Assembly (NCBI RefSeq): GCF_024448985.1 | Contig: NZ_JAMOII010000016.1 | Location: forward strand, 22,115 to 86,114 | DNA length: 64,000 bases | Origin: Stutzerimonas stutzeri | Lineage (GTDB): Bacteria; Pseudomonadota; Gammaproteobacteria; Pseudomonadales; Pseudomonadaceae | Direction: 5' to 3' | Shown: in pieces, positions 1-64,000 of the stretch | Position numbering within the stretch: position 1 is the first letter of the stretch | Layout: each line of letters starts with the position of its first letter | Made by a program: the position numbers and the translations under genes | Notes under the pieces: generated by a model | The model's input: only the letters and a program-made list of their open reading frames with translations | Database searches by the model: none | What the model was told of the DNA's origin: nothing

Positions 1-18
1 GCTTGTTCACGCGACCGT

Positions 19-996
19 TTAGCTGAGCGCCTTTGAGCGCAGCTCCTTACAGAAGGTCCGCCGGTAATCCGAGGGGGTCGTGCCCAATTGCGCAGCGAAT
101 TGCTGACGCAGTGAAAGCGACGTGCCGAAGCCGACCTCCGATGCGATGCAGTCGATCGGCATCTCGGTGGTTTCCAGAAGTTGTTGTGCCCGCGCGACAC
201 GTTCGGCGTTGAGCCATTTGATGAAGGTCGTGCCCGTGGTTTCGCGAAAACGGCGGGTGAAGGTACGGCGGCTCATGCTGGCCACATCGGCCAGCGTATC
301 GAGCGACAAGGGTTCGGCCAGATGTTCCCGCGCCCACTCCAGCACGCCGGGCAGCCGGCTTTCGCTCGCCAATTGCGGGACAGGCTGTTCGATGTACTGC
401 GCCTGCCCGCCTTGCCGGTGCGGCGGTGTAACCAGCAGCCTAGCCATCCGATTCGCTACGTCGGCACCATGACGCTGACGAAGCAAGTGCAGGCAACAGT
501 CGATGGCGGCGACCGTACCGGCCGAGGTGACGATGTTGTCGTCAGAAACGTAGAGCACATCCGGGCGGAAGTGGCTGCTGGGGAAGCGCCGAGCGAACAG
601 CTCGCGCGCCACCCAATGCGTAGTGGCTTCGCGGTAATCCAGCAGGCCGGCGTCGCCCAACACGAAAGCGCCCAGGCACAAGCCGACGATCAATGCGCCC
701 TGTGCATGGCACCGGCGCAAGGCGTCGGTCAGCTCGGCCGGCGCGTGCAGGCTGGGATCGCTCCATGCCGGCACGATGACGATATCGGCACGCGCCATCG
801 CCTCCAGCCCATCGGGCACGTCGATCATCACGCCTTGATCGCTACGGACCTGGCCTGGCTTTGCAGCGCAATATCGAACTTCGTAATGCGGCAGGTCCGG
901 TGCATCCTTGGCGGCGCCAAAGACCATTCCGGGCACGGAGAGGTGGAACAGGCTCACGCCATCGAACGCCAGGACGGCAACGCGAAGTATGGACAT
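19..996 (-). CDS. GlxA-type transcriptional regulator (DJ-1/PfpI + AraC HTH)
   Basis: 325 aa. The N-terminal ~190 residues are a DJ-1/PfpI (class I amidotransferase-like) domain with a nucleophile-elbow cysteine at C107 in GLCLGAF. Residues ~235-316 form the double helix-turn-helix of the AraC family (SRRTFTRRF, then GFGTSLSLRQQF). Proteins of this architecture act as cytoplasmic DNA-binding regulators; the amidotransferase domain is thought to sense a ligand rather than catalyse. It faces the same way as the cysteine hydrolase downstream of 1688, and a second paralogue lies at 1795 on the other strand, so both probably control the genes of this small cluster. The ligand cannot be deduced. 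The start is the first ATG that gives the complete domain. Confidence 0.9.
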   Translation of the reverse strand: MSILRVAVLAFDGVSLFHLSVPGMVFGAAKDAPDLPHYEVRYCAAKPGQVRSDQGVMIDVPDGLEAMARADIVIVPAWSDPSLHAPAELTDALRRCHAQGALIVGLCLGAFVLGDAGLLDYREATTHWVARELFARRFPSSHFRPDVLYVSDDNIVTSAGTVAAIDCCLHLLRQRHGADVANRMARLLVTPPHRQGGQAQYIEQPVPQLASESRLPGVLEWAREHLAEPLSLDTLADVASMSRRTFTRRFRETTGTTFIKWLNAERVARAQQLLETTEMPIDCIASEVGFGTSLSLRQQFAAQLGTTPSDYRRTFCKELRSKALS

Positions 997-1139
997 GACA
1001 GATGACCCGCTTTGGAAAAGATGGCCTGAAAATATTCAAGAGCGTCATTCAGGTCAAACATCGAGTGCTGAGCGGTATCGCTGGCAGGTGCTTCCCCGAC
1101 CTGTGGATCGTGCACGGATCGGGAAATGCAACGGACGGC

Positions 1140-1688
1140 TCAGGCCGTCAGATAGGCTTGCGTCGAAATCACATTGGCGTAGCCGAACTTCAGGGCAGCC
1201 ATCATGGCCGCATGCACTTGAGCGGCCGGAACCTGTACACCCTCGAACTCCAGATCCAGCGTCGCGCAGGCATCGTGCAGCACGGTTACCGAATAGCCCA
1301 GATCGGCTGCGGCACGAACGCCGGCATCGACACACATATGACTCATCGCGCCGACGATCACGACCTCTTCTACACCCTGCTCGTCGAGCAAACGCTTGAG
1401 CTCCGTTTCACGGAACGAGTTGGGGTAGTTCTTGACGATGACAGGCTCGTCATTCTGCGGGGCGACAGCGGGTTGGATCTCGACGTTTTGCGTCCCCGGA
1501 ACGAAAGCCGGGACTTCCCCGTGGACGAATTCATGACGGATGTGAATAACCGGGACATCCTTGGCGCGGGAGTCGGCAATCACTTTTACTGCGTTATCGA
1601 CGGCCGCCTCGATACCGGTCAGCGGTAGATTGCCCGTCGGCAAGTATTCGTTCTGCAGATCGATTACGACCAATGCACGCTTGCTCAT
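1140..1688 (-). CDS. Cysteine hydrolase, isochorismatase family
   Basis: 182 aa. The isochorismatase/nicotinamidase fold is shown by ALVVIDLQNEY with the catalytic Asp at D10, a lysine at K86 (IVKNYPNSF) and the nucleophilic cysteine at C119 (GAMSHMCVDAGVRAA). Members hydrolyse amide or ester bonds of small metabolites; the substrate here is unknown. The start at 1688 is preferred over the upstream ATG at 1739 because AAGGAG lies 6 bases before it and the family begins at this point. It is divergent from the GlxA-type regulator at 1795 and lies between two such regulators, a common arrangement in which the regulator controls the hydrolase. Confidence 0.88.
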   Translation of the reverse strand: MSKRALVVIDLQNEYLPTGNLPLTGIEAAVDNAVKVIADSRAKDVPVIHIRHEFVHGEVPAFVPGTQNVEIQPAVAPQNDEPVIVKNYPNSFRETELKRLLDEQGVEEVVIVGAMSHMCVDAGVRAAADLGYSVTVLHDACATLDLEFEGVQVPAAQVHAAMMAALKFGYANVISTQAYLTA

Positions 1689-1794
1689 TATTGGCTCCTT
1701 GACGATGGTGTAAGGGGAAGCGTGACCATCATCAGCCATCGGGGCGCTTGTTGCGAAGTGGCGAGATCGACATCTTCAAGGGCTGGATCGACAC

Positions 1795-2772
1795 ATGCCG
1801 GATAGAGACGTTATAGAAATCGGGATGCTGCTGTATCCCGGTGCGCAGCTGGCGACGGTTCTGGGCCTGACCGACCTGTTCGCGTTTGCACAACGAATCG
1901 CCGACGAGCGAGGGGTGCCGGATACGCCGGTTTTGCGCATCAGCCAGTGGCAAAAACAAAGCCCCAGCGAAACTCCGGTGCGAGTACAGGATTCGCGTGC
2001 CGGCATGAGCACGACGCCCGCCGTGCTGATTCTGCCCCCGAGCCTGGAAGAACCGATTGCCACCAGCGCAGCGGCGCCCTACAGAGAATGGCTGCAGGCG
2101 CAGCACCGCGCGGGGGCCACGCTCGCGTCCGTGTGTGCAGGCGCTTTCCTGCTTGGCGAAACAGGCTTGCTGTCCGGTCGCACCATCACGACGCATTGGC
2201 TCTATGTGGAGAAATTCGCGGAGCGCTTTCCAGACGTGCAGCTCGATATCGACCAGCTCATCATCGACGCCGACGACATCATCACCGCCGGCGGCGTCAT
2301 GGCCTGGATCGACCTCGGATTGCGATTGGTGGACCGCTACCTGGGCGCTGCGGTGATGATCGACACCGCCCAGATGCTTCTCGTCGATCCGCCCGGACGC
2401 CAGCAGCGTTACTACAGCGCCTTCGCGCCGCGGTTGGCTCACGGTGATCAGGCCGTGCTGGCAGTGCAGCACTGGCTGCAAGAAACAGGCGCCCGGCAGA
2501 TCGTCCTGGCTGATCTGGCGCAACGTGCCGGCATGGAAGTTCGCACCTTTCTGCGCCGCTTTCAAAAAGCGACCGGCATGACCACCACCGAATACTGCCA
2601 GCGCCTGCGCGTGGGCCGCGCGAGAGAGATGTTACAGGCAAGCCAGCTGTCCATCGAACGGATCGCCTGGGAGGTCGGCTATGGAGACCCCGGCGCGTTC
2701 CGCAAGGTATTTACAGGCATCGTCGGGCTTACGCCTAGCGAGTACCGACGACGTTTCAGCGCGGTTTCATAA
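1795..2772 (+). CDS. GlxA-type transcriptional regulator, second copy
   Basis: 325 aa with the same architecture as the protein encoded at 19-996: a DJ-1/PfpI domain with elbow cysteine C114 ([15 protein letters not shown]), then an AraC-type DNA-binding domain at about residues 230-320 ([15 protein letters not shown] and [14 protein letters not shown]). The two paralogues are clearly different in sequence, so this is not a recent duplication. It is divergent from the cysteine hydrolase gene, with about 106 bp between the starts that could hold a shared operator; I see no obvious palindrome there. The exported MBL-fold gene follows on the same strand after about 140 bp and may be under its control. 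Confidence 0.9.
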
Positions 2773-2913
2773 ACAGGCTCCGCGCTCGCCCCAAGAGCCA
2801 CAATTCGCTCAAAGAATGGCCCGTTTTTATCCATGATTGTCTTTTGGGCCGCTATTACTTATTCCCTCCCGCTCCCACAATGCGCTCCTTCGAAACGAAC
2901 CCAGGAGTGTTCC

Positions 2914-3807
2914 ATGCACTTTGCAAAAATCAGCAGTTCACTGGCTTTGGCCGTCAGCCTCGCCTTCACCAGCGCGTTTGCCTCGGCACAACCAGCAGAC
3001 ACATCGGCCACGCCTGCCGAGCAAGTTCAGCTGCAGCAGATCCGCAGTGCTACGCTGATAATCACCTACGCCGACACGACCTTTCTGATCGACCCGATGC
3101 TCGCGAAGAAAGGCACTTACCCAGGCTTCGAGGGCACTTACCGCAGCGAACTTCGTAACCCGCTGGTCGAGCTGCCGATGCCGGCCGAAGAGGTACTCGC
3201 CGGGGTCGATGCGGTGATCGTCACGCACACCCATCTGGATCATTGGGATGAGGCCGCGCAGCAGATGTTGCCCAAGGATCTCCCGCTGTTCGTACAGAAC
3301 GAATCCGATGCCGAGATCATCCGTGGGCAGGGCTTTCGCGACGTCCGGATTCTCACTGACCAAGCGGAGTTCGGTGGCGTCACGCTAAGCAGGACCGGCG
3401 GCCAGCACGGTACCGACAAAATGTTCGCCACCCCTGAACTCGCAGAGTTTCTCGGCGTTGCGATTGGCGTCGTCTTCGAAGCGCCAGAGCACAAAACGCT
3501 CTATCTGGCAGGCGATACCATCTGGCGCGACGAGGTCGACCAGGCGCTAACCCAATACGAGCCGGAAGTCATAGTGCTGAACGCGGGTTATGCGCAGGTG
3601 ACTGGCTATAACGGCGCCATCATCATGGGCAAGGAAGATGTGCTGCGGGCCGCCCAGGCGGTGCCGGACGCAACCGTGGTGGCGACGCACATGGATGCCA
3701 TCAACCATATGAGGCTGAGCCGTAAAGAGTTGAAAGCCTACGTTCAGGAGAAAGGCATTCAGGAACGCGTCGAGATTCCCGAGGATGGGGCAACACTGAA
3801 GTTCTAA
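2914..3807 (+). CDS. Exported MBL-fold metallo-hydrolase
   Basis: 297 aa. Residues 1-26 form a Sec signal peptide ending in AFASAQ. The metallo-beta-lactamase zinc motif is at residues 104-110 (THTHLDH), preceded by the usual IDP strand (FLIDPML) and followed by the later GGQHG and AGDTIW motifs that supply further metal ligands. The UlaG/YycJ-like layout suggests a periplasmic hydrolase of unknown substrate. The start at 2914 is chosen because AGGAG lies 8 bases upstream and it gives a proper signal peptide; an in-frame ATG at 2833 lies upstream of that. It is in the same direction as the preceding regulator gene. Confidence 0.87.
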   Translation: MHFAKISSSLALAVSLAFTSAFASAQPADTSATPAEQVQLQQIRSATLIITYADTTFLIDPMLAKKGTYPGFEGTYRSELRNPLVELPMPAEEVLAGVDAVIVTHTHLDHWDEAAQQMLPKDLPLFVQNESDAEIIRGQGFRDVRILTDQAEFGGVTLSRTGGQHGTDKMFATPELAEFLGVAIGVVFEAPEHKTLYLAGDTIWRDEVDQALTQYEPEVIVLNAGYAQVTGYNGAIIMGKEDVLRAAQAVPDATVVATHMDAINHMRLSRKELKAYVQEKGIQERVEIPEDGATLKF

Positions 3808-3817
3808 GCTGGCTTGG

Positions 3818-3838
3818 GGCCGCCTTATCAGGGCGGCC
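3818..3838 (+). terminator. Weak hairpin after the MBL-fold gene
   Basis: GGCCGCC and GGCGGCC arms of 7 bp flank a 7-base loop just after the stop codon. There is no T-run after it, so termination would be inefficient or Rho-assisted. Confidence 0.4.
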
Positions 3839-3969
3839 TACCTGCCCTAGCCAGGGCTTCTAACGCCGTTGCAGTCGAGCGGGCGGCTGGCGGATGATCC
3901 AGTGAAACGGGGGCTTTGCACCGACTCCATCATGCTCAAGAATGTAGCTCAGGTCTGAAACGATCAATG

Positions 3970-4014
3970 ATTGTATACAATTGCTGGAGATTTATTTGTC
4001 AGCATGTGTACAAT
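3970..4014 (+). promoter_or_regulatory. Palindromic operator candidate upstream of the ureidoglycine aminohydrolase
   Basis: A perfect 12-bp palindrome, ATTGTATACAAT, lies at 3970-3981. A related half-conserved copy (TGTGTACAAT) lies at 4005-4014, so the two dyad centres are about 34 bp apart, close to three helical turns. TNGTATACNA-like sites are typical of GntR/FadR-family repressors, and such repressors control purine or allantoin catabolism in Pseudomonas. No such regulator gene is present in the window. Confidence 0.5.
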
Positions 4015-4084
4015 TGAGCACATAGCTCCGCACCCAGCCTGCGGCCATCTCGACCGCAGGCACCACCAACAAGATGGGAGTCAT

Positions 4085-4924
4085 ATGGCAAACACAAGGT
4101 ACTACGCCCCCACTGGCGGGCACCCAGCGCAGACTGAGTTGCTGACCGATCGCGCGATGTTCACGGAGGCCTACGCCGTCATTCCGAAGGGCGTGATGCG
4201 CGACATCGTCACCAGCCATCTGCCCTTCTGGGACAACATGCGCATGTGGGTGCTCGCCCGCCCGCTGTCCGGCTTCGCCGAGACCTTCTCCCAGTACATC
4301 GTTGAACTGGCCGACGGCGGTGGCAGCGAAAAGCCCGAGCAGGATCCGAACGCCGAAGGCGTACTCTTTGTGGTCGATGGCGAGTTCACCCTGACCCTCG
4401 AAGGCACCCAGCACGTCATGCGTCCGGGCGGCTACGCCTTCATCCCGCCGGCGGCCAAATGGAGCCTGCGCAACAACAGCGGCGCCCCTGCACGCTTCCA
4501 CTGGGTACGCAAGTACTACCAGGCCGTCGAAGGGCTGCCATATCCGGAGGCGTTCGTCACCAACGAGCAGGACGTCGAGCCGATCGCGATGCCGGGCACC
4601 GATGGCAAGTGGGTCACTACTCGCTTCGTCGACATGAGCGACATGCGCCATGACATGCACGTGAACATCGTGACCTTCGAGCCGGGTGCGGTGATCCCAT
4701 TCGCCGAAACCCACGTGATGGAGCACGGCCTGTACGTACTGGAAGGCAAGGCCGTCTATCGCCTGAACCAGGACTGGGTCGAAGTGGAAGCAGGCGACTA
4801 CATGTGGCTACGCGCCTTCTGCCCGCAGGCCTGCTACTCCGGCGGCCCCGGCAAGTTCCGCTACCTGCTGTACAAGGATGTGAATCGTCACATGGACCTG
4901 GGCAAGTACAACCACCGGGCCTGA
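4085..4924 (+). CDS. (S)-ureidoglycine aminohydrolase (bicupin, YlbA/AllE-like)
   Basis: 279 aa. Two cupin domains are visible (about residues 60-140 and 185-265), the second with the metal-binding ETHVMEHGLYVLEGKAVYRL pattern. The N-terminus, including YAVIPKGVMRDIVTSHLPFW, is characteristic of the YlbA/UGHY family, which releases ammonia from (S)-ureidoglycine to give (S)-ureidoglycolate after allantoate hydrolysis in purine degradation. Some annotations call it bifunctional allantoicase/ureidoglycine aminohydrolase. The ATG at 4085 follows GGGAG and gives the family N-terminus; the in-frame upstream ATG at 3971 would overlap the operator palindrome. It stands alone here, without other allantoin genes, between the operator candidate and a terminator. 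Confidence 0.88.
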   Translation: MANTRYYAPTGGHPAQTELLTDRAMFTEAYAVIPKGVMRDIVTSHLPFWDNMRMWVLARPLSGFAETFSQYIVELADGGGSEKPEQDPNAEGVLFVVDGEFTLTLEGTQHVMRPGGYAFIPPAAKWSLRNNSGAPARFHWVRKYYQAVEGLPYPEAFVTNEQDVEPIAMPGTDGKWVTTRFVDMSDMRHDMHVNIVTFEPGAVIPFAETHVMEHGLYVLEGKAVYRLNQDWVEVEAGDYMWLRAFCPQACYSGGPGKFRYLLYKDVNRHMDLGKYNHRA

Positions 4925-4936
4925 TCCTTCGCATCG

Positions 4937-4974
4937 AACGCCCTCCTCGCCTCTCGGCCAGGAGGGCGTTTTCA
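4937..4974 (+). terminator. Intrinsic terminator after the ureidoglycine aminohydrolase gene
   Basis: An 11-bp perfect stem (AACGCCCTCCT with AGGAGGGCGTT) is followed by TTCATTT. It begins 12 bases after the stop codon. Confidence 0.8.
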
Positions 4975-5083
4975 TTTCTGCGGTTCGTTCGCGAAGCGGT
5001 CGCCAGTTGATCTAGAAAGCCAGGATGGAAGCGACCAGCTGTCGGCCACGTGCCGTGACTGCTTCTCGACCGGCTCGCTGGCA

Positions 5084-6289
5084 TCAGGTGACAGCCTCGT
5101 GCCAGGAGCCAAAGGGGTCGGGAAGTCGCTCCCAAGTCTGCACGCCCGCGGCCATCTCCTGGTCGTCGAGCAGGCAGGCATCCAGTTCCGCGCTCAGTCG
5201 TTCGAAATCGATGTTCTGACCAATGAAAACCAGCTCCTGCCGGCAGTCGCCGGTCTGGACGTCCCAGTGCTTGAGAATTTCCTGCATCCCCTCATCATCA
5301 GTGGGCCATTGTGTCTTCGGTACGAAGCGCCACCAACGCCCCGCCAGACCATGGCGCATCAGACCACCGGCCTGGGACCAGCTACCGGCCTCTTGGTGCT
5401 TGCTCGCAAGCCAGAAGAAGCCCTTGGAGCGCAGCAGCTTGCCATTGCTCCAGTCACGGATCAGAAATTCATGGAAACGCTGCGGATGGAATGGCCGACG
5501 CGCACGATACGCGGTTGAGGCGATACCGTACTCCTCGCTTTCGGGCACGTGCTCGCCCCGTAGCTCCTTGAGCCAGCCTGGCGCTTGAGCGGCACGCTCG
5601 AAATCGAAGCGGCCGGTATCCAGGATATTGCCCAGCGGCACCTGGCCCATGCTCATCGGAATGATTTCAGCGCGCGTATTGAGGCCGCGCAGGATGGCAG
5701 TCAGCTCTTCACGTTCGGCGCTGGAAATCAGATCAATTTTGCTGATCAGGATGACGTCGGCGAACTCTACTTGTTCAATCAGCAGATCGGTAATAGAGCG
5801 TTCATCCTCTTCGCCCAACGTCTCGCCGCGGCTGGCCAAGCTCTCCGCTTCGTGGAAATCAAGGAGAAAGTTGACCCCGTCGACCACCGTGACCATGGTA
5901 TCCAGGCGCGCGAGGTCGGACAGGCTCCGCCCCTGATCGTCGCGGAAGGTAAAGGTCTCGGCCACCGGCAAGGGTTCCGCGATGCCGGTGGATTCGATCA
6001 GCAGGTAGTCGAAACGGCCTTCGCGAGCCAGGCGACTAACCACCTCCAGCAGATCTTCGCGCAAGGTGCAGCAGATGCAGCCGTTGCTCATTTCCACCAG
6101 TTTCTCTTCGGCACGATTAAGGCTTACGTCGCGTTGTACTTCGCTGCCGTCGATGTTGATTTCGCTCATGTCGTTGACGATCACCGCGACACGACGGTTC
6201 TCGCGGTTCTTCAGCACATGGTTGAGGAGCGTGCTCTTGCCGGCGCCAAGAAAGCCGGACAGTACGGTGACGGGAAGTCGATCAGTCAT
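5084..6289 (-). CDS. zigA: COG0523 zinc-responsive GTPase (ZigA-type metallochaperone)
   Basis: 401 aa G3E-family P-loop GTPase. The Walker A motif GFLGAGKST is at residues 12-20. The metal-binding CxCC motif is at C71, C73 and C74 ([12 protein letters not shown]), followed by [13 protein letters not shown] and a SKIDL guanine-specificity motif. A CobW C-terminal domain occupies roughly residues 270-395. Family members bind zinc and are thought to load it into client enzymes during starvation. It lies 10 bp downstream of dksA2, in the same direction, the pairing I recall from the Zur-regulated region of P. aeruginosa. The start at 6289 directly precedes the P-loop strand and has a GGGGGAG-like region upstream. 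The symbol rests on context and the CxCC motif, so another COG0523 subgroup remains possible. Confidence 0.82.
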
Positions 6290-6299
6290 AGGGGGAGCC

Positions 6300-6704
6300 T
6301 CAAGTCTCACGTAGATGTTTCTCTTTCTTTTCCTGCCGCTCCTTGGCCTCGATGCACAACGTCGCAGTAGGTCGCAGCAACAGGCGGCGCAGACCGATCG
6401 GGTCGCCGGTTTCCTCACACCAGCCGTATTCGCCGCGGGCCAGGCGCTCAAGTGCCCGGTCAATCTTGTCGAGCAGCTTCTTCTCACGTTCGAGCAGGCG
6501 TAGCTGCCACTGTCGCTGCTCCTCCGTACTACCGATATCCGCAGGATCGCTGCTCGGCTCGTGATCGCGTAGTTCATCGAACTCGCTCGTGATTCGCTCC
6601 TGCAGCTCACGACGCTCGGTCAGCAGCAGTTCGCGAAAGAACGCCTGCTGCTGTTCGCTCATGTATGCGCTGGAGGGTTGCTGAAGCAGTTCCTGCTCAG
6701 TCAT
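6300..6704 (-). CDS. dksA2: Zinc-independent RNA polymerase factor DksA2
   Basis: 134 aa DksA/TraR-family protein. It has the long coiled-coil N-terminal half with the acidic DPAD tip (residues 53-56). The zinc-finger region has only two of the four canonical cysteines: C96 and C117 are kept, but the other two positions are T99 and A120, with the C-x2-C-x17-C-x2-C spacing preserved. This replacement is the published hallmark of P. aeruginosa DksA2, which works with ppGpp on RNA polymerase without zinc. It is the first gene of a dksA2-zigA unit reading away from the Zur-box candidate at 6841. The start at 6704 (MTEQELL) matches the family N-terminus; an ATG at 6740 is possible but adds unrelated residues. 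Confidence 0.88.
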
Positions 6705-6840
6705 GGGTGGCACCAATGATCGATTGAGACGACACGACATCCATAAATCCGCTCTCTGACGTTCTTCTTGATAAAGGCGTTTGGCATACCTGCTGGGCTA
6801 CGGGTGGGATCCCATCAAGGGTGTCGCCCAGCTAGACATT

Positions 6841-6853
6841 GTTATGATATAAC
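6841..6853. promoter_or_regulatory. Candidate Zur box between dksA2 and rpmE2
   Basis: GTTAT-GAT-ATAAC inverted repeat in an AT-rich context (ATT before, ATTTG after). The arms and 3-base centre resemble Zur operators of gammaproteobacteria. It lies between divergent genes that are both known zinc-starvation functions (dksA2-zigA to the left, rpmE2 to the right), so one site could repress both directions. The same arrangement of arms recurs at 14047. Confidence 0.75.
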
Positions 6854-6901
6854 ATTTGCAGCCATATCAATCACACCCAACTCGAAATGAAGGAGCGGCT
6901 T

Positions 6902-7159
6902 ATGAAACCAGGCATCCATCCCGACTATCGTCCCGTCCTGTTCCACGACACGGCGGCGGACGTCTACTTCCTGATTGGCTCAACGGTCGAATCCAGCCGT
7001 ACGCACCAGCACACCGATGGCAATACCTACCCGTACGTGGCGCTCGACGTATCCAGCGCATCGCATCCGGTCTACACCGGCCAGCAACGCAAAACGACGT
7101 CCGAAGGCCGTATCGCGGGCTTCAACAAGCGCTTCGCAGGATTTACCACGAAGAAGTGA
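6902..7159 (+). CDS. rpmE2: 50S ribosomal protein L31, type B (zinc-free paralogue)
   Basis: 85 aa. It starts [16 protein letters not shown] and contains the type B signature DGNTYPYV and a basic end ([13 protein letters not shown]). It has no cysteine, so it lacks the zinc ribbon of the C+ form; cells swap it into ribosomes under zinc limitation to free zinc. The start is set by AAGGAG at 6891, five bases before the ATG; the ATG at 6887 lies upstream of that site. A Zur-box candidate lies 48 bp upstream. The TonB receptor gene begins 98 bp downstream, after a palindrome, so it may be co-transcribed. Confidence 0.93.
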
Positions 7160-7184
7160 TCGCACTTTTCACAACGCCAAGACG

Positions 7185-7208
7185 ATCCGCTCGAATATTC
7201 GAGCGGAT
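7185..7208. terminator. 24-bp perfect palindrome between rpmE2 and the receptor gene
   Basis: Two 12-base arms (ATCCGCTCGAAT and its complement) meet with no loop, 25 bases after the rpmE2 stop codon. No T-run follows, so it could be a partial terminator or processing site that lowers expression of the downstream receptor relative to rpmE2, or an operator. Which of these is not decided by the sequence. Confidence 0.45.
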
Positions 7209-7257
7209 AGCGCCCTAGCCCCCGATCACAATCATCCAAGCCACGGAAGACGCTTCA

Positions 7258-9219
7258 ATGTCCCGCAAGCCCCACCTTCTTACTGTCCGCACACCCGCCC
7301 GACTCGTTGCTGCCCTCGCCCTGCTACCTCTGGCCGCACTGGGCGCTGACCAGACCCTGAACTTCGAACCCACGGTCATCACCGCCACCTCCACGGTGCG
7401 CCAGCTGAGCGATGCACCCGCAAGCGTTACGGTCATCACCCGCAAGGAACTGAGCATGCGGCCCGTTCAGGATCTCGAAGATGCCCTGCGCGGCACGCCG
7501 GGGCTCCAGTTCACCGGCATTGGCATGACACGCCGTGGCGTCAGCATTCGTGGGATGGGAAGCGAGCACACGCTCGTACTGTTGAACGGGCAGCGCATCA
7601 ATACGGCCGCAGGCGCCGTGGCGCACGCCGATTTCGATCTGGGCTGGGTGCCGGTGGAGGCTATCGAGCGCATCGAGGTGATACGCGGCCCGATGTCCTC
7701 GCTCTACGGCTCCGAGGCGCTCGGGGGTGTGGTCAATGTGATCACACGGCGCGCTACGGACGCATGGCAGGGCGCGGCGCAGATCAACGGCGGCGTACGC
7801 GAGGACGGGCGCGGCGGCCAGACACACCAACTTGGGGCCTATGCCGGCGGCCCGCTTGTGCCTGGACTGCTCGGCCTATCCATGAGCGGCGAGACGCGGC
7901 GCCGCCAGGAAACGCCCTTTCACGACGATACCTCGCCGTCTGAGATCGAAGGCCGTGACGCACACAGCGGCGACATCACGCTGAGCTGGACGCCAGACAC
8001 CGCGCAACGCATCGACCTCAGCTATGCAAGCGGCCTGGAGGATCGCTGGCGCAACACTCGCAGTGCTGGACGCGCACCGGTGGAGTACGAGTCCAGCGAT
8101 CGCATCGAACGTGAGCGATTCTCCCTCGTCCATAGCGGCGACTGGGCGTGGGGCAGCAGCTCGCTGCGCGCCTACCGCAACACACTGGAGCGTACCAACC
8201 GCTATACCAACGGCGTGGTCCCCTCCTCGCCACGTCAGGAACTCACCGACGACATCGTCGATGGCAGCCTGACCCTGCCATTTGCCGACATGCACCTGAT
8301 CACGCTCGGCGGCGAGTGGCGCAAGGAGCAGCTGGAGGACGGCGGCTTTACGACAGGCGATGCCCGAATCATTCACCGTGCGCTGTTTCTGCAGGATGAA
8401 ATCCAGTTCAACCCGGCCTGGTCGCTGGTCCTGGGCAACCGCTTCGATCAGCACGAGGAATACGGCTGGCACAACAGCCCGCGTGCCTACCTGGTTCACC
8501 ATGTTAACGATGCCCTGACGATCAAGGGCGGCGGCGGCCGCGGGTTCAAGGCGCCCTCACTCAAGCAGCTATCGCCGGGCTATTCGGCCATCGGCGGCGG
8601 CGGGATGTTCAAGATTAACGGCAATCCGGATCTCGAACCCGAGATCAACACCATGTACGAAATCAGCGTGGACTATCAGGCAGACGGCTGGTCCGCGAAC
8701 GCGGGTGTCTTTCAGAACAACGTGCGTGGTCTGATCCAAACGGTCTGCGTATCGAGCTGTGGCGTTCGCGGCCAAGAAGTTCGCAACTACGACAACGTCG
8801 ACGAAGCGCGCATCCGCGGGCTTGAGCTAGGCGGCGGTGTAGATTTGCCCGCCAACCTGCGCTGGGACCTGAACTACACCTACCTCGACGCCATCGACCG
8901 CAGCGCCGACCGGCGCCTGGGTGATCGCGCGCGTCATCTGGCCAACACCCAACTCCAATGGACGCCGAACGCCACGTTCACCGGGCAGCTGCGTGGCGAA
9001 TACGTCGGCAGCCAGCTGACCTATTCCAGCAACACCGCCTATGCGGTGCCGGCCTACAGCCTGTGGCATCTGGAGCTGACGCAGCGGATTACCGACGCCC
9101 TGAGCATTCGCGGCGGCATCGAAAACCTGACCGACGAAGACTTCAGCGATGCGTCTGACAACTTCACCTTCGCCGAACCGGGCCGCACCTATCACGTCGG
9201 CTTGAGCCTGAGTTTCTGA
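7258..9219 (+). CDS. TonB-dependent outer-membrane receptor
   Basis: 653 aa. A long signal peptide of about 30 residues ends near LAALGA. A TonB box-like segment (EPTVITATST) follows, then a plug domain (about residues 50-165, with RGMGSEHTLVLLNGQR and IERIEVIRGPMSSLYGSEALGG) and a 22-strand barrel ending in the aromatic terminal residue GLSLSF. There is no striking histidine-rich loop like those of ZnuD. It ends 1 bp before the CobN-like gene, so the two are translationally linked. The location between rpmE2 and a CobN-like/ExbBD-like set suggests uptake of a metal or metal complex in zinc starvation; the ligand itself is not readable from sequence. I recall a similar Zur-controlled cluster around PA1922 in P. 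aeruginosa. Confidence 0.9.
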   Translation: MSRKPHLLTVRTPARLVAALALLPLAALGADQTLNFEPTVITATSTVRQLSDAPASVTVITRKELSMRPVQDLEDALRGTPGLQFTGIGMTRRGVSIRGMGSEHTLVLLNGQRINTAAGAVAHADFDLGWVPVEAIERIEVIRGPMSSLYGSEALGGVVNVITRRATDAWQGAAQINGGVREDGRGGQTHQLGAYAGGPLVPGLLGLSMSGETRRRQETPFHDDTSPSEIEGRDAHSGDITLSWTPDTAQRIDLSYASGLEDRWRNTRSAGRAPVEYESSDRIERERFSLVHSGDWAWGSSSLRAYRNTLERTNRYTNGVVPSSPRQELTDDIVDGSLTLPFADMHLITLGGEWRKEQLEDGGFTTGDARIIHRALFLQDEIQFNPAWSLVLGNRFDQHEEYGWHNSPRAYLVHHVNDALTIKGGGGRGFKAPSLKQLSPGYSAIGGGGMFKINGNPDLEPEINTMYEISVDYQADGWSANAGVFQNNVRGLIQTVCVSSCGVRGQEVRNYDNVDEARIRGLELGGGVDLPANLRWDLNYTYLDAIDRSADRRLGDRARHLANTQLQWTPNATFTGQLRGEYVGSQLTYSSNTAYAVPAYSLWHLELTQRITDALSIRGGIENLTDEDFSDASDNFTFAEPGRTYHVGLSLSF

Positions 9220-9220
9220 C

Positions 9221-12200
9221 ATGTCCAGTTGGATCAGAATCGGCGCGGCGCTAATCGCGCTGGCCGGCTGGGGAGCGACTGCGTTCGCCAATCCGGTACG
9301 GCAAGACATTCATGTACAGGTGCTGACGACCGACTTCGTCCTGCAGGGCAAGTTCGACCGGCTGGCGGGCTGGGCGGACCGATACGGTGTCACGCTCGAT
9401 ACCCTGCGCGTGTCCTCGGTAGCCACGCCGCAACACGGCACTGACGCGGACCTGCTGATACTGGACACGCCGCGCCCTGCGGACCTTGCGGCGGTCCAGC
9501 AGCAGTTCGACGCGCTAATCGCGAGGGGCACGCCTTGGATACGCGTCGGCGGGGGTTCGCCTGCCTTTGGCAACCTGCCTATGCCGGTCGCCAGGCGGTT
9601 GATCGGTTATTACGCTAACGGTGGCGAACAGAACCTCAGGGATCTGTTCGCCTACCTGCGAGCCTGGCACGACGACCTCCCCACCGACTCGATTCCTGCC
9701 CCTACGGAGCTGGGCAAGGTCGGCTTCTATCATCCCGACGCACCCGCGCCCTTTACAGAACTCGACGAATACCTCGCCTGGGGCGCCGATCGCTGGACGA
9801 AAGATGCGCCGCGTGTCGCCTTCGCCATTCACCGCGGTGCCATCGTCGATAGCCACTTGCAGTTGCTCGACGCGTTGATGAAAAGCAGCGAATCGCGCGG
9901 CCAGGCTCCAATCGCGTTCTGGATGGATGACAGGGACCCACAGGCGCTGAGCAAGGTGCTGATACCCGCACGCAGCGATGTGCTGGTCAACCTTCAGCAC
10001 ATGCAGAACGGTCCGGCACGTCAGGCAGAGTTTCTAGCACTTGGCATCCCGGTGCTGTCCACCCTGACCTGGCGGGAAGGTGATTTTGCGCATTGGCAAG
10101 CGTCCGATAGCGGTATCACGGCGCGAACCGCCGCGGCCATGCTGACCATCCCCGAAAGCTGGGGCATGACCGATCCGCTGGTGATCGCCGCCGTCGAAAA
10201 TGGCGAGCCGACCCCAATCCCCGAGCAAGTCGAGGCGCTGCTCGGCAAGGTCGACAGCCTGACCCGGCTGCGTCGGCTTGCCCCTGCGGAGAAACGTCTG
10301 ACGTTGATGTTCTGGAACCATCCCGGCGGCGAAAAGAACGTGGCCGCGTCCAACCTCAACGTGCCACGCAGCCTGGCGCGCCTCTCTATTGCGCTGCAGA
10401 CGGCCGGCTATGACGTGCCCGTCACGGGTGAGGCGCAGCTGATCGAAACGGCGCAGCGCCTGCTTGGCGGCTATTACCGGTCAGACACACTGGACGATCT
10501 GCTAGCCGACGGCCTTGCCGTGGCGTTGCCGCTGTCGGACTACCAGCGTTGGCTCGCAGATCTGCCGGCATTCAGACGCAAGGCATTACTCGAGCGATGG
10601 GGCGATCCGACTGACCATTGGGCGCTACGTGAAGTAGACGGCAAGCCTCATTTCATCATTCCCGCCGCGCGCCTCGGCAAGCTATTACTGCTGCCGCAAC
10701 CGCCGCGTGCTGGCCGTCCCGGCGAGGCCTATCACGACAGCAAGGTCGCGCCGGATCATCTCTATCTGGCCGCCTATCAAGCGCTGCGAGAGGTCTTTAA
10801 AGCCGATGCGCTGATTCACTTCGGCACGCACGGCACGCAGGAATGGCTACCCGGTAAGGATCGCGGCCTGGCCGCGAGCGACTACCCCTTCCTTGCGCTG
10901 GGCGATATGCCGGTGTTCTACCCCTACATTCAGGACAACATTGGCGAGGCCATACAGGCGCGCCGTCGCGGTCGCGCGGTCATCGTCAGTCACCAGACAC
11001 CGCCCTTTGCGCCCGCCGGGCTGTATGACGAGCTGCGCGACGTGCATGCGCTGATCCACGAATACCAGCAGCTTGACGAGGGCGCGGTGCGTGAAAACAC
11101 GGCCGAACGTATTCGTCGGTTGGCCTTGCAAAGCAAGCTGCTGGAAGACCTTGGCTGGGACGAAGCGCGCATGCGCGCCAATACCGGAGACTTCCTGCTG
11201 GCGTTGCATGATTACCTGCACGAGATGGCCCAGGCGAACTTGCCGCTCGGCCTGCACACCTTCGGCGAGCCTGCATCCGCCGAACACCGTCTGGCCACTG
11301 TGCTGCAACAGCTGGGCGAGCCCTACCTGCGTGCGCTGGAGCTGGCCGACGACGAGCCGATGGCCGAGGATTTCGCCGGACTGCAGGCCAGCCTTCCCTA
11401 TCGCACCCTGCAGCGTTATTTGCGCGAGGATGAAAGCCTTGACTCGATTACCGATACCGAACTGCGCGAGCAGATCGAACGCGCACGCGTGTTGGACGCC
11501 CGGCTGACCGACACAGGTGAAATGGAAGCGCTGCTGACCGGCCTTGCCGGCGGCTTCGTCGCACCCGGCCCCGGCGGCGATCCGGTGCGCAATCCGGACG
11601 TGCCAAGCGGTCGCAACCTCTACGCCTTCGAGGCCGACAAGTTGCCGACCCGAGCGGCCTATGAGGCAGGCGGCAAGGCACTGGAGCAACTGCTCGCGAG
11701 CTACCGTGATGAGCACGAAGGCGCATTGCCGACGAAGCTCGCCTTCAGCCTGTGGTCCTCCGAAGCCATGCGCCACCTGGGCATCCTCGAAAGCCAAGTC
11801 TTGCACGCACTGGGTGTACGTCCGGTTTGGGATGGGGGAGGACGGGTTCGTGCCCTGGAGATCATCCCGGCAGCGGAACTTGGCAGAGCACGCATTGATG
11901 TCGTCGTCCAGGTCACCAGCGTCTACCGCGATCAGTTCGATGGCTTCATGCGGCAATTGGCCGATGTGATGGAGCGGCTCGCCGTGCTGGATGAACCGGG
12001 CAACACGCTGGCCAGCAACAGCCGGCTGCTGGCCCAGCGGCTACAAGATCAAGGGGTCGATGCCGATCGCGCCGAGCGCTTGTCGCACTTGCGGCTGTTC
12101 GGTAACGAGCCCGGCGATTACGGCACCGGTGTTTCTCAGTTGACGATGGATTCCACACGCTGGGAAAACGATTCGCAGCTCGCCGAGCAGTTCCTCTCGC

Positions 12201-13096
12201 GGTTGCAATATGGCTACGGCACCGGCAGTTGGGGAGAGAAAATCGACGGCCAGAACCTGTTCGCCGAACAACTCAGGGGGGGCCAGGCCGCGGTCATGGC
12301 CCGCTCCAGCGAGCTCAACGGCGTGCTGTCGACCGACCATCCGTTCGAGTTTCTAGGGGGACTTTCCCTGGCGGTCCGCCATCTCAACGGTGCCAGCCCG
12401 TCGCTCTATATATCGGACCTGCGCAAGACCGAGCCCCGCACGACCGGCGCCGCGAGCTACCTCGCCAGTGAACTGCGCAGCCGCTACTTGAACCCGCAAT
12501 GGATCAGCGCAATGCAGCAGGAAGGCTACGCCGGCACGCTCGAGGTGTTGAACGTCGCCAACAACCTCTGGGGCTGGCAAGCCGCCGACCGCAGCATGGT
12601 TCGCGCCGACCAATGGCAGGCCCTGCATGACACCTTCGTAATGGACCAGCGCGAGCTTGGCCTCGATCAATGGTTCGAGGCACACAACCCCACGGCTCAG
12701 GCCCAGCTGATCGAGCGTATGGCCGAGGCGATCCGCAAGGGTTACTGGGATGCCTCCGATCAAACCCGACGCGAACTGGCCGAACGTTGGCAGGCGCTCA
12801 CCACTGGACATGGCGCCGATGCCGGCGAGCCGATTTCCCGAGACTTCATCGAACAGATGGCCGCCGGCTACGGCCTCGCGCCAACGGCCGCAACGCCCAC
12901 CTCTTCAAGCAACGTGGGCGCGGACGAGGCGGTGCGCGGCCAGGTGATGCAGGAAGTGGCTGAGCAACCGAGCGAAGCGCCGAACCCATGGCGGCTTCTG
13001 CTCGGCATCGCCGCGTTGCTGTCGTGCCTCGTACTTGGCGCCCTACTCCAAGCGCTCGCCAACCATCGCGTCGAGCCGATTTTTAATTCTCAGTGA
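9221..13096 (+). CDS. CobN-like protein, exported and C-terminally membrane anchored
   Basis: 1291 aa with the CobN / magnesium-chelatase H large-subunit fold. The family hallmark HFGTHGTQEWLPGK is at residues 533-546. Other conserved blocks are FYPYIQDNIGEAIQARRRG and, near the C-terminal third, NEPGDYGTGVSQL and LGGLSLAVRHLNG. True CobN is a cytoplasmic subunit of aerobic cobaltochelatase. This copy instead begins with a signal peptide (residues 1-23, ending ATAFA) and ends with a hydrophobic helix (LLLGIAALLSCLVLGALL) followed by a short tail, so I infer it is periplasmic and anchored in the inner membrane. No CobS, CobT or other corrinoid genes are near. It is joined to the receptor upstream (1 bp gap) and the ExbB-like gene downstream (10 bp gap). 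Confidence 0.88.
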   Translation: MSSWIRIGAALIALAGWGATAFANPVRQDIHVQVLTTDFVLQGKFDRLAGWADRYGVTLDTLRVSSVATPQHGTDADLLILDTPRPADLAAVQQQFDALIARGTPWIRVGGGSPAFGNLPMPVARRLIGYYANGGEQNLRDLFAYLRAWHDDLPTDSIPAPTELGKVGFYHPDAPAPFTELDEYLAWGADRWTKDAPRVAFAIHRGAIVDSHLQLLDALMKSSESRGQAPIAFWMDDRDPQALSKVLIPARSDVLVNLQHMQNGPARQAEFLALGIPVLSTLTWREGDFAHWQASDSGITARTAAAMLTIPESWGMTDPLVIAAVENGEPTPIPEQVEALLGKVDSLTRLRRLAPAEKRLTLMFWNHPGGEKNVAASNLNVPRSLARLSIALQTAGYDVPVTGEAQLIETAQRLLGGYYRSDTLDDLLADGLAVALPLSDYQRWLADLPAFRRKALLERWGDPTDHWALREVDGKPHFIIPAARLGKLLLLPQPPRAGRPGEAYHDSKVAPDHLYLAAYQALREVFKADALIHFGTHGTQEWLPGKDRGLAASDYPFLALGDMPVFYPYIQDNIGEAIQARRRGRAVIVSHQTPPFAPAGLYDELRDVHALIHEYQQLDEGAVRENTAERIRRLALQSKLLEDLGWDEARMRANTGDFLLALHDYLHEMAQANLPLGLHTFGEPASAEHRLATVLQQLGEPYLRALELADDEPMAEDFAGLQASLPYRTLQRYLREDESLDSITDTELREQIERARVLDARLTDTGEMEALLTGLAGGFVAPGPGGDPVRNPDVPSGRNLYAFEADKLPTRAAYEAGGKALEQLLASYRDEHEGALPTKLAFSLWSSEAMRHLGILESQVLHALGVRPVWDGGGRVRALEIIPAAELGRARIDVVVQVTSVYRDQFDGFMRQLADVMERLAVLDEPGNTLASNSRLLAQRLQDQGVDADRAERLSHLRLFGNEPGDYGTGVSQLTMDSTRWENDSQLAEQFLSRLQYGYGTGSWGEKIDGQNLFAEQLRGGQAAVMARSSELNGVLSTDHPFEFLGGLSLAVRHLNGASPSLYISDLRKTEPRTTGAASYLASELRSRYLNPQWISAMQQEGYAGTLEVLNVANNLWGWQAADRSMVRADQWQALHDTFVMDQRELGLDQWFEAHNPTAQAQLIERMAEAIRKGYWDASDQTRRELAERWQALTTGHGADAGEPISRDFIEQMAAGYGLAPTAATPTSSSNVGADEAVRGQVMQEVAEQPSEAPNPWRLLLGIAALLSCLVLGALLQALANHRVEPIFNSQ

Positions 13097-13106
13097 ACCG
13101 AAACCC

Positions 13107-13586
13107 ATGAATGCACTTGAAACCAGTCTCTACGAACTGACACGCATCTTTCTCGTACCCGTTCTGCTATTGATCCTGGCCGCGCTGGCTTATGCCTTTT
13201 TGGCATTGGGCAGCTTCGCCATGGAGGCCTGGCAACGCCGTAACGGCCGCTATCGTTCCGTCCTCGCCGCGCACCAAGCGGCAAACGGTGGCACCAGCGA
13301 TGACCTCGAGCTCTGGATCATGCAACGCCTGGAATGGCTGCGCGTAACCTCGCGCAGCGCGCCGATGCTGGGGCTGGTCGCGACGATGATTCCCATGGGC
13401 CCAGCCCTGCTGGCACTGACCCAGAGCGATGCAAAAGGCATCGGCGAGAATCTGGTGGTCGCCTTCTCCTCGGTGATCCTCGCGCTCATCGCAGCGAGCG
13501 TCACCTTCTTCATTCTCACCGTTCGGCGCCGCTGGCTGTTGCAGGAGCTGCGTGCCATCGAGCGCGCCGGGGTACAGTACCGATGA
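13107..13586 (+). CDS. Small MotA/TolQ/ExbB-family proton channel protein
   Basis: 159 aa, much shorter than ordinary ExbB or TolQ (about 230). Three membrane helices are visible: residues ~12-40 (VPVLLLILAALAYAFLALG), ~85-105 and ~118-145. The signature of the MotA/TolQ/ExbB domain is SAPMLGLVATMIPMGPALLAL followed by IGENLVVAFSSVILALIAA. Proteins of this family form the ion channel of energy-transducing complexes. It starts 10 bp after the CobN-like gene and its stop overlaps the start of the ExbD/TolR-like gene by 4 bp, so the two are a coupled pair probably energising the receptor or the CobN-like protein. Confidence 0.85.
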   Translation: MNALETSLYELTRIFLVPVLLLILAALAYAFLALGSFAMEAWQRRNGRYRSVLAAHQAANGGTSDDLELWIMQRLEWLRVTSRSAPMLGLVATMIPMGPALLALTQSDAKGIGENLVVAFSSVILALIAASVTFFILTVRRRWLLQELRAIERAGVQYR

Positions 13587-13906
13587 GATTTCTCGACCAT
13601 GACGACGACGATGACCCGCTGCTGTCAGTCGTCAACCTGATCGATTTGTTCCTGGTGGTGATCGGCATTCTGCTCATCGTCATCGTGCAGAACCCGCTCA
13701 ATCCATTCAGCCAGGAGAAGGTCGTGGTTATCGAAAATCCGGGCGAAGCGAACATGCGCATGCTGATCAAGGACGGTCAGGAGTTGAAGCAATATGAGTC
13801 GAATGGGGAAATCGGCGAGGGCCAGGGCGCCAAGGCTGGAATCACCTATCGCCTGAACGACGGAAGGATGATTTATGTGCCCGAGGAGAATGCATTGGTT
13901 AAGTGA
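13583..13906 (+). CDS. DUF2149 protein, likely a minimal ExbD/TolR partner
   Basis: 107 aa. Residues 5-11 are an acidic DHDDDDD run, then a single membrane helix at about 16-36 (VVNLIDLFLVVIGILLIVIV), then a short periplasmic domain. The helix lines up with that of the TolR encoded at 32711-33163 (VVPYIDVMLVLLVIFMV), placing D21 at the position of the protonatable aspartate of TolR/ExbD. It overlaps the ExbB-like gene by ATGA at 13583. The much longer in-frame extension upstream (to 13334) lies inside the ExbB-like gene and is rejected. The ExbD role is inferred from context and this alignment; the family itself is recorded as a domain of unknown function. Confidence 0.85.
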   Translation: MRFLDHDDDDDPLLSVVNLIDLFLVVIGILLIVIVQNPLNPFSQEKVVVIENPGEANMRMLIKDGQELKQYESNGEIGEGQGAKAGITYRLNDGRMIYVPEENALVK

Positions 13907-14046
13907 TTTCTAACCGTGATTTAGGCAAAAGAAGACAGGCCAATCCTCGTGAGCCGCATCGGTATCGTGCCGATAGCCTACCGGGTAGTCGAACCTTATG
14001 CGGGGCCAGGTCGAAAATTTGGCGAACAGCCATTCCAAACGGTCTT

Positions 14047-14059
14047 GTTATATTATAAC
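14047..14059. promoter_or_regulatory. Candidate Zur box upstream of the DUF1624 gene
   Basis: GTTAT-ATT-ATAAC has the same arms and spacing as the site at 6841, and AAAG-like flanks extend the symmetry. It is 35 bp before the DUF1624 start, where it would overlap the promoter. It suggests that the DUF1624-porin pair is a second zinc-starvation transcription unit. Confidence 0.7.
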
Positions 14060-14094
14060 TTTCGCGTCCCGCTTTATATCCAGGACGCGCTTAC

Positions 14095-15294
14095 ATGACT
14101 AACGCCGCCGCCACGATGCCCGCAGCCGGCACGCTTTCATCCCTTCATGCCAAGACGCAGGTACGCACGCGAATGCTTGCGATCGACGCATTGCGTGGGC
14201 TGGTCATGCTGTTCATGCTCGTCGACCACGTGCGGGAGACCTTTTTCCTGCACGTTCAGGTAGGCGACCCCATGGATCCGGTCAACACGCCACCTGAGCT
14301 GTTCTTCACGCGTATCAGCAGCATGGTCTGCGCACCGGTCTTTGTATTCCTGACCGGCCTTTCCGCATGGTTGTACGGGCAATCCCACAGCCGCAGCGAA
14401 GTGTCGACGTTCCTGCTCAAGCGGGGCGTATTCCTCGTGTTCCTCGAACTGACCCTGGTGAACTTCGCCTGGAACGCGACCTTCGTACCGCCGACCCTGT
14501 GGTTGCAGGTCATCTGGGCAATCGGCTTGAGCATGATCGTACTGTCCGCACTTATCCACATGCCGCGTGCCGCGCTGGCGGTGCTGGGCTTGGTGATCGT
14601 AGCCGGCCACAACCTGCTCGATGGCATCGTGCTCACAGCGGATTCGCCATTCTTCGAGATCTGGTCGATCCTGCACCAGCGTTCCTTTATCGAAATCACC
14701 GAGCACACGCGTGCACGGACCACTTACCCCATCCTGCCCTGGATCGGTCTCATCGCGCTTGGCTACTGCGCCGGCCCCTGGTTTGCCCGCGATGCCGATC
14801 CGGCGCAGCGTGCCCGCCGCCTGTTGATGTGGGGAGTCGGTTTGCTCGTGGGTTTCGTCCTGATCCGCTACCTGAACGTTTATGGCGACAAGCCCTGGAG
14901 CGCCATGGAAAACGGCGTGCGCACCTTCATGAGCTTCATGTCGCTTACCAAATACCCGCCTTCCCTTATGTTCCTGATGCCAACCATCGCCGTCGGCTTT
15001 CTGCTGCTCGCCTGGTTTCAGCAACTCGAAGGGCGTCCCGTGCTGAAGGTGCTTTCGCTGTATGGCGGCGCGCCGATGTTCTTCTATGTCCTTCACCTGC
15101 TGGTACTCAAGGCGCTTTACCTGATCGCGGTGCAGATCTGGGGTCTGAATCAAGGCAACTACTACGGCTTCGATAGCCTCGCCGGTATCTGGCTATGGGC
15201 TGTGATGCTGTCGGCAGCACTTTATTTTCCGACCCGCTGGTTCGCGCAGCTCAAGCAGCGCCGTCGCGATATCGCCTGGCTGAAATACTTCTAA
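14095..15294 (+). CDS. DUF1624 / heparan-alpha-glucosaminide N-acetyltransferase-like membrane protein
   Basis: 399 aa integral membrane protein with about ten helices. The family signature comes early: RMLAIDALRGLVMLFMLVDHVRETF at residues ~22-46 (read as two blocks around the conserved RG and DH). A conserved lumen-type histidine occurs in VLHLLVLKAL near residue 330. Distant relatives move an acetyl group across a membrane to a sugar amine; the bacterial substrate is unknown. A Zur-box candidate lies just upstream and the frameshifted porin gene starts 9 bp after its stop. Together with the porin it may form a second envelope unit in the zinc-starvation response. Confidence 0.8.
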   Translation: MTNAAATMPAAGTLSSLHAKTQVRTRMLAIDALRGLVMLFMLVDHVRETFFLHVQVGDPMDPVNTPPELFFTRISSMVCAPVFVFLTGLSAWLYGQSHSRSEVSTFLLKRGVFLVFLELTLVNFAWNATFVPPTLWLQVIWAIGLSMIVLSALIHMPRAALAVLGLVIVAGHNLLDGIVLTADSPFFEIWSILHQRSFIEITEHTRARTTYPILPWIGLIALGYCAGPWFARDADPAQRARRLLMWGVGLLVGFVLIRYLNVYGDKPWSAMENGVRTFMSFMSLTKYPPSLMFLMPTIAVGFLLLAWFQQLEGRPVLKVLSLYGGAPMFFYVLHLLVLKALYLIAVQIWGLNQGNYYGFDSLAGIWLWAVMLSAALYFPTRWFAQLKQRRRDIAWLKYF

Positions 15295-15303
15295 GGCTTG
15301 GTG

Positions 15304-16651
15304 ATGAACAGGAAAACCAGTTATTGGATGCGGGTGATGTCGCTTTCATGCCTGCCATTGGCGGCGTGTGCTGGCGCACAGGAGCAGGCGGCCGGTTTCA
15401 TCGAAGATGGCACATGGAACGTGCTGAACCGCACCGTCTACGACCGTCGTGATTACCGCCACGGCGGGCTCAACGGGGCCGCGCGCAATGCAGCTAAACC
15501 GCGCGGCGAGCGCAGTGACCTGGCGGAGGAATGGGGCTACGGGCTGATGGGCAGCTACGCCTCTGGGTTCACCCAAGGCACGGTCGGCTTCGGCCTCGAT
15601 GCCCACGCCTATCTGGGGGTAAAGCTGGACAGCGGCGGTGGGCGCGCTGGCAAGGCTCGTCTGCTTTCGGTGGATAACGAGGGGCATCCCAAGGATGACT
15701 ATGGGCGCGCTGGTGCAGCGGCGAAGCTGCGTCTGTCATCCACAGTGCTGAAATACGGCGAGCAACGAGTGAAGACGCCCGTCTTCGGTTCGTCCGACAG
15801 CCGCCTATTGCCCGAAACCGCGACGGGGTGGTGGGTAACCAGCCAGGAATGGAGTGACGTGACCCTCAACGGCGGTCATTTCACCGAAAGTACCGACCGC
15901 AATGCCAGCAGCCACGAGCGTGGGTTCGTCGTGAACTACTCCAACGGGAGACAAGGCGACTCGTTCGACTTCCTGGGCGGCAGCTATGACGGCATGGAGC
16001 GCCTCGACCTTCGTCCTTTACAGCGCACAATACGACGAAACCTGGCGGCAGCATTACCTGGGCGGTGTGTACGCATGGCCGATCGATGACGAACAGGCGT
16101 TGTCCTTTAACCTGAATCTCTACCGCACACAGGACACCGGCGAAGCACGCTCGGGCGCTATCGACAACACGACCTGGAGCCTGATGAGTACTTACTTGCA
16201 CGGTGCCCATCGCTTTTCGTTGGGCTACCAGAAGGTGCATGGAGATACGCCGTTCGATTACGTCACCCGCGGTGCCATCTACCTCACTAACGCGGTGGCG
16301 CTGTCTGACTTCAACGGGCCGAATGAAGCCTCATGGCAACTACGCTATGACCTGGCGATGGCCGCATACGGCATCCCCGGCTTGAGTTTCAGCGCAGCAT
16401 ATATTCGCGGCAGTGGCATCGACGGTAGCGATGTGGACCCCAGCGGTGGCTATGCCTATTTGGGCTACGGCCGTAACGGACGGCACTGGGAGCGTGACCT
16501 GGAAGCCCGTTACGTCGTACAAAACGGGGCCGCCCAAGGGATGACCTTCAGCGCCCGTTATGCAGTGCATCGGGGCAACACCGATCAGGCGGAATTGGAC
16601 GCCGACCAGATTCGCTTGGCGGTCGAGTATCCCATCCAAGGAACGTTCTAG
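15304..16651 (+). pseudogene. OprD-family porin, frameshifted
   Basis: Two overlapping frames together give one OprD-type porin of about 448 aa. The first (from 15304) has a signal peptide and the mature start AAGFIEDGTWNVLNRTVYDR, then RDYRHGG and TQGTVGFGLDAHAYLG. It is homologous until FDFLGGSY near 15987. Homology continues in the +1 frame (TAWSASTFVLYSAQYDETW onward) to the barrel end AVEYPIQGTF at 16651. Compared with the intact porin at 42300, 19 residues separate the SY and the next aromatic anchor in both if one base at 15988 is treated as an insertion. As written, translation runs to a stop at 16089 and truncates the barrel. It may be real decay or a sequencing error. Confidence 0.85.
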
Positions 16652-16873
16652 TCCGCAGCGCGGTGAGAGGCTGCCGGTCTATCCGACTGCAGACCGCACG
16701 GCGGCTCGGCGCCGGTGAAGAAGCACCATGGACGACAGATGCCCGCCGATACAAAAGCGTGGCTGTGAGCGTCTCTCAGATGGTGGAGTTCAGATCGGCA
16801 TAGGGCGGCTTCGGGCGGGCTGGAATGTGCGTTCTTGCCCCAATTCTGCCCAAACCAGGCTTAGAAAAAGAAG

Positions 16874-16908
16874 AAGCCCCGCTACACACTAAGCGCGGCG
16901 GGGCTTTC
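16874..16908 (-). terminator. Intrinsic terminator of tRNA-Ser
   Basis: 9-bp stem AAGCCCCGC / GCGGGGCTT. Read on the minus strand it is followed by CTTCTTTTTC, so it ends the tRNA-Ser transcript. It could also stop readthrough from the left. Confidence 0.75.
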
Positions 16909-16923
16909 AGGTCTTTTCAATAA

Positions 16924-17013
16924 TGGCGGAGAGATAGGGATTTGAACCCTAGGAACAGTTGCCTGTTCAACGGATTTCGAATCCGTCCCGTTCGGCCACT
17001 CCGGCATCTCTCC
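16924..17013 (-). tRNA. tRNA-Ser (anticodon CGA)
   Basis: 90 nt including an encoded CCA end. The acceptor stem GGAGAGA pairs with TCTCTCC and the discriminator is G, as in serine tRNAs. The anticodon loop TTCGAAA gives CGA, reading UCG. A long variable arm (about 20 nt) and the T loop GGTTCAAATCC are present. It lies upstream of a terminator and downstream of purC on the same strand. Confidence 0.97.
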
Positions 17014-17157
17014 AGCGGCGCGCATCATAGCAGTTCGCGGGCGATTGTCGAACCCCAGGAAGGTGTTTTTTCGCTCGCTATTCAGGATGTTGCGCTAAAC
17101 CCCTAACGCTTTTGTCATGGCTGAAGCGGCCCACTCCGCTCCAGTCAAAAGCTGTAA

Positions 17158-18027
17158 TCAGGTCGTCAACCGAGTCAGGGCTTCGCGATATTTGTCTGCG
17201 GTCTTCTGGGCGACATCAGCCGGCACCGGAGGCGCTGGCGGCTCCTTGTTCCAGCCGGTGGACTCCAGCCAGTCGCGAACGAACTGCTTGTCGAAGCTTG
17301 GCGGATTGCTGCCTTCCCGGTAGCTATCGGCAGGCCAGAAGCGGCTGGAGTCGGGAGTCAGCACTTCGTCCATGAGCGTCAGACTGCCGTTTTCATCGAG
17401 ACCGAACTCGAACTTGGTATCGGCGATTATGATTCCACGGGTTGCGGCGTATTCAACGGCTGCCGAGTACAGCGCAATGGAGATATCCCGCACTTGGGCC
17501 GCCAACTCCTTGCCAATGACGGCCTCACACTGCTCGAAGGAAATATTCTCGTCGTGATCGCCGACGGCGGCTTTGGTCGATGGCGTGAAGATCGGCTGCG
17601 GCAGTTTAGCTGCTTCCTTCAAGCCTGCCGGCAGCTGGATGCCGCAAACGGTTCCGCTTTTCTGATATTCCTTCCAGCCGGAGCCGACAATATAGCCACG
17701 GACAATGGCTTCAACGGCAACCGGCTTCAAGCGCTTGGCGACCACCGCACGCCCCTCTACCAATGGCAGCTCTTGCGCTGAGACCACGTCCTCGACCTTG
17801 TCGCCAGTGAAGTGATTGGGTACAAGAGCGGAAAGCTTCTCGAACCAGAAATTCGAAATCGCCGTGAGGATCTTGCCCTTCTCAGGTATTGGCTCGGCGA
17901 GAATCACATCGAATGCTGAGAGCCGGTCCGTAGCGACCATGAGCATGCGCTTGTCGTCGATTTCGTACAGATCACGAACCTTGCCGGAATAGATTTTCTT
18001 CAGGCTGAGGGCATTGGAAGTAGGCAT
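17158..18027 (-). CDS. purC: Phosphoribosylaminoimidazole-succinocarboxamide synthase, long form
   Basis: 289 aa SAICAR synthase, an ATP-dependent enzyme of purine biosynthesis that joins CAIR and aspartate. Signatures are [14 protein letters not shown] at residues ~11-24, [15 protein letters not shown], the [14 protein letters not shown] block and [16 protein letters not shown]. The length and the C-terminal part ([16 protein letters not shown]) are those of the ~290-residue ADE1-like type rather than the ~236-residue PurC that I recall next to the same tRNA-Ser in P. aeruginosa. The gene lies between tRNA-Ser and the terminator after bamC, so it occupies the expected chromosomal slot with a different subfamily. 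Confidence 0.93.
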
Positions 18028-18095
18028 TTCGATTCTCGCGGTTCCGAACCTTCGTTACGTTGCGCGGGACGGCAGTGTAACGGCAGGCCTGTCAT

Positions 18096-18131
18096 AAAAC
18101 GAAACAGGCGAAACCGAGGGGGTTTCGCCTG
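18096..18131 (-). terminator. Intrinsic terminator after bamC
   Basis: 11-bp stem CAGGCGAAACC / GGTTTCGCCTG. On the minus strand it is followed by TTTCGTTTTAT. It separates bamC from purC. Confidence 0.8.
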
Positions 18132-18159
18132 GCTTGGCTGGAGTGGACTGAGCGATATC

Positions 18160-19260
18160 TCAGTCCAGGCTGTCCTTGAGCATGTTCAGCACGCGCCGCG
18201 CGACGTCGGCTGGCGCGACGGTGTCGAGGTTCTTGTCGAGCGTCACCTGAATGTTGCCGGCCACATCGCTCACACGGACCTGATAACGCTCCGCGCGCGC
18301 CTCGATCTCTTCACGGTCCGGCGCCCCGCCAAACAAGCGGGAGAAGAAGCCCGGCTCGTCGTTCGGATTTTCCGCACCTTCCGACAGGTTGATGTAGTAG
18401 ACACCGACGCTGCGATCCAAGTCCTCGACGAGGATGTCACTTGCAGCCAGTGCCCGGCCCACACTTGACCAGGCACGGTTGAAGTCAGTATCAAGTTGTA
18501 GCACCGGAGTGCCGCTGCCAGCTTCGATGAGCGTTACTCGACTCGGTGCGTCGAATTCACGCTCTGCAAGCAGGGAGGCTGAACCGCCCTGCGCTGCGCT
18601 GCTGTTCAGACCGACCTGCAGTTCGTCGAGCAATACCCGATCGAGTTCGGCATTGACTGGGGCATCAGGCCAGGCCACGTCAGCATTACTGTCTGCGGGA
18701 CGCTGAACGCTGAGCAGCTGGATCTCGCTCGTGTTGCGCTGCACGCCCGGTTCGATGCGAACCCGGATACGGGTCTCTCCATCGCCCAGCCCAAGGTTGC
18801 GCACCAGCGCTGGAGCCAGTTGATCACGCGTCTGCCAGGCCGTGACGAGCTCTCCCGTTTGTGGGCGCTCTTCTGCAATCTGAAAGCCATTGTCTGTGAA
18901 GAACTGTCGCGTCGCAGTCCAGACTTGCGACGGCTCACGCATCGCGACTAGCCAGCGCGCATCTTCTGACGTCTGCAGGCTGAACTCGCTGGCTTCTTCG
19001 GCGACCAGCAACCGTTGCGGGCGCGGCACCTCGTATTCGCCTGTCGCACGGGTATCGGGGACCTGCTGGGGGATCGGTAGCAAGGGCTCGATCGGGCGCA
19101 ACTCACTATCGGCCGGGACCTGCATCGGCGGTACCTGATGGGCCTGGAGATAGTCGCTACCACGGTCACGGAAATATCCGTCTTCTCCCCACAGCCAGCC
19201 ACAACCGCTGGTTCCAGAGATGATCAGGGCTAGGGTCGAGAGGCCAGCCAGTCGCTTCAT
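18160..19260 (-). CDS. bamC: Outer-membrane assembly lipoprotein BamC
   Basis: 366 aa. The N-terminus MKRLAGLSTLALIISGTSGC is a lipoprotein signal peptide with the acylated cysteine at C20. The mature protein starts with the flexible segment typical of BamC, then two helix-grip domains (about residues 95-220 and 235-360). BamC is a subunit of the BAM complex that inserts beta-barrel proteins such as the TonB receptor and porins of this window. Gene order dapA-bamC is conserved; the gap to dapA is about 40 bp, so they are probably one operon. Confidence 0.92.
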   Translation of the reverse strand: MKRLAGLSTLALIISGTSGCGWLWGEDGYFRDRGSDYLQAHQVPPMQVPADSELRPIEPLLPIPQQVPDTRATGEYEVPRPQRLLVAEEASEFSLQTSEDARWLVAMREPSQVWTATRQFFTDNGFQIAEERPQTGELVTAWQTRDQLAPALVRNLGLGDGETRIRVRIEPGVQRNTSEIQLLSVQRPADSNADVAWPDAPVNAELDRVLLDELQVGLNSSAAQGGSASLLAEREFDAPSRVTLIEAGSGTPVLQLDTDFNRAWSSVGRALAASDILVEDLDRSVGVYYINLSEGAENPNDEPGFFSRLFGGAPDREEIEARAERYQVRVSDVAGNIQVTLDKNLDTVAPADVARRVLNMLKDSLD

Positions 19261-19300
19261 GCATGTTCCTTCATTATTAGATCAGTACACCGGATACCGT

Positions 19301-20179
19301 TCAGGCCAGTACACCGGACTGACGCATGGCGTCGCGAAGCGGCTCCTGGCAACGCTGGCTGAGCCAGGTCAGCGGCAGGCGAATACCGTCCGACATCAGG
19401 CCCATTTCGTGCAGCGCCCATTTCACCGGAATTGGATTGGCCTCGATGAACAGCGTCTGATGCAGGGGCATCAGCAATGCGTTGATGGCACGCGCCTTCT
19501 CCGCATCACCGGCAATGGCGGCAGCGCATAGCTCGCTCATGGCGCGGGGCGCGACGTTCGCCGTGACGGAAATATTGCCTTTGCCACCCATCAGCATCAG
19601 TTCAACGGCGGTGGCATCGTCTCCGGAGTAGACAAGAAAGTCCTTGCCGACCCGATCGAGCACTTCCTGGCCACGCTTGAGGTCGCCAGTCGCCTCTTTG
19701 ACGCCGATGATGTTCGGCACCTTGGACAAACGCTCCACGGTTTCCGGCAGCATGTCGCAGGCGGTACGCCCAGGCACGTTGTAGAGGATCTGCGGAATCG
19801 CCACGGCTTCGGCGATATGGCGGAAGTGCAAGTACATGCCTTCCTGGGTCGGCTTGTTGTAGTAGGGCGTGACCAGCAGGCAGGCATCCGCTCCGGCTGC
19901 TTTGGCATTTTCAGTCAGCTCGACGGCTTCGCGAGTGGAGTTGGCACCGGTGCCAGCAATCACCGGAATGCGACCGTTGACTTGATCCACCACCCGGCGG
20001 ATTACCTCGATATGCTCGGGCACTTCGAGCGTCGCCGACTCGCCAGTGGTACCCACCGCAACGATCGCATTGGTGCCTTCCTGAAGATGGAAGTCCACCA
20101 GCTTGCTCAGGCTGTCCCAATCAAGACCGCCCTGCGCGTCCATGGGAGTGACGAGCGCCACCATACTGCCTGAGATCAT
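19301..20179 (-). CDS. dapA: 4-hydroxy-tetrahydrodipicolinate synthase
   Basis: 292 aa TIM-barrel lyase that condenses pyruvate with aspartate semialdehyde in the lysine/diaminopimelate pathway. The Schiff-base lysine is K161 ([10 protein letters not shown]), with catalytic Y133, R138 and the T44-T45 pair (VGTTGES), numbering identical to the E. coli enzyme. The start at 20179 is set by GGAGTGG 6-10 bases upstream; the in-frame upstream codons to 20260 are rejected. First gene of the dapA-bamC unit, divergent from gcvR. Two later genes of the same pathway, dapC and dapD, lie near 57-60 kb. Confidence 0.96.
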
Positions 20180-20396
20180 GCAACCACTCCTGCCGGAAAA
20201 AGAGAGGCGTAATGGTACAAGGCTCCTGAGCGCTTTGCGAGTACGCTGGTTACATCCCACCGTCGGAACGATCGAACGCCAGCGTTGCGCTTTTAAGGCT
20301 CACACCGCACACGCATTCCCACGGGCGGTGCTTTTCGCTAACCTTAGCCATTTTCGGCTTGGCTGGCCGTCCGATTCATCTTCGCCAGGAACCTGC

Positions 20397-20957
20397 ATGT
20401 CCACCCCCTCAGTACCTCGAGAACAGTTTCTCGTCATCAGCGCCATGGGTCGCAACCCTATGGCGCTCACCAACGTACTTTGCAGAGCGAGCAACGAGAA
20501 TCGCTGCGCCGTAGTCAGTACGCGCCTGACCCGACATGGCGAATGCTGTGCGCTGGTCCTGGAGATCACCGGGACCTGGGATGCCCTCGCCCGCATGGAG
20601 ACAGCGCTACCGAGCCTGGCCAAGAAGCACGACTTCACCACCAACGTGGTGCGCAGCGAACCATCGGAAACCCGCCCGCAGGCACTCCCTTACGTAGCCT
20701 ATGTCAGTTCGGTGTACCGTCCGGACATACTCAATGAGCTGTGTCAGTTCTTCATCGACCACCGCGTCGAGCTGGAAAACCTCACTTGCGACACCTACCA
20801 GGCGCCCCAGACCGGCGGCACCATGCTCAACGCGACGCTGACCGTCACGCTACCGGCAGGTACGCAGATCAGCTGGCTGCGTGATCAATTTCTGGATTTT
20901 GCCGACGCACTGAATCTGGACGCGCTGATAGAGCCCTGGCGCCCGCAAAATCCCTGA
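20397..20957 (+). CDS. gcvR: Glycine cleavage system repressor-like ACT-domain protein
   Basis: 186 aa with two ACT domains: about residues 8-85 (EQFLVISAMGRNPMALTNV) and 97-180 (YVAYVSSVYRPDILNELCQF). GcvR-type proteins lack DNA-binding domains and act by binding the activator GcvA, or in pseudomonads by unknown partners. The start at 20397 has an AGGA motif; upstream in-frame extension to 20103 runs through the dapA promoter region and is rejected. It is directly upstream of bcp (14 bp gap), as in other Pseudomonas. Confidence 0.85.
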   Translation: MSTPSVPREQFLVISAMGRNPMALTNVLCRASNENRCAVVSTRLTRHGECCALVLEITGTWDALARMETALPSLAKKHDFTTNVVRSEPSETRPQALPYVAYVSSVYRPDILNELCQFFIDHRVELENLTCDTYQAPQTGGTMLNATLTVTLPAGTQISWLRDQFLDFADALNLDALIEPWRPQNP

Positions 20958-20971
20958 TAAGGAAACAAGTG

Positions 20972-21445
20972 ATGGCCGTAGCAATCGACCAGCCCGTTCC
21001 GCCCTTCCAGGCCCAAGCCACTGGCGACACCCAAATCAGCCTCGACACGCTGAAGGGCAAGCAGGTGGTGCTCTACTTTTATCCCAAGGACAACACGCCA
21101 GGCTGCACCACTCAGGGCCAGGGTTTCCGCGATCTGCACCCGGAGTTCAGCGAAGCCAACACGCTGATCTTCGGCGTTTCGCGAGATAGCCTGCGGACAC
21201 ACGAGAACTTCAAGGCTAAGCAGGCGTTTCCTTTCGAGCTCATTAGCGACAAGACCGAAGAGCTTTGTCAGCTGTTTGATGTCATCAAACTGAAGAAGCT
21301 GTATGGCAAGGAATACATGGGCATAGACCGCAGCACCTTCCTCATTGACCACGGCGGCGTGCTTCGCCAGGAGTGGCGAAGCGTGAAGGTTCCCGGACAT
21401 GTCGAAGCCGTTCTGCAGGCCGCCCAAGCACTGCATCGACAATAA
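20972..21445 (+). CDS. bcp: Thioredoxin-dependent peroxiredoxin Bcp
   Basis: 157 aa. The peroxidatic cysteine is C45 in NTPGCTTQGQGFRD. The second cysteine found five residues later in E. coli Bcp is absent (G-Q at that place), so the enzyme would act as a 1-Cys or atypical peroxiredoxin. It reduces peroxides in the cytoplasm. The ATG at 20972 follows TAAGGA; a GTG just before it is in frame but poorly placed. Confidence 0.94.
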   Translation: MAVAIDQPVPPFQAQATGDTQISLDTLKGKQVVLYFYPKDNTPGCTTQGQGFRDLHPEFSEANTLIFGVSRDSLRTHENFKAKQAFPFELISDKTEELCQLFDVIKLKKLYGKEYMGIDRSTFLIDHGGVLRQEWRSVKVPGHVEAVLQAAQALHRQ

Positions 21446-21448
21446 GCG

Positions 21449-21474
21449 AAGGCCGGTAACACCGGCCTTTCTCG
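21449..21474. terminator. Intrinsic terminator between bcp and the AI-2E family permease
   Basis: 9-bp stem AAGGCCGGT / ACCGGCCTT followed by TCTCGTT on the plus strand. It lies between convergent genes and may serve both. Confidence 0.75.
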
Positions 21475-21476
21475 TT

Positions 21477-22553
21477 CTAGCCGACGTCCACCACCGGGAC
21501 CGTGGGTGGCCTGCGCGGCCAAGCGTATAGCACCGCCTTGAACAAGGTAGCCAGGGGGATCGCGAAAAACACTCCCCAAAATCCCCAGAGGCCGCCAAAT
21601 AACAGCACCGAGCAGATAATAGCCACCGGGTGCAGGTTCACCGCTTCGGAGAACAGCAAAGGCACAAGGACATTGCCGTCCAAGGCCTGAATGATCGCGT
21701 AGGCCACCATCAAGTAGATGAACTGGTCACCCAACCCCCACTGGAATAAGCCAATCAGGGCGATGGGAATGGTCACCACGGTCGCACCGATATATGGCAC
21801 CACAACCGAGACCCCCACCAGCAGCGCCAGCAGCGCGGCATAGTTGAGCTCCAGCGCCGCGAACACCGCATACGACACCACGCCGCAGATCAGGATCTCG
21901 ATCGCCTTGCCCCGAATGTAATTGGCGATCTGCACGTTCATTTCCTGAGACACCTGAGTAATCAGCGCACGCTCACGCGGCAGGTAGCCGCTCAACCAGT
22001 CGCTTATCTGCTGGCGATCCTTGAGAAAGAAGAACACAAGAATCGGCACCAGGATCAGATAGATCATCAGGCTTAACAGCAATGGCAGGCTGGACAGCGA
22101 CGACGTCAGCACCACCTGACCATAGCGGCCTACCTCGCCACGCATGAAATCGATGCCACGCAGCACCTGCTCTTCGGTGAGCAATTGCGGGTAGCGCTCG
22201 GGCAGAAGCAGCAACAAGGACTGCCATTCCACAAGCATCCGTGGCAGCTCGTTGAACAGGGTTAGCACCTGCTGCCAGACCAAAGGCACAAGAAACAGCA
22301 TGCAAACCGTGAGCGCGCCGACGAACATCAAAAATACTAGCCAGACCGCCACGAGGTGGGGAATCCTGATGCGCTCCAGCGCGCCGACCAATCCCTGCAT
22401 CAGGTAGGCGAGTACCAGGCCGGCAAGGACCGGCGCAAGCATGTCGCCCAGTGTCAGAACCGCAGCAAAGGCAACCACCAACAGTACAGCCAAGACCACC
22501 GCTTCCTCATCAGAGAAATAGCGATGGGCCCAGCTGCGCAACACCTTGAGCAT
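21477..22553 (-). CDS. AI-2E family transporter (PerM-like membrane protein)
   Basis: 358 aa with eight or so membrane helices and the characteristic periplasmic/cytoplasmic hydrophilic segment between residues ~65 and 150. The family block ALLVGVSVVVPYIGATVVTIPIAL and the LHPVAIICSVLLFGGLWGFWGVFFA end are typical. Family members include the E. coli TqsA and Na/H exchangers; the substrate is unknown here. A second paralogue is encoded at 51215. It lies 9 bp downstream of the TusA-like gene and is convergent with bcp. Confidence 0.88.
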   Translation of the reverse strand: MLKVLRSWAHRYFSDEEAVVLAVLLVVAFAAVLTLGDMLAPVLAGLVLAYLMQGLVGALERIRIPHLVAVWLVFLMFVGALTVCMLFLVPLVWQQVLTLFNELPRMLVEWQSLLLLLPERYPQLLTEEQVLRGIDFMRGEVGRYGQVVLTSSLSSLPLLLSLMIYLILVPILVFFFLKDRQQISDWLSGYLPRERALITQVSQEMNVQIANYIRGKAIEILICGVVSYAVFAALELNYAALLALLVGVSVVVPYIGATVVTIPIALIGLFQWGLGDQFIYLMVAYAIIQALDGNVLVPLLFSEAVNLHPVAIICSVLLFGGLWGFWGVFFAIPLATLFKAVLYAWPRRPPTVPVVDVG

Positions 22554-22562
22554 ATGTTTCCC

Positions 22563-22820
22563 TTAGAGGCCTTCAGCCTTACGCAGCCAGTAGCGATAGA
22601 GGCCTTCATCCGCCTCTTCACGTAACAGAGCATGGCCGGACAATCTGGCGAAACTACGAAAATCTCGCTGCGAGCCCGGATCGGTCGCGGTAACCTTCAG
22701 TACCTGCCCGCTGGTTAGTCGGTTGAGTTCAAGTTTAGCCTTGAGCAGCGGCATCGGGCATTCCAGCCCGACCGCATCCAGCTCGGCATCGCAGGTGACA
22801 GGCACGGTCTGTTGGGTCAT
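22563..22820 (-). CDS. TusA-family sulfurtransferase-like protein
   Basis: 85 aa. The signature LDAVGLECPMPLLKAKLEL carries the persulfide-forming cysteine C21 in the CPMP motif. TusA-type proteins hand sulfur to tRNA or molybdenum cofactor enzymes; I recall the Pseudomonas orthologue at this position (PA1006) being needed for molybdenum-dependent nitrate respiration. The ATG at 22820 is preferred because GAGGAG sits 6 bases before it, whereas the ATG two codons earlier directly abuts that site. It precedes the AI-2E family permease gene by 9 bp and is divergent from the BepA-like protease gene. Confidence 0.85.
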   Translation of the reverse strand: MTQQTVPVTCDAELDAVGLECPMPLLKAKLELNRLTSGQVLKVTATDPGSQRDFRSFARLSGHALLREEADEGLYRYWLRKAEGL

Positions 22821-22926
22821 GGTCATCTCCTCGAAAGGAGCGCAGGATACCGACCCGCGCCCGCCCCTGGCCAGCCACCCTGGCACAAGGCTACAGTAAC
22901 GCTCCTGCCTTCATGAGCCAGTCTGG

Positions 22927-24357
22927 ATGAAATTGCTGCGCCCCACCCTGCTGACACTTGCGTGCCTGATTGCGCAGCCGGTCATGGCCAATGATCTGCC
23001 CTCTCTCGGCGATTCCAGCTCAGGTATCGTCTCGCCAGAACAGGAGTACCAACTGGGCCGGGCCTGGCTCAGCCTGCTTCGCGGACAGGTTCCGCAATTG
23101 TCCGACCCGTTGCTGAAAGACTATCTGGAACGCAGCGTCTATCGCCTGGCCGAGACCAGCCAGCTGCAAGATCGCCGTCTGGAGTTCGTGCTGCTCGAAA
23201 GTCCGCAGCTGAACGCGTTTGCCGCGCCGGGCGGAATCATCGGAGTCAATGGCGGCCTGTTTCTTCATGCCCAGACTGAAGCCGAATACGCCTCGGTACT
23301 GGCGCACGAACTAGCGCATCTGTCCCAACGCCACTTCGCACGTGGCCTGGAGGCACAAAAGCGGATGCAACTACCGCTGATGGCAGCGATGCTTGCGGGA
23401 GTCGTAGCGGCCGCTGCCGGCGCGGGCGATGCAGGCATCGCCGCGATTGTTTCGACTCAAGCCGCGGCGATTCAGGCACAACGACGCTTCTCCCGCCAGA
23501 ACGAACAAGAAGCCGATCGCATCGGCATCGTCAATCTCGAACGAGCCGGATACGACCCTCGTGCCATGCCGCGGATGTTTGGCCGTTTGATGCGTCAGTA
23601 TCGCTATGACCAGAAACCGCCAGAGTTTCTCCTGACTCACCCTGTTTCGGAATCGCGCATCGCCGATACCAAAAACCGCGCCGAACAGTATCCGGCTGGC
23701 GGCGTGCAAGACAGCCTGCGATATCAGCTGATGCGTGCACGAGTCGACCTTAAATTCGAAAGTACGCCCGGTCTCAGCGCCAAGCGCTTCCGAGCCATGC
23801 TCAATGAAGACGAAAGCCTGGATGCTGCTCGCTATGGCCTGGCGCTGGCTCAGATCAAAAGTGGCCAACTCTCGGACGCCGCCGCCAGCCTGCAACCGCT
23901 ACTGGCGGAGTCGCCGGATGAGGTCAGCTACAACCTGGCGCAGATCGAGTTGGATATTACCGCCAACCGACTGGCAGCAGCACGCGAGCGAACCCAGACC
24001 CTGCTCAATCTCTACCCCAGCAGTTACCCGGTACGCCAGACGCATATCGATCTGCTGATAAAGGAAGACAAGCTGCAAGAGGCCGAGCAAGAGCTGGACA
24101 AACTGGTCGAAGCACGCCCCAAGGACCCGGACATTTGGTATCAGGTTTCAGAGATCCGGGGACTCACCGGAAACATACTGGGGCTGCACCAGGGCCGAGC
24201 TGAGTTCTTCGCCCTGGTCGGGGATTACGATCAGGCGATCGAGCAACTGGATCTCGCCAAGCGCCGATCGAGCAATTTTCAGACAGCCGCACGTATCGAC
24301 GCCCGACAGAAACAGCTGATCGAAGAGAAGCGAATGATCGAGGAGATGCTGCGCTGA
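22927..24357 (+). CDS. BepA-like M48 metalloprotease with TPR domain
   Basis: 476 aa. A signal peptide (residues 1-21, ending QPVMA) targets the periplasm. The zinc motif HELAH is at residues 127-131, with the third ligand in NEQEADRIGI about 65 residues later. The C-terminal half (from ~260) is made of tetratricopeptide repeats. BepA-type proteins act both as chaperones for outer-membrane assembly with the BAM complex and as proteases for stalled LptD. Possible alternative: the LoiP/YcaL group, but the TPR half supports BepA. Convergent with nadA. Confidence 0.9.
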   Translation: MKLLRPTLLTLACLIAQPVMANDLPSLGDSSSGIVSPEQEYQLGRAWLSLLRGQVPQLSDPLLKDYLERSVYRLAETSQLQDRRLEFVLLESPQLNAFAAPGGIIGVNGGLFLHAQTEAEYASVLAHELAHLSQRHFARGLEAQKRMQLPLMAAMLAGVVAAAAGAGDAGIAAIVSTQAAAIQAQRRFSRQNEQEADRIGIVNLERAGYDPRAMPRMFGRLMRQYRYDQKPPEFLLTHPVSESRIADTKNRAEQYPAGGVQDSLRYQLMRARVDLKFESTPGLSAKRFRAMLNEDESLDAARYGLALAQIKSGQLSDAAASLQPLLAESPDEVSYNLAQIELDITANRLAAARERTQTLLNLYPSSYPVRQTHIDLLIKEDKLQEAEQELDKLVEARPKDPDIWYQVSEIRGLTGNILGLHQGRAEFFALVGDYDQAIEQLDLAKRRSSNFQTAARIDARQKQLIEEKRMIEEMLR

Positions 24358-24388
24358 GCGTGCAGCAGCACCCTCGAGGACAATGATG

Positions 24389-25447
24389 TCAGGCGTTGCC
24401 AGCCTGCTTGATACGCGCAGCCTGAGTGAAATCCAGCATGCGCTTGAGCGGCTTGACCGCCCGCGGAACCAAGGCTGGATCGACGAATATCTCGTTGCTG
24501 CCGGTGCGCAGGCAATGCAGCGTACGCTCGAGCGTGTTCATCGCCATCCATGGGCAATGTGCGCAGCTACGGCAGGCGGCTCCGCTACCGGCCGTCGGCG
24601 CCTCGATAAACGCCTTATCAGGACAAAGCTGCTGCATCTTGTAAAAGATGCCGCGGTCGGTGGCAACGATGAAAGTTGGATTCGTCAGCGTCTGGGCCGC
24701 CTTGATCAGCTGACTGGTGGACCCAACGGCATCCGCCAGAGCGATCACCGATTCAGGTGACTCAGGATGAACCAGAACGGCAGCATCCGGATATAACGCC
24801 TTCATATCTTCGAGCTGCTTCGCCTTGAATTCTTCATGGACGATGCAGGCGCCATCCCAGAGCAGCATGTCGGCTCCGGTTTCACGCTGCACATAGCTGC
24901 CGAGATGCTTATCTGGAGCCCAGATGATCTTCTCGCCGTTATCCATCAGGCTTTCGACGATTTCCAGCGCACAACTCGAGGTAACTACCCAGTCAGCCCG
25001 AGCCTTCACAGCCGCCGAAGTATTGGCATAGACCACGACGGTGCGCTCTGGATGCTGATCACAAAAAGCCGAAAACTCTTCCACCGGGCAACCGAGGTCC
25101 AGCGAGCAGGTGGCCTCCAATGTCGGCATCAGCACCCGCTTTTCAGGATTGAGGATCTTCGCCGTCTCACCCATGAACTTGACGCCCGCGACCACCACGG
25201 TCTGCGCTGAGTGTTCGTTGCCGAAGCGGGCCATCTCCAGCGAATCGGAAACACAGCCTCCGGTTTCCTCGGCGAGCGACTGGATCACCGGGTCGGTGTA
25301 GTAATGCGCCACGAGCACCGCATTCTGGCGCTTCAACTCGACAGCGATATCGTCGCGCAATTGCGCTTCCTGCTCGGGCGACAGCGGCTGGGGTTGTTTG
25401 GCTGCCAGGTGAGCCTGCACAAGAATGCGTTCGGGTATCTGCGTCAT
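24389..25447 (-). CDS. nadA: Quinolinate synthase A
   Basis: 352 aa 4Fe-4S enzyme that condenses iminoaspartate and dihydroxyacetone phosphate to quinolinate for NAD synthesis. Visible signatures are [14 protein letters not shown], the cluster ligand cysteines in [11 protein letters not shown] and [13 protein letters not shown], and [11 protein letters not shown]. The length matches the proteobacterial type. The partner nadB is not in the window. Confidence 0.95.
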
Positions 25448-25653
25448 ATTCGCGGTCCTGCAAAAGCACGTTATTGCATGAAGCGCCGAGTATACCCGGC
25501 CAGCCTGTTCGAATCGGACGAGGCGAAAGAGGAAGACAGTGCGAGGTGCAGTCCGCCGCTCCCTGCCCGCTCAAGGGGCAGGAATACTAGCTGAAGCGTC
25601 TGCAAAAGGGAAAGCGAGGGGGCAAACGAAGGGTGTTTAGGCTCACCCAAATG

Positions 25654-25681
25654 AAAACCGCCGGCATTTGCCGGCGGTTTT
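25654..25681 (-). terminator. Intrinsic terminator of the CoA transferase gene
   Basis: 11-bp stem AAAACCGCCGG / CCGGCGGTTTT with a 6-base loop, located 4 bases beyond the stop codon on the minus strand. Confidence 0.8.
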
Positions 25682-25684
25682 CGA

Positions 25685-27181
25685 TCACTTGTCTTTGAGC
25701 ATATGACCGCGTTCTTCCAAATTGATGTGCCAGCTCATGGCTTCGCGCAACATATGTGGAGTCTGGCCGCCCTTGTCGCATGCGCCTTCGAAGTAATTGT
25801 TCAGCGCATCGCGGTACGAAGGATGGACGCAGTTATCGATGATCACGCGGGCCCGTTCGCGCGGCGCCAGGCCACGCAGATCCGCCAGGCCTTGCTCGGT
25901 GACGAGAATTTCCACGTCGTGCTCGGTGTGGTCGACATGCGCAACCATTGGTACAACACTGGAAATGTTGCCGCCCTTGGCTATCGATTTGGTCACGAAG
26001 ATGGCCATGTGCGCGTTACGAGCGAAGTCACCGGAACCGCCGATGCCATTCATCATCTTGGTGCCGCCTACATGCGTCGAGTTGACGTTGCCGTAGATGT
26101 CGAACTCCAGAGCCGTGTTGATTCCAACGATACCCAGACGACGCACCAGTTCCGGATGGTTGGAGATTTCCTGCGGACGCAGCACCAGCTTGTCCTTGTA
26201 CTTCTCCAGATTGCCGAATACGCGATCGTTGCAGCGCTCGGACAGGGTGATGGAGCAACCGGAAGCGAACTTCATCTTGCCAGCATCGATCAATTCGAAA
26301 GTGCAGTCCTGCAGCACTTCGGAGTACATCACCAGATCTTCGAACGGCGAGTCGATCAGACCACATACAACGGCATTGGCGATGTTGCCGATACCCACCT
26401 GCATCGGACCAAGGTTCTTCGCCATGCGACCTTCATCGACTTCCTTCTTGAAGAATTCGATCAGGTGATTGGCGATGGCCTGGGTTTCTTCGTCTGCTGG
26501 CGTGACGGTGGAATAAGAATCCGGCTGCTCGGTAATGACGATAGCGGCGATCTTGGCCGGGTCGACCGGAATGGCGGCGGTGCCGATACGATCGTCGACC
26601 TTGGTCAGCGGGATCGGACCACGGTTCGGACGCTCACCCGGGAAATAGATGTCGTGCAGACCTTCCAGGTTAAGGTTATGCGCAAGGTTCAGCTCGACAA
26701 TGATCTTGTCGGCGAACACCGCTAGATTAGCGGAGTTACCCACGGAAGTAGTCGGTACGATGTAACCCTGTTCCGTAATGCTTACGGCCTCGACAATGGT
26801 CACGTCCGGGCGCTTGATCTGATTGTTGCGCATCTGCTCGACGGTGTGGGAGAGATGCTGATCAATGAACATCACCTCGCCCTGGTTGATCGCCTTGCGC
26901 AGAACGGCATCCGCCTGGAACGGACCGCGGCGAGCCAACAAACCGGCTGCGGCCATTTTCCCATCCAGGTCGTTACCGAGGCTGGCACCAGTGATGAGAC
27001 TGATCTTCAGCTTTTCGTCCTTGGCGCGATCGATCAACGCCAAAGGCACGGCTTTAGCCTCACCCGCACGGGTAAAGCCGCTCATGCCGACGGTCATGCC
27101 GTCTTGAATAAGAGTAGCGGCCTCTTGGGCGCTCATGACCTTGCTCTGCAGAGAGGACAAGCGGATGCGATCAGAATACAT
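25685..27181 (-). CDS. Acetyl-CoA hydrolase/transferase family protein (succinate CoA transferase-like)
   Basis: 498 aa. The Cat1/AarC-type CoA-transferase family is shown by DGMTVGMSGFTRAGEAKAVP, the glycine-rich GIGGSGDFARNAH and EQGLADLRGLAPRERARVII. Members transfer CoA between succinate, acetate and propionate in the cytoplasm. The start at 27181 has GAGG 7 bases upstream and begins at the family N-terminus MYSDRIRLSSL; the ORF extends upstream in frame to 27247 but without a binding site. Monocistronic, ending at its own terminator. Confidence 0.9.
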   Translation of the reverse strand: MYSDRIRLSSLQSKVMSAQEAATLIQDGMTVGMSGFTRAGEAKAVPLALIDRAKDEKLKISLITGASLGNDLDGKMAAAGLLARRGPFQADAVLRKAINQGEVMFIDQHLSHTVEQMRNNQIKRPDVTIVEAVSITEQGYIVPTTSVGNSANLAVFADKIIVELNLAHNLNLEGLHDIYFPGERPNRGPIPLTKVDDRIGTAAIPVDPAKIAAIVITEQPDSYSTVTPADEETQAIANHLIEFFKKEVDEGRMAKNLGPMQVGIGNIANAVVCGLIDSPFEDLVMYSEVLQDCTFELIDAGKMKFASGCSITLSERCNDRVFGNLEKYKDKLVLRPQEISNHPELVRRLGIVGINTALEFDIYGNVNSTHVGGTKMMNGIGGSGDFARNAHMAIFVTKSIAKGGNISSVVPMVAHVDHTEHDVEILVTEQGLADLRGLAPRERARVIIDNCVHPSYRDALNNYFEGACDKGGQTPHMLREAMSWHINLEERGHMLKDK

Positions 27182-27327
27182 TTGAGCCTCAAACCAACGG
27201 ACAATCGGGAGGTCGCAGTCTATTACGTTTAATCTCGGCTGAGTCACAGACCAAGGTCGTAGTGAAAACCGCCTTTAATAACCGACGGAAATAACCCGCT
27301 TTGATTGCTGTGAACTGCGAACATAAA

Positions 27328-27360
27328 AAAGCCGGATGACCTAACGGCCTCCGGCTTTCT
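27328..27360 (-). terminator. Intrinsic terminator of tRNA-Lys
   Basis: 9-bp stem AAAGCCGGA / TCCGGCTTT. On the minus strand it runs into CTTTTTTATG, a strong T-run, and so ends the tRNA-Lys transcript. Confidence 0.8.
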
Positions 27361-27377
27361 GCTCCCCAAGGAGAATA

Positions 27378-27453
27378 TGGTGGGTCGTGTAGGATTCGAA
27401 CCTACGACCAATTGGTTAAAAGCCAACTGCTCTACCAACTGAGCTAACGACCC
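27378..27453 (-). tRNA. tRNA-Lys (anticodon TTT)
   Basis: 76 nt including encoded CCA. The acceptor stem GGGTCGT pairs with ACGACCC and the discriminator is A. The anticodon loop CTTTTAA gives TTT, and the T loop GGTTCGAATCC is standard. It stands alone, downstream of the queC end and followed by its own terminator. Confidence 0.97.
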
Positions 27454-27510
27454 AATGCGGGGCGCATGATACTGATTTGATTGATTAAATCAAAGTTTTT
27501 TTGGAAAAAA

Positions 27511-28185
27511 TTAACGGTAGCGAGTCGGGTCTGAAAGGCCGGCCTGCTCAAAACCTGCAGCTCGCAAACGGCAGCTGTCGCACTTTCCACAAGCGCGCCC
27601 ATCGTCGTCGGCCTGGTAGCACGAAACGGTCATCGCATAATCAACACCCAGACGGGCACCAGCCTGGACGATCTCCGCCTTGCTCAAGTTCTGCAAGGGT
27701 GCACGAATGGCAAACCCCTGCCCCTCCACGCCAGCCTTGGTCGCAAGATTGGCCATGCGCTCGAAGGCATCGATAAATTCTGGACGGCAATCGGGGTAAC
27801 CGGAGTAGTCGACGGCATTGACTCCAATGAAAATATCCTGAGCGCCGAGCACCTCCGCCCAGCCCAACGCCAACGAGAGAAACACGGTGTTGCGTGCCGG
27901 CACATAGGTTACCGGTATACCTTCCTCGGGCGCCTCCGGCACCTCGATGCTACAGTCGGTGAGCGCCGAGCCCCCTATCCCATCGAGATTCATGCCGATG
28001 ACCTTGTGTTCCACCACGCCCAATTGGCGAGCAACCCGCTCGGCAGCCTGCAGCTCCGCACGGTGACGCTGACCATAATCGAAGCTCATGGTGTAGCAAG
28101 CGTAACCTTGCGCTTTAGCCATCGCGACAACGGTTGCAGAATCGAGTCCGCCCGAAAGGAGGATTACGGCTTTCTTGTCAGTCAT
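27511..28185 (-). CDS. queC: 7-cyano-7-deazaguanine synthase QueC
   Basis: 224 aa. The ATP pyrophosphatase P-loop SGGLDS is near residue 11 and the zinc-binding [10 protein letters not shown] motif is near the C-terminus. It converts 7-carboxy-7-deazaguanine to preQ0 for queuosine tRNA modification. It follows queE with a gap of about 60 bp in the same direction, giving two consecutive pathway steps. Confidence 0.95.
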
Positions 28186-28246
28186 ATCTTTTTACCTTGA
28201 GATTCCGGCACATTCAGGAAACAAAAAACAGCCACTCCGGCGCGTA

Positions 28247-28894
28247 TCAATGGCCGGGTGCATCGTCCCAAAGAATTTTGTGCAGCTGCAGCTGCAATCG
28301 TACCGGGAGGTTGTCACTGACGATCCAGTCGGCTAACGCCCTGGCATCTACCTGCCGATGGCTAGGCGAGAACAGCACCTCGCCAGCACGAGCATCCAGC
28401 CGGTACTCGATAAGCTTGGATACAGCCCAGTCGTAATCTTCGCGTGAACAAATTACAAACTTGACCTGATCGTTCCGTGTTAGCTGACCGATGTTTTCGT
28501 AAAGATTGCGACCCATCTCGCCCGAGGCCGGAGTCTTCAGATCGACAACCCGGCTTACTCGAGTATCGGTATCGGAAATATCCAGCGCACCACTTGTCTC
28601 CAATGAAACTTCATAGCCCGCGTCGCAGAGTTCGCGCAGCAGCGGAAGACAGTTCGGCTGAGCCAGCGGTTCGCCCCCCGTGACGCAGACGTAGCGAGGC
28701 TTATAGGACGCGACCCGCTCGAGAATTGCTTCGAGCGACATGATCTCGCCACCACTGAAAGCGTAGGCGGTATCGCAGTAATGACAGCGCAGGGGGCAGC
28801 CGGTCAGGCGGACGAACACAGTAGGCAGGCCACTGGTACGGGTCTCCCCCTGCAGCGAGTAGAAAATCTCGGAAATTCGCAGGGTATTTTGCAT
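28247..28894 (-). CDS. queE: 7-carboxy-7-deazaguanine synthase QueE
   Basis: 215 aa radical-SAM enzyme. The cluster-binding cysteines are in CPLRCHYCDT (C-x3-C-x2-C), followed by the VTGGEPLAQ block that binds S-adenosylmethionine. The ring-contracting reaction makes the deazaguanine core. The start at 28894 (MQNTLRIS) matches the family; an upstream in-frame ATG at 28927 adds unrelated residues. It lies between cpoB and queC on the minus strand, separated from cpoB by a terminator. Confidence 0.95.
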   Translation of the reverse strand: MQNTLRISEIFYSLQGETRTSGLPTVFVRLTGCPLRCHYCDTAYAFSGGEIMSLEAILERVASYKPRYVCVTGGEPLAQPNCLPLLRELCDAGYEVSLETSGALDISDTDTRVSRVVDLKTPASGEMGRNLYENIGQLTRNDQVKFVICSREDYDWAVSKLIEYRLDARAGEVLFSPSHRQVDARALADWIVSDNLPVRLQLQLHKILWDDAPGH

Positions 28895-28964
28895 ATCAGC
28901 CACGGGCGTGACGGCTAAACAGGCCATCCGCCTCCGTTGCGGGAAAAGGGCAGCGATTCTAACG

Positions 28965-28993
28965 AAAAAACCCGCTCTATGGGCGGGTTTTTG
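28965..28993 (-). terminator. Intrinsic terminator at the end of the Tol-Pal operon
   Basis: Stem AAAAACCCGC / GGCGGGTTTTT around a TCTATG loop, 22 bases beyond the cpoB stop. On the minus strand it ends in TTTTTTCG. Confidence 0.8.
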
Positions 28994-29015
28994 TTACTGG
29001 CGCCGACGGATCGGC

Positions 29016-29843
29016 TTATCGATTCAGTTGGCGCTGAGCCAACTGCGCAGCCGAGCTGTTCGGGTAGTCGGCAATGACCTGACGAAGGATCCCGTCAGCC
29101 TTGTCACGATTGCCCAGCCGCACTTCGACATCCGCAAGCTTGTACAGCGAGTCAGGAACCTTGCTGTGCTGAGGATACGTCTGACTGACCTTCGCGAATG
29201 CCTGACCGGCCCCCTGCAAATCTCCCTTGGCGAGATTGACCTCGCCCAGCCAGTACTGTGCATTACCGGCATAGGGGCTTTGGGGATATCTACGCAAGAA
29301 GGCGGAAAAAGCCTGACTGGCCTTGTCGAAATCCTTCGCTTTGATCAAATCGAAAGCGGCGTCGTAGTACAGCTTTTCCCTTTCGGGATCCGCCGATTGA
29401 CTGTTTGCCTGATCTTGCCCGGACGCATTCGCAGGCGTTTGCACCGAGCCACCGGCGTTACTGCTGCCCGTGGCTGACGAATTCTGGCTGGCCAAACCGC
29501 CTGATGCGGCGTTCGCCAAGCGACTATCCAAATCCTGATAACGCTCCAGGCCCTCCTGCTTCAGGCGCTGGATCTCATTCTGTTGCACTTCCAGCATACC
29601 GCGCAGTTGCGCGATTTCTTCCTGCATCTGCTGCAACTGAACGAAGAGCATGCCCTGCGCCGAAGACGGAGCCGACGCTCCGCCCCCGACATAGGCACCG
29701 CCAGTATCTGCTCCAGAGGAATAACCCGACTCAGGCGCACCGCTTTGGGTTTGCGAGTCGTATTCAATCACTGGGACTTGAGCCGCCGCGAAAAACGGAA
29801 GACCAAGCGCGATAAGCGTCAGAACGTAACGGTGCTTGAGCAT
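29016..29843 (-). CDS. cpoB: Cell division coordinator CpoB (YbgF), TPR protein
   Basis: 275 aa. A signal peptide ends at LPFFAAAQ (residue 22). Residues ~60-110 form a coiled coil rich in Q and E (QLQQMQEEIAQLRGMLEVQQ), followed by a Ser/Asn/Gly-rich linker, and the last ~120 residues are tetratricopeptide repeats beginning DAAFDLIKAKDFDKA. CpoB links the Tol-Pal motor to PBP1B during septation in the periplasm. It is the last gene of the ybgC-tolQRAB-pal-cpoB cluster, followed by a terminator. Confidence 0.93.
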   Translation of the reverse strand: MLKHRYVLTLIALGLPFFAAAQVPVIEYDSQTQSGAPESGYSSGADTGGAYVGGGASAPSSAQGMLFVQLQQMQEEIAQLRGMLEVQQNEIQRLKQEGLERYQDLDSRLANAASGGLASQNSSATGSSNAGGSVQTPANASGQDQANSQSADPEREKLYYDAAFDLIKAKDFDKASQAFSAFLRRYPQSPYAGNAQYWLGEVNLAKGDLQGAGQAFAKVSQTYPQHSKVPDSLYKLADVEVRLGNRDKADGILRQVIADYPNSSAAQLAQRQLNR

Positions 29844-29849
29844 GACTTA

Positions 29850-30356
29850 TTACTTACGCAGCTCAACGCGGCGGTTTTGAGCCCAGGACTGCTCGTCGTT
29901 GCCCATGGCAACCGGACGCTCTTCACCGTAGGAAACCAGTTCCAGCTGAGCAGGAGATACGCCCTGCAGAACCAGGTAGCGCTGAACAGCCTTGGAGCGA
30001 CGCTCACCCAGAGCCATGTTGTACTCACGAGTACCGCGCTCGTCGGTGTGGCCTTCCAGAACGACACGGTTGCCAGCGGACTTCAGGTCCTTGGCATGAA
30101 CGTCCAGAGCGCGCATGGCTTCCGGCTTCAGGTCCGAGCTGTCGTATTCGAAGTAGAAAGTAGTGATAGCGCGCAGAGCGGCTTCTTCGCCACCCATGCT
30201 GCCGTCGACAGCACCGCTGTCAGCGCCGTAGCCAGCGTTCGGATCAATGGCGGAGGAACCTTCGCCAGAGTCGTCGCCACCCTTGGACGAACAACCAACA
30301 GCTACGGCCAGAGCCAGAGTCAGCGCAGCGAACTTACCGAATTTCAGCATTTCCAT
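29850..30356 (-). CDS. pal: Peptidoglycan-associated lipoprotein Pal (OprL)
   Basis: 168 aa, the length I recall for P. aeruginosa OprL. The lipoprotein signal peptide ends at VAVGC, with the acylated cysteine followed by SSKGGDD. The OmpA-like peptidoglycan-binding domain is at ~60-168, with [14 protein letters not shown] and [12 protein letters not shown]. Pal anchors the outer membrane to the cell wall and is moved by the Tol motor. The start MEMLKFGK at 30356 is preferred over the in-frame ATG three codons earlier, by family comparison. Confidence 0.96.
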
Positions 30357-30405
30357 GTGTAACAACCCCAGTTGTGTTTTTGGTTAGTAAAGCGTTGATA
30401 CCGCA

Positions 30406-31707
30406 TCAGTTCAGGTAAGGGGACCACGATGGCTCACGGACTTCGCCTTGAGCAGTAGGAAGCGGGAGCCTAACTCGACCATTGATTGATACGAGCATCA
30501 AGACTCCCCGGCCCTGCTGGCGGGTCGCGTAGATTAGCATGGTGCCATTAGGCGCAACAGTGGGCGACTCATCTAAACTCGTATCTGAGAGTAGCCGTAA
30601 ATTGCCGCGCTGCAGGTCCTGTGCTGCCACCTTGAAATTGGTGTAACCCTCCTGGCGATGAATCATCACCAGCGTCTTTTCATCTGCCGATAGTTTCGGG
30701 TTTGCGTTGTAGTTACCAACGAAAGTGACTCGTTCGGCATTATTGCTACCCAGACGCTGCTTGTAGATCTGTGGCTTGCCCGCGCGATCCGAGGTGAAGT
30801 AGATAGTCTGACCGTCGGCGCCCCAGAAAGGCTCCGTGTCAATTGCGTAATGATTGGTGAGTCGCTGCAACTGACGCGACCCAAGATCCATCACGTAGAT
30901 TTCCGGATTGCCATCCTTCGACAGCACGAATGCTAGGCGATTGCCGTCCGGCGAGAATGCCGGCGCACCGTTGAGCCCTTCGAAATTGGTAATCTGCTCA
31001 CGACGCCCCGTGTCGATGTGCTGCATGAAAATACGTGGGCGCTTCTGTTCAAAAGAAACGTAGGCGATGCGACGGCCATCCGGCGAATAGCGCGGCGACA
31101 GAATCGGCTCACGGGATTGCAGCAGCGTCACGGCGCGCGCACCGTCGTAGTCAGAACGCTGCAGCGTGTAACGCGTATTGGTGCCGCCGAGACGTTCAGC
31201 GGTAACGTAGAGCAAGCGCGTGGAGAAAGCCCCCTTGATGCCCGTCAGCTTTTCGAACGCCTGGTCAGCTGCGAAATGCGCCATATCCCGCAGCTGATCC
31301 TGACCGCCACCCACGGTACCCGTCATGACCTGCTGTTCAGTGGTCACATTGAACACCTCGTAGCGGATCTGCAGTTTGCCGGCCGAAGGCTCGATGTTGC
31401 CGACCATGACGTACTGGGCACCCAATGCCTTCCAGTCACGAAAAATGATTTCGCTGCCACGAGTCGGCAGACTGATCATGTTCTGCTTGGGAATCGGCTG
31501 GAAAATACCGGTATTGCGCATGTCATTGCCGATGATTTCCGCCATGTCTTCCGGCAGCACAGTGCCGCCCTGCCAACCGAACGGCACAACCGCAATCGGA
31601 ATCGCACGATCGGTACCGCTGGTAACGACAATGTTCTTCTCCTGCGCCACGGCACTGCCCATCACGAACAGGAAAAAGACGATAAAACCTCGAAGGTAAT
31701 TGATCAC
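30406..31707 (-). CDS. tolB: Tol-Pal system protein TolB
   Basis: 433 aa periplasmic protein. A signal peptide ends at GSAVAQ (residue 22), then an alpha/beta domain to about residue 165 and a six-bladed beta-propeller with repeated [11 protein letters not shown]-, [11 protein letters not shown]- and [10 protein letters not shown]-type blades. TolB binds Pal and is released by TolA. It overlaps the tolA stop by 4 bp. Confidence 0.96.
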
Positions 31708-32714
31708 AACGCTAGATCCTCAGGCGTAAATGTCATCGTGAACGAGCGATACGGCTGAAACTCCTGGGCAGTGAGCCCCTGCATTTCGGTCAGCCGACCA
31801 ATATTCTTTACTGCTGCGACCGCCGAATTATCGAACGGCGCATCGCCACTCGAACGCGAAACGGTTGCAGCGGTAATGGTGCCATCCGGCAGCATATTGA
31901 CCCGGAGCGTTACCGACATGTTGTTCCGGGCCGATGGCGGTCGGGTCCAGCCCTCTGCCGCACGCAGACGAATCAGGTCATCGAAGTTACCGGCTACCTG
32001 ATCGCCTTGAGTGTCAGCCATGGCCTGCTGCCGCTCCGTGTCTTCAGACAATAGCTCGGCAAGTGCTTGCGCCTTTTTGTCCTCGGCAGCCTTGCGGGCA
32101 GCCTCGGCTGCTGCTTTCTTCTTGGCTTCTTCGGCGGCCTTTTTCTTCGCAGCCTCAGCTGCCGCCTTTTTCTTTGCGTCCTCTGCCGCTTTCTTTTTCG
32201 CGGCCTCGGCAATAGCTTTCTTCTTGGCTTCTTCCGCAGCCTTTTTCTTGGCCGCCTCGTCAGCCGCTTTCTTCTTGGCGATATCCGCCTGTTTTTTCTG
32301 TTCGGCTAGTTTCTTGGCTTCTTCGGCTTTTTTCGCCTCCGCAGACTTCTTTGCCGCGTCAGCCTTCGCTGCTTCGGCCTTTCGAGCCTCGTCCGCCTTC
32401 TTTTGTTCCGCGGCCTTGGCGGCGGCCTGTTTCTGCTGCTCGGCCTTGCGCTGTTCCAGCTGCTCGGCTTCATACTGCTTGGCAGCAGTTTTCTGAGCCT
32501 CGCCCGCGATCTTCTGATTCGTCTGAGTCGTAGCTTGGCTCTGAGATTTGAGCTGGTACAAGGTCGCCTGAACGATGGGCTTGGATGGTGGCAGCTCCGG
32601 TGTCATGGCGAAGCTGACGAAGAGCATTCCGAAAATAACAATATGCAGCCCGACCGCCAGAATGGTGGGCCAGTAGTAGCTCTCCGAGCGTGAACGTTCC
32701 GGCTGTTGCATCAA
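31704..32714 (-). CDS. tolA: Tol-Pal system protein TolA
   Basis: 336 aa. A single inner-membrane helix is at about residues 15-37 ([20 protein letters not shown]), a long Ala/Lys/Glu helical domain at ~65-230, and the C-terminal globular domain from ~240 ([19 protein letters not shown]). TolA spans the periplasm and couples the TolQR motor to TolB-Pal. It overlaps tolR by 4 bp upstream and tolB by 4 bp downstream. Confidence 0.95.
32024..32504 (-). repeat. Low-complexity Ala/Lys/Glu repeat region inside tolA
   Basis: Tandem degenerate repeats of the [14 protein letters not shown] kind encode the TolA helical spacer. At the DNA level the GCCTTTTTCTT-like segments recur several times, so copy-number differences between strains and assembly errors are likely here. 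Confidence 0.8.
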
Positions 32715-33163
32715 GGCGCCTCGGTAATCAAGCCGACGTTACCGACACCCGCTTCCTGCAGTCCGCCCATGGCGGACATCACCGAACCGTAGTCCACCGC
32801 CTTGTCGCCACGCACGAACACCTGAACCTGCTTACCCTGGCTACGGTTCTGGTTCATGATCGCGGTGACCGCTTTGGTCATCTCATCCAGTGTCAGGGCC
32901 TGATCCTGAACGGTTTCGGTGTCCACTTCGCTCCCGATGTTCCAGAAGTAAGTCTTGTCCGCCTTGATCGAAATGGTCAGTACTTGAGCATCGTTATCCT
33001 GGGGCAGGGCTTCGCTGCTGACCTTGGGCAGATCAACCTTTACGCCCTGATTGAGCATTGGCGCGGTCACCATGAAGATGACGAGCAGCACCAGCATCAC
33101 GTCGATGTAGGGCACCACGTTCATCTCGGCGACAGGTTTGCGTCTGTTGCGAATTCTGGCCAT
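32711..33163 (-). CDS. tolR: Tol-Pal system protein TolR
   Basis: 150 aa. One membrane helix at ~17-37 (VVPYIDVMLVLLVIFMV) contains the protonatable aspartate of the TolR/ExbD family, followed by a periplasmic domain. It forms the proton-driven motor with TolQ. The gap to tolQ is 12 bp and it overlaps tolA by 4 bp. Confidence 0.96.
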   Translation of the reverse strand: MARIRNRRKPVAEMNVVPYIDVMLVLLVIFMVTAPMLNQGVKVDLPKVSSEALPQDNDAQVLTISIKADKTYFWNIGSEVDTETVQDQALTLDEMTKAVTAIMNQNRSQGKQVQVFVRGDKAVDYGSVMSAMGGLQEAGVGNVGLITEAP

Positions 33164-33175
33164 GGCCTGGGGGCC

Positions 33176-33868
33176 TCAATCTTCGGTGGTGTGAACTTTG
33201 CGATGGAGAATCGCCTGGAATTCATCGGCGAAGGTGTAGTAACGGCCGATTAGCATTTCGCCACGCGCCGAGAAACGGTTGTAGGCGATCACCGCGGGAA
33301 TCGCCGCAAAGAGACCGATTGCAGTGGCAATCAATGCCTCGGCGATGCCGGGAGCGACAGTGGCGAGAGTCGCCTGCTGCACCTGTGCCAACCCGCGGAA
33401 CGAATTCATGATGCCCCAGACGGTACCGAACAGACCGATGTAAGGACTAGTAGAGCCGACGGTCGCGAGGAACGGCAAACTCTGATCGAGCTTTTCTTCT
33501 TCGCGGGAAATAGCGACACGCATAGCTCGGTTCACCGCATCCATCACGGCATCGGGATCTACGCCCTGCTGTTGGCGCAGACGGGAAAACTCCTTAAAAC
33601 CGGCGCGGAATATCTGCTCGACGCCGGAATCCGGATCGGGATTACTGCCGGCCTGGCGATACAACTTGGACAGGTCGATGCCCGACCAAAAACGTTCCTC
33701 AAAGGTGTCCAGCGAACGCTTGGCGGCACGCAGCATACTGCCGCGCTGGAAAATGATGATCCACGACATCACCGAAGCCGCCACCAGAATCAACATGACC
33801 AGCTGAACCACAAAGCTGGCGTTGCTGATCAGGCTCCACATGGACATATGGTCGACGTTGGGTTCCAC
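33176..33868 (-). CDS. tolQ: Tol-Pal system protein TolQ
   Basis: 230 aa with three membrane helices (about 17-37, 135-160 and 170-195) and the family block STSPYIGLFGTVWGIMNSFRG followed by VAPGIAEALIATAIGLFAAIPAV. It forms the ion channel with TolR. The start is 2 bp after the ybgC stop, so the two are translated together. Confidence 0.97.
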   Translation of the reverse strand: MEPNVDHMSMWSLISNASFVVQLVMLILVAASVMSWIIIFQRGSMLRAAKRSLDTFEERFWSGIDLSKLYRQAGSNPDPDSGVEQIFRAGFKEFSRLRQQQGVDPDAVMDAVNRAMRVAISREEEKLDQSLPFLATVGSTSPYIGLFGTVWGIMNSFRGLAQVQQATLATVAPGIAEALIATAIGLFAAIPAVIAYNRFSARGEMLIGRYYTFADEFQAILHRKVHTTED

Positions 33869-33870
33869 AC

Positions 33871-34314
33871 TTAGTCTCCTGCAGGGGATAGACCCGACTC
33901 GATGAAGGCTGTGCGCAGCGCTTCGGGAATAGGTCGGGGTTTCAAACTCTCGGTGCGTACACAGGCCACCAGAAACTGCCCTTCACAGAGCAGCAATTTG
34001 TCCTCGGCGCGTCGCACCTGCTGCCTGAAACGCAGGCTGGCGCGCTTTATTTCCATCACCTCGGCCGTTACCAGCAACTCGTCGTCCAGCCGCGCTGGCG
34101 CGTGGTAACGCGCTTCGCTCGAATGCACGACGAAAAGCAGGTCTTCGCCAACCAGTTGCGACTGGGCGAAACCCAGACTGCGCAACCGCTCGGTGCGGGC
34201 CCGCTCCATGAACTTGAGGTAATTGACGTAATAAACGATGCCGCCGGCATCGGTATCTTCGTAGTACACCCGACACCGATGAGTGAAGGGTTGAGCATCC
34301 GATTCCGCGCGCAT
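33871..34314 (-). CDS. ybgC: Acyl-CoA thioesterase YbgC (Tol-Pal associated)
   Basis: 147 aa hotdog-fold thioesterase. The catalytic aspartate is in [25 protein letters not shown]-type signature (blocks YYEDTDAGG and [10 protein letters not shown]). It hydrolyses acyl-CoA or acyl-ACP thioesters and is found with the Tol genes in most gammaproteobacteria. The start at 34314 (MRAESDAQ) fits the family better than the in-frame ATG at 34341. Confidence 0.93.
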
Positions 34315-34365
34315 ACTAGAGCCAGGCCCCGTAAATTCCAATCGGGTGGGACAAGAATATTTTCT

Positions 34366-35418
34366 TCACTTTGTGTCGCCGTCGAACAGGTCCGCTACTG
34401 GCGAATCGCCCAGGCGTTTCGGCAGGTTCAGGCCGAAATGCAGATAGGCATGCCGGGTAACCACGCGCCCACGCGGCGTACGCATGATGTAGCCCTGCTG
34501 GATCAGATAGGGTTCGAGCACATCTTCGATGGTGTGGCGCTCTTCGCTGATGGCGGCGGCCAAATTGTCGATGCCCACTGGCCCGCCATCGAACTTCTCG
34601 ATCAATGTCAGCAGCAACCGTCGGTCCTGATGATCCAAGCCGCGCTCGTCTACATCGAGCATGTTCAGCGCGAGATCCGCTGTACGGCGAGTAATCTCAC
34701 CATTCCCACGAACTTCCGCAAAATCCCGCACCCGGCGCAGCAGGCGGTTGGCGATACGGGGCGTGCCGCGAGCACGACGGGCAATTTCGAAAGCGCCTTC
34801 GGCCTCGATAGCTAGGCCAAGAATGCCGGCCGAACGGCTGACGATGGTCGCCAGATCGGCCGTGGAATAGAACTCCAACCGTTGCACGATACCGAAGCGA
34901 TCACGCAGCGGATTAGTGAGCATGCCCGCACGAGTGGTGGCGCCAACCAACGTAAAGGGCGGCAGGTCGAGCTTGATCGAGCGCGCCGCAGGGCCTTCGC
35001 CGATCATGATGTCCAACTGAAAATCTTCCATCGCCGGATACAGCACTTCTTCAACGATGGGAGACAACCGATGGATCTCGTCGACGAAGAGCACGTCACC
35101 CCGCTCCAGATTGGTCAGCAGCGCGGCCAGATCACCGGGCCGCTCCAGCACGGGGCCGGAAGTACTCTTGATCGAGACACCCATTTCCTGAGCAATGATA
35201 TTGGCCAGCGTTGTCTTGCCGAGGCCCGGCGGGCCGAAGATCAAGGTGTGATCGAGGGCCTCGCTGCGCCCGCGAGCCGCACGGATGAACAGATCCATCT
35301 GCTCGCGTACGACCGGCTGGCCGATGTATTCGGCCAGACTCAGCGGGCGGATGGCACGGTCGAATTGTTCTTCGCGGTCGCGACCAGTGGCGGTAATCAG
35401 ACGATCGGCTTCGATCAT
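34366..35418 (-). CDS. ruvB: Holliday junction DNA helicase RuvB
   Basis: 350 aa AAA+ motor. The Walker A motif GPPGLGKTT and the Walker B segment LFVDEIHRL are present, as are the sensor block [18 protein letters not shown] and the winged-helix end with [22 protein letters not shown]. With RuvA it drives branch migration of Holliday junctions. It starts 4 bp after the ruvA stop. Confidence 0.97.
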
Positions 35419-35422
35419 GTGC

Positions 35423-36028
35423 TTACACCATTCCCTTCAGGGCACGGCGGATCAGATCTTCACTACTCAAATCGTCTTCCTGTACGGCGGATACGGCACG
35501 GCTGGCCTCTTGTGGCTTGAACCCAAGGGAAATCAGCGCGCTGACCGCATCATTCTCGGCGCTTGAGACTGCCATATTCGAGCGGGGTTCCACCACCAGA
35601 GGTGCGATGGACGGCATGCTCTCCCAGGCTTTGAAGCGATCCTTCAATTCCACCAGCAACCGCTCAGCTGTCTTCTTGCCGACGCCCGGGATCTTCACCA
35701 GCACGGACGTGTCCTGGGCTTGAACGCAGCGCACCAGCTCGTCCACCTCAAGGCCCGACATCAATGCCAGCGCCAGCTTGGGGCCGACGCCATTGAGCCG
35801 GATCAGTTCGCGAAACAGCTCTCGGTCGCGCTTCTCGGCAAAGCCATACAACAGCTGCGCATCCTCACGCACCACCATATGGGTGTGCAGCGTCACCGGC
35901 TCACCGACAGCAGGCAGGCGGTAGAGCGTGGTCATCGGCACCTCGACTTCATAGCCAACGCCATTCACATCCAGTATCAGATGCGGCGGCTGTTTCTCCG
36001 CCAGGGTCCCGCGCAAACGTCCAATCAC
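35423..36028 (-). CDS. ruvA: Holliday junction DNA helicase subunit RuvA
   Basis: 201 aa. The protein starts (G/M)[12 protein letters not shown] with a GTG at 36028, preceded by GAGAGGAA about 10 bases upstream. The longer in-frame ATG at 36070 adds 14 residues not present in relatives. The helix-hairpin-helix motifs [15 protein letters not shown] and [16 protein letters not shown] bind the junction. Gene order ruvC-ruvA-ruvB. Confidence 0.94.
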
Positions 36029-36095
36029 AGTTATCCATTCCTCTCTCGGCTGCAGAGCGCTGTCAGCCATGGTCTTTGCTACCCAGCTCTAGCTA

Positions 36096-36620
36096 CTACA
36101 AACGCAAGCGCCCTGCCCTGCGCTTGGCACCGGCCAGCCCGTGCGGGATGAGACTCTGCCGATGATGCGCATGGCACAAGGCGATCGCTAGCGCGTCTGA
36201 GGCATCAATCTGTGGTTTTTTCACCAATTTCAGCAGGTGCATCACCATCATCTGCACCTGCTCTTTGTCGGCACCACCGGTTCCGGCAATCGCCTGCTTG
36301 ACCTGGGTTGCGGTGTACTCGGCTATCTCCAGACCCTGCTCGGCAGCAGCCACTATCGCGGCGCCTCGGGCCTGTCCGAGCTTGAGCGCAGAATCGGCGT
36401 TGCGCGCCATGAAGACCTGCTCGATACCCATGGTTACCGGGCCATGAAGGCGGATCACCTCGCTGACGCCAGCGAATACTGCCTGCAGTCGCGCGGACAG
36501 CTCACCGCTGCCGGTGCGGATGCAACCGGATGCCACGTACTCGCAACTGCGGCCGGTATCGCGCACCACGCCGTAGCCAGTGATGCGAGAGCCGGGATCG
36601 ATCCCGAGAATGAGCGTCAT
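36096..36620 (-). CDS. ruvC: Crossover junction endodeoxyribonuclease RuvC
   Basis: 174 aa. Acidic catalytic residues are seen in [14 protein letters not shown] (D8), [11 protein letters not shown] and [14 protein letters not shown]. It resolves Holliday junctions by paired nicking. First gene of ruvCAB, 67 bp before ruvA. Confidence 0.97.
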
Positions 36621-36728
36621 GCGGTCGCCGTACTGTCTATTTATCCAGCCGCGAGTATAAAGGTACAGTCGCGGCGAGAGCTACCGGAACAATGCCGACG
36701 ACCGCACGCATCGAGGCGCACAAAAGAA

Positions 36729-36763
36729 GAAGCCGGAAACACCCCAACGGTGCCCCGGCTTTC
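36729..36763 (-). terminator. Probable terminator after the YebC-family gene
   Basis: GAAGCCGG / CCGGCTTTC arms flank a smaller internal GGGG/CCCC-containing loop; on the minus strand the end is TTCTTCTTTTG. It separates the yebC-aspS unit from ruvC. Confidence 0.6.
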
Positions 36764-36796
36764 ATCTTCGACTTCTAGCTTCTGGCTAGCGCCCGA

Positions 36797-37543
36797 TCAC
36801 TCTAGCTGCTCCATAATTTCATCGGAGATTTCGGCGTTGTGGTAGACGTTCTGCACGTCGTCCAGATCTTCCAGCGCATCGATCAGGCGCAGCACCTTCT
36901 GCGCGGTTTCCAGATCGGCGAGCGGTGCGGCAATCGAGGGGATCATGGCGATTTCCGCCTCCTCGCCCTTGAAACCGGCCGTACCCAGCGCCTCGTTGAC
37001 GGCATGGAACTCAGCGAAGCTGGTCGAGACCAGCGCCGAGCCGTCCTCGCCCATTTCCACGTCGTCGGCACCGGCTTCCAGCGCCGCTTCCATCAGCGCA
37101 TCTTCGTCGATGCCAGCGGCGAAGCTGATCTGTCCCTTGCGATCGAACATGTAGGCGACCGAGCCGTCGGTACCCAGGTTGCCACCGTGCTTGCTGAAGG
37201 CGTGGCGCACTTCGGCAGCGGTGCGGTTGCGGTTGTCGGTCATGGCTTCGACGATGATCGCCACGCCGCTGGGCGCGTAACCTTCGTAGCTCAGCTCGAC
37301 GACGTTGTCGGCCTCGTTGTTGCCGGCACCACGGGCGATGGCGCGGTCGATCACGTCACGCGACATGTTGGCGACCAGCGCCTTGTCCACCGCCAGGCGC
37401 AGGCGCGGGTTATCCGCCGGGATCGGGCCGCTCTTGGCGGCTACGGTCAGCTCACGAATGAGCTTGGTGAAAATTTTGCCGCGCTTGGCATCCTGGCGCC
37501 CCTTGCGGTGCTTGATGTTGGCCCATTTGGAATGACCAGCCAT
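36797..37543 (-). CDS. YebC/PmpR family protein
   Basis: 248 aa. The family start [20 protein letters not shown] is complete and the body contains [20 protein letters not shown] and [23 protein letters not shown]. Members were described as DNA-binding transcription regulators (PmpR of P. aeruginosa represses the quinolone-signal system) and more recently some as ribosome-associated factors relieving polyproline stalls. Downstream of aspS by 77 bp, in the same direction. Confidence 0.94.
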
Positions 37544-37620
37544 AACTGCCTCCCTCTTCGATCAACTTTTCTCTTGCTGTAACGCAGAAGCCCAGGTTTC
37601 CCTGGGCTCCGGCTCTGCGG

Positions 37621-39396
37621 TTATTCGGCTTTAGGCTGCTCGCGCAGGCGAATGTGCAACTCGCGCAGCGCCTTGGCATCCACCGCACCCGGCGCCTGGG
37701 TCATGACGTCCGCCGCGCTCTGGGTTTTCGGGAAGGCGATCACTTCGCGAATCGATTGCGCGCCGGTCATCAGCATCACTAGACGGTCCAGGCCGAAGGC
37801 CAGGCCACCGTGCGGCGGGGCGCCGTACTTCAGTGCATCGAGCAGGAAGCCGAACTTCTCGTTCTGCTCCGCCTCATCGATGCCAAGGATGCGGAATACG
37901 GTCTGCTGCATGTCCTTGCGGTGGATACGGATGGAACCGCCACCCAGCTCGGTGCCGTTGAGCACCATGTCATAGGCGCGCGATAGCGCCACGCCCGGAT
38001 TGGCTTCCAGCTCTTCGGGGCTGCACTTGGGCGCAGTGAAGGGATGGTGCAGCGCCGACAGCGAGCCATCGTCGTTTTCCTCGAACATCGGGAAATCGAC
38101 GACCCACATCGGTGCCCATTCGCAGGTCAGCAGGTTCAGGTCGTGACCCAGCTTGATGCGCAGCGCGCCCAACGCCTCGGAAACGATCTTGGCCTTGTCG
38201 GCACCGAAGAAGACGATATCTCCATCGACCGCACCCACGCGATCGAGGATCGCGTTGAGGCTGGCTTCGGGAATGTTCTTGACGATGGGCGACTGCAGGC
38301 CTTCGACACCCTTGGCGCGCTCGTTGACCTTGATGTAGGCCAGACCCTTGGCGCCATAGATGCCGACGAACTTGGTGTAGTCGTCGATCTGCTTGCGCGG
38401 CATGCTCGCCCCGCCCGGCACGCGCAGCGCGGCAACGCGGCACTTGGGATCATTGGCCGGGCCGGCGAATACCTTGAATTCGACGTCCTTGAGCTGGTCT
38501 TCGACATCGACCAGTTCCAGCGGAATGCGCAGGTCCGGCTTGTCCGAGCCGTAGCGACGCATGGCTTCCTCGAACGGCATGTGCGGGAACTCGCCGAACT
38601 CGACGCCCAGCACTTCCTTGAACAGCTTGCGCACCATGCCTTCAGTGATGCCGATGATGTCGGACTCATCAAGGAAGCTGGTCTCGATGTCGATCTGGGT
38701 GAATTCCGGCTGCCGGTCGGCGCGCAGGTCTTCGTCGCGGAAGCACTTCGCGATCTGGTAATAGCGATCGAAGCCGGCCACCATCAGCAGTTGCTTGAAC
38801 AGCTGGGGCGACTGCGGCAGGGCGAAGAAACTGCCGGGATGGGTACGACTGGGCACCAGATAGTCGCGGGCACCTTCAGGGGTGGCGCGGGTCAGGATTG
38901 GCGTTTCCACATCGAGGAAGCCGTTCTCATCCAAGTAGCGACGAATGCTGGTGGTGATGCTCGAACGCAGCTTGAGCTTCTCGGCCATTTCCGGACGGCG
39001 CAGGTCGATGAAGCGATAACGCAGGCGGGTTTCCTCGCCTACGTCGCTGTATTCGTTGAGCGGGAACGGCGGGGTTTCCGCCTCGTTCAGCACTTCCAAC
39101 TCGTAACCCAGCACTTCGATGGCGCCGGACGCCATGTTCGGATTGCGCGCACCTTCAGGGCGCAGGCGGACCTTGCCGGTGATCTTCACGACGTACTCGC
39201 TGCGCACCCGGTCGGCGGCTGAAAACGTCTCGGCGCGGTCAGGATCGAACACCACCTGGGCCATGCCTTCGCGGTCACGCACGTCGAGGAAGATAACCCC
39301 GCCGTGGTCGCGGCGGCGATGGACCCAACCGCAAAGAGTGATTTCCTGGCCGTCCAGGCTTTCGTTCAACTGGCCGCAATAGTGGCTGCGCATCAT
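37621..39396 (-). CDS. aspS: Aspartate--tRNA ligase (probably non-discriminating)
   Basis: 591 aa class II synthetase of the bacterial type. It has an N-terminal OB-fold anticodon domain ([20 protein letters not shown]), class II motif 2 ([22 protein letters not shown] block), a GAD insertion at ~300-410 and motif 3 ([16 protein letters not shown]). Pseudomonads lack AsnRS, so the enzyme is expected to charge both tRNA-Asp and tRNA-Asn; that is from family knowledge. A double ATG (39396 and 39393) leaves the exact start open by one codon. Confidence 0.96.
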
Positions 39397-39769
39397 GGTG
39401 GGGTTCGCTTCTCGTATCTTGGAAATTCGTTGGGTCGCTCGATTCGCAACTGGCAGACGGAGCCCATACAGCGCTCCACCTGAAATCGATCGCTCATCGG
39501 CGCAGAGCCAGAGCTACCGGCAGGCATCAGTACGCGGCTACCCTTACGGCAGACGGGCCGCCCGACACAAGCGCGGGATTATATCCGCATAATCGCCGCA
39601 ACGCAGCCGGTGCGACAGCAGCTCTTACTGCAATAGCCAATCTGCATTGAACCCAACACCCACCGGCGCCTTCCAACGAACAGACCGCTACCGGCGACAG
39701 TGCGTCACTCACTGTTCACCGTCGTTTTCTGGCATAACTGTCAGTCAATTCATCCAAAGGGAGAGAACC
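39397..39769. other. Intergenic region between aspS and the Dps-like gene
   Basis: 373 bp between divergent genes. A perfect TATAAT on the minus strand at 39578-39583 could be the -10 element of the aspS promoter, but I see no good -35 at the right distance. No ORF, RNA or repeat was recognised; the right end holds the AAGGGAGAG ribosome-binding site of the Dps-like gene. Confidence 0.4.
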
Positions 39770-40240
39770 ATGGAAATTAATATTGGTATTGCCGAGCAGG
39801 ACCGCGCCGCCATCGCAGACGGTCTATCCCGCCTGCTGGCCGACACCTATACGCTTTATCTCAAGACACACAATTTCCACTGGAACGTGACAGGTCCGAT
39901 GTTCAATACCCTGCACACTATGTTCGAGACGCAGTACACCGAACTGGCTACCGCTGTGGATGACATCGCCGAGCGTATCCGTGCCCTGGGTTTCCCGGCG
40001 CCAGGCACCTACGCCGCCTACGCGAAGCTGTCCTCGATCAAGGAGCAGGAGGGCATTCCAACCGCAGAGGACATGATCAAGTTGCTGGTTGAAGGACAAG
40101 AAGCGGTCGTCCGGACCGCACGTGGCATTTTCCCGCTGCTGGAAAAAGTCAGTGACGAGCCCACCGCCGACCTTCTGACTCAGCGCATGCAGATTCATGA
40201 AAAGACTGCCTGGATGCTGCGCAGCCTGCTTGCCGCCTGA
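39770..40240 (+). CDS. Dps-family ferritin-like DNA-protection protein
   Basis: 156 aa. The Dps/ferritin fold is shown by the ferroxidase block [21 protein letters not shown] (two parts: H-x-F-H-W-N-V and F-x-x-L-H), [11 protein letters not shown] and [15 protein letters not shown]. It oxidises and stores iron with peroxide, protecting DNA. The start at 39770 follows AAGGGAGAG; in-frame codons upstream to 39647 are rejected. Lies next to aspS, as in P. aeruginosa. Confidence 0.92.
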
Positions 40241-40511
40241 TACGAGGCGCCAACCTCCATTACAAGCAGGATGGCCGGAGCACGGCCATTCCGCTTGGCA
40301 TGACACGAAGCTCGCCGCTACCGACGTGACACCCACCCTAACTTCCTTCCCGATGCCTCGATGGGCAAGCCATTTGAGCACCGCCTTCCTTTACTGTTAA
40401 ATACGCGCGCGTCGCAGCTTGGGCATTCAATTAAGGCGATCGCATCCCAGTCAATTTCCTCCGCCCAAGCCTGCCGCTTTCTGTCGTGCTATTTAACTGT
40501 GAGTCAAAAGA

Positions 40512-41141
40512 ATGCTTAAGATCATCCATGTATTAACGGGCGTTGTTGCCCTGGCGCTGTCATTCGTACCCAGTCTTACCGGGGCAATGCCCTTACTGGT
40601 ACAACCCGAAGCATTGAGCCTGCTGTTTCTAGGCCTGCTGAACGTACAGTTTGCATCCGCTCAGGCGAACAGCCACGGGCGTAGCCGCCCTGTTCTACTC
40701 GGCGCTTCGGTGCTGCTGATTATTGCGGTTGTGATCCAGGCTGCGATTCTGTTGCTTCCCGTCGCTGCCATTGCGGGACAACCAGCAACCTTGGCCAGCC
40801 TAGTGCTCGCCTTCATCGCCGTACTGCTGCAACTGGCTGCGACGCAAACAGTAAATGCACGTACCGCCAACCGCAGCCCATCCTCGCATCGCAGAAGCCA
40901 GCACAAGAACGTCACGGCGCCGGCTGTTAGTACCGCCGGGCGCGAAGCAGGCACAGTCAAATGGTTCAACACCTCGAAAGGTTTCGGCTTTATCTCCCGC
41001 GATAGCGGCGATGATGTGTTCGTCCACTTCCGGGCCATCCGAGGCGAAGGCCACCGGGTACTGGTAGAAGGTCAACGCGTCGAATTCACCGTCATGATGC
41101 GCGACAAAGGTCTCCAGGCCGAAGACGTGGCCGCAATCTAG
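40512..41141 (+). CDS. Membrane protein with C-terminal cold-shock domain
   Basis: 209 aa. The N-terminal ~115 residues contain three or four hydrophobic helices (about 5-25, 30-48, 60-85, 92-112). A Ser/Arg/His-rich linker follows, and a complete cold-shock domain fills ~145-209, with the RNA-binding motifs KGFGFI (RNP1) and DVFVHF (RNP2). It would tether a nucleic-acid chaperone to the inner membrane with the domain in the cytoplasm. No AAGGAG-type site was seen at the start; the ~270 bp before it, after the Dps-like gene, may be a long 5' leader as in many cold-shock mRNAs. Confidence 0.88.
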
Positions 41142-41208
41142 TCTGATCAGCAACGTCGAACGCCAGAACCAAACCGGTGCTGGCGTTCGTCACCCTGCGC
41201 CGCAGCCT

Positions 41209-41415
41209 TCAATAGTGCGGCGGAGGCGCTTCATCCTCCTCGCCCCCCATCCTGCTCTGCATGTCTTCCTGCCGCCTGGCCAGCACGCCCAACTGCGCCT
41301 GTAGCCGCTCGACGGCACGCTGCTGCGCAAACAGTACATCGCTCAAGGTTTGGATCGCGTCGTCCTGAAAAGCCAGGCGCGCTTCGAGATCGGTGATGCG
41401 TTGTTCCAACTCCAT
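41209..41415 (-). CDS. slyX: SlyX family protein
   Basis: 68 aa. It is almost entirely a coiled coil (ELEQRITDLEARLAFQDDAIQTL) with a PPPHY end, the SlyX hallmark. Its function is unknown. The start at 41415 follows GGAG by 7 bases. It lies 4 bp downstream of the HIT gene. Confidence 0.92.
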   Translation of the reverse strand: MELEQRITDLEARLAFQDDAIQTLSDVLFAQQRAVERLQAQLGVLARRQEDMQSRMGGEEDEAPPPHY

Positions 41416-41419
41416 TACG

Positions 41420-41842
41420 TCACTCCGCAAAACGAAAATTGTCAGTGAGCACCAGTTTCAGCTTCTGCTTTATCGCATCGACCTGCACCTCGCTATAAGG
41501 ATTGGCCGGCTTATGACCCCAGACGGGCGCCGGCCAGGCGGAGTCTCCCCGACGCCGAGCGATCACATGCATATGGAGTTGATTCACCATATTGCCCAAA
41601 GTCGCGACATTCATCTTGTCTGCGCCGAAGGTGTCCTTCAGCGTTTCAGCCAGCGCCGTTGCCTCTCGCCAAAGCGCCTGCTGATCCGCCGCGTCCAGCT
41701 GAAACAGCTCACTGACTTCTTCGCGGCGTGGCACAAGAATGAACCAGGGGTAATTGGCATCGTTCATCAGCAGCAAGCGACACAGCGGAAAATCACCCAG
41801 ATTCAGCGTGTCCTGCTCCAGGCGCGAATCGAGAACGAACAT
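41420..41842 (-). CDS. HIT-family hydrolase with altered histidine triad
   Basis: 140 aa. The HIT fold is shown by NDANYPWFILVPRR and the triad region NQLHMHVIAR. H90 and H92 are kept but the first position of the usual H-x-H-x-H motif is Q88. Related proteobacterial proteins are annotated as diadenosine tetraphosphate hydrolases. The start at 41842 is chosen because AGGAG lies 7 bases upstream; an ATG at 41860 lies before that site. Operon with slyX. Confidence 0.88.
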   Translation of the reverse strand: MFVLDSRLEQDTLNLGDFPLCRLLLMNDANYPWFILVPRREEVSELFQLDAADQQALWREATALAETLKDTFGADKMNVATLGNMVNQLHMHVIARRRGDSAWPAPVWGHKPANPYSEVQVDAIKQKLKLVLTDNFRFAE

Positions 41843-42299
41843 AACGGCACTCCTGTTCATATGGGGGACCAGCAGCAGCGAAGCCGCACCAGGTCGTCAG
41901 ATAAGAATACTCCAACGCTTTATCGCCAGCAGCCGACCAAAGCGCACCAATTCGGGACTATTACCGAACGGCAAAGCCCCGCTATAGAGCGGGCCGAGGC
42001 GCGCAGCAGTCCGTTTTCCTGCAACGGGGCAGTTTTTCATTCTGTGCACGGTTATTGCTTTGCGGTAAAAAGCCCCACCCGAGGGGGCAGAAAAACGCAA
42101 AAAGCTGGAGTAAGCTTGCTGTCGCTAGTTTCCCCAGCTACACAATAGTTCTCGGAAATACATTCCCAGAGTTGTTGCAGGTTTCGACCAGCTAGGTAAA
42201 CAAGGACTGCAATTGAGCTTGTATACCGAAAATAAGATGCCTCTTTCCCGCCACAAGCAGGAAAGCAAGCACCAATTTGAACCAAAGGAGCAATCACTC
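41843..42299. other. Intergenic region upstream of the intact porin gene
   Basis: 457 bp between divergent genes. It contains the minus-strand terminator at 42066-42088 and, next to the porin start, AAAGGAG 8 bases before the ATG. The stretch TTGTATACC near 42219 and surrounding AT-rich sequence may belong to the porin promoter, but no confident -35/-10 pair was found. No ORF is convincing. Confidence 0.4.
42066..42088 (-). terminator. Orphan minus-strand terminator upstream of the porin gene
   Basis: A GCCCC / GGGGC stem with a 7-base loop is followed on the minus strand by CTTTTTACC. No gene ends here in that direction: the HIT gene starts 224 bp further left. It suggests a short transcript that begins between here and 42300 and runs leftwards. 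Confidence 0.5.
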
Positions 42300-43568
42300 A
42301 TGCAAGTGATGAAGTGGAGCGTTATCGCCCTGGCCGTAGCCGCGGGCACATCCCAAATGGCATTCGCCAGTCAGCAATCTGAATCTAACGGTTTCGTCGA
42401 AGACGCGAAGCTGGATCTTCTGCTGCGTAATACCTATTGGAGCCGGGACTTCCGTGAAGGCGGCATCAATGACGCTAAGCCATGGGGCCAGGCTTTCATT
42501 ACAACCTTCGAATCTGGTTTCACTCAGGGCACTATTGGCGTCGGTGTAGATGCCTTCGGCTTGCTAGGCGTGCGACTGGACGGCGGCCGCGGACACAATT
42601 TCACTCAGATGTTCGAGCTCGAATCTGACGGCCATCCAGACCGTGATGTCGGTCAGGTCGGTGCTGCGATCAAAGCACAGTTCTCCAACACCGTAGTGAA
42701 GTATGGCGACCAGATGCCGATGATGCCGGTCCTTGCGAACGACGACTCGCGCCTGTTACCGCAATCCTTTACCGGTACACTCATTACCAGCAATGAAATC
42801 AACGGACTAGAGCTCAACGCCGGCCGTTTCACTGCGGAAAGCTCTATGGCATCGTCCAGCCGTGACGACTCCGAACTGAAGAGCATCGATGTATTTGGTG
42901 GCAGCTATCAATTCACAGACGAGCTAAGTGCTTCGCTCTATTTCTCCGATGTCGAAGACACATACGACAAGAAATACGCGAACGTTAATTACGTGATGCC
43001 GCTGTCTGAAAGCCAAGCTCTGACGTTTGATTTCAACTACTACAAAACTGACGACATCGACCAGCGCTTCCAGGGCGCAGACGGGGCTGCTGTCGACGAC
43101 AACACTATTTGGAGCCTGTCGGCAAAGTACAGCGTCGGTGCGCATGCTTTCATTCTGGCCCACCAGCGAGTATCCGGCGATACAGGATACCTATATGACT
43201 ACGGCGACGGCGGTAGCGCCATCTGGGTTGCGAACTCCTATCTGTCCGACTTTAACGGAAAAGATGAACGCTCTTGGCAGGCCAGTTATGAGCTGGACTT
43301 CAGCGGCTACGGTGTTCCAGGACTCGCATGGAAAACCGCTTACATCCGCGGCGATAATATTGACGCCGAGTTCTATGGCGGCACTGGCGAAGGCACCGAA
43401 CGCGAAATCTTCAACCAGGTTTCCTATACCGTCCAAAGCGGCCCAGCCAAAGATCTGAAGTTGCGCGCACGCAACTCTATCCTGCGTACCAGCACTGAAA
43501 TTAACGGCTATGTGCCGGATATCGATGAATGGCGCCTGTTCGTCGAGTATCCGCTGAGCATTCTGTAA
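42300..43568 (+). CDS. OprD-family outer-membrane porin
   Basis: 422 aa. Signal peptide residues 1-26 (ending MAFASQ), then the mature OprD start GFVEDAKLDLLLRNTYWSRDFREGG (shown as blocks GFVEDAKL, LLRNTYWSRD). The family blocks TQGTIGVGVDAFGLLGVRLDGG, DDSRLLPQSF and LSDFNGKDERSWQASYELDF are present and it ends VEYPLSIL as an outer-membrane strand. OprD porins take up basic amino acids, small peptides or aromatic acids. It sits in the slot between the HIT gene and proS that holds oprD in P. aeruginosa, so it may be the oprD orthologue. The start follows AAGGAG. It is intact, unlike the copy at 15304. Confidence 0.92.
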   Translation: MQVMKWSVIALAVAAGTSQMAFASQQSESNGFVEDAKLDLLLRNTYWSRDFREGGINDAKPWGQAFITTFESGFTQGTIGVGVDAFGLLGVRLDGGRGHNFTQMFELESDGHPDRDVGQVGAAIKAQFSNTVVKYGDQMPMMPVLANDDSRLLPQSFTGTLITSNEINGLELNAGRFTAESSMASSSRDDSELKSIDVFGGSYQFTDELSASLYFSDVEDTYDKKYANVNYVMPLSESQALTFDFNYYKTDDIDQRFQGADGAAVDDNTIWSLSAKYSVGAHAFILAHQRVSGDTGYLYDYGDGGSAIWVANSYLSDFNGKDERSWQASYELDFSGYGVPGLAWKTAYIRGDNIDAEFYGGTGEGTEREIFNQVSYTVQSGPAKDLKLRARNSILRTSTEINGYVPDIDEWRLFVEYPLSIL

Positions 43569-43601
43569 AACCAGAAACTCAGCTTGTAACTCGAGCGTGA
43601 A

Positions 43602-43636
43602 AAGAAGCCCGGCACTCGCCGGGCTTCTTAGTTTTG
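43602..43636 (+). terminator. Intrinsic terminator of the porin gene
   Basis: 12-bp perfect stem AAGAAGCCCGGC / GCCGGGCTTCTT followed by AGTTTTG, 34 bases after the stop codon. Confidence 0.85.
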
Positions 43637-43732
43637 ATAGCTGACGCCATCCGAACGATTCTGTACGCCACCCCGCAGTCGCCGTACAATGCCGAGCCAA
43701 ATTTCCCGCTCTGCAAGGACACAACGGCCCTC

Positions 43733-45448
43733 ATGCGCACCAGTCAGTTCCTGCTCTCGACCCTTAAAGAAACGCCTTCCGATGCAGTGGTCATCAGCCA
43801 TCAGTTGATGCTGCGTGCAGGCATGATCCGCAAGCTGGCGTCCGGCCTCTACACCTGGATGCCGATGGGGCTGCGTGCGCTGCGCAAAGCCGAGGCCATC
43901 GTTCGCGACGAAATGAACAAGGCCGGCGCACTGGAAGTCCTGATGCCTGCAATCCAGCCCGCCGAGCTTTGGCAGGAATCGGGCCGTTGGGAGCAATATG
44001 GCGCCGAGCTGCTGCGCCTGAAGGACCGCCATGGCCGTGAATTCTGTGTCGGCCCGACCCATGAAGAAGTCATCACCGATCTGGCCCGTAACGAGCTGAA
44101 CAGCTACAAGCAGTTGCCGATCAACTTCTACCAGATCCAGACCAAGTTCCGCGACGAGATCCGGCCGCGCTTCGGTCTGATGCGCGGGCGCGAGTTCATT
44201 ATGAAGGACGCTTATTCTTTCCATGCGGACCAGCAATCGCTGCAAGAAACCTATGACCGCATGCACCAGGCGTACTGCAATATCTTCACTCGCCTGGGGC
44301 TGAATTTCCGTCCCGTGCAGGCTGATACCGGATCGATCGGCGGCACCGGCTCGCATGAATTCCACGTACTGGCTGAATCCGGCGAAGACGATATCGCGTT
44401 CAGCGACAGTTCCGATTACGCAGCCAACATCGAGAAGGCCGAAGCCATTCCACGCGAAACGGAGCGCAGCGCCGCTACCGAAGAGCTGCGCCTGGTCGAT
44501 ACACCGAACTGCAAAACGATTGCTGCGCTGGTCGAGCAGTTTCAGCTGCCCATCGAGAAAACCATCAAAACGCTAGTCGTACAGGGTGTCGAGAAAGGAC
44601 AGCTGGTTGCACTTGTCGTGCGTGGTGACCATGAACTGAACGAGATCAAGGCGGCGAACCTGGCTCAGGTTGCCAGTCCGCTGGTGTTCGCTTCCGATGC
44701 GGAGATCCGCACCGCCATTGGGGCAGGCCCCGGCTCGCTGGGCCCGCTGAATCTGCCGATCAGCTGTGTCATCGATCGCTCGGTCGCGCTGATGAGCGAC
44801 TTCGCAGCCGGCGCCAACCAGGAAGACAAGCACTATTTCGGTGTGAACTGGGAGCGCGACCTGCCGCTGCCGGAAGTCGCTGACCTGCGCAACGTCGTAG
44901 CAGGCGACCCAAGCCCGGATGGCGTTGGCACATTGATCATCAAGCGCGGTATCGAGGTCGGGCATATTTTCCAGCTCGGCACCAAGTACAGCGAAGCGAT
45001 GAACTGCAGTGTCATGGGCGAAAACGGCAAGCCGGCCACCCTGACCATGGGCTGCTACGGCATCGGCGTATCCCGCGTGGTCGCTGCGGCCATCGAGCAG
45101 AACTACGATGATCGCGGCATCCTCTGGCCGGACGCGCTGGCGCCCTTCCAGATCGCCCTGGTGCCGATGAAGTACGACAATCAGGCCGTTCGCGAAGCCA
45201 CCGACAAGCTCTACGCGGATCTCACCGCCGCCGGCTACGACGTGCTGCTCGATGATCGTGACAAAAAGACCAGTCCAGGCGTCAAATTCGCCGATATGGA
45301 GTTGGTGGGCATCCCGCATCGCATCGTCATCGGCGATCGCGGATTGGCCGACGGCACGCTGGAATACAAGCATCGTCGCGATGCCGAAAGCCAGGCCGTC
45401 GCTGTCGCCGACATCCTCGAGTTCATCAATTCACGCGCCAGTCGCTGA
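43733..45448 (+). CDS. proS: Proline--tRNA ligase (bacterial type with editing domain)
   Basis: 571 aa class II synthetase. It starts [18 protein letters not shown], has class II motif 2 ([21 protein letters not shown]), a YbaK-like editing insertion at ~230-400 ([26 protein letters not shown]) and motif 3 ([17 protein letters not shown]). The start at 43733 gives exactly the 571 residues known for Pseudomonas; the longer ORF overlaps the porin terminator. The lipoprotein gene follows 8 bp later. Confidence 0.96.
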
Positions 45449-45456
45449 CGGACATC

Positions 45457-46404
45457 ATGCACAACCGAAGTGCTTCACTCTGCGCCACGCTTTGCGTGGC
45501 GCTTTTTGTGGGCGGCTGCGCCAACCAGCTGCCGCAACGCAGCGAACACGAAGCTCGCACCGAACGCAAACTGCTTGACCATAGCCTTCGCATCGAAGTG
45601 GGAGAGCCGTTGCTGGAGTTGCCGCAGCGGCGTATCCGCGTACTCGACCAGAAGACTTTCGAAGTTACCGATTTCGAAGTGACTCGCCGTTATGATCGCT
45701 ACACGCCTTATCAGGCGTGGCGCGAGCTGTACGAGATACCGCTGGGGGCTGTCGCTGTAGTCGCCGGGGTCGGCGCCAATGTCCTCAACGTGGCGTTGCT
45801 CGGCAACCTGCCGGAAAGCGTCACCCGCGGCTGGATCAGCTACGGCTTTGCCGGTCTCAACCCATTCGTCAACGTCGAGTCCAACGGACGTTCGCAGCAG
45901 AACCTTGCCAGCCTCGACGAACAGCGCCGCGATACCCGCCTCGAATACTCCAGCCTGCCTTGGGCCGAACGGCCGGTGCTGGTCGTTGCGGGTCCCGAAA
46001 CCCATGAGCTGAGCACCGATCGCAACGGAGTGTTGCGGCTCAACCTGCTCGATGGCTCTTTCGCCGATCAGGACATCAGTCAGATCGGCAAGCTCCACCT
46101 GCAGGTCGAGGATCCGCAGGACGCGACCCGTGCCGACGCGATGCTGCTGGTCAGCCGCAGTCTGCGCGGCAAGCTGCTCGAAGCCCACGACCTGATTTTT
46201 AACGATCTCGAAGGCGATGACGTCAGCCAATGGGTTCATCGCGTCAAGCGGCTCTCGGAGCTTGGCCTCGAGGAAGAAGCCAGCGAACTCGAGCAGAGCC
46301 TGATCGAGCTGACCCGCAACGACCCTGATTTGCAGCAGGAATTTCTTCGCAGCCTGGTGCAGGACGCTGGCCGCTACGCCAGCGATCCAGGCGAAGACGG
46401 CTGA
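45457..46404 (+). CDS. Hypothetical outer-envelope lipoprotein
   Basis: 315 aa. The signal peptide ends in the lipobox LFVGGC with the acylated cysteine at C21. No family motif is recognised beyond a hydrophobic glycine/valine patch at ~112-130 (GAVAVVAGVGANVLNVALLG) that may contact the membrane. The C-terminal third is acidic and helical. It is encoded 8 bp after proS and 6 bp before a lytic transglycosylase gene, an order I recall in P. aeruginosa, so it may help cell-wall processes. Function unknown. Confidence 0.8.
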   Translation: MHNRSASLCATLCVALFVGGCANQLPQRSEHEARTERKLLDHSLRIEVGEPLLELPQRRIRVLDQKTFEVTDFEVTRRYDRYTPYQAWRELYEIPLGAVAVVAGVGANVLNVALLGNLPESVTRGWISYGFAGLNPFVNVESNGRSQQNLASLDEQRRDTRLEYSSLPWAERPVLVVAGPETHELSTDRNGVLRLNLLDGSFADQDISQIGKLHLQVEDPQDATRADAMLLVSRSLRGKLLEAHDLIFNDLEGDDVSQWVHRVKRLSELGLEEEASELEQSLIELTRNDPDLQQEFLRSLVQDAGRYASDPGEDG

Positions 46405-46410
46405 TTCATC

Positions 46411-46983
46411 GTGACGCCGCTGCGCTACGTATTGCTACTTATGCTGGTCGTCGCCGGGCCAGTGTCCGCCAACGTTCGCCAGGCACCCGAGCCGGAATTG
46501 CGCGAACTGATGCAACGCACCGTAGCGGAAGCCGAGAGTTTCCAGGATCGCTTCGAAGCGGAAGTCTGGCTGATGGATATGTCGACCCGCCTCAAGCGCT
46601 ACGTTCGCGACCCGCAAGAACGGTTGACGCTCTTGCGACTGGTGCACCAGGAAGCCAGCAAGGCGGGATTGAAACCTGACCTGGTGCTTGCGCTCATCCA
46701 CGCTGAAAGTCATTTCGATCGATTCGCCATTTCCAGCGTCGGCGCACAAGGCATGATGCAGGTGATGCCGTTCTGGAAGGCCGAATTGGGGCGCTCGCAG
46801 GACAATCTCACCGACAACGCCACCAACCTCCGCTACGGCTGCACCATCCTCAGCTACTACCTGAAAAAGGAAAAAGGTGACATCAATCGCGCCCTGGCGC
46901 GCTACAACGGCAGCCTCGGCAAGAATCACTACCCCGCCAAGGTAATCGGCTTCTGGCAGGACTTCTGGTACGTGAAGCCCTAA
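46411..46983 (+). CDS. Lytic transglycosylase (SLT domain)
   Basis: 190 aa. A signal peptide ends at GPVSA (residue 20). The SLT domain spans ~75-185 with catalytic glutamate E99 (HAESHFD), GAQGMMQVMPFW and the ATNLRYGCTILSYYL block. It cleaves peptidoglycan glycan strands to 1,6-anhydro ends. It starts with GTG at 46411, 6 bp after the lipoprotein gene. Confidence 0.9.
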   Translation: MTPLRYVLLLMLVVAGPVSANVRQAPEPELRELMQRTVAEAESFQDRFEAEVWLMDMSTRLKRYVRDPQERLTLLRLVHQEASKAGLKPDLVLALIHAESHFDRFAISSVGAQGMMQVMPFWKAELGRSQDNLTDNATNLRYGCTILSYYLKKEKGDINRALARYNGSLGKNHYPAKVIGFWQDFWYVKP

Positions 46984-47060
46984 GGGCAGCGACAAGCTGC
47001 AAGCAGAAGCGCCACCGTCGTCCTGCTGCCCTGCTCTTAACTTGGCTTGAAGCCCAACCG

Positions 47061-47516
47061 CTACCTTCCCAACTTTGCCAGATGCTCCTGCAAGCCTTCG
47101 GCGGTTTGTTCGCCGACCAACTGATGACGCACCTTGCCGTCTCCATCGACGATATAGGTCACCGGTAGCACCGCGCTGCGCGGCAGATCCAGGCGTTCGG
47201 CGGGGTCGAGGCTGAGGACTCGAAAATCGATGCCCAGGTCCTTGGCTGCCGCAGCCAATTCTTCCCCCTGCAGCCCGTCGAAATTGACGCCGAGAACAGT
47301 AATGTCGTCGTGTGAGTCGTCCAGCGCATTCAGCTCGGGAATTTCCGTCCGGCATGGGCCGCACCACTCAGCCCAGTAGTTGATCAACAGCCATTGACCG
47401 TCGAGTTGCTGTGCCGTGACGTCGGTGCCGTGCTGGTCGGGGCCCCAGTCTTCTGCACACCCAGCCAGCGCCAGGCAGGCGAGCAAACCGAATACACCAA
47501 CGGAGCGCTTGTTCAT
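47061..47516 (-). CDS. TlpA-like thioredoxin lipoprotein
   Basis: 151 aa. The lipobox LALAGC places the lipid at C20. The thioredoxin fold has the active site WCGPC (C52 and C55) and a cis-proline segment LPVTYIVD. It probably reduces disulfides of periplasmic or cytochrome-related proteins. The start at 47516 follows AAGGAAACGAAG; the longer in-frame start at 47552 is rejected. Confidence 0.9.
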   Translation of the reverse strand: MNKRSVGVFGLLACLALAGCAEDWGPDQHGTDVTAQQLDGQWLLINYWAEWCGPCRTEIPELNALDDSHDDITVLGVNFDGLQGEELAAAAKDLGIDFRVLSLDPAERLDLPRSAVLPVTYIVDGDGKVRHQLVGEQTAEGLQEHLAKLGR

Positions 47517-47548
47517 CTTCGTTTCCTTGCAATACTGAATTGTCTCGT

Positions 47549-48769
47549 TCAAACCCGTCGCGCCTGCAGCCAGTCGGCGACACTGCCACCGAACAGGTTC
47601 GCCTGCTCCTTCTGTAGCAGCTCCAGCGACTGTTTCAGCGTCGGGTACCAGGGTTCGTCCAGCTGCTCCGGCAACGCATGGTTACCCGAGAGCGGCCAGG
47701 GATTGGAGCGCAACAACTGATCGAAGCTGTAATGATTGAGATCGCGACACAGGACCCATCCGGACGACCCGGTCCGACAGACGAGTTGTTCCCGCTCGAA
47801 GAACTCGAAAATTTCATCCCACTCATCCTCGGGTAGTTGCCAACCGCTTCGATGCGCATCACGCAAGCGTACCTCGCGCCCAGCCTTCTGGCTTTCGTAC
47901 AGCACACGCAGCAACCCGAGCATGACCAGAAGACGCGGCACCGAGCGACGCCGCCATTGCTGCGACGAAGACATACCGCAGACCAACTCCGCGCCGAACA
48001 GCACGATCATCCAGGACAGATAAACCCACAACAGAAACAGCGGCACCGCGGCGAAAGCCCCGTAGATCAGCTGATAACTGGGAAAATAGCTCACGTACAG
48101 ACCGAACAATTGCTTGGCCGCTTCGAACAGAACCGCTGTGAAAGTACCGCCGACAACCGCATGCCGCAACGGCACACGGGTGTTGGGCACCGCTGCGTAG
48201 ATCAGCGTGAAGGCCGCGACGCTGAGCACCAGCGGCATCGCCTTGAGTACGGTACGCGCGCCAATCAATGCATGGGGGCCGGAGATCAGCGACAAGGATG
48301 TGATGTAGGTGCTCATGGCGAACCCCGCTCCGAGCAGCAGCGGACCGAGGCTGAGGATGGCCCAGTACAGGAGGAAGCTCGAGATACCACGACGTGGCTG
48401 TCGCACCCGCCAGATCACGTTGAACGCCTTTTCGATGGTCAACAGCATCATCAGCGCGGTCGCCATCAGAAACCCCACGCCAAACCAGGTGAGTTGTCTT
48501 GCCTGGTTCGTGAAGGCGACCAGATATTCCTGAATGGTTGCGCCCGTGGAGGGGATGAAGTTGCGGAAGATGTACAGCTGAATCTGTTCGCCGACACCCT
48601 GAAATGCGGGGATAGCCGAAAGCATGGCGAAGGTGACCGTCATCATCGGCACCACGGCGAACAGCGTGGTGTAGGTCAGCGCGGCGGCACTGTGCGGGCC
48701 ACGGTCCGCCAGGAAGCGTTGCACCAGGAAACGGCCGAACTCGACGAAATCATTGATCCTTTGCTGCAT
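47549..48769 (-). CDS. YihY/BrkB family membrane protein
   Basis: 406 aa. About six membrane helices lie in the first 280 residues (blocks [20 protein letters not shown] and [18 protein letters not shown]-type, here [16 protein letters not shown]), and a soluble winged-helix-like tail at ~290-406. Family members were wrongly called ribonuclease BN; the real role is unknown. Start at 48769 (MQQRIND) with GGGATGG upstream. It is followed by the TlpA-like gene after 32 bp, so they may be co-transcribed. Confidence 0.9.
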
Positions 48770-48893
48770 TCCATCCCCTTGATGACCCGGTCGTTCCAAC
48801 CGCCTGTCCGCCTGCGTGGGACAATCGGCAGCCTACCTTTGCTCACCGTTGTCGGGCGACCTGCGTTTCAGGCCTCGCTGCATTGAAGGTTAG

Positions 48894-50286
<1,393 letters not shown>

Positions 50287-50330
50287 GCTGAGGCGGCATG
50301 GGAACGCGGAGGGAATCGCTGCGCAGTATC

Positions 50331-50482
50331 GGTGGGCTGAAGCGGAACGCCGCCCGGCCCACCCTACAGCTGGTACTTTCATCTCACACACGGGCTTTTG
50401 GGTGGGCTGACGCGGAACGCCGTCCGGCCCACCCTACAACAGACCCCTCGTCACTCCTCCGTAGGGTGGGCTTCAGCCCACC
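50331..50482. repeat. Three GGTGGGC hairpin repeats
   Basis: Two 39-bp units at 50331-50369 and 50401-50439, 70 bp apart, begin GGTGGGCTGA and end GGCCCACCCTAC, so each folds into a GGTGGGC/GCCCACC hairpin; they differ at only a few bases. A third, shorter unit at 50461-50482 is inverted (GTAGGGTGGGC ... GCCCACC). They resemble the REP-like palindromic elements scattered in P. stutzeri genomes. Confidence 0.75.
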
Positions 50483-50513
50483 AGCAGCACTGGCAGCACT
50501 GGCAACCGAATCG

Positions 50514-51218
50514 CTACCAACCGAGGGTTTGCTTTAGAAACGGAATGGTCAGCTTGCGCTGCGCCTGCAGTGAGGCCTGATCGAGACGGTCGAGCAGTTC
50601 GAACAGCGCGCTCATGTTCCGCGCACCACGGGTGAGGATAAAGCGGCCGACGTCATCCGGCAGGTTCAGGCCGCGGCGCGAGGCACGCAGTTGCAGCGCG
50701 CGCAGCTTGTCCTCGTCGGAAAGTTCCTGCAGCTGGAATACCAGCGAGAGGCTCAAGCGCGACTTGAGATCGGGCAGCTGCACGGCGATTTCCCGCGGCG
50801 AAGCATCGGCCGCGAGCAGCAGCCGCCGACCGCTGTCACGCAGCCGATTGAACAGATGGAACAGCGCTTCTTCCCATACCGGATCACCGGCAATGGCATC
50901 CACATCGTCCAGGCAGACCAACTCGCTCTGCTCCAGATTGTCCAGCAACGCCGGCCCGTACTCGGCCACGTCGGCGAGCGGCAAGTACACCGCCAGTTCG
51001 CCGCGCTGCTCAACACGCAAACAAGCGGCCTGCAGCAGATGGCTACGCCCAACACCTGTATTGCCCCAGAGATAAATCAACTCATCGGACCAGCCGGCCT
51101 CGGGCGAACAGACCCGCTCGACATAGCCCAACGCGGCAGCATTGGCGCCCGGATAGAAGTTGGCGAAGGTGGCGTCGTCACGAAGACGAATGCCAAGGGG
51201 AAGCTGGATGGGTTTCAT
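50514..51218 (-). CDS. hda: DnaA regulatory inactivator Hda
   Basis: 234 aa AAA+ protein homologous to the DnaA ATPase domain. The P-loop WGNTGVGRSHLLQ has Arg in place of the usual Lys, as in E. coli Hda. The N-terminal clamp-binding motif QLPLGIRL, Walker B LVCLDDVDA and the RGARNMSALFELLDRLD end are present. With the sliding clamp it stimulates ATP hydrolysis by DnaA and limits re-initiation. It overlaps the AI-2E family gene upstream by 4 bp. Confidence 0.95.
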   Translation of the reverse strand: MKPIQLPLGIRLRDDATFANFYPGANAAALGYVERVCSPEAGWSDELIYLWGNTGVGRSHLLQAACLRVEQRGELAVYLPLADVAEYGPALLDNLEQSELVCLDDVDAIAGDPVWEEALFHLFNRLRDSGRRLLLAADASPREIAVQLPDLKSRLSLSLVFQLQELSDEDKLRALQLRASRRGLNLPDDVGRFILTRGARNMSALFELLDRLDQASLQAQRKLTIPFLKQTLGW

Positions 51219-52312
51219 GTCTGGCTAGGTGGGTCGACCGATACGACCGGCGGCTCTGCGTAAAGGTCGGAGAGTTTATAGAGATCATGCACGTGGCGCA
51301 GCAGAACCATGATCACCGCCGCCACCGGCAAGGCCAGCAACACGCCGGTAAAACCAAACAGCTGCCCCCCCGCCAGCACCGCGAAAATCACCGCGACCGG
51401 ATGCAGACCGATGCGATCGCCCACCAGCAACGGCGTCAACAGCATGCCTTCGAGCATCTGTCCGACCGTGAACACCGCAGCGACACCCAGCAATGGGTAA
51501 GGCTCCAGGCCGAACTGGAACAGCACAGCGATGACTGCCGCGCCGATCCCGACCACGAAGCCCATATAGGGCACGATGCTGGCGAGACCGGCCAGCACAC
51601 CGATCAGCAGTCCAAGTTCGACGCCGACCAGCATGAGGCCAGCGGAATAGACCACCGCCAGCGCCAGCATCACCAGCAGCTGCCCGCGTAGAAACGCGCC
51701 TATCACCTCATGGCATTCACGCAACAACGCCATGACCGTCTCTTCCCGGCGCCGCGGCAACAAGGCTCGCAGCTTGGCCATGATCAGATCCCAATCCCGT
51801 AGCAGGTAAAAGCACACCACCGGCACCAACAACAGATTCGCCAGCCACGCCAGCAGCGCGATGCTGGAAGCCGTCGCCTGACTGAGAATGATCGCCACCA
51901 CATCTTTGGTACTGCCGAGATTGGCGGTGAATGCGCTCTTGATCTGATCGAAGCGCCAGAAATCTTCGTCAAGACCAAACTGCATCTGCACCCAGGGCAG
52001 CGCCGTGATTTGCAGCCAATCGAGCCCCACGGGTGCCAGCTGATATAGGTGCATCAGCTGCTTGCCGAGCATCGGTACCAGCACCAGTAGCAGCAACATG
52101 CACAGCAAGGTGAAAAGCGCGAACACCAGAATCACGCCCCAGGTGCGGGACAGCTTCCAGCGCTCCAAGCGATCGACCAGCGGATCGCCCAGGTAGGCCA
52201 GCAGGATGCCGACCAGAAACGGCGAAAGGATGGGTGACAGCTGATAGACCAGCCAGCCAAGCAGCAACAGTGCCGCCAGCCATAGCCAGCGGTTGGTATG
52301 AGTGATCGTCAT
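51215..52312 (-). CDS. AI-2E family transporter (second paralogue)
   Basis: 365 aa membrane protein of the same family as that at 21477: eight helices, the block GVLAGLASIVPYMGFVVGIGAAVIAV and the end LHPVAVIFAVLAGGQLFGFTGVLLALP. The substrate is unknown. The start at 52312 (MTITHTNRW) begins before the first helix; the longer in-frame ORF up to 52723 is an arginine/serine-rich artefact overlapping the next gene. Overlaps hda by 4 bp. Confidence 0.88.
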   Translation of the reverse strand: MTITHTNRWLWLAALLLLGWLVYQLSPILSPFLVGILLAYLGDPLVDRLERWKLSRTWGVILVFALFTLLCMLLLLVLVPMLGKQLMHLYQLAPVGLDWLQITALPWVQMQFGLDEDFWRFDQIKSAFTANLGSTKDVVAIILSQATASSIALLAWLANLLLVPVVCFYLLRDWDLIMAKLRALLPRRREETVMALLRECHEVIGAFLRGQLLVMLALAVVYSAGLMLVGVELGLLIGVLAGLASIVPYMGFVVGIGAAVIAVLFQFGLEPYPLLGVAAVFTVGQMLEGMLLTPLLVGDRIGLHPVAVIFAVLAGGQLFGFTGVLLALPVAAVIMVLLRHVHDLYKLSDLYAEPPVVSVDPPSQT

Positions 52313-52436
52313 GGGCAGGACGCCTTGCTCCGTTATTCGAGCCGCAGTGCCATTGCTGGCGAAAGGTAAGAAAGCATGACCAAGCGAGCGCCATATGTGC
52401 AGCGCCCGCCTTGTCAGCATTGATGAACGCGGCGCA

Positions 52437-53570
52437 TCACCAGCGGTAGCGCAATACCTCGCCCTGATCCGGCTGCAACCGTTGCTCGGCGGCAGGCTGA
52501 TCCGGCTCCTCGATCGGAGCCTGGGCATCGATCGGAGAAGCGTCGCTGCCCGCAACCGGCACTGCCGCATTCGTCGGCGGCGCGTCGGCATCGTTCGCCG
52601 GCAAACCGGCATCGACCGGCTGCGCATCGATCTCGCCAGCCGGCACTTCCTGCAGTCGCGCCAGGGCGAGCTGAGACCGCAATTGCTCCGAGCTGGCATT
52701 GAGGCGGTACACCAGCCGATCACTTTCGACCCGTATCAGGCGAGCGCTGAAGGGCTCGAGCAGGCGATCCAATTCGGCGAAGCGCTCGACATCGGCGCCC
52801 AGCACTTCAAGCGTGATTTCTTCGGTCTCGCCCGGCGCCACGCGGTATTGCGGTGCGAGAAACTTGCTGACCGCCAGCATCACCGCATCGGCGGTCGCGG
52901 CCCGGCTATCGCCGCTCGCCTTGCCTTGCGTCTGCTTGTCGCCAAGCCAGAGGCGCCAACTGGCCTCCCAGGTTTCGCCGGTCTGCTTCGCAAGCACCGT
53001 CAGCAGGCCATCCGCATCGTAGCGTTCCGACACGTCGCGAAGCGCCTCAGGCTGTTTCGCCGCGACCGTCTCGGCAGTGGCTGCGAGCTGCTCGCTCAGA
53101 TCGGCCAGAGGCAGGCGCAGCGGCAAGCCGCGATGCTGGGCAGCTGCTTGTAGATCGGACGAGCCTTCCTGAGCGTCACCGACCAGATGCGTGCCGTTGA
53201 CCGACTCGCCCAGCCACCAAATCAGGATGCTCGGGCGGTCAGCTCCCCATAACGACAGCCCCGCGGACCGCAGCGCGCGCTCGGTTGTGATTGGATCGAA
53301 GCTCACCACAACGGCATCGCCCTCGTAGGCGTAGCGGCTGACCAGCTGCTGCGGATCACTGCGCAGTTGCGCAACAGCTGTCGTTTCGGGCTCGCCCGTA
53401 AGGCGTAGCACGAGGGTATCGAACGCCTTGCGCAGTGCTTCCTCGCGCTCGTCCGGCTGCTGGCTGGCAACCGGTTCACGCACCTTGTATAGATCACTGA
53501 GAGGTGCCGCCATGCCTTGGGCGGAGACGACCGCGCAGCAAAGGGCCAAAAGATGGGGAATGAGGCGCAT
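52437..53570 (-). CDS. DUF2066 periplasmic protein
   Basis: 377 aa. A signal peptide (MRLIPHLLALCCAVVSAQGMA) starts at 53570. The body is the DUF2066 domain (LSDLYKVREPVASQQPDEREEALRKAF in blocks) and the C-terminal ~70 residues are Pro/Ala/Asp-rich and probably disordered. The function is unknown. It is conserved in pseudomonads between the AI-2E family gene and purM, from which it is divergent. The in-frame ATGs at 53597 and 53639 are alternatives. Confidence 0.82.
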   Translation of the reverse strand: MRLIPHLLALCCAVVSAQGMAAPLSDLYKVREPVASQQPDEREEALRKAFDTLVLRLTGEPETTAVAQLRSDPQQLVSRYAYEGDAVVVSFDPITTERALRSAGLSLWGADRPSILIWWLGESVNGTHLVGDAQEGSSDLQAAAQHRGLPLRLPLADLSEQLAATAETVAAKQPEALRDVSERYDADGLLTVLAKQTGETWEASWRLWLGDKQTQGKASGDSRAATADAVMLAVSKFLAPQYRVAPGETEEITLEVLGADVERFAELDRLLEPFSARLIRVESDRLVYRLNASSEQLRSQLALARLQEVPAGEIDAQPVDAGLPANDADAPPTNAAVPVAGSDASPIDAQAPIEEPDQPAAEQRLQPDQGEVLRYRW

Positions 53571-53896
53571 GGAAATACTCGCTGGCTGGCCAGTCATGGG
53601 GAGCCTACCGGTCGACTGACGACGATCGGGTTCGGCCACGGTGAGTCAAGCGCTATACCTTAAACAGGCGTCTGAACCGCGGCAACCGCCGCGCCCCGGA
53701 GTTGCGCGTCGGGCATCACTACTCTGCGGCGCATACTCGCCGATCTATGCCACGGGAACCGCGGGCGGGATGGCCGCTGTGCGGCAAGCCTGATAAAATC
53801 GCGCGCTTTCCGTAGACCGGTCCGGCGTCCTCGCCGCATCGAGACAACAGCCTTGTCCCACCGGTCGCCCCGCACTCTCCTTCACAGGTCCGGATT
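53571..53896. other. Intergenic region between the DUF2066 gene and purM
   Basis: 326 bp between divergent genes. A TAAAAT -10-like hexamer occurs near 53793-53798 in the purM direction but without a convincing -35. The region holds no credible ORF, RNA or repeat. No PurR-type palindrome was recognised. Confidence 0.35.
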
Positions 53897-54955
53897 ATGA
53901 GCAAGCAACCCTCCATCAGCTACAAGGACGCCGGTGTCGACATCGATGCAGGCGAAGCGCTGGTCGAACGCATCAAGGGCGTGGCCAAGCGTACCGCGCG
54001 TCCTGAAGTCATGGGCGGTCTGGGCGGCTTCGGCGCGCTCTGCGAAATTCCGGCCGGCTACAAGCAGCCGGTACTAGTCTCCGGTACCGACGGCGTCGGT
54101 ACCAAGCTGCGCCTGGCACTGAATCTGAACAAGCACGACAGCATCGGCCAGGATCTGGTGGCCATGTGTGTCAACGACCTGGTGGTCTGCGGCGCCGAGC
54201 CGTTGTTCTTCCTCGACTATTACGCCACCGGCAAACTCAACGTGGATATCGCCGCGACCGTGGTCACCGGCATCGGTGCCGGCTGCGAACTTGCCGGTTG
54301 CTCGCTTGTTGGCGGTGAAACCGCCGAAATGCCTGGCATGTACGAAGGCGAAGATTACGACCTGGCCGGCTTCTGCGTTGGCGTGGTCGAGAAGAGCGAA
54401 ATCATCGACGGCTCAAAGGTTACCGCGGGCGATGCGCTGATCGCCCTGCCCTCCTCCGGCCCGCACTCCAACGGTTACTCGTTGATCCGCAAAATCATCG
54501 AGGTGGCCGGCGCCGATATCGAGAACATCCAGCTCGACGGCAAATCGCTCACCGAACTGCTGATGGCGCCGACCCGGATCTACGTCAAGCCGCTGCTCAA
54601 GCTGATCAAGGACACCGGCGCGGTCAAAGCCATGGCGCACATCACCGGTGGCGGCCTGCTGGACAACATTCCGCGCGTACTGCCTGAAGGCAGTCAGGCC
54701 GTCCTCGATATCGCCAGCTGGAATCGTCCGGCGGTGTTCGACTGGCTCCAGGAGAAAGGCAACGTCGACGAACATGAAATGCACCGCGTGCTGAACTGCG
54801 GCGTCGGCATGGTCATTTGCGTTGCGCAGGATCAGGTCGAGACCGTTCTCGGCAACCTCCGTGACTCCGGCGAGAGCCCTTGGGTGATCGGCGAAATCGC
54901 CTCGGCTGGCACAGATGCCGAGCGTGTCGTGCTGAACAATCTGAAACAACGCTGA
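53897..54955 (+). CDS. purM: Phosphoribosylformylglycinamidine cyclo-ligase
   Basis: 352 aa AIR synthetase of purine biosynthesis. It starts [21 protein letters not shown], with the ATP-binding [14 protein letters not shown] and the [11 protein letters not shown] block. It overlaps purN by one base (TGATG), so the two successive-pathway genes are translated together. Confidence 0.96.
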
Positions 54956-55608
54956 TGAGCCTCGGCGCGCCCTGCGACGTCGTAGTGCTGATTTCAGGGT
55001 CCGGCAGCAATTTGCAGGCCCTGATCGACAGCCTCGGTGAAGATAATCCGGTGCGTATCCGCGCGGTCGTGTCGAATCGCGCCGACGCATTCGGTCTGCA
55101 GCGCGCGCAAGCAGCCGGCATTGCCACTCACGTGGTGCAACACAAGGACTTCGCCGATCGCGAAGCCTTCGACGCCGCGCTGATCGAGATCATCGATACG
55201 CACAAGCCGCAGCTGGTCGTACTGGCCGGTTTCATGCGCATACTCACATCGAGCTTCGTCCGCCATTACCAGGGCCGTCTGCTCAATATCCACCCCTCTC
55301 TGCTGCCGAAATACAAGGGCCTGGACACCCACCGCCGCGCCCTTGAAGCTGGAGACCATGAGCACGGCTGCAGCGTGCATTTCGTCACCGAAGAGCTCGA
55401 TGGTGGCCCCGTGGCAATACAGGCCAGCCTCAATATCGAGCCCGGCGAAAGCATCGGCGAACTGACCGATCGGGTGCACGCAGCCGAGCACATCATCTAT
55501 CCGCTGGCTGTCCGCTGGTTTGCCGAAGGCCGCTTGCGCCTTGCCGAGCAAGGCGCGATGCTTGACGACATTCCGTTGCCGGCTTCCGGCCATCCGATAC
55601 GAATCTAG
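54955..55608 (+). CDS. purN: Phosphoribosylglycinamide formyltransferase
   Basis: 217 aa. The N10-formyl-tetrahydrofolate-dependent enzyme is shown by VVLISGSGSNLQALID, the catalytic NIHPSLLPKYKGLDTHRRAL block (Asn-x-His) and HFVTEELDGGPV. The start at 54955 overlaps the purM stop; the ORF runs further upstream within purM. The DUF3108 gene follows after 8 bp. Confidence 0.95.
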   Translation: MSLGAPCDVVVLISGSGSNLQALIDSLGEDNPVRIRAVVSNRADAFGLQRAQAAGIATHVVQHKDFADREAFDAALIEIIDTHKPQLVVLAGFMRILTSSFVRHYQGRLLNIHPSLLPKYKGLDTHRRALEAGDHEHGCSVHFVTEELDGGPVAIQASLNIEPGESIGELTDRVHAAEHIIYPLAVRWFAEGRLRLAEQGAMLDDIPLPASGHPIRI

Positions 55609-55616
55609 GAGATCTT

Positions 55617-56327
55617 ATGCGTCGCGCTTTGCTGCTCGCTCTTGCCGTACTGGCCTTGCCGGCCCAGGCCCTGGAGCTCAAGCCCTTCTCCGCCAGCTAC
55701 ACCGCGGACTGGAAACAAGTGCCTGTCAGCGGCACCGCCCAGCGCAGTCTGGAAAAACTCGAAGGCAACACCTGGCAGCTGGATTTCGAAGCCTCCATGC
55801 TGGTGGCCAGCTTCAATGAACGCAGCACCTTTAGCGTCGAGGGCGAAACCCTCATCCCGCAGAAATACCGCCTCAAGCGCAGCGGCCTGGGTAAAGGCAA
55901 AACCATCAAGCACGACTTCGATTGGCAGGCCAAGCAGGTCGTTGGCGAAGACCGTGGCGATCCGGTCAAGCTGCCCCTCAACCGCGGCCTGCTGGACAAA
56001 TCCACCTATCAAATCGCACTTCAGGAGGCTGTGGCGGCGGGCGAAAAAAGCATGAGCTACCAAGTCGTCGATGGCGATGAAATCGAAACCTACGACTTCC
56101 GTGTGCTCGGCGACGAACAGGTCAGCACCAAGGCAGGCCGGATCGATGCCATCAAGGTCGAGCGCGTGCGTGATCCGACGCAGAGCAAACGCCAGACCAT
56201 CCTCTGGTTCGCCAAGGACTGGGATTACATGCTGGTCCGCCTGCATCAGGTGGAAAAAGACGGCAAGGAATACCAGATCATGCTCGAAGAAGGCACCGTC
56301 GACGGCAAAGCCGTGAAAGGTGACTGA
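55617..56327 (+). CDS. DUF3108 periplasmic protein
   Basis: 236 aa. A signal peptide ends at PAQALEL (about residue 20). The rest is a beta-rich domain of the DUF3108 family (LKPFSASYTADWKQVPVSG and TIKHDFDWQAKQV). The function is unknown. AGGAG lies 6 bases before the ATG. It follows purN by 8 bp and is probably in the same operon. Confidence 0.88.
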   Translation: MRRALLLALAVLALPAQALELKPFSASYTADWKQVPVSGTAQRSLEKLEGNTWQLDFEASMLVASFNERSTFSVEGETLIPQKYRLKRSGLGKGKTIKHDFDWQAKQVVGEDRGDPVKLPLNRGLLDKSTYQIALQEAVAAGEKSMSYQVVDGDEIETYDFRVLGDEQVSTKAGRIDAIKVERVRDPTQSKRQTILWFAKDWDYMLVRLHQVEKDGKEYQIMLEEGTVDGKAVKGD

Positions 56328-56384
56328 TTGCCGCCGCGCCGGGCAGCCGGCGCGTTATCACCTGCCGTTTCAGCGAATCTCACC

Positions 56385-57047
56385 ATGACCTTTCCCCGCG
56401 TCTTGCTGCTCGCCCTGCTGCCAGTTTTCGCCGGCTGCCAATCGCTACCTTGGAGCGACGAGCCTCGCAAACAGCCGACCGAGCGGTTTCAGGGCGAAGT
56501 CATACATCGCGACGGCCTGCTGTCGTTGCGCACCTGTCAGGGCGAACGCCAGATCGCACTGCTCGACACCGGCGCGACCGGGCTACCCGAAGACGCCCAG
56601 GCGCTAATGTCCGACAGCCACCAACCGCTGTTTGCCGATGTACGCGGCATGCTGATTTCGCGGGATGGCGATAGGCAACTGCAACTGACACAGGTCTATC
56701 GCCTGCAGGCCGAAGGTCCTGGCTGCGACGCAGACGAATTCAAGCAGCTGACGCTGCGCGCCAGTGGCAACGAGCCAGGTTGGAGCGTAAGGATCACCAC
56801 GCACGGCATGCTGCTCGAACGCCCCGGCGAAGCGCCGCTGGCCGTGCCGTATCTGGAAGAACAGTTGCCGGGCGGACAGACCAGTTTCAGCAGCGAGGCC
56901 AATGATCAGCGCCTCAATCTCTGGGTAGCGCCACAGCGCTGCGTCGACAGTGCCAGCGGCGCAATCAGCCACCTGACCGCCGAACTGCGTATCGACGACC
57001 AAACCCTGCGCGGCTGCGCCTACTACGGCGGCGCGCGCAACGAATGA
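56385..57047 (+). CDS. COG3650-like lipoprotein
   Basis: 220 aa. The lipobox LPVFAGC ends with the acylated C17. Two compact domains follow: residues ~35-105 resembling an oligosaccharide/META-type fold with TCQGERQIALLDTGA, and ~120-215 with NEPGWSVRITTHGMLLE, typical of COG3650 proteins. The function is unknown. The start at 56385 gives the full signal peptide; a TTG at 56328 is in frame but unlikely. Confidence 0.8.
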   Translation: MTFPRVLLLALLPVFAGCQSLPWSDEPRKQPTERFQGEVIHRDGLLSLRTCQGERQIALLDTGATGLPEDAQALMSDSHQPLFADVRGMLISRDGDRQLQLTQVYRLQAEGPGCDADEFKQLTLRASGNEPGWSVRITTHGMLLERPGEAPLAVPYLEEQLPGGQTSFSSEANDQRLNLWVAPQRCVDSASGAISHLTAELRIDDQTLRGCAYYGGARNE

Positions 57048-57099
57048 ATCTATCGAAGCGCGTACCGGCGCGCTTCCCGACGTTTCGAAGACCCCGATA

Positions 57100-58296
57100 A
57101 TGAATAACGACCTGTCCCTGCTGCAGCCTTATCCGTTCGAGAAACTCCGCGCCCTGCTCGCCGGCGTGCAACCGCCGAGCGAAAAGCGCGCTATCGCTTT
57201 ATCAATCGGCGAACCGAAACATCCATCGCCCGATTTCGTTGCCCAGGCGCTGACTACCAGCCTCGATCAGTTGGCGGTATATCCGTCCACCCTCGGCATC
57301 CCCGAGCTTCGCGAGTCCATCGCACGCTGGTGCGAACGTCGCTTCGGCGTGGCGGCCGACAGCCTCGACCCGGCGCGCCACGTGCTGCCGGTCAACGGCA
57401 CCCGCGAAGCCCTGTTTGCGTTCACTCAGGCCGTCGTCAACCGCAGCGCGGATGCCCTGGTGCTCAGCCCCAATCCGTTCTATCAGATTTATGAAGGCGC
57501 GGCGCTTCTGGCCGGTGCCACACCGCATTACCTGCCCTGTACCGCCGAGAATGGGTTCAATCCGGATTTCGACGCCGTTCCGGCCGATATGTGGCAGCGC
57601 ACGCAAATCCTGTTTCTCTGCTCGCCGGGCAACCCCACCGGCGCGCTGGTGCCGCTGGACACGCTGAAGAAGCTGATCGCGCTGGCCGACGAGCATGATT
57701 TCGTTATTGCGGCCGACGAGTGCTACAGCGAGCTTTACTTCGATGAAGCGCATCCGCCAGCCGGATTGCTGACCGCATGCGCCGCGCTGGGCCGTAACGA
57801 TTTCAAACGCTGCGTGGTGTTCCACAGCCTATCCAAGCGCTCGAATCTGCCGGGGCTGCGCTCCGGATTCGTTGCCGGGGATGCGGATATTCTCAAGGCG
57901 TTTCTGCTCTACCGCACCTATCACGGCTGCGCCATGCCGGTGCAGACCCAACTCGCAAGCATCGCCGCCTGGAACGACGAGGCGCATGTCCAGGCCAATC
58001 GCCAGATGTACCGCGAGAAGTTCGATGCGGTTCTGGACATTCTCACGCCGGTAATGGATGTCCAGCGCCCTGATGGCGGCTTCTACCTGTGGCCGAAAAC
58101 GCCCATCGGGGACCAGCAATTCACTCGCGAGCTGTTTGCCCACGAACACGTGACGGTGGTGCCAGGGTCCTATCTATCACGAGAAGTCGACGGCTTCAGC
58201 CCTGGTAAGGATCGGGTTCGCATGGCGCTGGTGGCGCCGCTCGCCGATTGCGTCGAAGCAGCCGAGCGCATCCGCGCATTTATCGCCACGCTTTGA
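57100..58296 (+). CDS. dapC: Succinyldiaminopimelate transaminase DapC
   Basis: 398 aa class I PLP aminotransferase. The Schiff-base lysine is in FHSLSKRSNLPGLRSGF and the ALSIGEPKHPSP N-terminus is DapC-like. It makes N-succinyl-LL-diaminopimelate in lysine and peptidoglycan synthesis. Only about 1.4 kb separate its stop from dapD, the step before it in the pathway. Confidence 0.92.
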   Translation: MNNDLSLLQPYPFEKLRALLAGVQPPSEKRAIALSIGEPKHPSPDFVAQALTTSLDQLAVYPSTLGIPELRESIARWCERRFGVAADSLDPARHVLPVNGTREALFAFTQAVVNRSADALVLSPNPFYQIYEGAALLAGATPHYLPCTAENGFNPDFDAVPADMWQRTQILFLCSPGNPTGALVPLDTLKKLIALADEHDFVIAADECYSELYFDEAHPPAGLLTACAALGRNDFKRCVVFHSLSKRSNLPGLRSGFVAGDADILKAFLLYRTYHGCAMPVQTQLASIAAWNDEAHVQANRQMYREKFDAVLDILTPVMDVQRPDGGFYLWPKTPIGDQQFTRELFAHEHVTVVPGSYLSREVDGFSPGKDRVRMALVAPLADCVEAAERIRAFIATL

Positions 58297-58309
58297 AGGC
58301 AGAGCCGGA

Positions 58310-58338
58310 GCCGGACGCGGCGGCGTCCGGCCCTCTTT
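58310..58338. terminator. Hairpin between dapC and the 48-aa gene
   Basis: 9-bp stem GCCGGACGC / GCGTCCGGC with a 4-base loop, followed by CCTCTTTC on the plus strand. It lies between convergent genes. Confidence 0.6.
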
Positions 58339-58484
58339 CAGGCGACGCCTGGCGGAATCATGTCCTTGCCGTAGTCGCGCAATTTCTCAAGATTTTCCGG
58401 CTTCATGTGCTCCGGAATGTCCGCCGTGATGGGTTCTTCGCGCTCATCATGCTCCCCCACATCGGGCTTTTCGGGCTCGTTCAT
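58338..58484 (-). CDS. Small acidic protein of unknown function (48 aa)
   Basis: A 48-codon reading frame missed by length cut-offs. It starts MNEPEKPDVGEHDE, is highly acidic, and ends DYGKDMIPPGVA. A strong GAGGAG ribosome-binding site lies 6 bases before the ATG, and the frame has the codon use of its neighbours, so it is probably expressed. No family is recognised. It lies 10 bp downstream of the next minus-strand gene (58495-58740), so the two may be one small operon. Confidence 0.7.
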   Translation of the reverse strand: MNEPEKPDVGEHDEREEPITADIPEHMKPENLEKLRDYGKDMIPPGVA

Positions 58485-58494
58485 GGCGCTCTCC

Positions 58495-58740
58495 TCAGAT
58501 TGCGTTCTCTTCCCAGATCAGCTCACCGTCGTTGCTGACCTCTCGGACCTTGGTCAGCGCCGCCTCAGCTGCTACTTCGGCCTCGGACGCGAGATCGTAA
58601 TGCCGGCCATTGGCGACTTTGAATACTCGGGCAGTGTCGTCGGTATCACGACGCTTAACCGCAATCACCGCCTCGAATCCATCATCGGCAGGAACGGCGG
58701 ACGAAATGGCCTCATGGTTTTCGAAATGCTTGCGTGCCAT
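58495..58740 (-). CDS. Small conserved-looking hypothetical protein (81 aa)
   Basis: 81 aa starting MARKHFENHEAIS. It has a mixed beta strand pattern (EAVIAVKRRDTDDTARVFKVANG) and an acidic helix after it (ASEAEVAAEAALTKV). The start at 58740 is preceded by GAGG about 8 bases upstream; in-frame ATGs at 58752 and 58782 are alternatives. No family recognised. It is upstream of the 48-aa gene on the same strand. Confidence 0.7.
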   Translation of the reverse strand: MARKHFENHEAISSAVPADDGFEAVIAVKRRDTDDTARVFKVANGRHYDLASEAEVAAEAALTKVREVSNDGELIWEENAI

Positions 58741-58878
58741 ACATGACCTCATCGTTGCGAGTGTGATCAATGGACAACGCATCGTGTAAAAAAGGTCGGA
58801 CCGCTCGCGACCTCACGGCTGAACCGATAGCCGCCGCGGCGACTCCCACTCTTAACAGTGACACTCAGGAGGCCAGCC

Positions 58879-59211
58879 ATGCCCATGAATGAAACCTATA
58901 CAGCCAGCGCACCTTCGCGAGACGAAGTCGACGATCTAGAAGGTTTCACCCTGCTCGAATTCGGTACCGACTGGTGTGGTCATTGCCGTGCGGCGCAACC
59001 GCCGCTGGCTACCGCCATGGCCGGACGTTCACTGCGCCATTTGAAGATCGAGGACGGTCCGGGCCGCCCTCTGGGGCGGTCGTTTCGCGTCAAGCTGTGG
59101 CCCACGCTGATTCTCATGCGCCAAGGCGAAGAACTCGGCCGCGTAGTGCGGCCAATCAGCACCCAGGCCATCGAGGACCTGCTGCGCCAGGCGGGCAACT
59201 CCGCAAGCTGA
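58879..59211 (+). CDS. Thioredoxin-family protein
   Basis: 110 aa. The active site is WCGHC (C33 and C36) after the strand FTLLEFGTD, and the cis-proline is in KLWPTLILMRQG. Cytoplasmic: there is no signal peptide. AGGAGG lies 6 bases before the ATG at 58879; a second ATG two codons on is also possible. It likely reduces disulfides. Confidence 0.9.
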   Translation: MPMNETYTASAPSRDEVDDLEGFTLLEFGTDWCGHCRAAQPPLATAMAGRSLRHLKIEDGPGRPLGRSFRVKLWPTLILMRQGEELGRVVRPISTQAIEDLLRQAGNSAS

Positions 59212-59296
59212 AGCGTCCAGGCCGCTCAAAGCGGCAGGTTCATGTTCATCGTGGCATAATCCTCGGTCCAGTTTGGCCGGAGAATGCGGAGCTGTT

Positions 59297-59668
59297 ATGC
59301 CCGATCAACACAAAGGACTCTGTCTGTACGGCATCAAGGCGTGCGACACCATGAAAAAGGCCCGTACCTGGCTCGACCAGCAGGGCTTGAGCTATGAGTT
59401 CCATGACTACAAGAGCGCCGGCATCGACCGCGCCCACCTGGAAGCTTGGTGCAATGAACATGGCTGGCAGACCGTACTCAACCGTGCTGGCACCACCTTC
59501 CGCAAGCTGGACGATGTGCAGAAAGCTGATCTTGACCAAGCCAAGGCCATTGAGCTGATGCTGGCCCAGCCATCGATGATCAAGCGCCCCGTCCTCGATT
59601 TGGGCGACAAGACGCTGATTGGCTTCAAGCCGGATATTTACGCTGCCGAGCTGGCAGCCAAGAACTGA
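59297..59668 (+). CDS. ArsC/Spx-family reductase (YffB-like)
   Basis: 123 aa thioredoxin-fold protein. The single catalytic cysteine is C16 (YGIKACDTMKKAR), and the block MIKRPVLDLGDKTLIGF is typical of the YffB group. These proteins may be glutathione-dependent thiol reductases. GGAG lies 5 bases before the ATG at 59297. It precedes dapD by 42 bp, the order I recall in P. aeruginosa. Confidence 0.9.
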   Translation: MPDQHKGLCLYGIKACDTMKKARTWLDQQGLSYEFHDYKSAGIDRAHLEAWCNEHGWQTVLNRAGTTFRKLDDVQKADLDQAKAIELMLAQPSMIKRPVLDLGDKTLIGFKPDIYAAELAAKN

Positions 59669-59710
59669 GACCCGCTCGCAGGACGAGCGTGATTGATAAA
59701 AGGATTCCCC

Positions 59711-60745
59711 ATGAGCAAAAACCTATTCAGCCTGGCGTTCGGCGTCGGCACACAGAACCGTCAGGGCAGCTGGCTGGAAGTCTTCTACGCGCAGCCGCTG
59801 CTGCAACCGGCCGGCGAATTGGTTGCTGCCATCGCCCCGCTGCTCGGCTATGAAGGTGGCAACCAAGCCATCACCATCACCACCAGCCAGGCCGCGCAAC
59901 TGGCGGATGCGATCAAATCGATCAACAGCACTCAGCACGCACTACTGACCCGCCTGGCCGAAAGCCAGCGCCCGCTGGTGGTCACACTGCTTGCCGAAGA
60001 CGCCGCGCTGACCTCGACCCCTGAGGCCTACCTCAAGCTGCATCTGATCTCCCATCGCCTGGTCAAGCCTCACGGCCTGAACCTCGCCGGCATCTTCCCG
60101 CTGCTGCCCAACGTCGCCTGGACCAACCAGGGCGCGGTGGATCTGGCCGAACTGGCCGAGCGTCAACTGGAAGCACGCCTGAAAGGCTATCTGCTGGAAG
60201 TCGTCTCCGTCGACAAATTCCCGAAGATGACCGATTACGTGGTCCCGGCTGGGGTGCGCATCGCCGACACCGCACGCGTCCGTCTTGGCGCCTACGTGGG
60301 CGAAGGCACGACCGTAATGCATGAGGGCTTCATCAACTTCAACGCCGGCACCGAGGGCCCAGGCATGATCGAAGGCCGCGTCTCGGCCGGCGTGTTCGTC
60401 GGCAAGGGCTCGGACCTCGGCGGCGGCTGCTCGACCATGGGGACCCTGTCCGGCGGCGGCAACATCGTCATTTCCGTAGGTGAAGGCTGCCTGATCGGTG
60501 CTAATGCCGGTATCGGCATCCCGCTGGGCGACCGCAACACCGTGGAAGCCGGCCTGTACATTACCGCTGGCACCAAGGTGAACCTGCTCGACGAGCAAGG
60601 CGAGCTGGTCAAGGTGGTGAAAGGGCGCGAGCTGGCTAACCAGACCGACCTACTGTTCCGCCGCAACTCGCTGACCGGCGCGGTCGAATGCAAGACCCAC
60701 AAGTCCGCGATCGAGCTGAACGAAGCGCTGCACGCGCATAACTGA
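59711..60745 (+). CDS. dapD: Tetrahydrodipicolinate N-succinyltransferase
   Basis: 344 aa, the length of the P. aeruginosa enzyme. The N-terminal half is the long extension of this subtype (LAFGVGTQNRQGSWLEVFYA), the C-terminal half a left-handed beta helix (GCSTMGTLSGGGN and GANAGIGIPLGDRNT). It succinylates tetrahydrodipicolinate in the lysine pathway. The start at 59711 follows AAGGATTCCCC; six codons upstream in frame are rejected. Confidence 0.95.
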   Translation: MSKNLFSLAFGVGTQNRQGSWLEVFYAQPLLQPAGELVAAIAPLLGYEGGNQAITITTSQAAQLADAIKSINSTQHALLTRLAESQRPLVVTLLAEDAALTSTPEAYLKLHLISHRLVKPHGLNLAGIFPLLPNVAWTNQGAVDLAELAERQLEARLKGYLLEVVSVDKFPKMTDYVVPAGVRIADTARVRLGAYVGEGTTVMHEGFINFNAGTEGPGMIEGRVSAGVFVGKGSDLGGGCSTMGTLSGGGNIVISVGEGCLIGANAGIGIPLGDRNTVEAGLYITAGTKVNLLDEQGELVKVVKGRELANQTDLLFRRNSLTGAVECKTHKSAIELNEALHAHN

Positions 60746-60830
60746 CCGCTTAGCTGGAAGCCATAAGCCGGACGCTGGAAGCAACCGCGCATCGCTTGGG
60801 CTTCCAGCTTCCAGCTTCAGGCTTAACGCT

Positions 60831-62033
60831 ATGCTTTTGTCTCCCTGGCGTTCCGATTTCCCCGCCCTGGCTGTTCTCGAAGCCCAGGGCCAGACGTACC
60901 TCGATAGCGCCGCCACGGCGCAGAAGCCGCAGGCATTGATCGATGCGCTGACCGGTTATTACACCTGCGGCACTGCCAACGTTCACCGCGCTCAGCATCA
61001 ACCGGCCGAACGTGCCACCCGCGCTTTCGAGGATTCACGGATCAAAGTGGCGCGATGGCTTAACGCAGCCTGCCCTACCGAAATCGTGTTTACCCGTGGT
61101 GCTACCGAAGCGCTCAACCTGCTCGCCTATGGCCTCGAACCGTTGATCGAAGCGGATGACGAGATCGTCGTCAGCGCGCTGGAGCATCACGCCAACTTGT
61201 TGCCCTGGCAGCAGCTGGCAAAACGGCGCAATGCCAGGCTGGTGGTGCTACCGCTGGATAATCGCGGCGTGATCGACCTGCACGCTGCTGCCAGCCTTAT
61301 CGGACCAAGAACTCGCCTGCTTGCCGTCAGCCAGCTGTCCAATGTACTTGGGGCCTGGCAACCGCTCGCCGAGTTGTTGCCACTGGCCAAGGCTCACGGC
61401 GCGCTAACGATCGTCGACGGCGCCCAAGGCGTGGTCCACGGCCGGCACGACATGCAGACGCTGGCCTGCGACTTCTATGTACTCTCCAGCCACAAGCTCT
61501 ACGGGCCGGAAGGCGTCGGCGCGCTTTACGGGCGCGGCGAGTCATTGCTCAAGCTCAGGCACTGGCAATACGGCGGCGAGATGGTCCGCGTCGCCGATTT
61601 CCAGCACGCCGAATTCCATGCCGCACCACTGGGTTTCGAGGCCGGTACGCCGCCCATCGGTGCGGTCATCGGGCTCGGTGCGACGCTGGATTATCTGTCC
61701 AGACTGGACGCAACGGCAGTGGCTGACCACGAACAATCACTGCATAAACATTTACTGGCGGGTCTCGCGACCCGTGAAGGCGTGCGACTGCTGGGCGAAC
61801 CGCAGTTGGCACTGGCCAGCTTCACCGTAGACGGCATTCATCACGGTGATCTGGCGCACCTGCTCACCGAACAAGGCATCGCGATACGCAGCGGGACCCA
61901 TTGCGCACAGCCGCTGTTGAAAGCCCTGGGAATCGATGGCGCCATCCGCGTATCGCTCGGGCTGTACAACGACGGCACCGATCTGGAGCGCTTCTTCGCA
62001 GCACTGGATCAGGCGCTGGAAATCCTGCGATGA
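60831..62033 (+). CDS. csdA: Cysteine desulfurase CsdA
   Basis: 400 aa PLP enzyme of the SufS/CsdA group. The Schiff-base lysine is K222 (SSHKLYGPEG) and the persulfide cysteine is C358 (SGTHCAQPLL), the same positions as in E. coli CsdA. It removes sulfur from cysteine and passes it to CsdE. It overlaps csdE by 4 bp. The 85 bp before the gene contains repeated GGAAGC/GCTTCC segments. Confidence 0.94.
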   Translation: MLLSPWRSDFPALAVLEAQGQTYLDSAATAQKPQALIDALTGYYTCGTANVHRAQHQPAERATRAFEDSRIKVARWLNAACPTEIVFTRGATEALNLLAYGLEPLIEADDEIVVSALEHHANLLPWQQLAKRRNARLVVLPLDNRGVIDLHAAASLIGPRTRLLAVSQLSNVLGAWQPLAELLPLAKAHGALTIVDGAQGVVHGRHDMQTLACDFYVLSSHKLYGPEGVGALYGRGESLLKLRHWQYGGEMVRVADFQHAEFHAAPLGFEAGTPPIGAVIGLGATLDYLSRLDATAVADHEQSLHKHLLAGLATREGVRLLGEPQLALASFTVDGIHHGDLAHLLTEQGIAIRSGTHCAQPLLKALGIDGAIRVSLGLYNDGTDLERFFAALDQALEILR

Positions 62034-62446
62034 GCGAACTGCCTCCCTCTGCTAGCGAAGCCCTGCTCGGCTTTCAACAGGCTGCCGGCTGGGAACAGCG
62101 CGCGCGGTTGCTGATGCAATGGGGCGACCGGCTCGAGCCGCTCAGCGAACTCGAACGCAACGAGACCAACCAAGTGGCAGGCTGCGAGAGCAAGCTGTGG
62201 TTGACCGGCGAGCGGCAGGGAAATCTCTTGTATTTCCGCGGCACCAGCGAGGCGCGCCTGCTACGCGGGCTATTGGCCGTTCTCCTAGTGCGCGTCAACG
62301 GACTCGACGCTGCTCAGCTGCGGCAGCTCGACATCGCAGAGTGGTTCGATCAGCTCGGCCTGTCGCGGCAGCTATCGCCTTCGCGCAGCAACGGCATGAA
62401 CGCAGTATTGGCGCGCATGCGCGAGTTGAGCCGGCAAACGCGATAA
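62030..62446 (+). CDS. csdE: Sulfur acceptor protein CsdE (SufE family)
   Basis: 138 aa. The acceptor cysteine is C52 (VAGCESKLW). The SufE fold is shown by LERNETNQVAG and the ARLLRGLLAVLLVRVNG helix. It accepts sulfur from CsdA and, in E. coli, serves CsdL/TcdA. Start overlaps csdA by ATGA. Convergent with the membrane methyltransferase gene. Confidence 0.94.
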   Translation: MSELPPSASEALLGFQQAAGWEQRARLLMQWGDRLEPLSELERNETNQVAGCESKLWLTGERQGNLLYFRGTSEARLLRGLLAVLLVRVNGLDAAQLRQLDIAEWFDQLGLSRQLSPSRSNGMNAVLARMRELSRQTR

Positions 62447-62450
62447 CGGC

Positions 62451-62951
62451 TCATCCGGCAGAGCGCCAGGGAAACCAACGCGGCGTTCGTCGGCAGTAAT
62501 CGCGATACTGCTCACCGAACACCGATTCCAGGTAGGGCTCTTCATAACGCGCGATATACACCGCGGCGAAGCGGCCCCAGATCGCCAGCCACACCGCCAG
62601 CAGCGGCGAGCTGTAGATCAACATCAGGCCGATCAGCACGAAGGTGCCCGACCACATCATCGGATGCCTGACCAATCCGTACGGACCGCCTCGCAACAGG
62701 GCCTTCGGTCCGGATAGAGGGCTGACCGTTCCCTTGCCATGCCGGTACATCATCAGCGCGCAGATAATCGCCAGCAGCCCTCCCAGATTCATTAGCGTGA
62801 CGCCGGCGTATTTCAGAACTGCCAGGCGCGGCAGCTCAATGCCCAGTTGCTGTTCCAGTTGCAGAAAGAAACGCGGGAATACATAGAGCACGCCGAACGG
62901 GCCGACGATCAGGTAGATCAGGGTATCGATTCTGCCGAGCAGCTTTTTCAC
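62451..62951 (-). CDS. Membrane methyltransferase-like protein (isoprenylcysteine methyltransferase family)
   Basis: 166 aa with four or five membrane helices. The ICMT/PEMT-type SAM-binding signature is in GGPYGLVRHPMMWSG and YEEPYLESVFGEQYRDYCRRTPRW. The substrate in bacteria is unknown. It lies between csdE and tcdA on the tcdA strand. Confidence 0.85.
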   Translation of the reverse strand: MKKLLGRIDTLIYLIVGPFGVLYVFPRFFLQLEQQLGIELPRLAVLKYAGVTLMNLGGLLAIICALMMYRHGKGTVSPLSGPKALLRGGPYGLVRHPMMWSGTFVLIGLMLIYSSPLLAVWLAIWGRFAAVYIARYEEPYLESVFGEQYRDYCRRTPRWFPWRSAG

Positions 62952-63041
62952 TTGTATGGCGTCCGATCCGTCTCAGACTAGGGACAACAAGCGCAACGCC
63001 CCGGTTCGCCTTCGACGAAGGCAAAGGCAACAGCGTCAGGA

Positions 63042-63851
63042 CTAGCCTATCGGCGCACGCTCCGCCGGCCGCCGCGCTCCCGCCACCAGCTTGTCGACGG
63101 CGCGCGCCGCCGCCACCAGACCGAAACTGGCGGTGACCATCATCGCCGCGCCGAAACCGCCCGCACAGTCGAGCTTCACCCCCTCGCCCACGAAACTCTT
63201 GCTTTGACAGACACCACCATCCGGCTTGGGATAGCGCAGCTGCTCGGTGGAAAACACACAGGGCACACTGTAGGTGCGGCCCGGTGTGCGGGAAAAATTG
63301 TATTCGCGCCGCAGCAGGGAACGCACCTTGGCGGCCAGCGGATCGTTGAAGGTCTTGTTCAAATCGGCAACCTGGATCTGCGTCGGATCCACCTGCCCGC
63401 CCGCGCCGCCCGTGGCGACGATCTGAATCTTGCGTCGCTTGCACCAGGCGATCAGCGCGGCCTTGGCCGGCACGCTGTCGATGCAGTCGATGACGCAATC
63501 CATCTGTTCGGTGATGTATTCGGCCATGGTGTCGCGCGTGACGAAGTCGGCAACGGCATGCACCACGCAGGCCGGGTTAATCGCCCTGATCCGCGCCGCC
63601 ATCTCATCGACTTTGGATTTGCCCACGGCACCTTCCAGCGCGTGCACCTGCCGGTTGGTGTTGGTAATGCAGACGTCGTCCAGATCGAACAGACTGATCT
63701 CGCCGACCCCGCTACGCGCCAGCGCCTCGGCCGCCCAGGAACCAACGCCTCCAATCCCGACCACTGCGACATGCGCCGCCGCCAAGCGCTCTAGCCCGGC
63801 GGCGCCGTAAAGGCGTGCGATGCCGCCAAATCGCTGATCGTCGATAGCCAT
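63042..63851 (-). CDS. tcdA: tRNA threonylcarbamoyladenosine dehydratase TcdA (CsdL)
   Basis: 269 aa E1-like enzyme. The ATP-binding site is VGIGGVGSWAAEALARSG at ~30-48, with DLDDVCITNTNRQ and the DCIDSVPAKAALIAWC block. It cyclises t6A to ct6A in tRNA and gets sulfur relay through CsdA/CsdE. The start at 63851 (MAIDDQRFGG) has GGGG 8 bases upstream; an in-frame ATG at 63872 is an alternative. No gene was recognised between here and the window end. Confidence 0.93.
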   Translation of the reverse strand: MAIDDQRFGGIARLYGAAGLERLAAAHVAVVGIGGVGSWAAEALARSGVGEISLFDLDDVCITNTNRQVHALEGAVGKSKVDEMAARIRAINPACVVHAVADFVTRDTMAEYITEQMDCVIDCIDSVPAKAALIAWCKRRKIQIVATGGAGGQVDPTQIQVADLNKTFNDPLAAKVRSLLRREYNFSRTPGRTYSVPCVFSTEQLRYPKPDGGVCQSKSFVGEGVKLDCAGGFGAAMMVTASFGLVAAARAVDKLVAGARRPAERAPIG

Positions 63852-64000
63852 GTCGATACCCCAGGAGAACATTGCGCGATTATAGGGCCGACATTCACCT
63901 CGATCCCAGCCCGTAACGTCAGCTGTGACAGCCCTTCTGAAGGCTTCGCCCGAGGGCGGGCCTCGTATGTCAAATCTAAGCCTGCGCCACTCTTGCAACA

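Follow-up and report, generated by a model that had tools for sequence, protein, structure and literature searches.

Exported proteins with a CobN fold have been described in Bacteroidota, where HmuS was proven to be a heme de-chelatase (EMBO J 2025, PMC12583661). According to that paper, HmuS is encoded beside MotA/TolQ/ExbB and DUF2149 genes and needs no ATP, and the purified enzyme halts after 1–2 turnovers. Hmu-like operons with a cobalamin riboswitch are reported in B. fragilis (PMC10100974). In P. aeruginosa, the operon PA1922–PA1925 has been discussed since 2015 (PMC4542158); its strong zinc regulation has stood since then without an explanation, the central protein being filed as a cobaltochelatase. 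The classical class I chelatases CobN, ChlH and BchH share the fold and the HxGxH loop with the protein described below, but they are cytoplasmic, insert metal and have AAA+ partners (ChlI/ChlD, CobS/CobT).

The window, a stretch of 64,000 nucleotides of Stutzerimonas stutzeri DNA, contains four closely packed genes on the forward strand, which occupy the positions of HmuR, HmuS, HmuU and HmuV, respectively: a CirA-like TonB-dependent receptor gene (7258..9219, 653 residues; PF00593/PF07715), a CobN-like gene (9221..13096, 1291 residues; PF02514), a gene for a small ExbB/TolQ-like channel protein (13107..13586, 159 residues; PF01618) and a DUF2149 gene encoding a minimal ExbD-like partner (13583..13906, 107 residues; PF09919). 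The gaps of 1 bp (receptor/CobN-like) and 10 bp (CobN-like/ExbB-like) and the 4-bp ATGA overlap of the last two genes, on which the preliminary description had based a single unit, were verified on the sequence. Compared with the Bacteroidota operon hmuYRSTUV, the R-S-U-V counterparts are found here without HmuY or HmuT, so that the full set of six genes is not present. The mechanism had initially been taken to be undescribed, a claim that has to be withdrawn: HmuS shares the exported fold and is encoded next to both motor gene types (PMC12583661), and the operon itself had entered the literature with PA1922–PA1925 (PMC4542158). The parts had also been said to recur elsewhere, and all four gene types do occur together in 30/30 later-fetched loci of the family, which were picked for the presence of the CobN-like gene. 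The idea of a stray foreign gene was dropped, as a copy with 92–94% identity is present in two further genomes of the genus and zinc-starvation genes flank the locus.

The unit should be widened upstream to include an rpmE2-like gene (6902..7159, forward strand; PF01197; NF002462 125 bits, over the cut-off) and a Zur-type box, GTTATGATATAAC, at 6841..6853. The product, ribosomal protein L31 type B, is the zinc-independent paralogue type. The box lies between rpmE2 and two divergent genes on the reverse strand: a dksA-like gene (6300..6740; TIGR02420 132 bits, over the cut-off), which has the Zur-type box region in common with the rpmE2 unit, and an open reading frame (5084..6610) containing zigA, a zinc metallochaperone GTPase, whose model NF038288 (686 bits, over the cut-off) matches from residue 112 onwards. 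The rpmE2/receptor intergenic region contains a 24-nt palindrome (7185..7208, forward strand; z-score −3.15 for the RNA fold of 7150–7262), which received no terminator call and is possibly an attenuator or an RNA processing site. A sigma-70 scan of 6700–7300 found no promoter-like site.

The operon is not new and matches the known Zur target PA1922–PA1925, sharing with it the four gene types, their order and the Zur control. This correspondence was drawn via the descriptions in the papers, which name the P. aeruginosa genes as receptor, CobN-like, “ExbD” and hypothetical, and report both Zur binding and induction in zinc starvation. The S. stutzeri locus differs in that rpmE2 separates the receptor gene from the Zur-type box, with dksA and zigA adjoining. 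A second Zur-type box, GTTATATTATAAC, which is an exact match on both strands, is located at 14047..14059, upstream of the next gene (14095). In a scan of the 4.23-Mb genome, exact GTTATNNTATAAC matches were found in only two places, both within this island; when up to one mismatch was allowed, the Zur pattern gave 8 matches and a backwards-read control pattern 15, which leaves the exact matches as the informative ones. Within a scoring window of 4.6 kb upstream of the locus, this operon reaches 14/16 on the Zur consensus, and best scores of at least 12/16 were obtained for 18/21 loci of its branch (all except L202, L207 and L208), for 10/82 loci of the riboswitch-linked branch (branch C; two of its 84 loci, with less than 600 bp upstream, were left out) and for 0/14 classical loci. 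Zur-type boxes at this score are also present in 21/22 later-fetched Zur-branch loci, with p ≤ 0.01 in 19/22 against order-1 Markov resamples, which are not exact dinucleotide shuffles, and in 1/8 later-fetched non-Zur exported loci (p ≤ 0.01 in 0/8). Boxes at p ≤ 0.01 also occur in 3/82 riboswitch-branch loci and in 3/23 loci of a mixed class “B” (15 of the non-Zur exported type, L157/L158, L154/L214, L149, L215 and two BchH). Genes for L31, DksA and ZigA adjoin 7/21, 5/21 and 3/21 of the branch loci, respectively, and 0/107 of the others. The operon is almost certainly under Zur control, and its proposed use in zinc starvation is borne out by the box, by the rpmE2/dksA/zigA neighbours and by the published regulation of PA1922–PA1925.

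The CobN-like protein matches PF02514 across residues 129–1182 (995.5 bits), and its best solved relatives are HmuS (9d26, 443 bits), CobN (379 bits) and ChlH (349 bits); a classical CobN of the genus gives 1226 bits with CobN and 325 with HmuS. A signal peptide and a C-terminal anchor had both been ascribed to the protein. The anchor was recovered as a membrane segment at residues 1259–1277, and segments of this kind are found in 19/21 members of the branch versus 0/14 classical CobNs, which agrees with the periplasm-facing placement suggested before. The signal peptide (MSSWIRIGAALIALAGWGATAFA/NP) is an assignment by eye, negative in a crude 12-mer hydropathy test (1.92 against a threshold of 2.2). 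Since classical CobNs score up to 2.01 in this test, the threshold was discarded, as it does not separate the protein from them. An exported HmuS-like module is very probable.

The database name would instead make the protein a true cobaltochelatase subunit, a reading prompted by its 2026 bits with NF004644, “cobaltochelatase subunit CobN” (cut-off 1248), and one that we consider very improbable. With that model, a classical CobN from the genus reaches no more than 597 bits and misses the cut-off, where TIGR02257 gives 1690; the model also takes in the non-Zur exported type at 1449 bits. The anchor, a separate clade and a His for Asp exchange (see below) argue against a true CobN. CobS and ChlID-type partners are missing as well: in a search for ATPase partners that covered these two models, the best scores in the genome were 24.3 bits with TIGR01650 (CobS; cut-off 558.6) and 27.2 bits with TIGR02442 (ChlID-type; cut-off 779.5). 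The gene encodes the sole PF02514 protein of the genome, unlike in P. aeruginosa, which has a second, classical CobN (PA2944). The remark that no cob genes lie near thus holds genome-wide as regards the chelatase.

Regarding the active site, HmuS residues H254, H538, E577, D1208, H1209 and E1212 have counterparts in the CobN-like protein, whose key residues are H260, H533, H537, E576, D1039, H1040 and E1043. The HFGTHG stretch carries H537 and agrees with the HmuS H538 motif HFG(T/A)HG, and this His is present in 21/21 branch members. The DH..E motif was found in 20/20 readable members and again in 22/22 later-fetched loci, and a His at the H254 position in 19/21 and 22/22, respectively; H254 faces H260 in the ungapped HMMER alignment, which is followed here, and L258 in the MAFFT alignment. 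The second active-site position is His1040 in this protein, as in BchH (2/2), and Asp in 14/14 classical CobNs, 84/84 riboswitch-branch proteins and three solved CobN chains. The likeness to HmuS has limits: Met79 is without a counterpart, the Met-rich insertion (domain IV) is missing, HmuS 711–922 facing about 46 residues, and the strict LSLDHxxEFMGG motif reads LSTDHPFEFLGG, with only the D-H-x-x-E core kept. New here, as read from the aligned sequences, is that the HmuS active-site His pair (H537/H1040) is present in the Zur branch. In a tree of 143 sequences (after removal of six duplicates and of three short ORFs, of which L142 contributed two and L148 one), HmuS groups with its orthologue L215 (support 1.0) and the CobN-like protein falls in another clade. 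The Zur branch is sister to the non-Zur exported type, which has Asp, and not to HmuS; the shared His is therefore possibly ancestral or convergent. As the Zur branch is one lineage, the link between regulator and residue is essentially one event.

Branch C operons likewise combine an exported CobN fold with ExbB-like/DUF2149-type motor genes, but they differ in having a cobalamin riboswitch (73/84 loci), a longer protein, the Asp mentioned above and BtuB-like receptors where tested (4/4). No such riboswitch was found upstream of the 21 Zur-branch loci by nhmmer, whose model had 22 Rfam hits as its seed and recovered 22/22 of them; Rfam, itself run on 35 locus-searches, likewise found none in 7 of the 21. 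The presence of Zur-type boxes in this branch versus cobalamin riboswitches in the related one is also new here. The same distribution bears on a cobalt-based explanation, in which corrinoids are the source of Co2+ for the module, or the module aids Co2+ import, cobalt standing in for zinc. In P. aeruginosa, the Zur regulon is reported to be repressed by cobalt, which also eases zinc starvation (PMC13083405), and cell cobalt to be raised in a znuA mutant (PMC4542158). The lack of the riboswitch, the His in place of the Asp of the corrin-linked kinds and a receptor that is not BtuB-like make this explanation improbable.

The receptor scores 425 bits with the CirA model (cut-off 745), 225 with the vitamin B12 receptor model and 205 with the heme receptor model, all under the curated cut-offs. 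It is thus CirA-like and not heme-like, which, with Zur-type instead of iron control, sets the locus apart from the hmu system. The three Zur-branch receptors scored are closest to catecholate-siderophore receptors (387–425 bits with the CirA model, 205–230 with the heme and B12 models), which would suit the import of zinc bound to a non-tetrapyrrole metallophore, from which a re-purposed CobN-fold protein takes the metal. This possibility is rather unlikely, as the family members of known function all act on tetrapyrroles (PMC12583661) and as the cavity residues H537, D1039, H1040, E1043 and S1030 are retained. In passing, no metallophore synthesis gene was noticed next to the operon. A porphyrin-type substrate is itself proposed only tentatively.

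The match of the ExbB-like protein to PF01618 (MotA_ExbB) is weak, 27.3 bits for a cut-off of 22.9. The 107-residue protein had been named TolR/ExbD-like, which is loosely right: it is a DUF2149 protein (PF09919, 99.4 bits) without a match to PF02472 (ExbD), the four PF02472 places of the genome all being elsewhere, and its membrane Asp21, equated by eye with the ExbD membrane Asp, is invariant in 108/108 alignment rows. The earlier proposal of a dedicated ion-driven motor pair beside the CobN-like gene is supported. When DUF2149 was searched alone in 398 Pseudomonadota genomes, 18 matches in 17 genomes were obtained, all with a CobN-like gene nearby and 17 within 0.6 kb. Among archaea, Methanosarcina acetivorans gave matches to both PF02514 and DUF2149 in control searches. 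In the riboswitch branch, 64/83 loci were kept as fully flanked, those with less than 5 kb on either side being left out; 62 of the 64 have the motor genes, and only 19 have a TonB receptor within 5 kb. Loci with less than 700 bp downstream and eight loci outside the tree classes did not enter this motor/receptor count. The mini-motor genes track the chelatase gene, not the receptor gene, which suggests that the motor has taken over the role of an AAA+ ATPase in powering the chelatase. We regard the coupling of motor and chelatase as evenly balanced. Alternatively, the pair could be a dedicated TonB energiser for the adjoining receptor, with the CobN-fold protein stripping the chelate without a motor. 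The HmuS authors assign HmuU/HmuV to powering HmuR, recombinant HmuS de-chelates heme without these motor proteins, if weakly, and a receptor adjoins in 22/22 later-fetched Zur-branch loci. This alternative is a minority possibility, against which stand the 45/64 riboswitch-branch loci in which the motor is present but a receptor is lacking within 5 kb, the two motor-less loci (L115 and L116), which do have receptors, the lack of any DUF2149 away from CobN-like genes in the 398 genomes, and the four ordinary ExbD/TolR-family proteins that the genome already encodes.

With the motor assigned to the chelatase, the operon could be a Zur-controlled periplasmic metal-stripping module and the zinc-starvation counterpart of HmuR-S-U-V, a reading to which we give about an even chance. 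Low zinc would relieve Zur, and the rpmE2-receptor-chelatase-ExbB-DUF2149 unit would be transcribed. The CirA-like receptor would carry zinc, chelated most likely by a tetrapyrrole, across the outer membrane. The anchored CobN-fold protein would grip the chelate between H537 and H1040 and free Zn2+ into the periplasm, where ZnuA-type carriers would take it over. There is no ATP outside the cytoplasm for a CobS/CobT or ChlI/ChlD partner; the ExbB-like/DUF2149 pair may stand in for it, driving or resetting the chelatase with energy from the proton gradient. We infer the direction of stripping, zinc as the metal handled, the type of ring and the motor coupling. Metal stripping, already considered in the preliminary description, is the best fit, given that HmuS, the nearest relative with a solved structure, is a heme de-chelatase, and de-chelation is somewhat more probable than insertion. 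A still broader scheme, which we put forward as speculative and rather doubtful, is that of a de-chelatase powered by the proton-motive force and pirating zinc from Zn-porphyrins, with the ExbB/DUF2149 motor replacing the AAA+ ATPase, built on one chassis re-targeted via the regulator, the receptor and one active-site residue: Zur, CirA-like and His for zinc; cobalamin riboswitch, BtuB-like and Asp for corrinoids; and a heme receptor and His for iron.

In the literature collection searched, we found no paper joining a PA1922–PA1925-type operon with HmuS or Zn-porphyrins. An HmuS-type exported module would give PA1922–PA1925 a testable activity and correct the database name, and a motor coupled to the chelatase would bear on a question that the HmuS paper leaves open, the halting of the purified enzyme. 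If the motor does power the chelatase, ExbB-type motors would have a function new to them, and Zn-tetrapyrroles would be a zinc source to look for. For the second exported type (L040–L043 and kin), Fur control was considered and rejected, p ≤ 0.01 in 4/23 mixed “B” loci amounting to a hint. Finally, in another genus of the family (L260), the operon adjoins an anaerobic ribonucleotide reductase gene, and PA1920 is presumably nrdD.

The preliminary description had placed four genes at 7258–13906, and this was borne out by a check of the sequence and by Pfam profile matches. They are a TonB receptor gene (7258–9219), a CobN-like gene (9221–13096), an ExbB-like gene (13107–13586) and a DUF2149 gene (13583–13906), all with coordinates checked on the sequence. 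An rpmE2-like gene for L31 type B (6902–7159) and a Zur-type palindrome (6841–6853) lie 5′ of the unit, and on the opposite side dksA-like and zigA genes are transcribed away from it. The spacer between rpmE2 and the receptor gene holds a perfect 24-nt palindrome (7185–7208) with no T tract, in a region with a fold z-score of −3.15.

The closest solved relative of the CobN-like protein is the heme de-chelatase HmuS (9d26, 443 bits), followed by CobN (379) and ChlH (349), whereas a 1137-aa part of a classical CobN of the same genus shows the reverse (CobN 1226 bits, HmuS 325). HmuS is described (PMC12583661, PMC10434189) as membrane-anchored with a periplasmic body and encoded in an operon that includes ExbB-like and DUF2149 genes. 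Because HmuS is the nearest relative and its operon has this gene pair, the four window genes were taken as the counterparts of HmuR, HmuS, HmuU and HmuV; unlike the HmuS operon, the unit is missing HmuY and HmuT. Membership of the HmuS family itself was ruled out by published criteria, since no counterpart of HmuS Met79 or of its Met-rich insertion is present in the window protein. The name of the NCBIfam model NF004644, “cobaltochelatase subunit CobN”, looks wrong, because exported proteins pass its cut-off of 1248 bits (window 9221–13096, 2026 bits; L155 8492–12352, 1692; L040 7231–11211, 1449), whereas a classical CobN scores only 597.

In a scan of the 4.23-Mb genome, exact GTTATNNTATAAC was found at two places only, both within this island of the window, and at four more places with one mismatch; by eye, one of these is 5′ of a gene for a His-rich ZnuD-like receptor and another beside a zinc-type ABC/DUF2796-like locus. 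Only the exact matches carry weight, since a control scan with the reversed pattern gave 15 matches at ≤1 mismatch versus 8 for the Zur pattern. The operon is the counterpart of Pseudomonas aeruginosa PA1922–PA1925, for which published passages report induction by zinc starvation and binding by Zur. PA1923 appears there as a cobaltochelatase or as a component of a Zn/Co import system, and those passages make no mention of HmuS.

The Zur-consensus score was at least 12/16 within 4.6 kb upstream in 18/21 loci of the window protein's clade (Zur kind), 10/82 of the riboswitch branch (long kind), 3/23 mixed others and 0/14 classical CobNs, and p ≤ 0.01 was reached in 15/21, 3/82, 3/23 and 0/14, respectively. 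Among loci fetched later, 21/22 of the Zur kind scored at least 12 and 19/22 had p ≤ 0.01, against 1/8 and 0/8 of the others; as the loci mostly represent one family, these counts are not independent. Zur-kind loci have a gene for L31 (7/21), DksA (5/21) or ZigA (3/21) nearby, which holds for none of the 107 other loci. The window unit is a real, zinc-controlled, exported HmuS-like module.

PF02514 proteins occur in 28 of 58 genomes, mostly of the same genus and including that of the window. Besides classical CobN, the genus has three exported kinds, each with adjacent mini-motor genes (the ExbB-like/DUF2149 pair): the Zur kind, a second kind (L040–L043) and the long kind, whose members L044–L048 stand directly 3′ of a cobalamin riboswitch. 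In a tree of 143 sequences, with weak support (0.43) at some deep nodes, the Zur kind forms a single clade of 21 (0.98) and the long kind one of 84 (0.979). A same-strand cobalamin riboswitch is found upstream of 73/84 long-kind genes and of 0/21 Zur-kind genes. The long kind (L044–L048, L069–L148, L159–L163), also with ExbB-like and DUF2149-type genes, comes from Gamma- and Betaproteobacteria, Campylobacterota, Nitrospina/Nitrospiraceae and Myxococcota, and is a putative corrinoid-linked counterpart. Weak Fur-like sites lie 5′ of the receptor genes in some L040–L043 loci, and iron control of that kind is suspected. A very divergent exported pair, L154 (8419–12369) and L214 (6701–10636), has Zur-type boxes of 12/16 and 13/16 (p 0.01) and carries SLFSN in place of the otherwise universal HxGxH loop, so its chemistry should differ.

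The histidine of that loop (HmuS H538, window H537) is present in 21/21 Zur-kind proteins. The position of HmuS H1209 is His in 20/20 readable Zur-kind proteins, HmuS, its orthologue L215 and two BchH, and Asp in 14/14 classical CobNs, 84/84 of the long kind and three listed CobN chains of solved structure. Over the few families of known substrate, members that handle porphyrins thus appear to carry His, and those that handle corrins or are regulated by them Asp, a hint that the substrate of the Zur kind is of porphyrin type. The heme ligand H254 of HmuS aligns with window H260 by HMMER, two columns away from its placement by MAFFT, and is His in 19/21 Zur-kind proteins. Phe replaces it in L207 and L208, two of the three clade members with a Zur score below 12, perhaps reflecting a change of metal or substrate.

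Zn-porphyrins exist as a possible source, since a bacterium makes Zn-coproporphyrin III, for whose secretion its discoverers propose a role in trace-metal acquisition (PMC6104308). The route may instead involve a metallophore or cobalt. The CirA-like receptor gives no pointer to porphyrins: with all scores under curated cut-offs, three Zur-kind receptors gave 387–425 bits with the CirA model (B12 208–225, heme 205–230), four long-kind receptors matched the vitamin B12 model best (275–479) and that of L215 the hemoglobin/heme model (321). L215 (5781–12450), an HmuS orthologue with a heme-type receptor in a Pseudomonadales genome, outside Bacteroidota, is sister to HmuS in the tree (support 1.0) and scores 15/16 for Zur about 180 bp 5′ of the receptor ORF.

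The reactions of CobN and ChlH are driven by ATP via CobS/CobT or ChlI/ChlD. HmuS, according to its description, needs no ATP, and the purified enzyme halts after 1–2 turnovers, missing cofactors being among the causes its authors offer (PMC12583661). DUF2149 alone, as a query against 398 Pseudomonadota genomes, gave 18 matches in 17 genomes, all near a CobN-like gene (≤0.6 kb in 17, 2.1 kb in L149). Both motor genes adjoin the chelatase gene in 62/64 fully flanked long-kind loci, whereas a TonB receptor lies within 5 kb in only 19/64, leaving 45/64 with the motor and no receptor. Conversely, in two Marinobacter long-kind loci (L115, L116) the receptor is adjacent and ExbB-like and DUF2149 genes were not found nearby. 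The motor genes therefore follow the chelatase gene, and we infer that the pair powers it: with its membrane Asp, invariant in 108/108 aligned DUF2149 rows, it would supply the drive for a CobN-fold chelatase. Against this, HmuS retains some activity without the pair, which may instead serve the receptor, to which the HmuS authors attribute it (PMC12583661).

Operon and architecture are each already known, separately; the combination of the two, the pairing of regulator with residue and the motor following the chelatase were not seen in the literature searched on the operon, HmuS and Zn-porphyrins. Downstream of the second Zur-type box lies a gene for an HGSNAT-type membrane protein (14095–15294), directly followed by an OprD-family porin gene (15298–16651) split over two overlapping frames. 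Its ORFs (15298–16089 and 15986–16651) match PF03573 profile positions 1–193 and 191–393, the split being either a frameshift or a sequence error.
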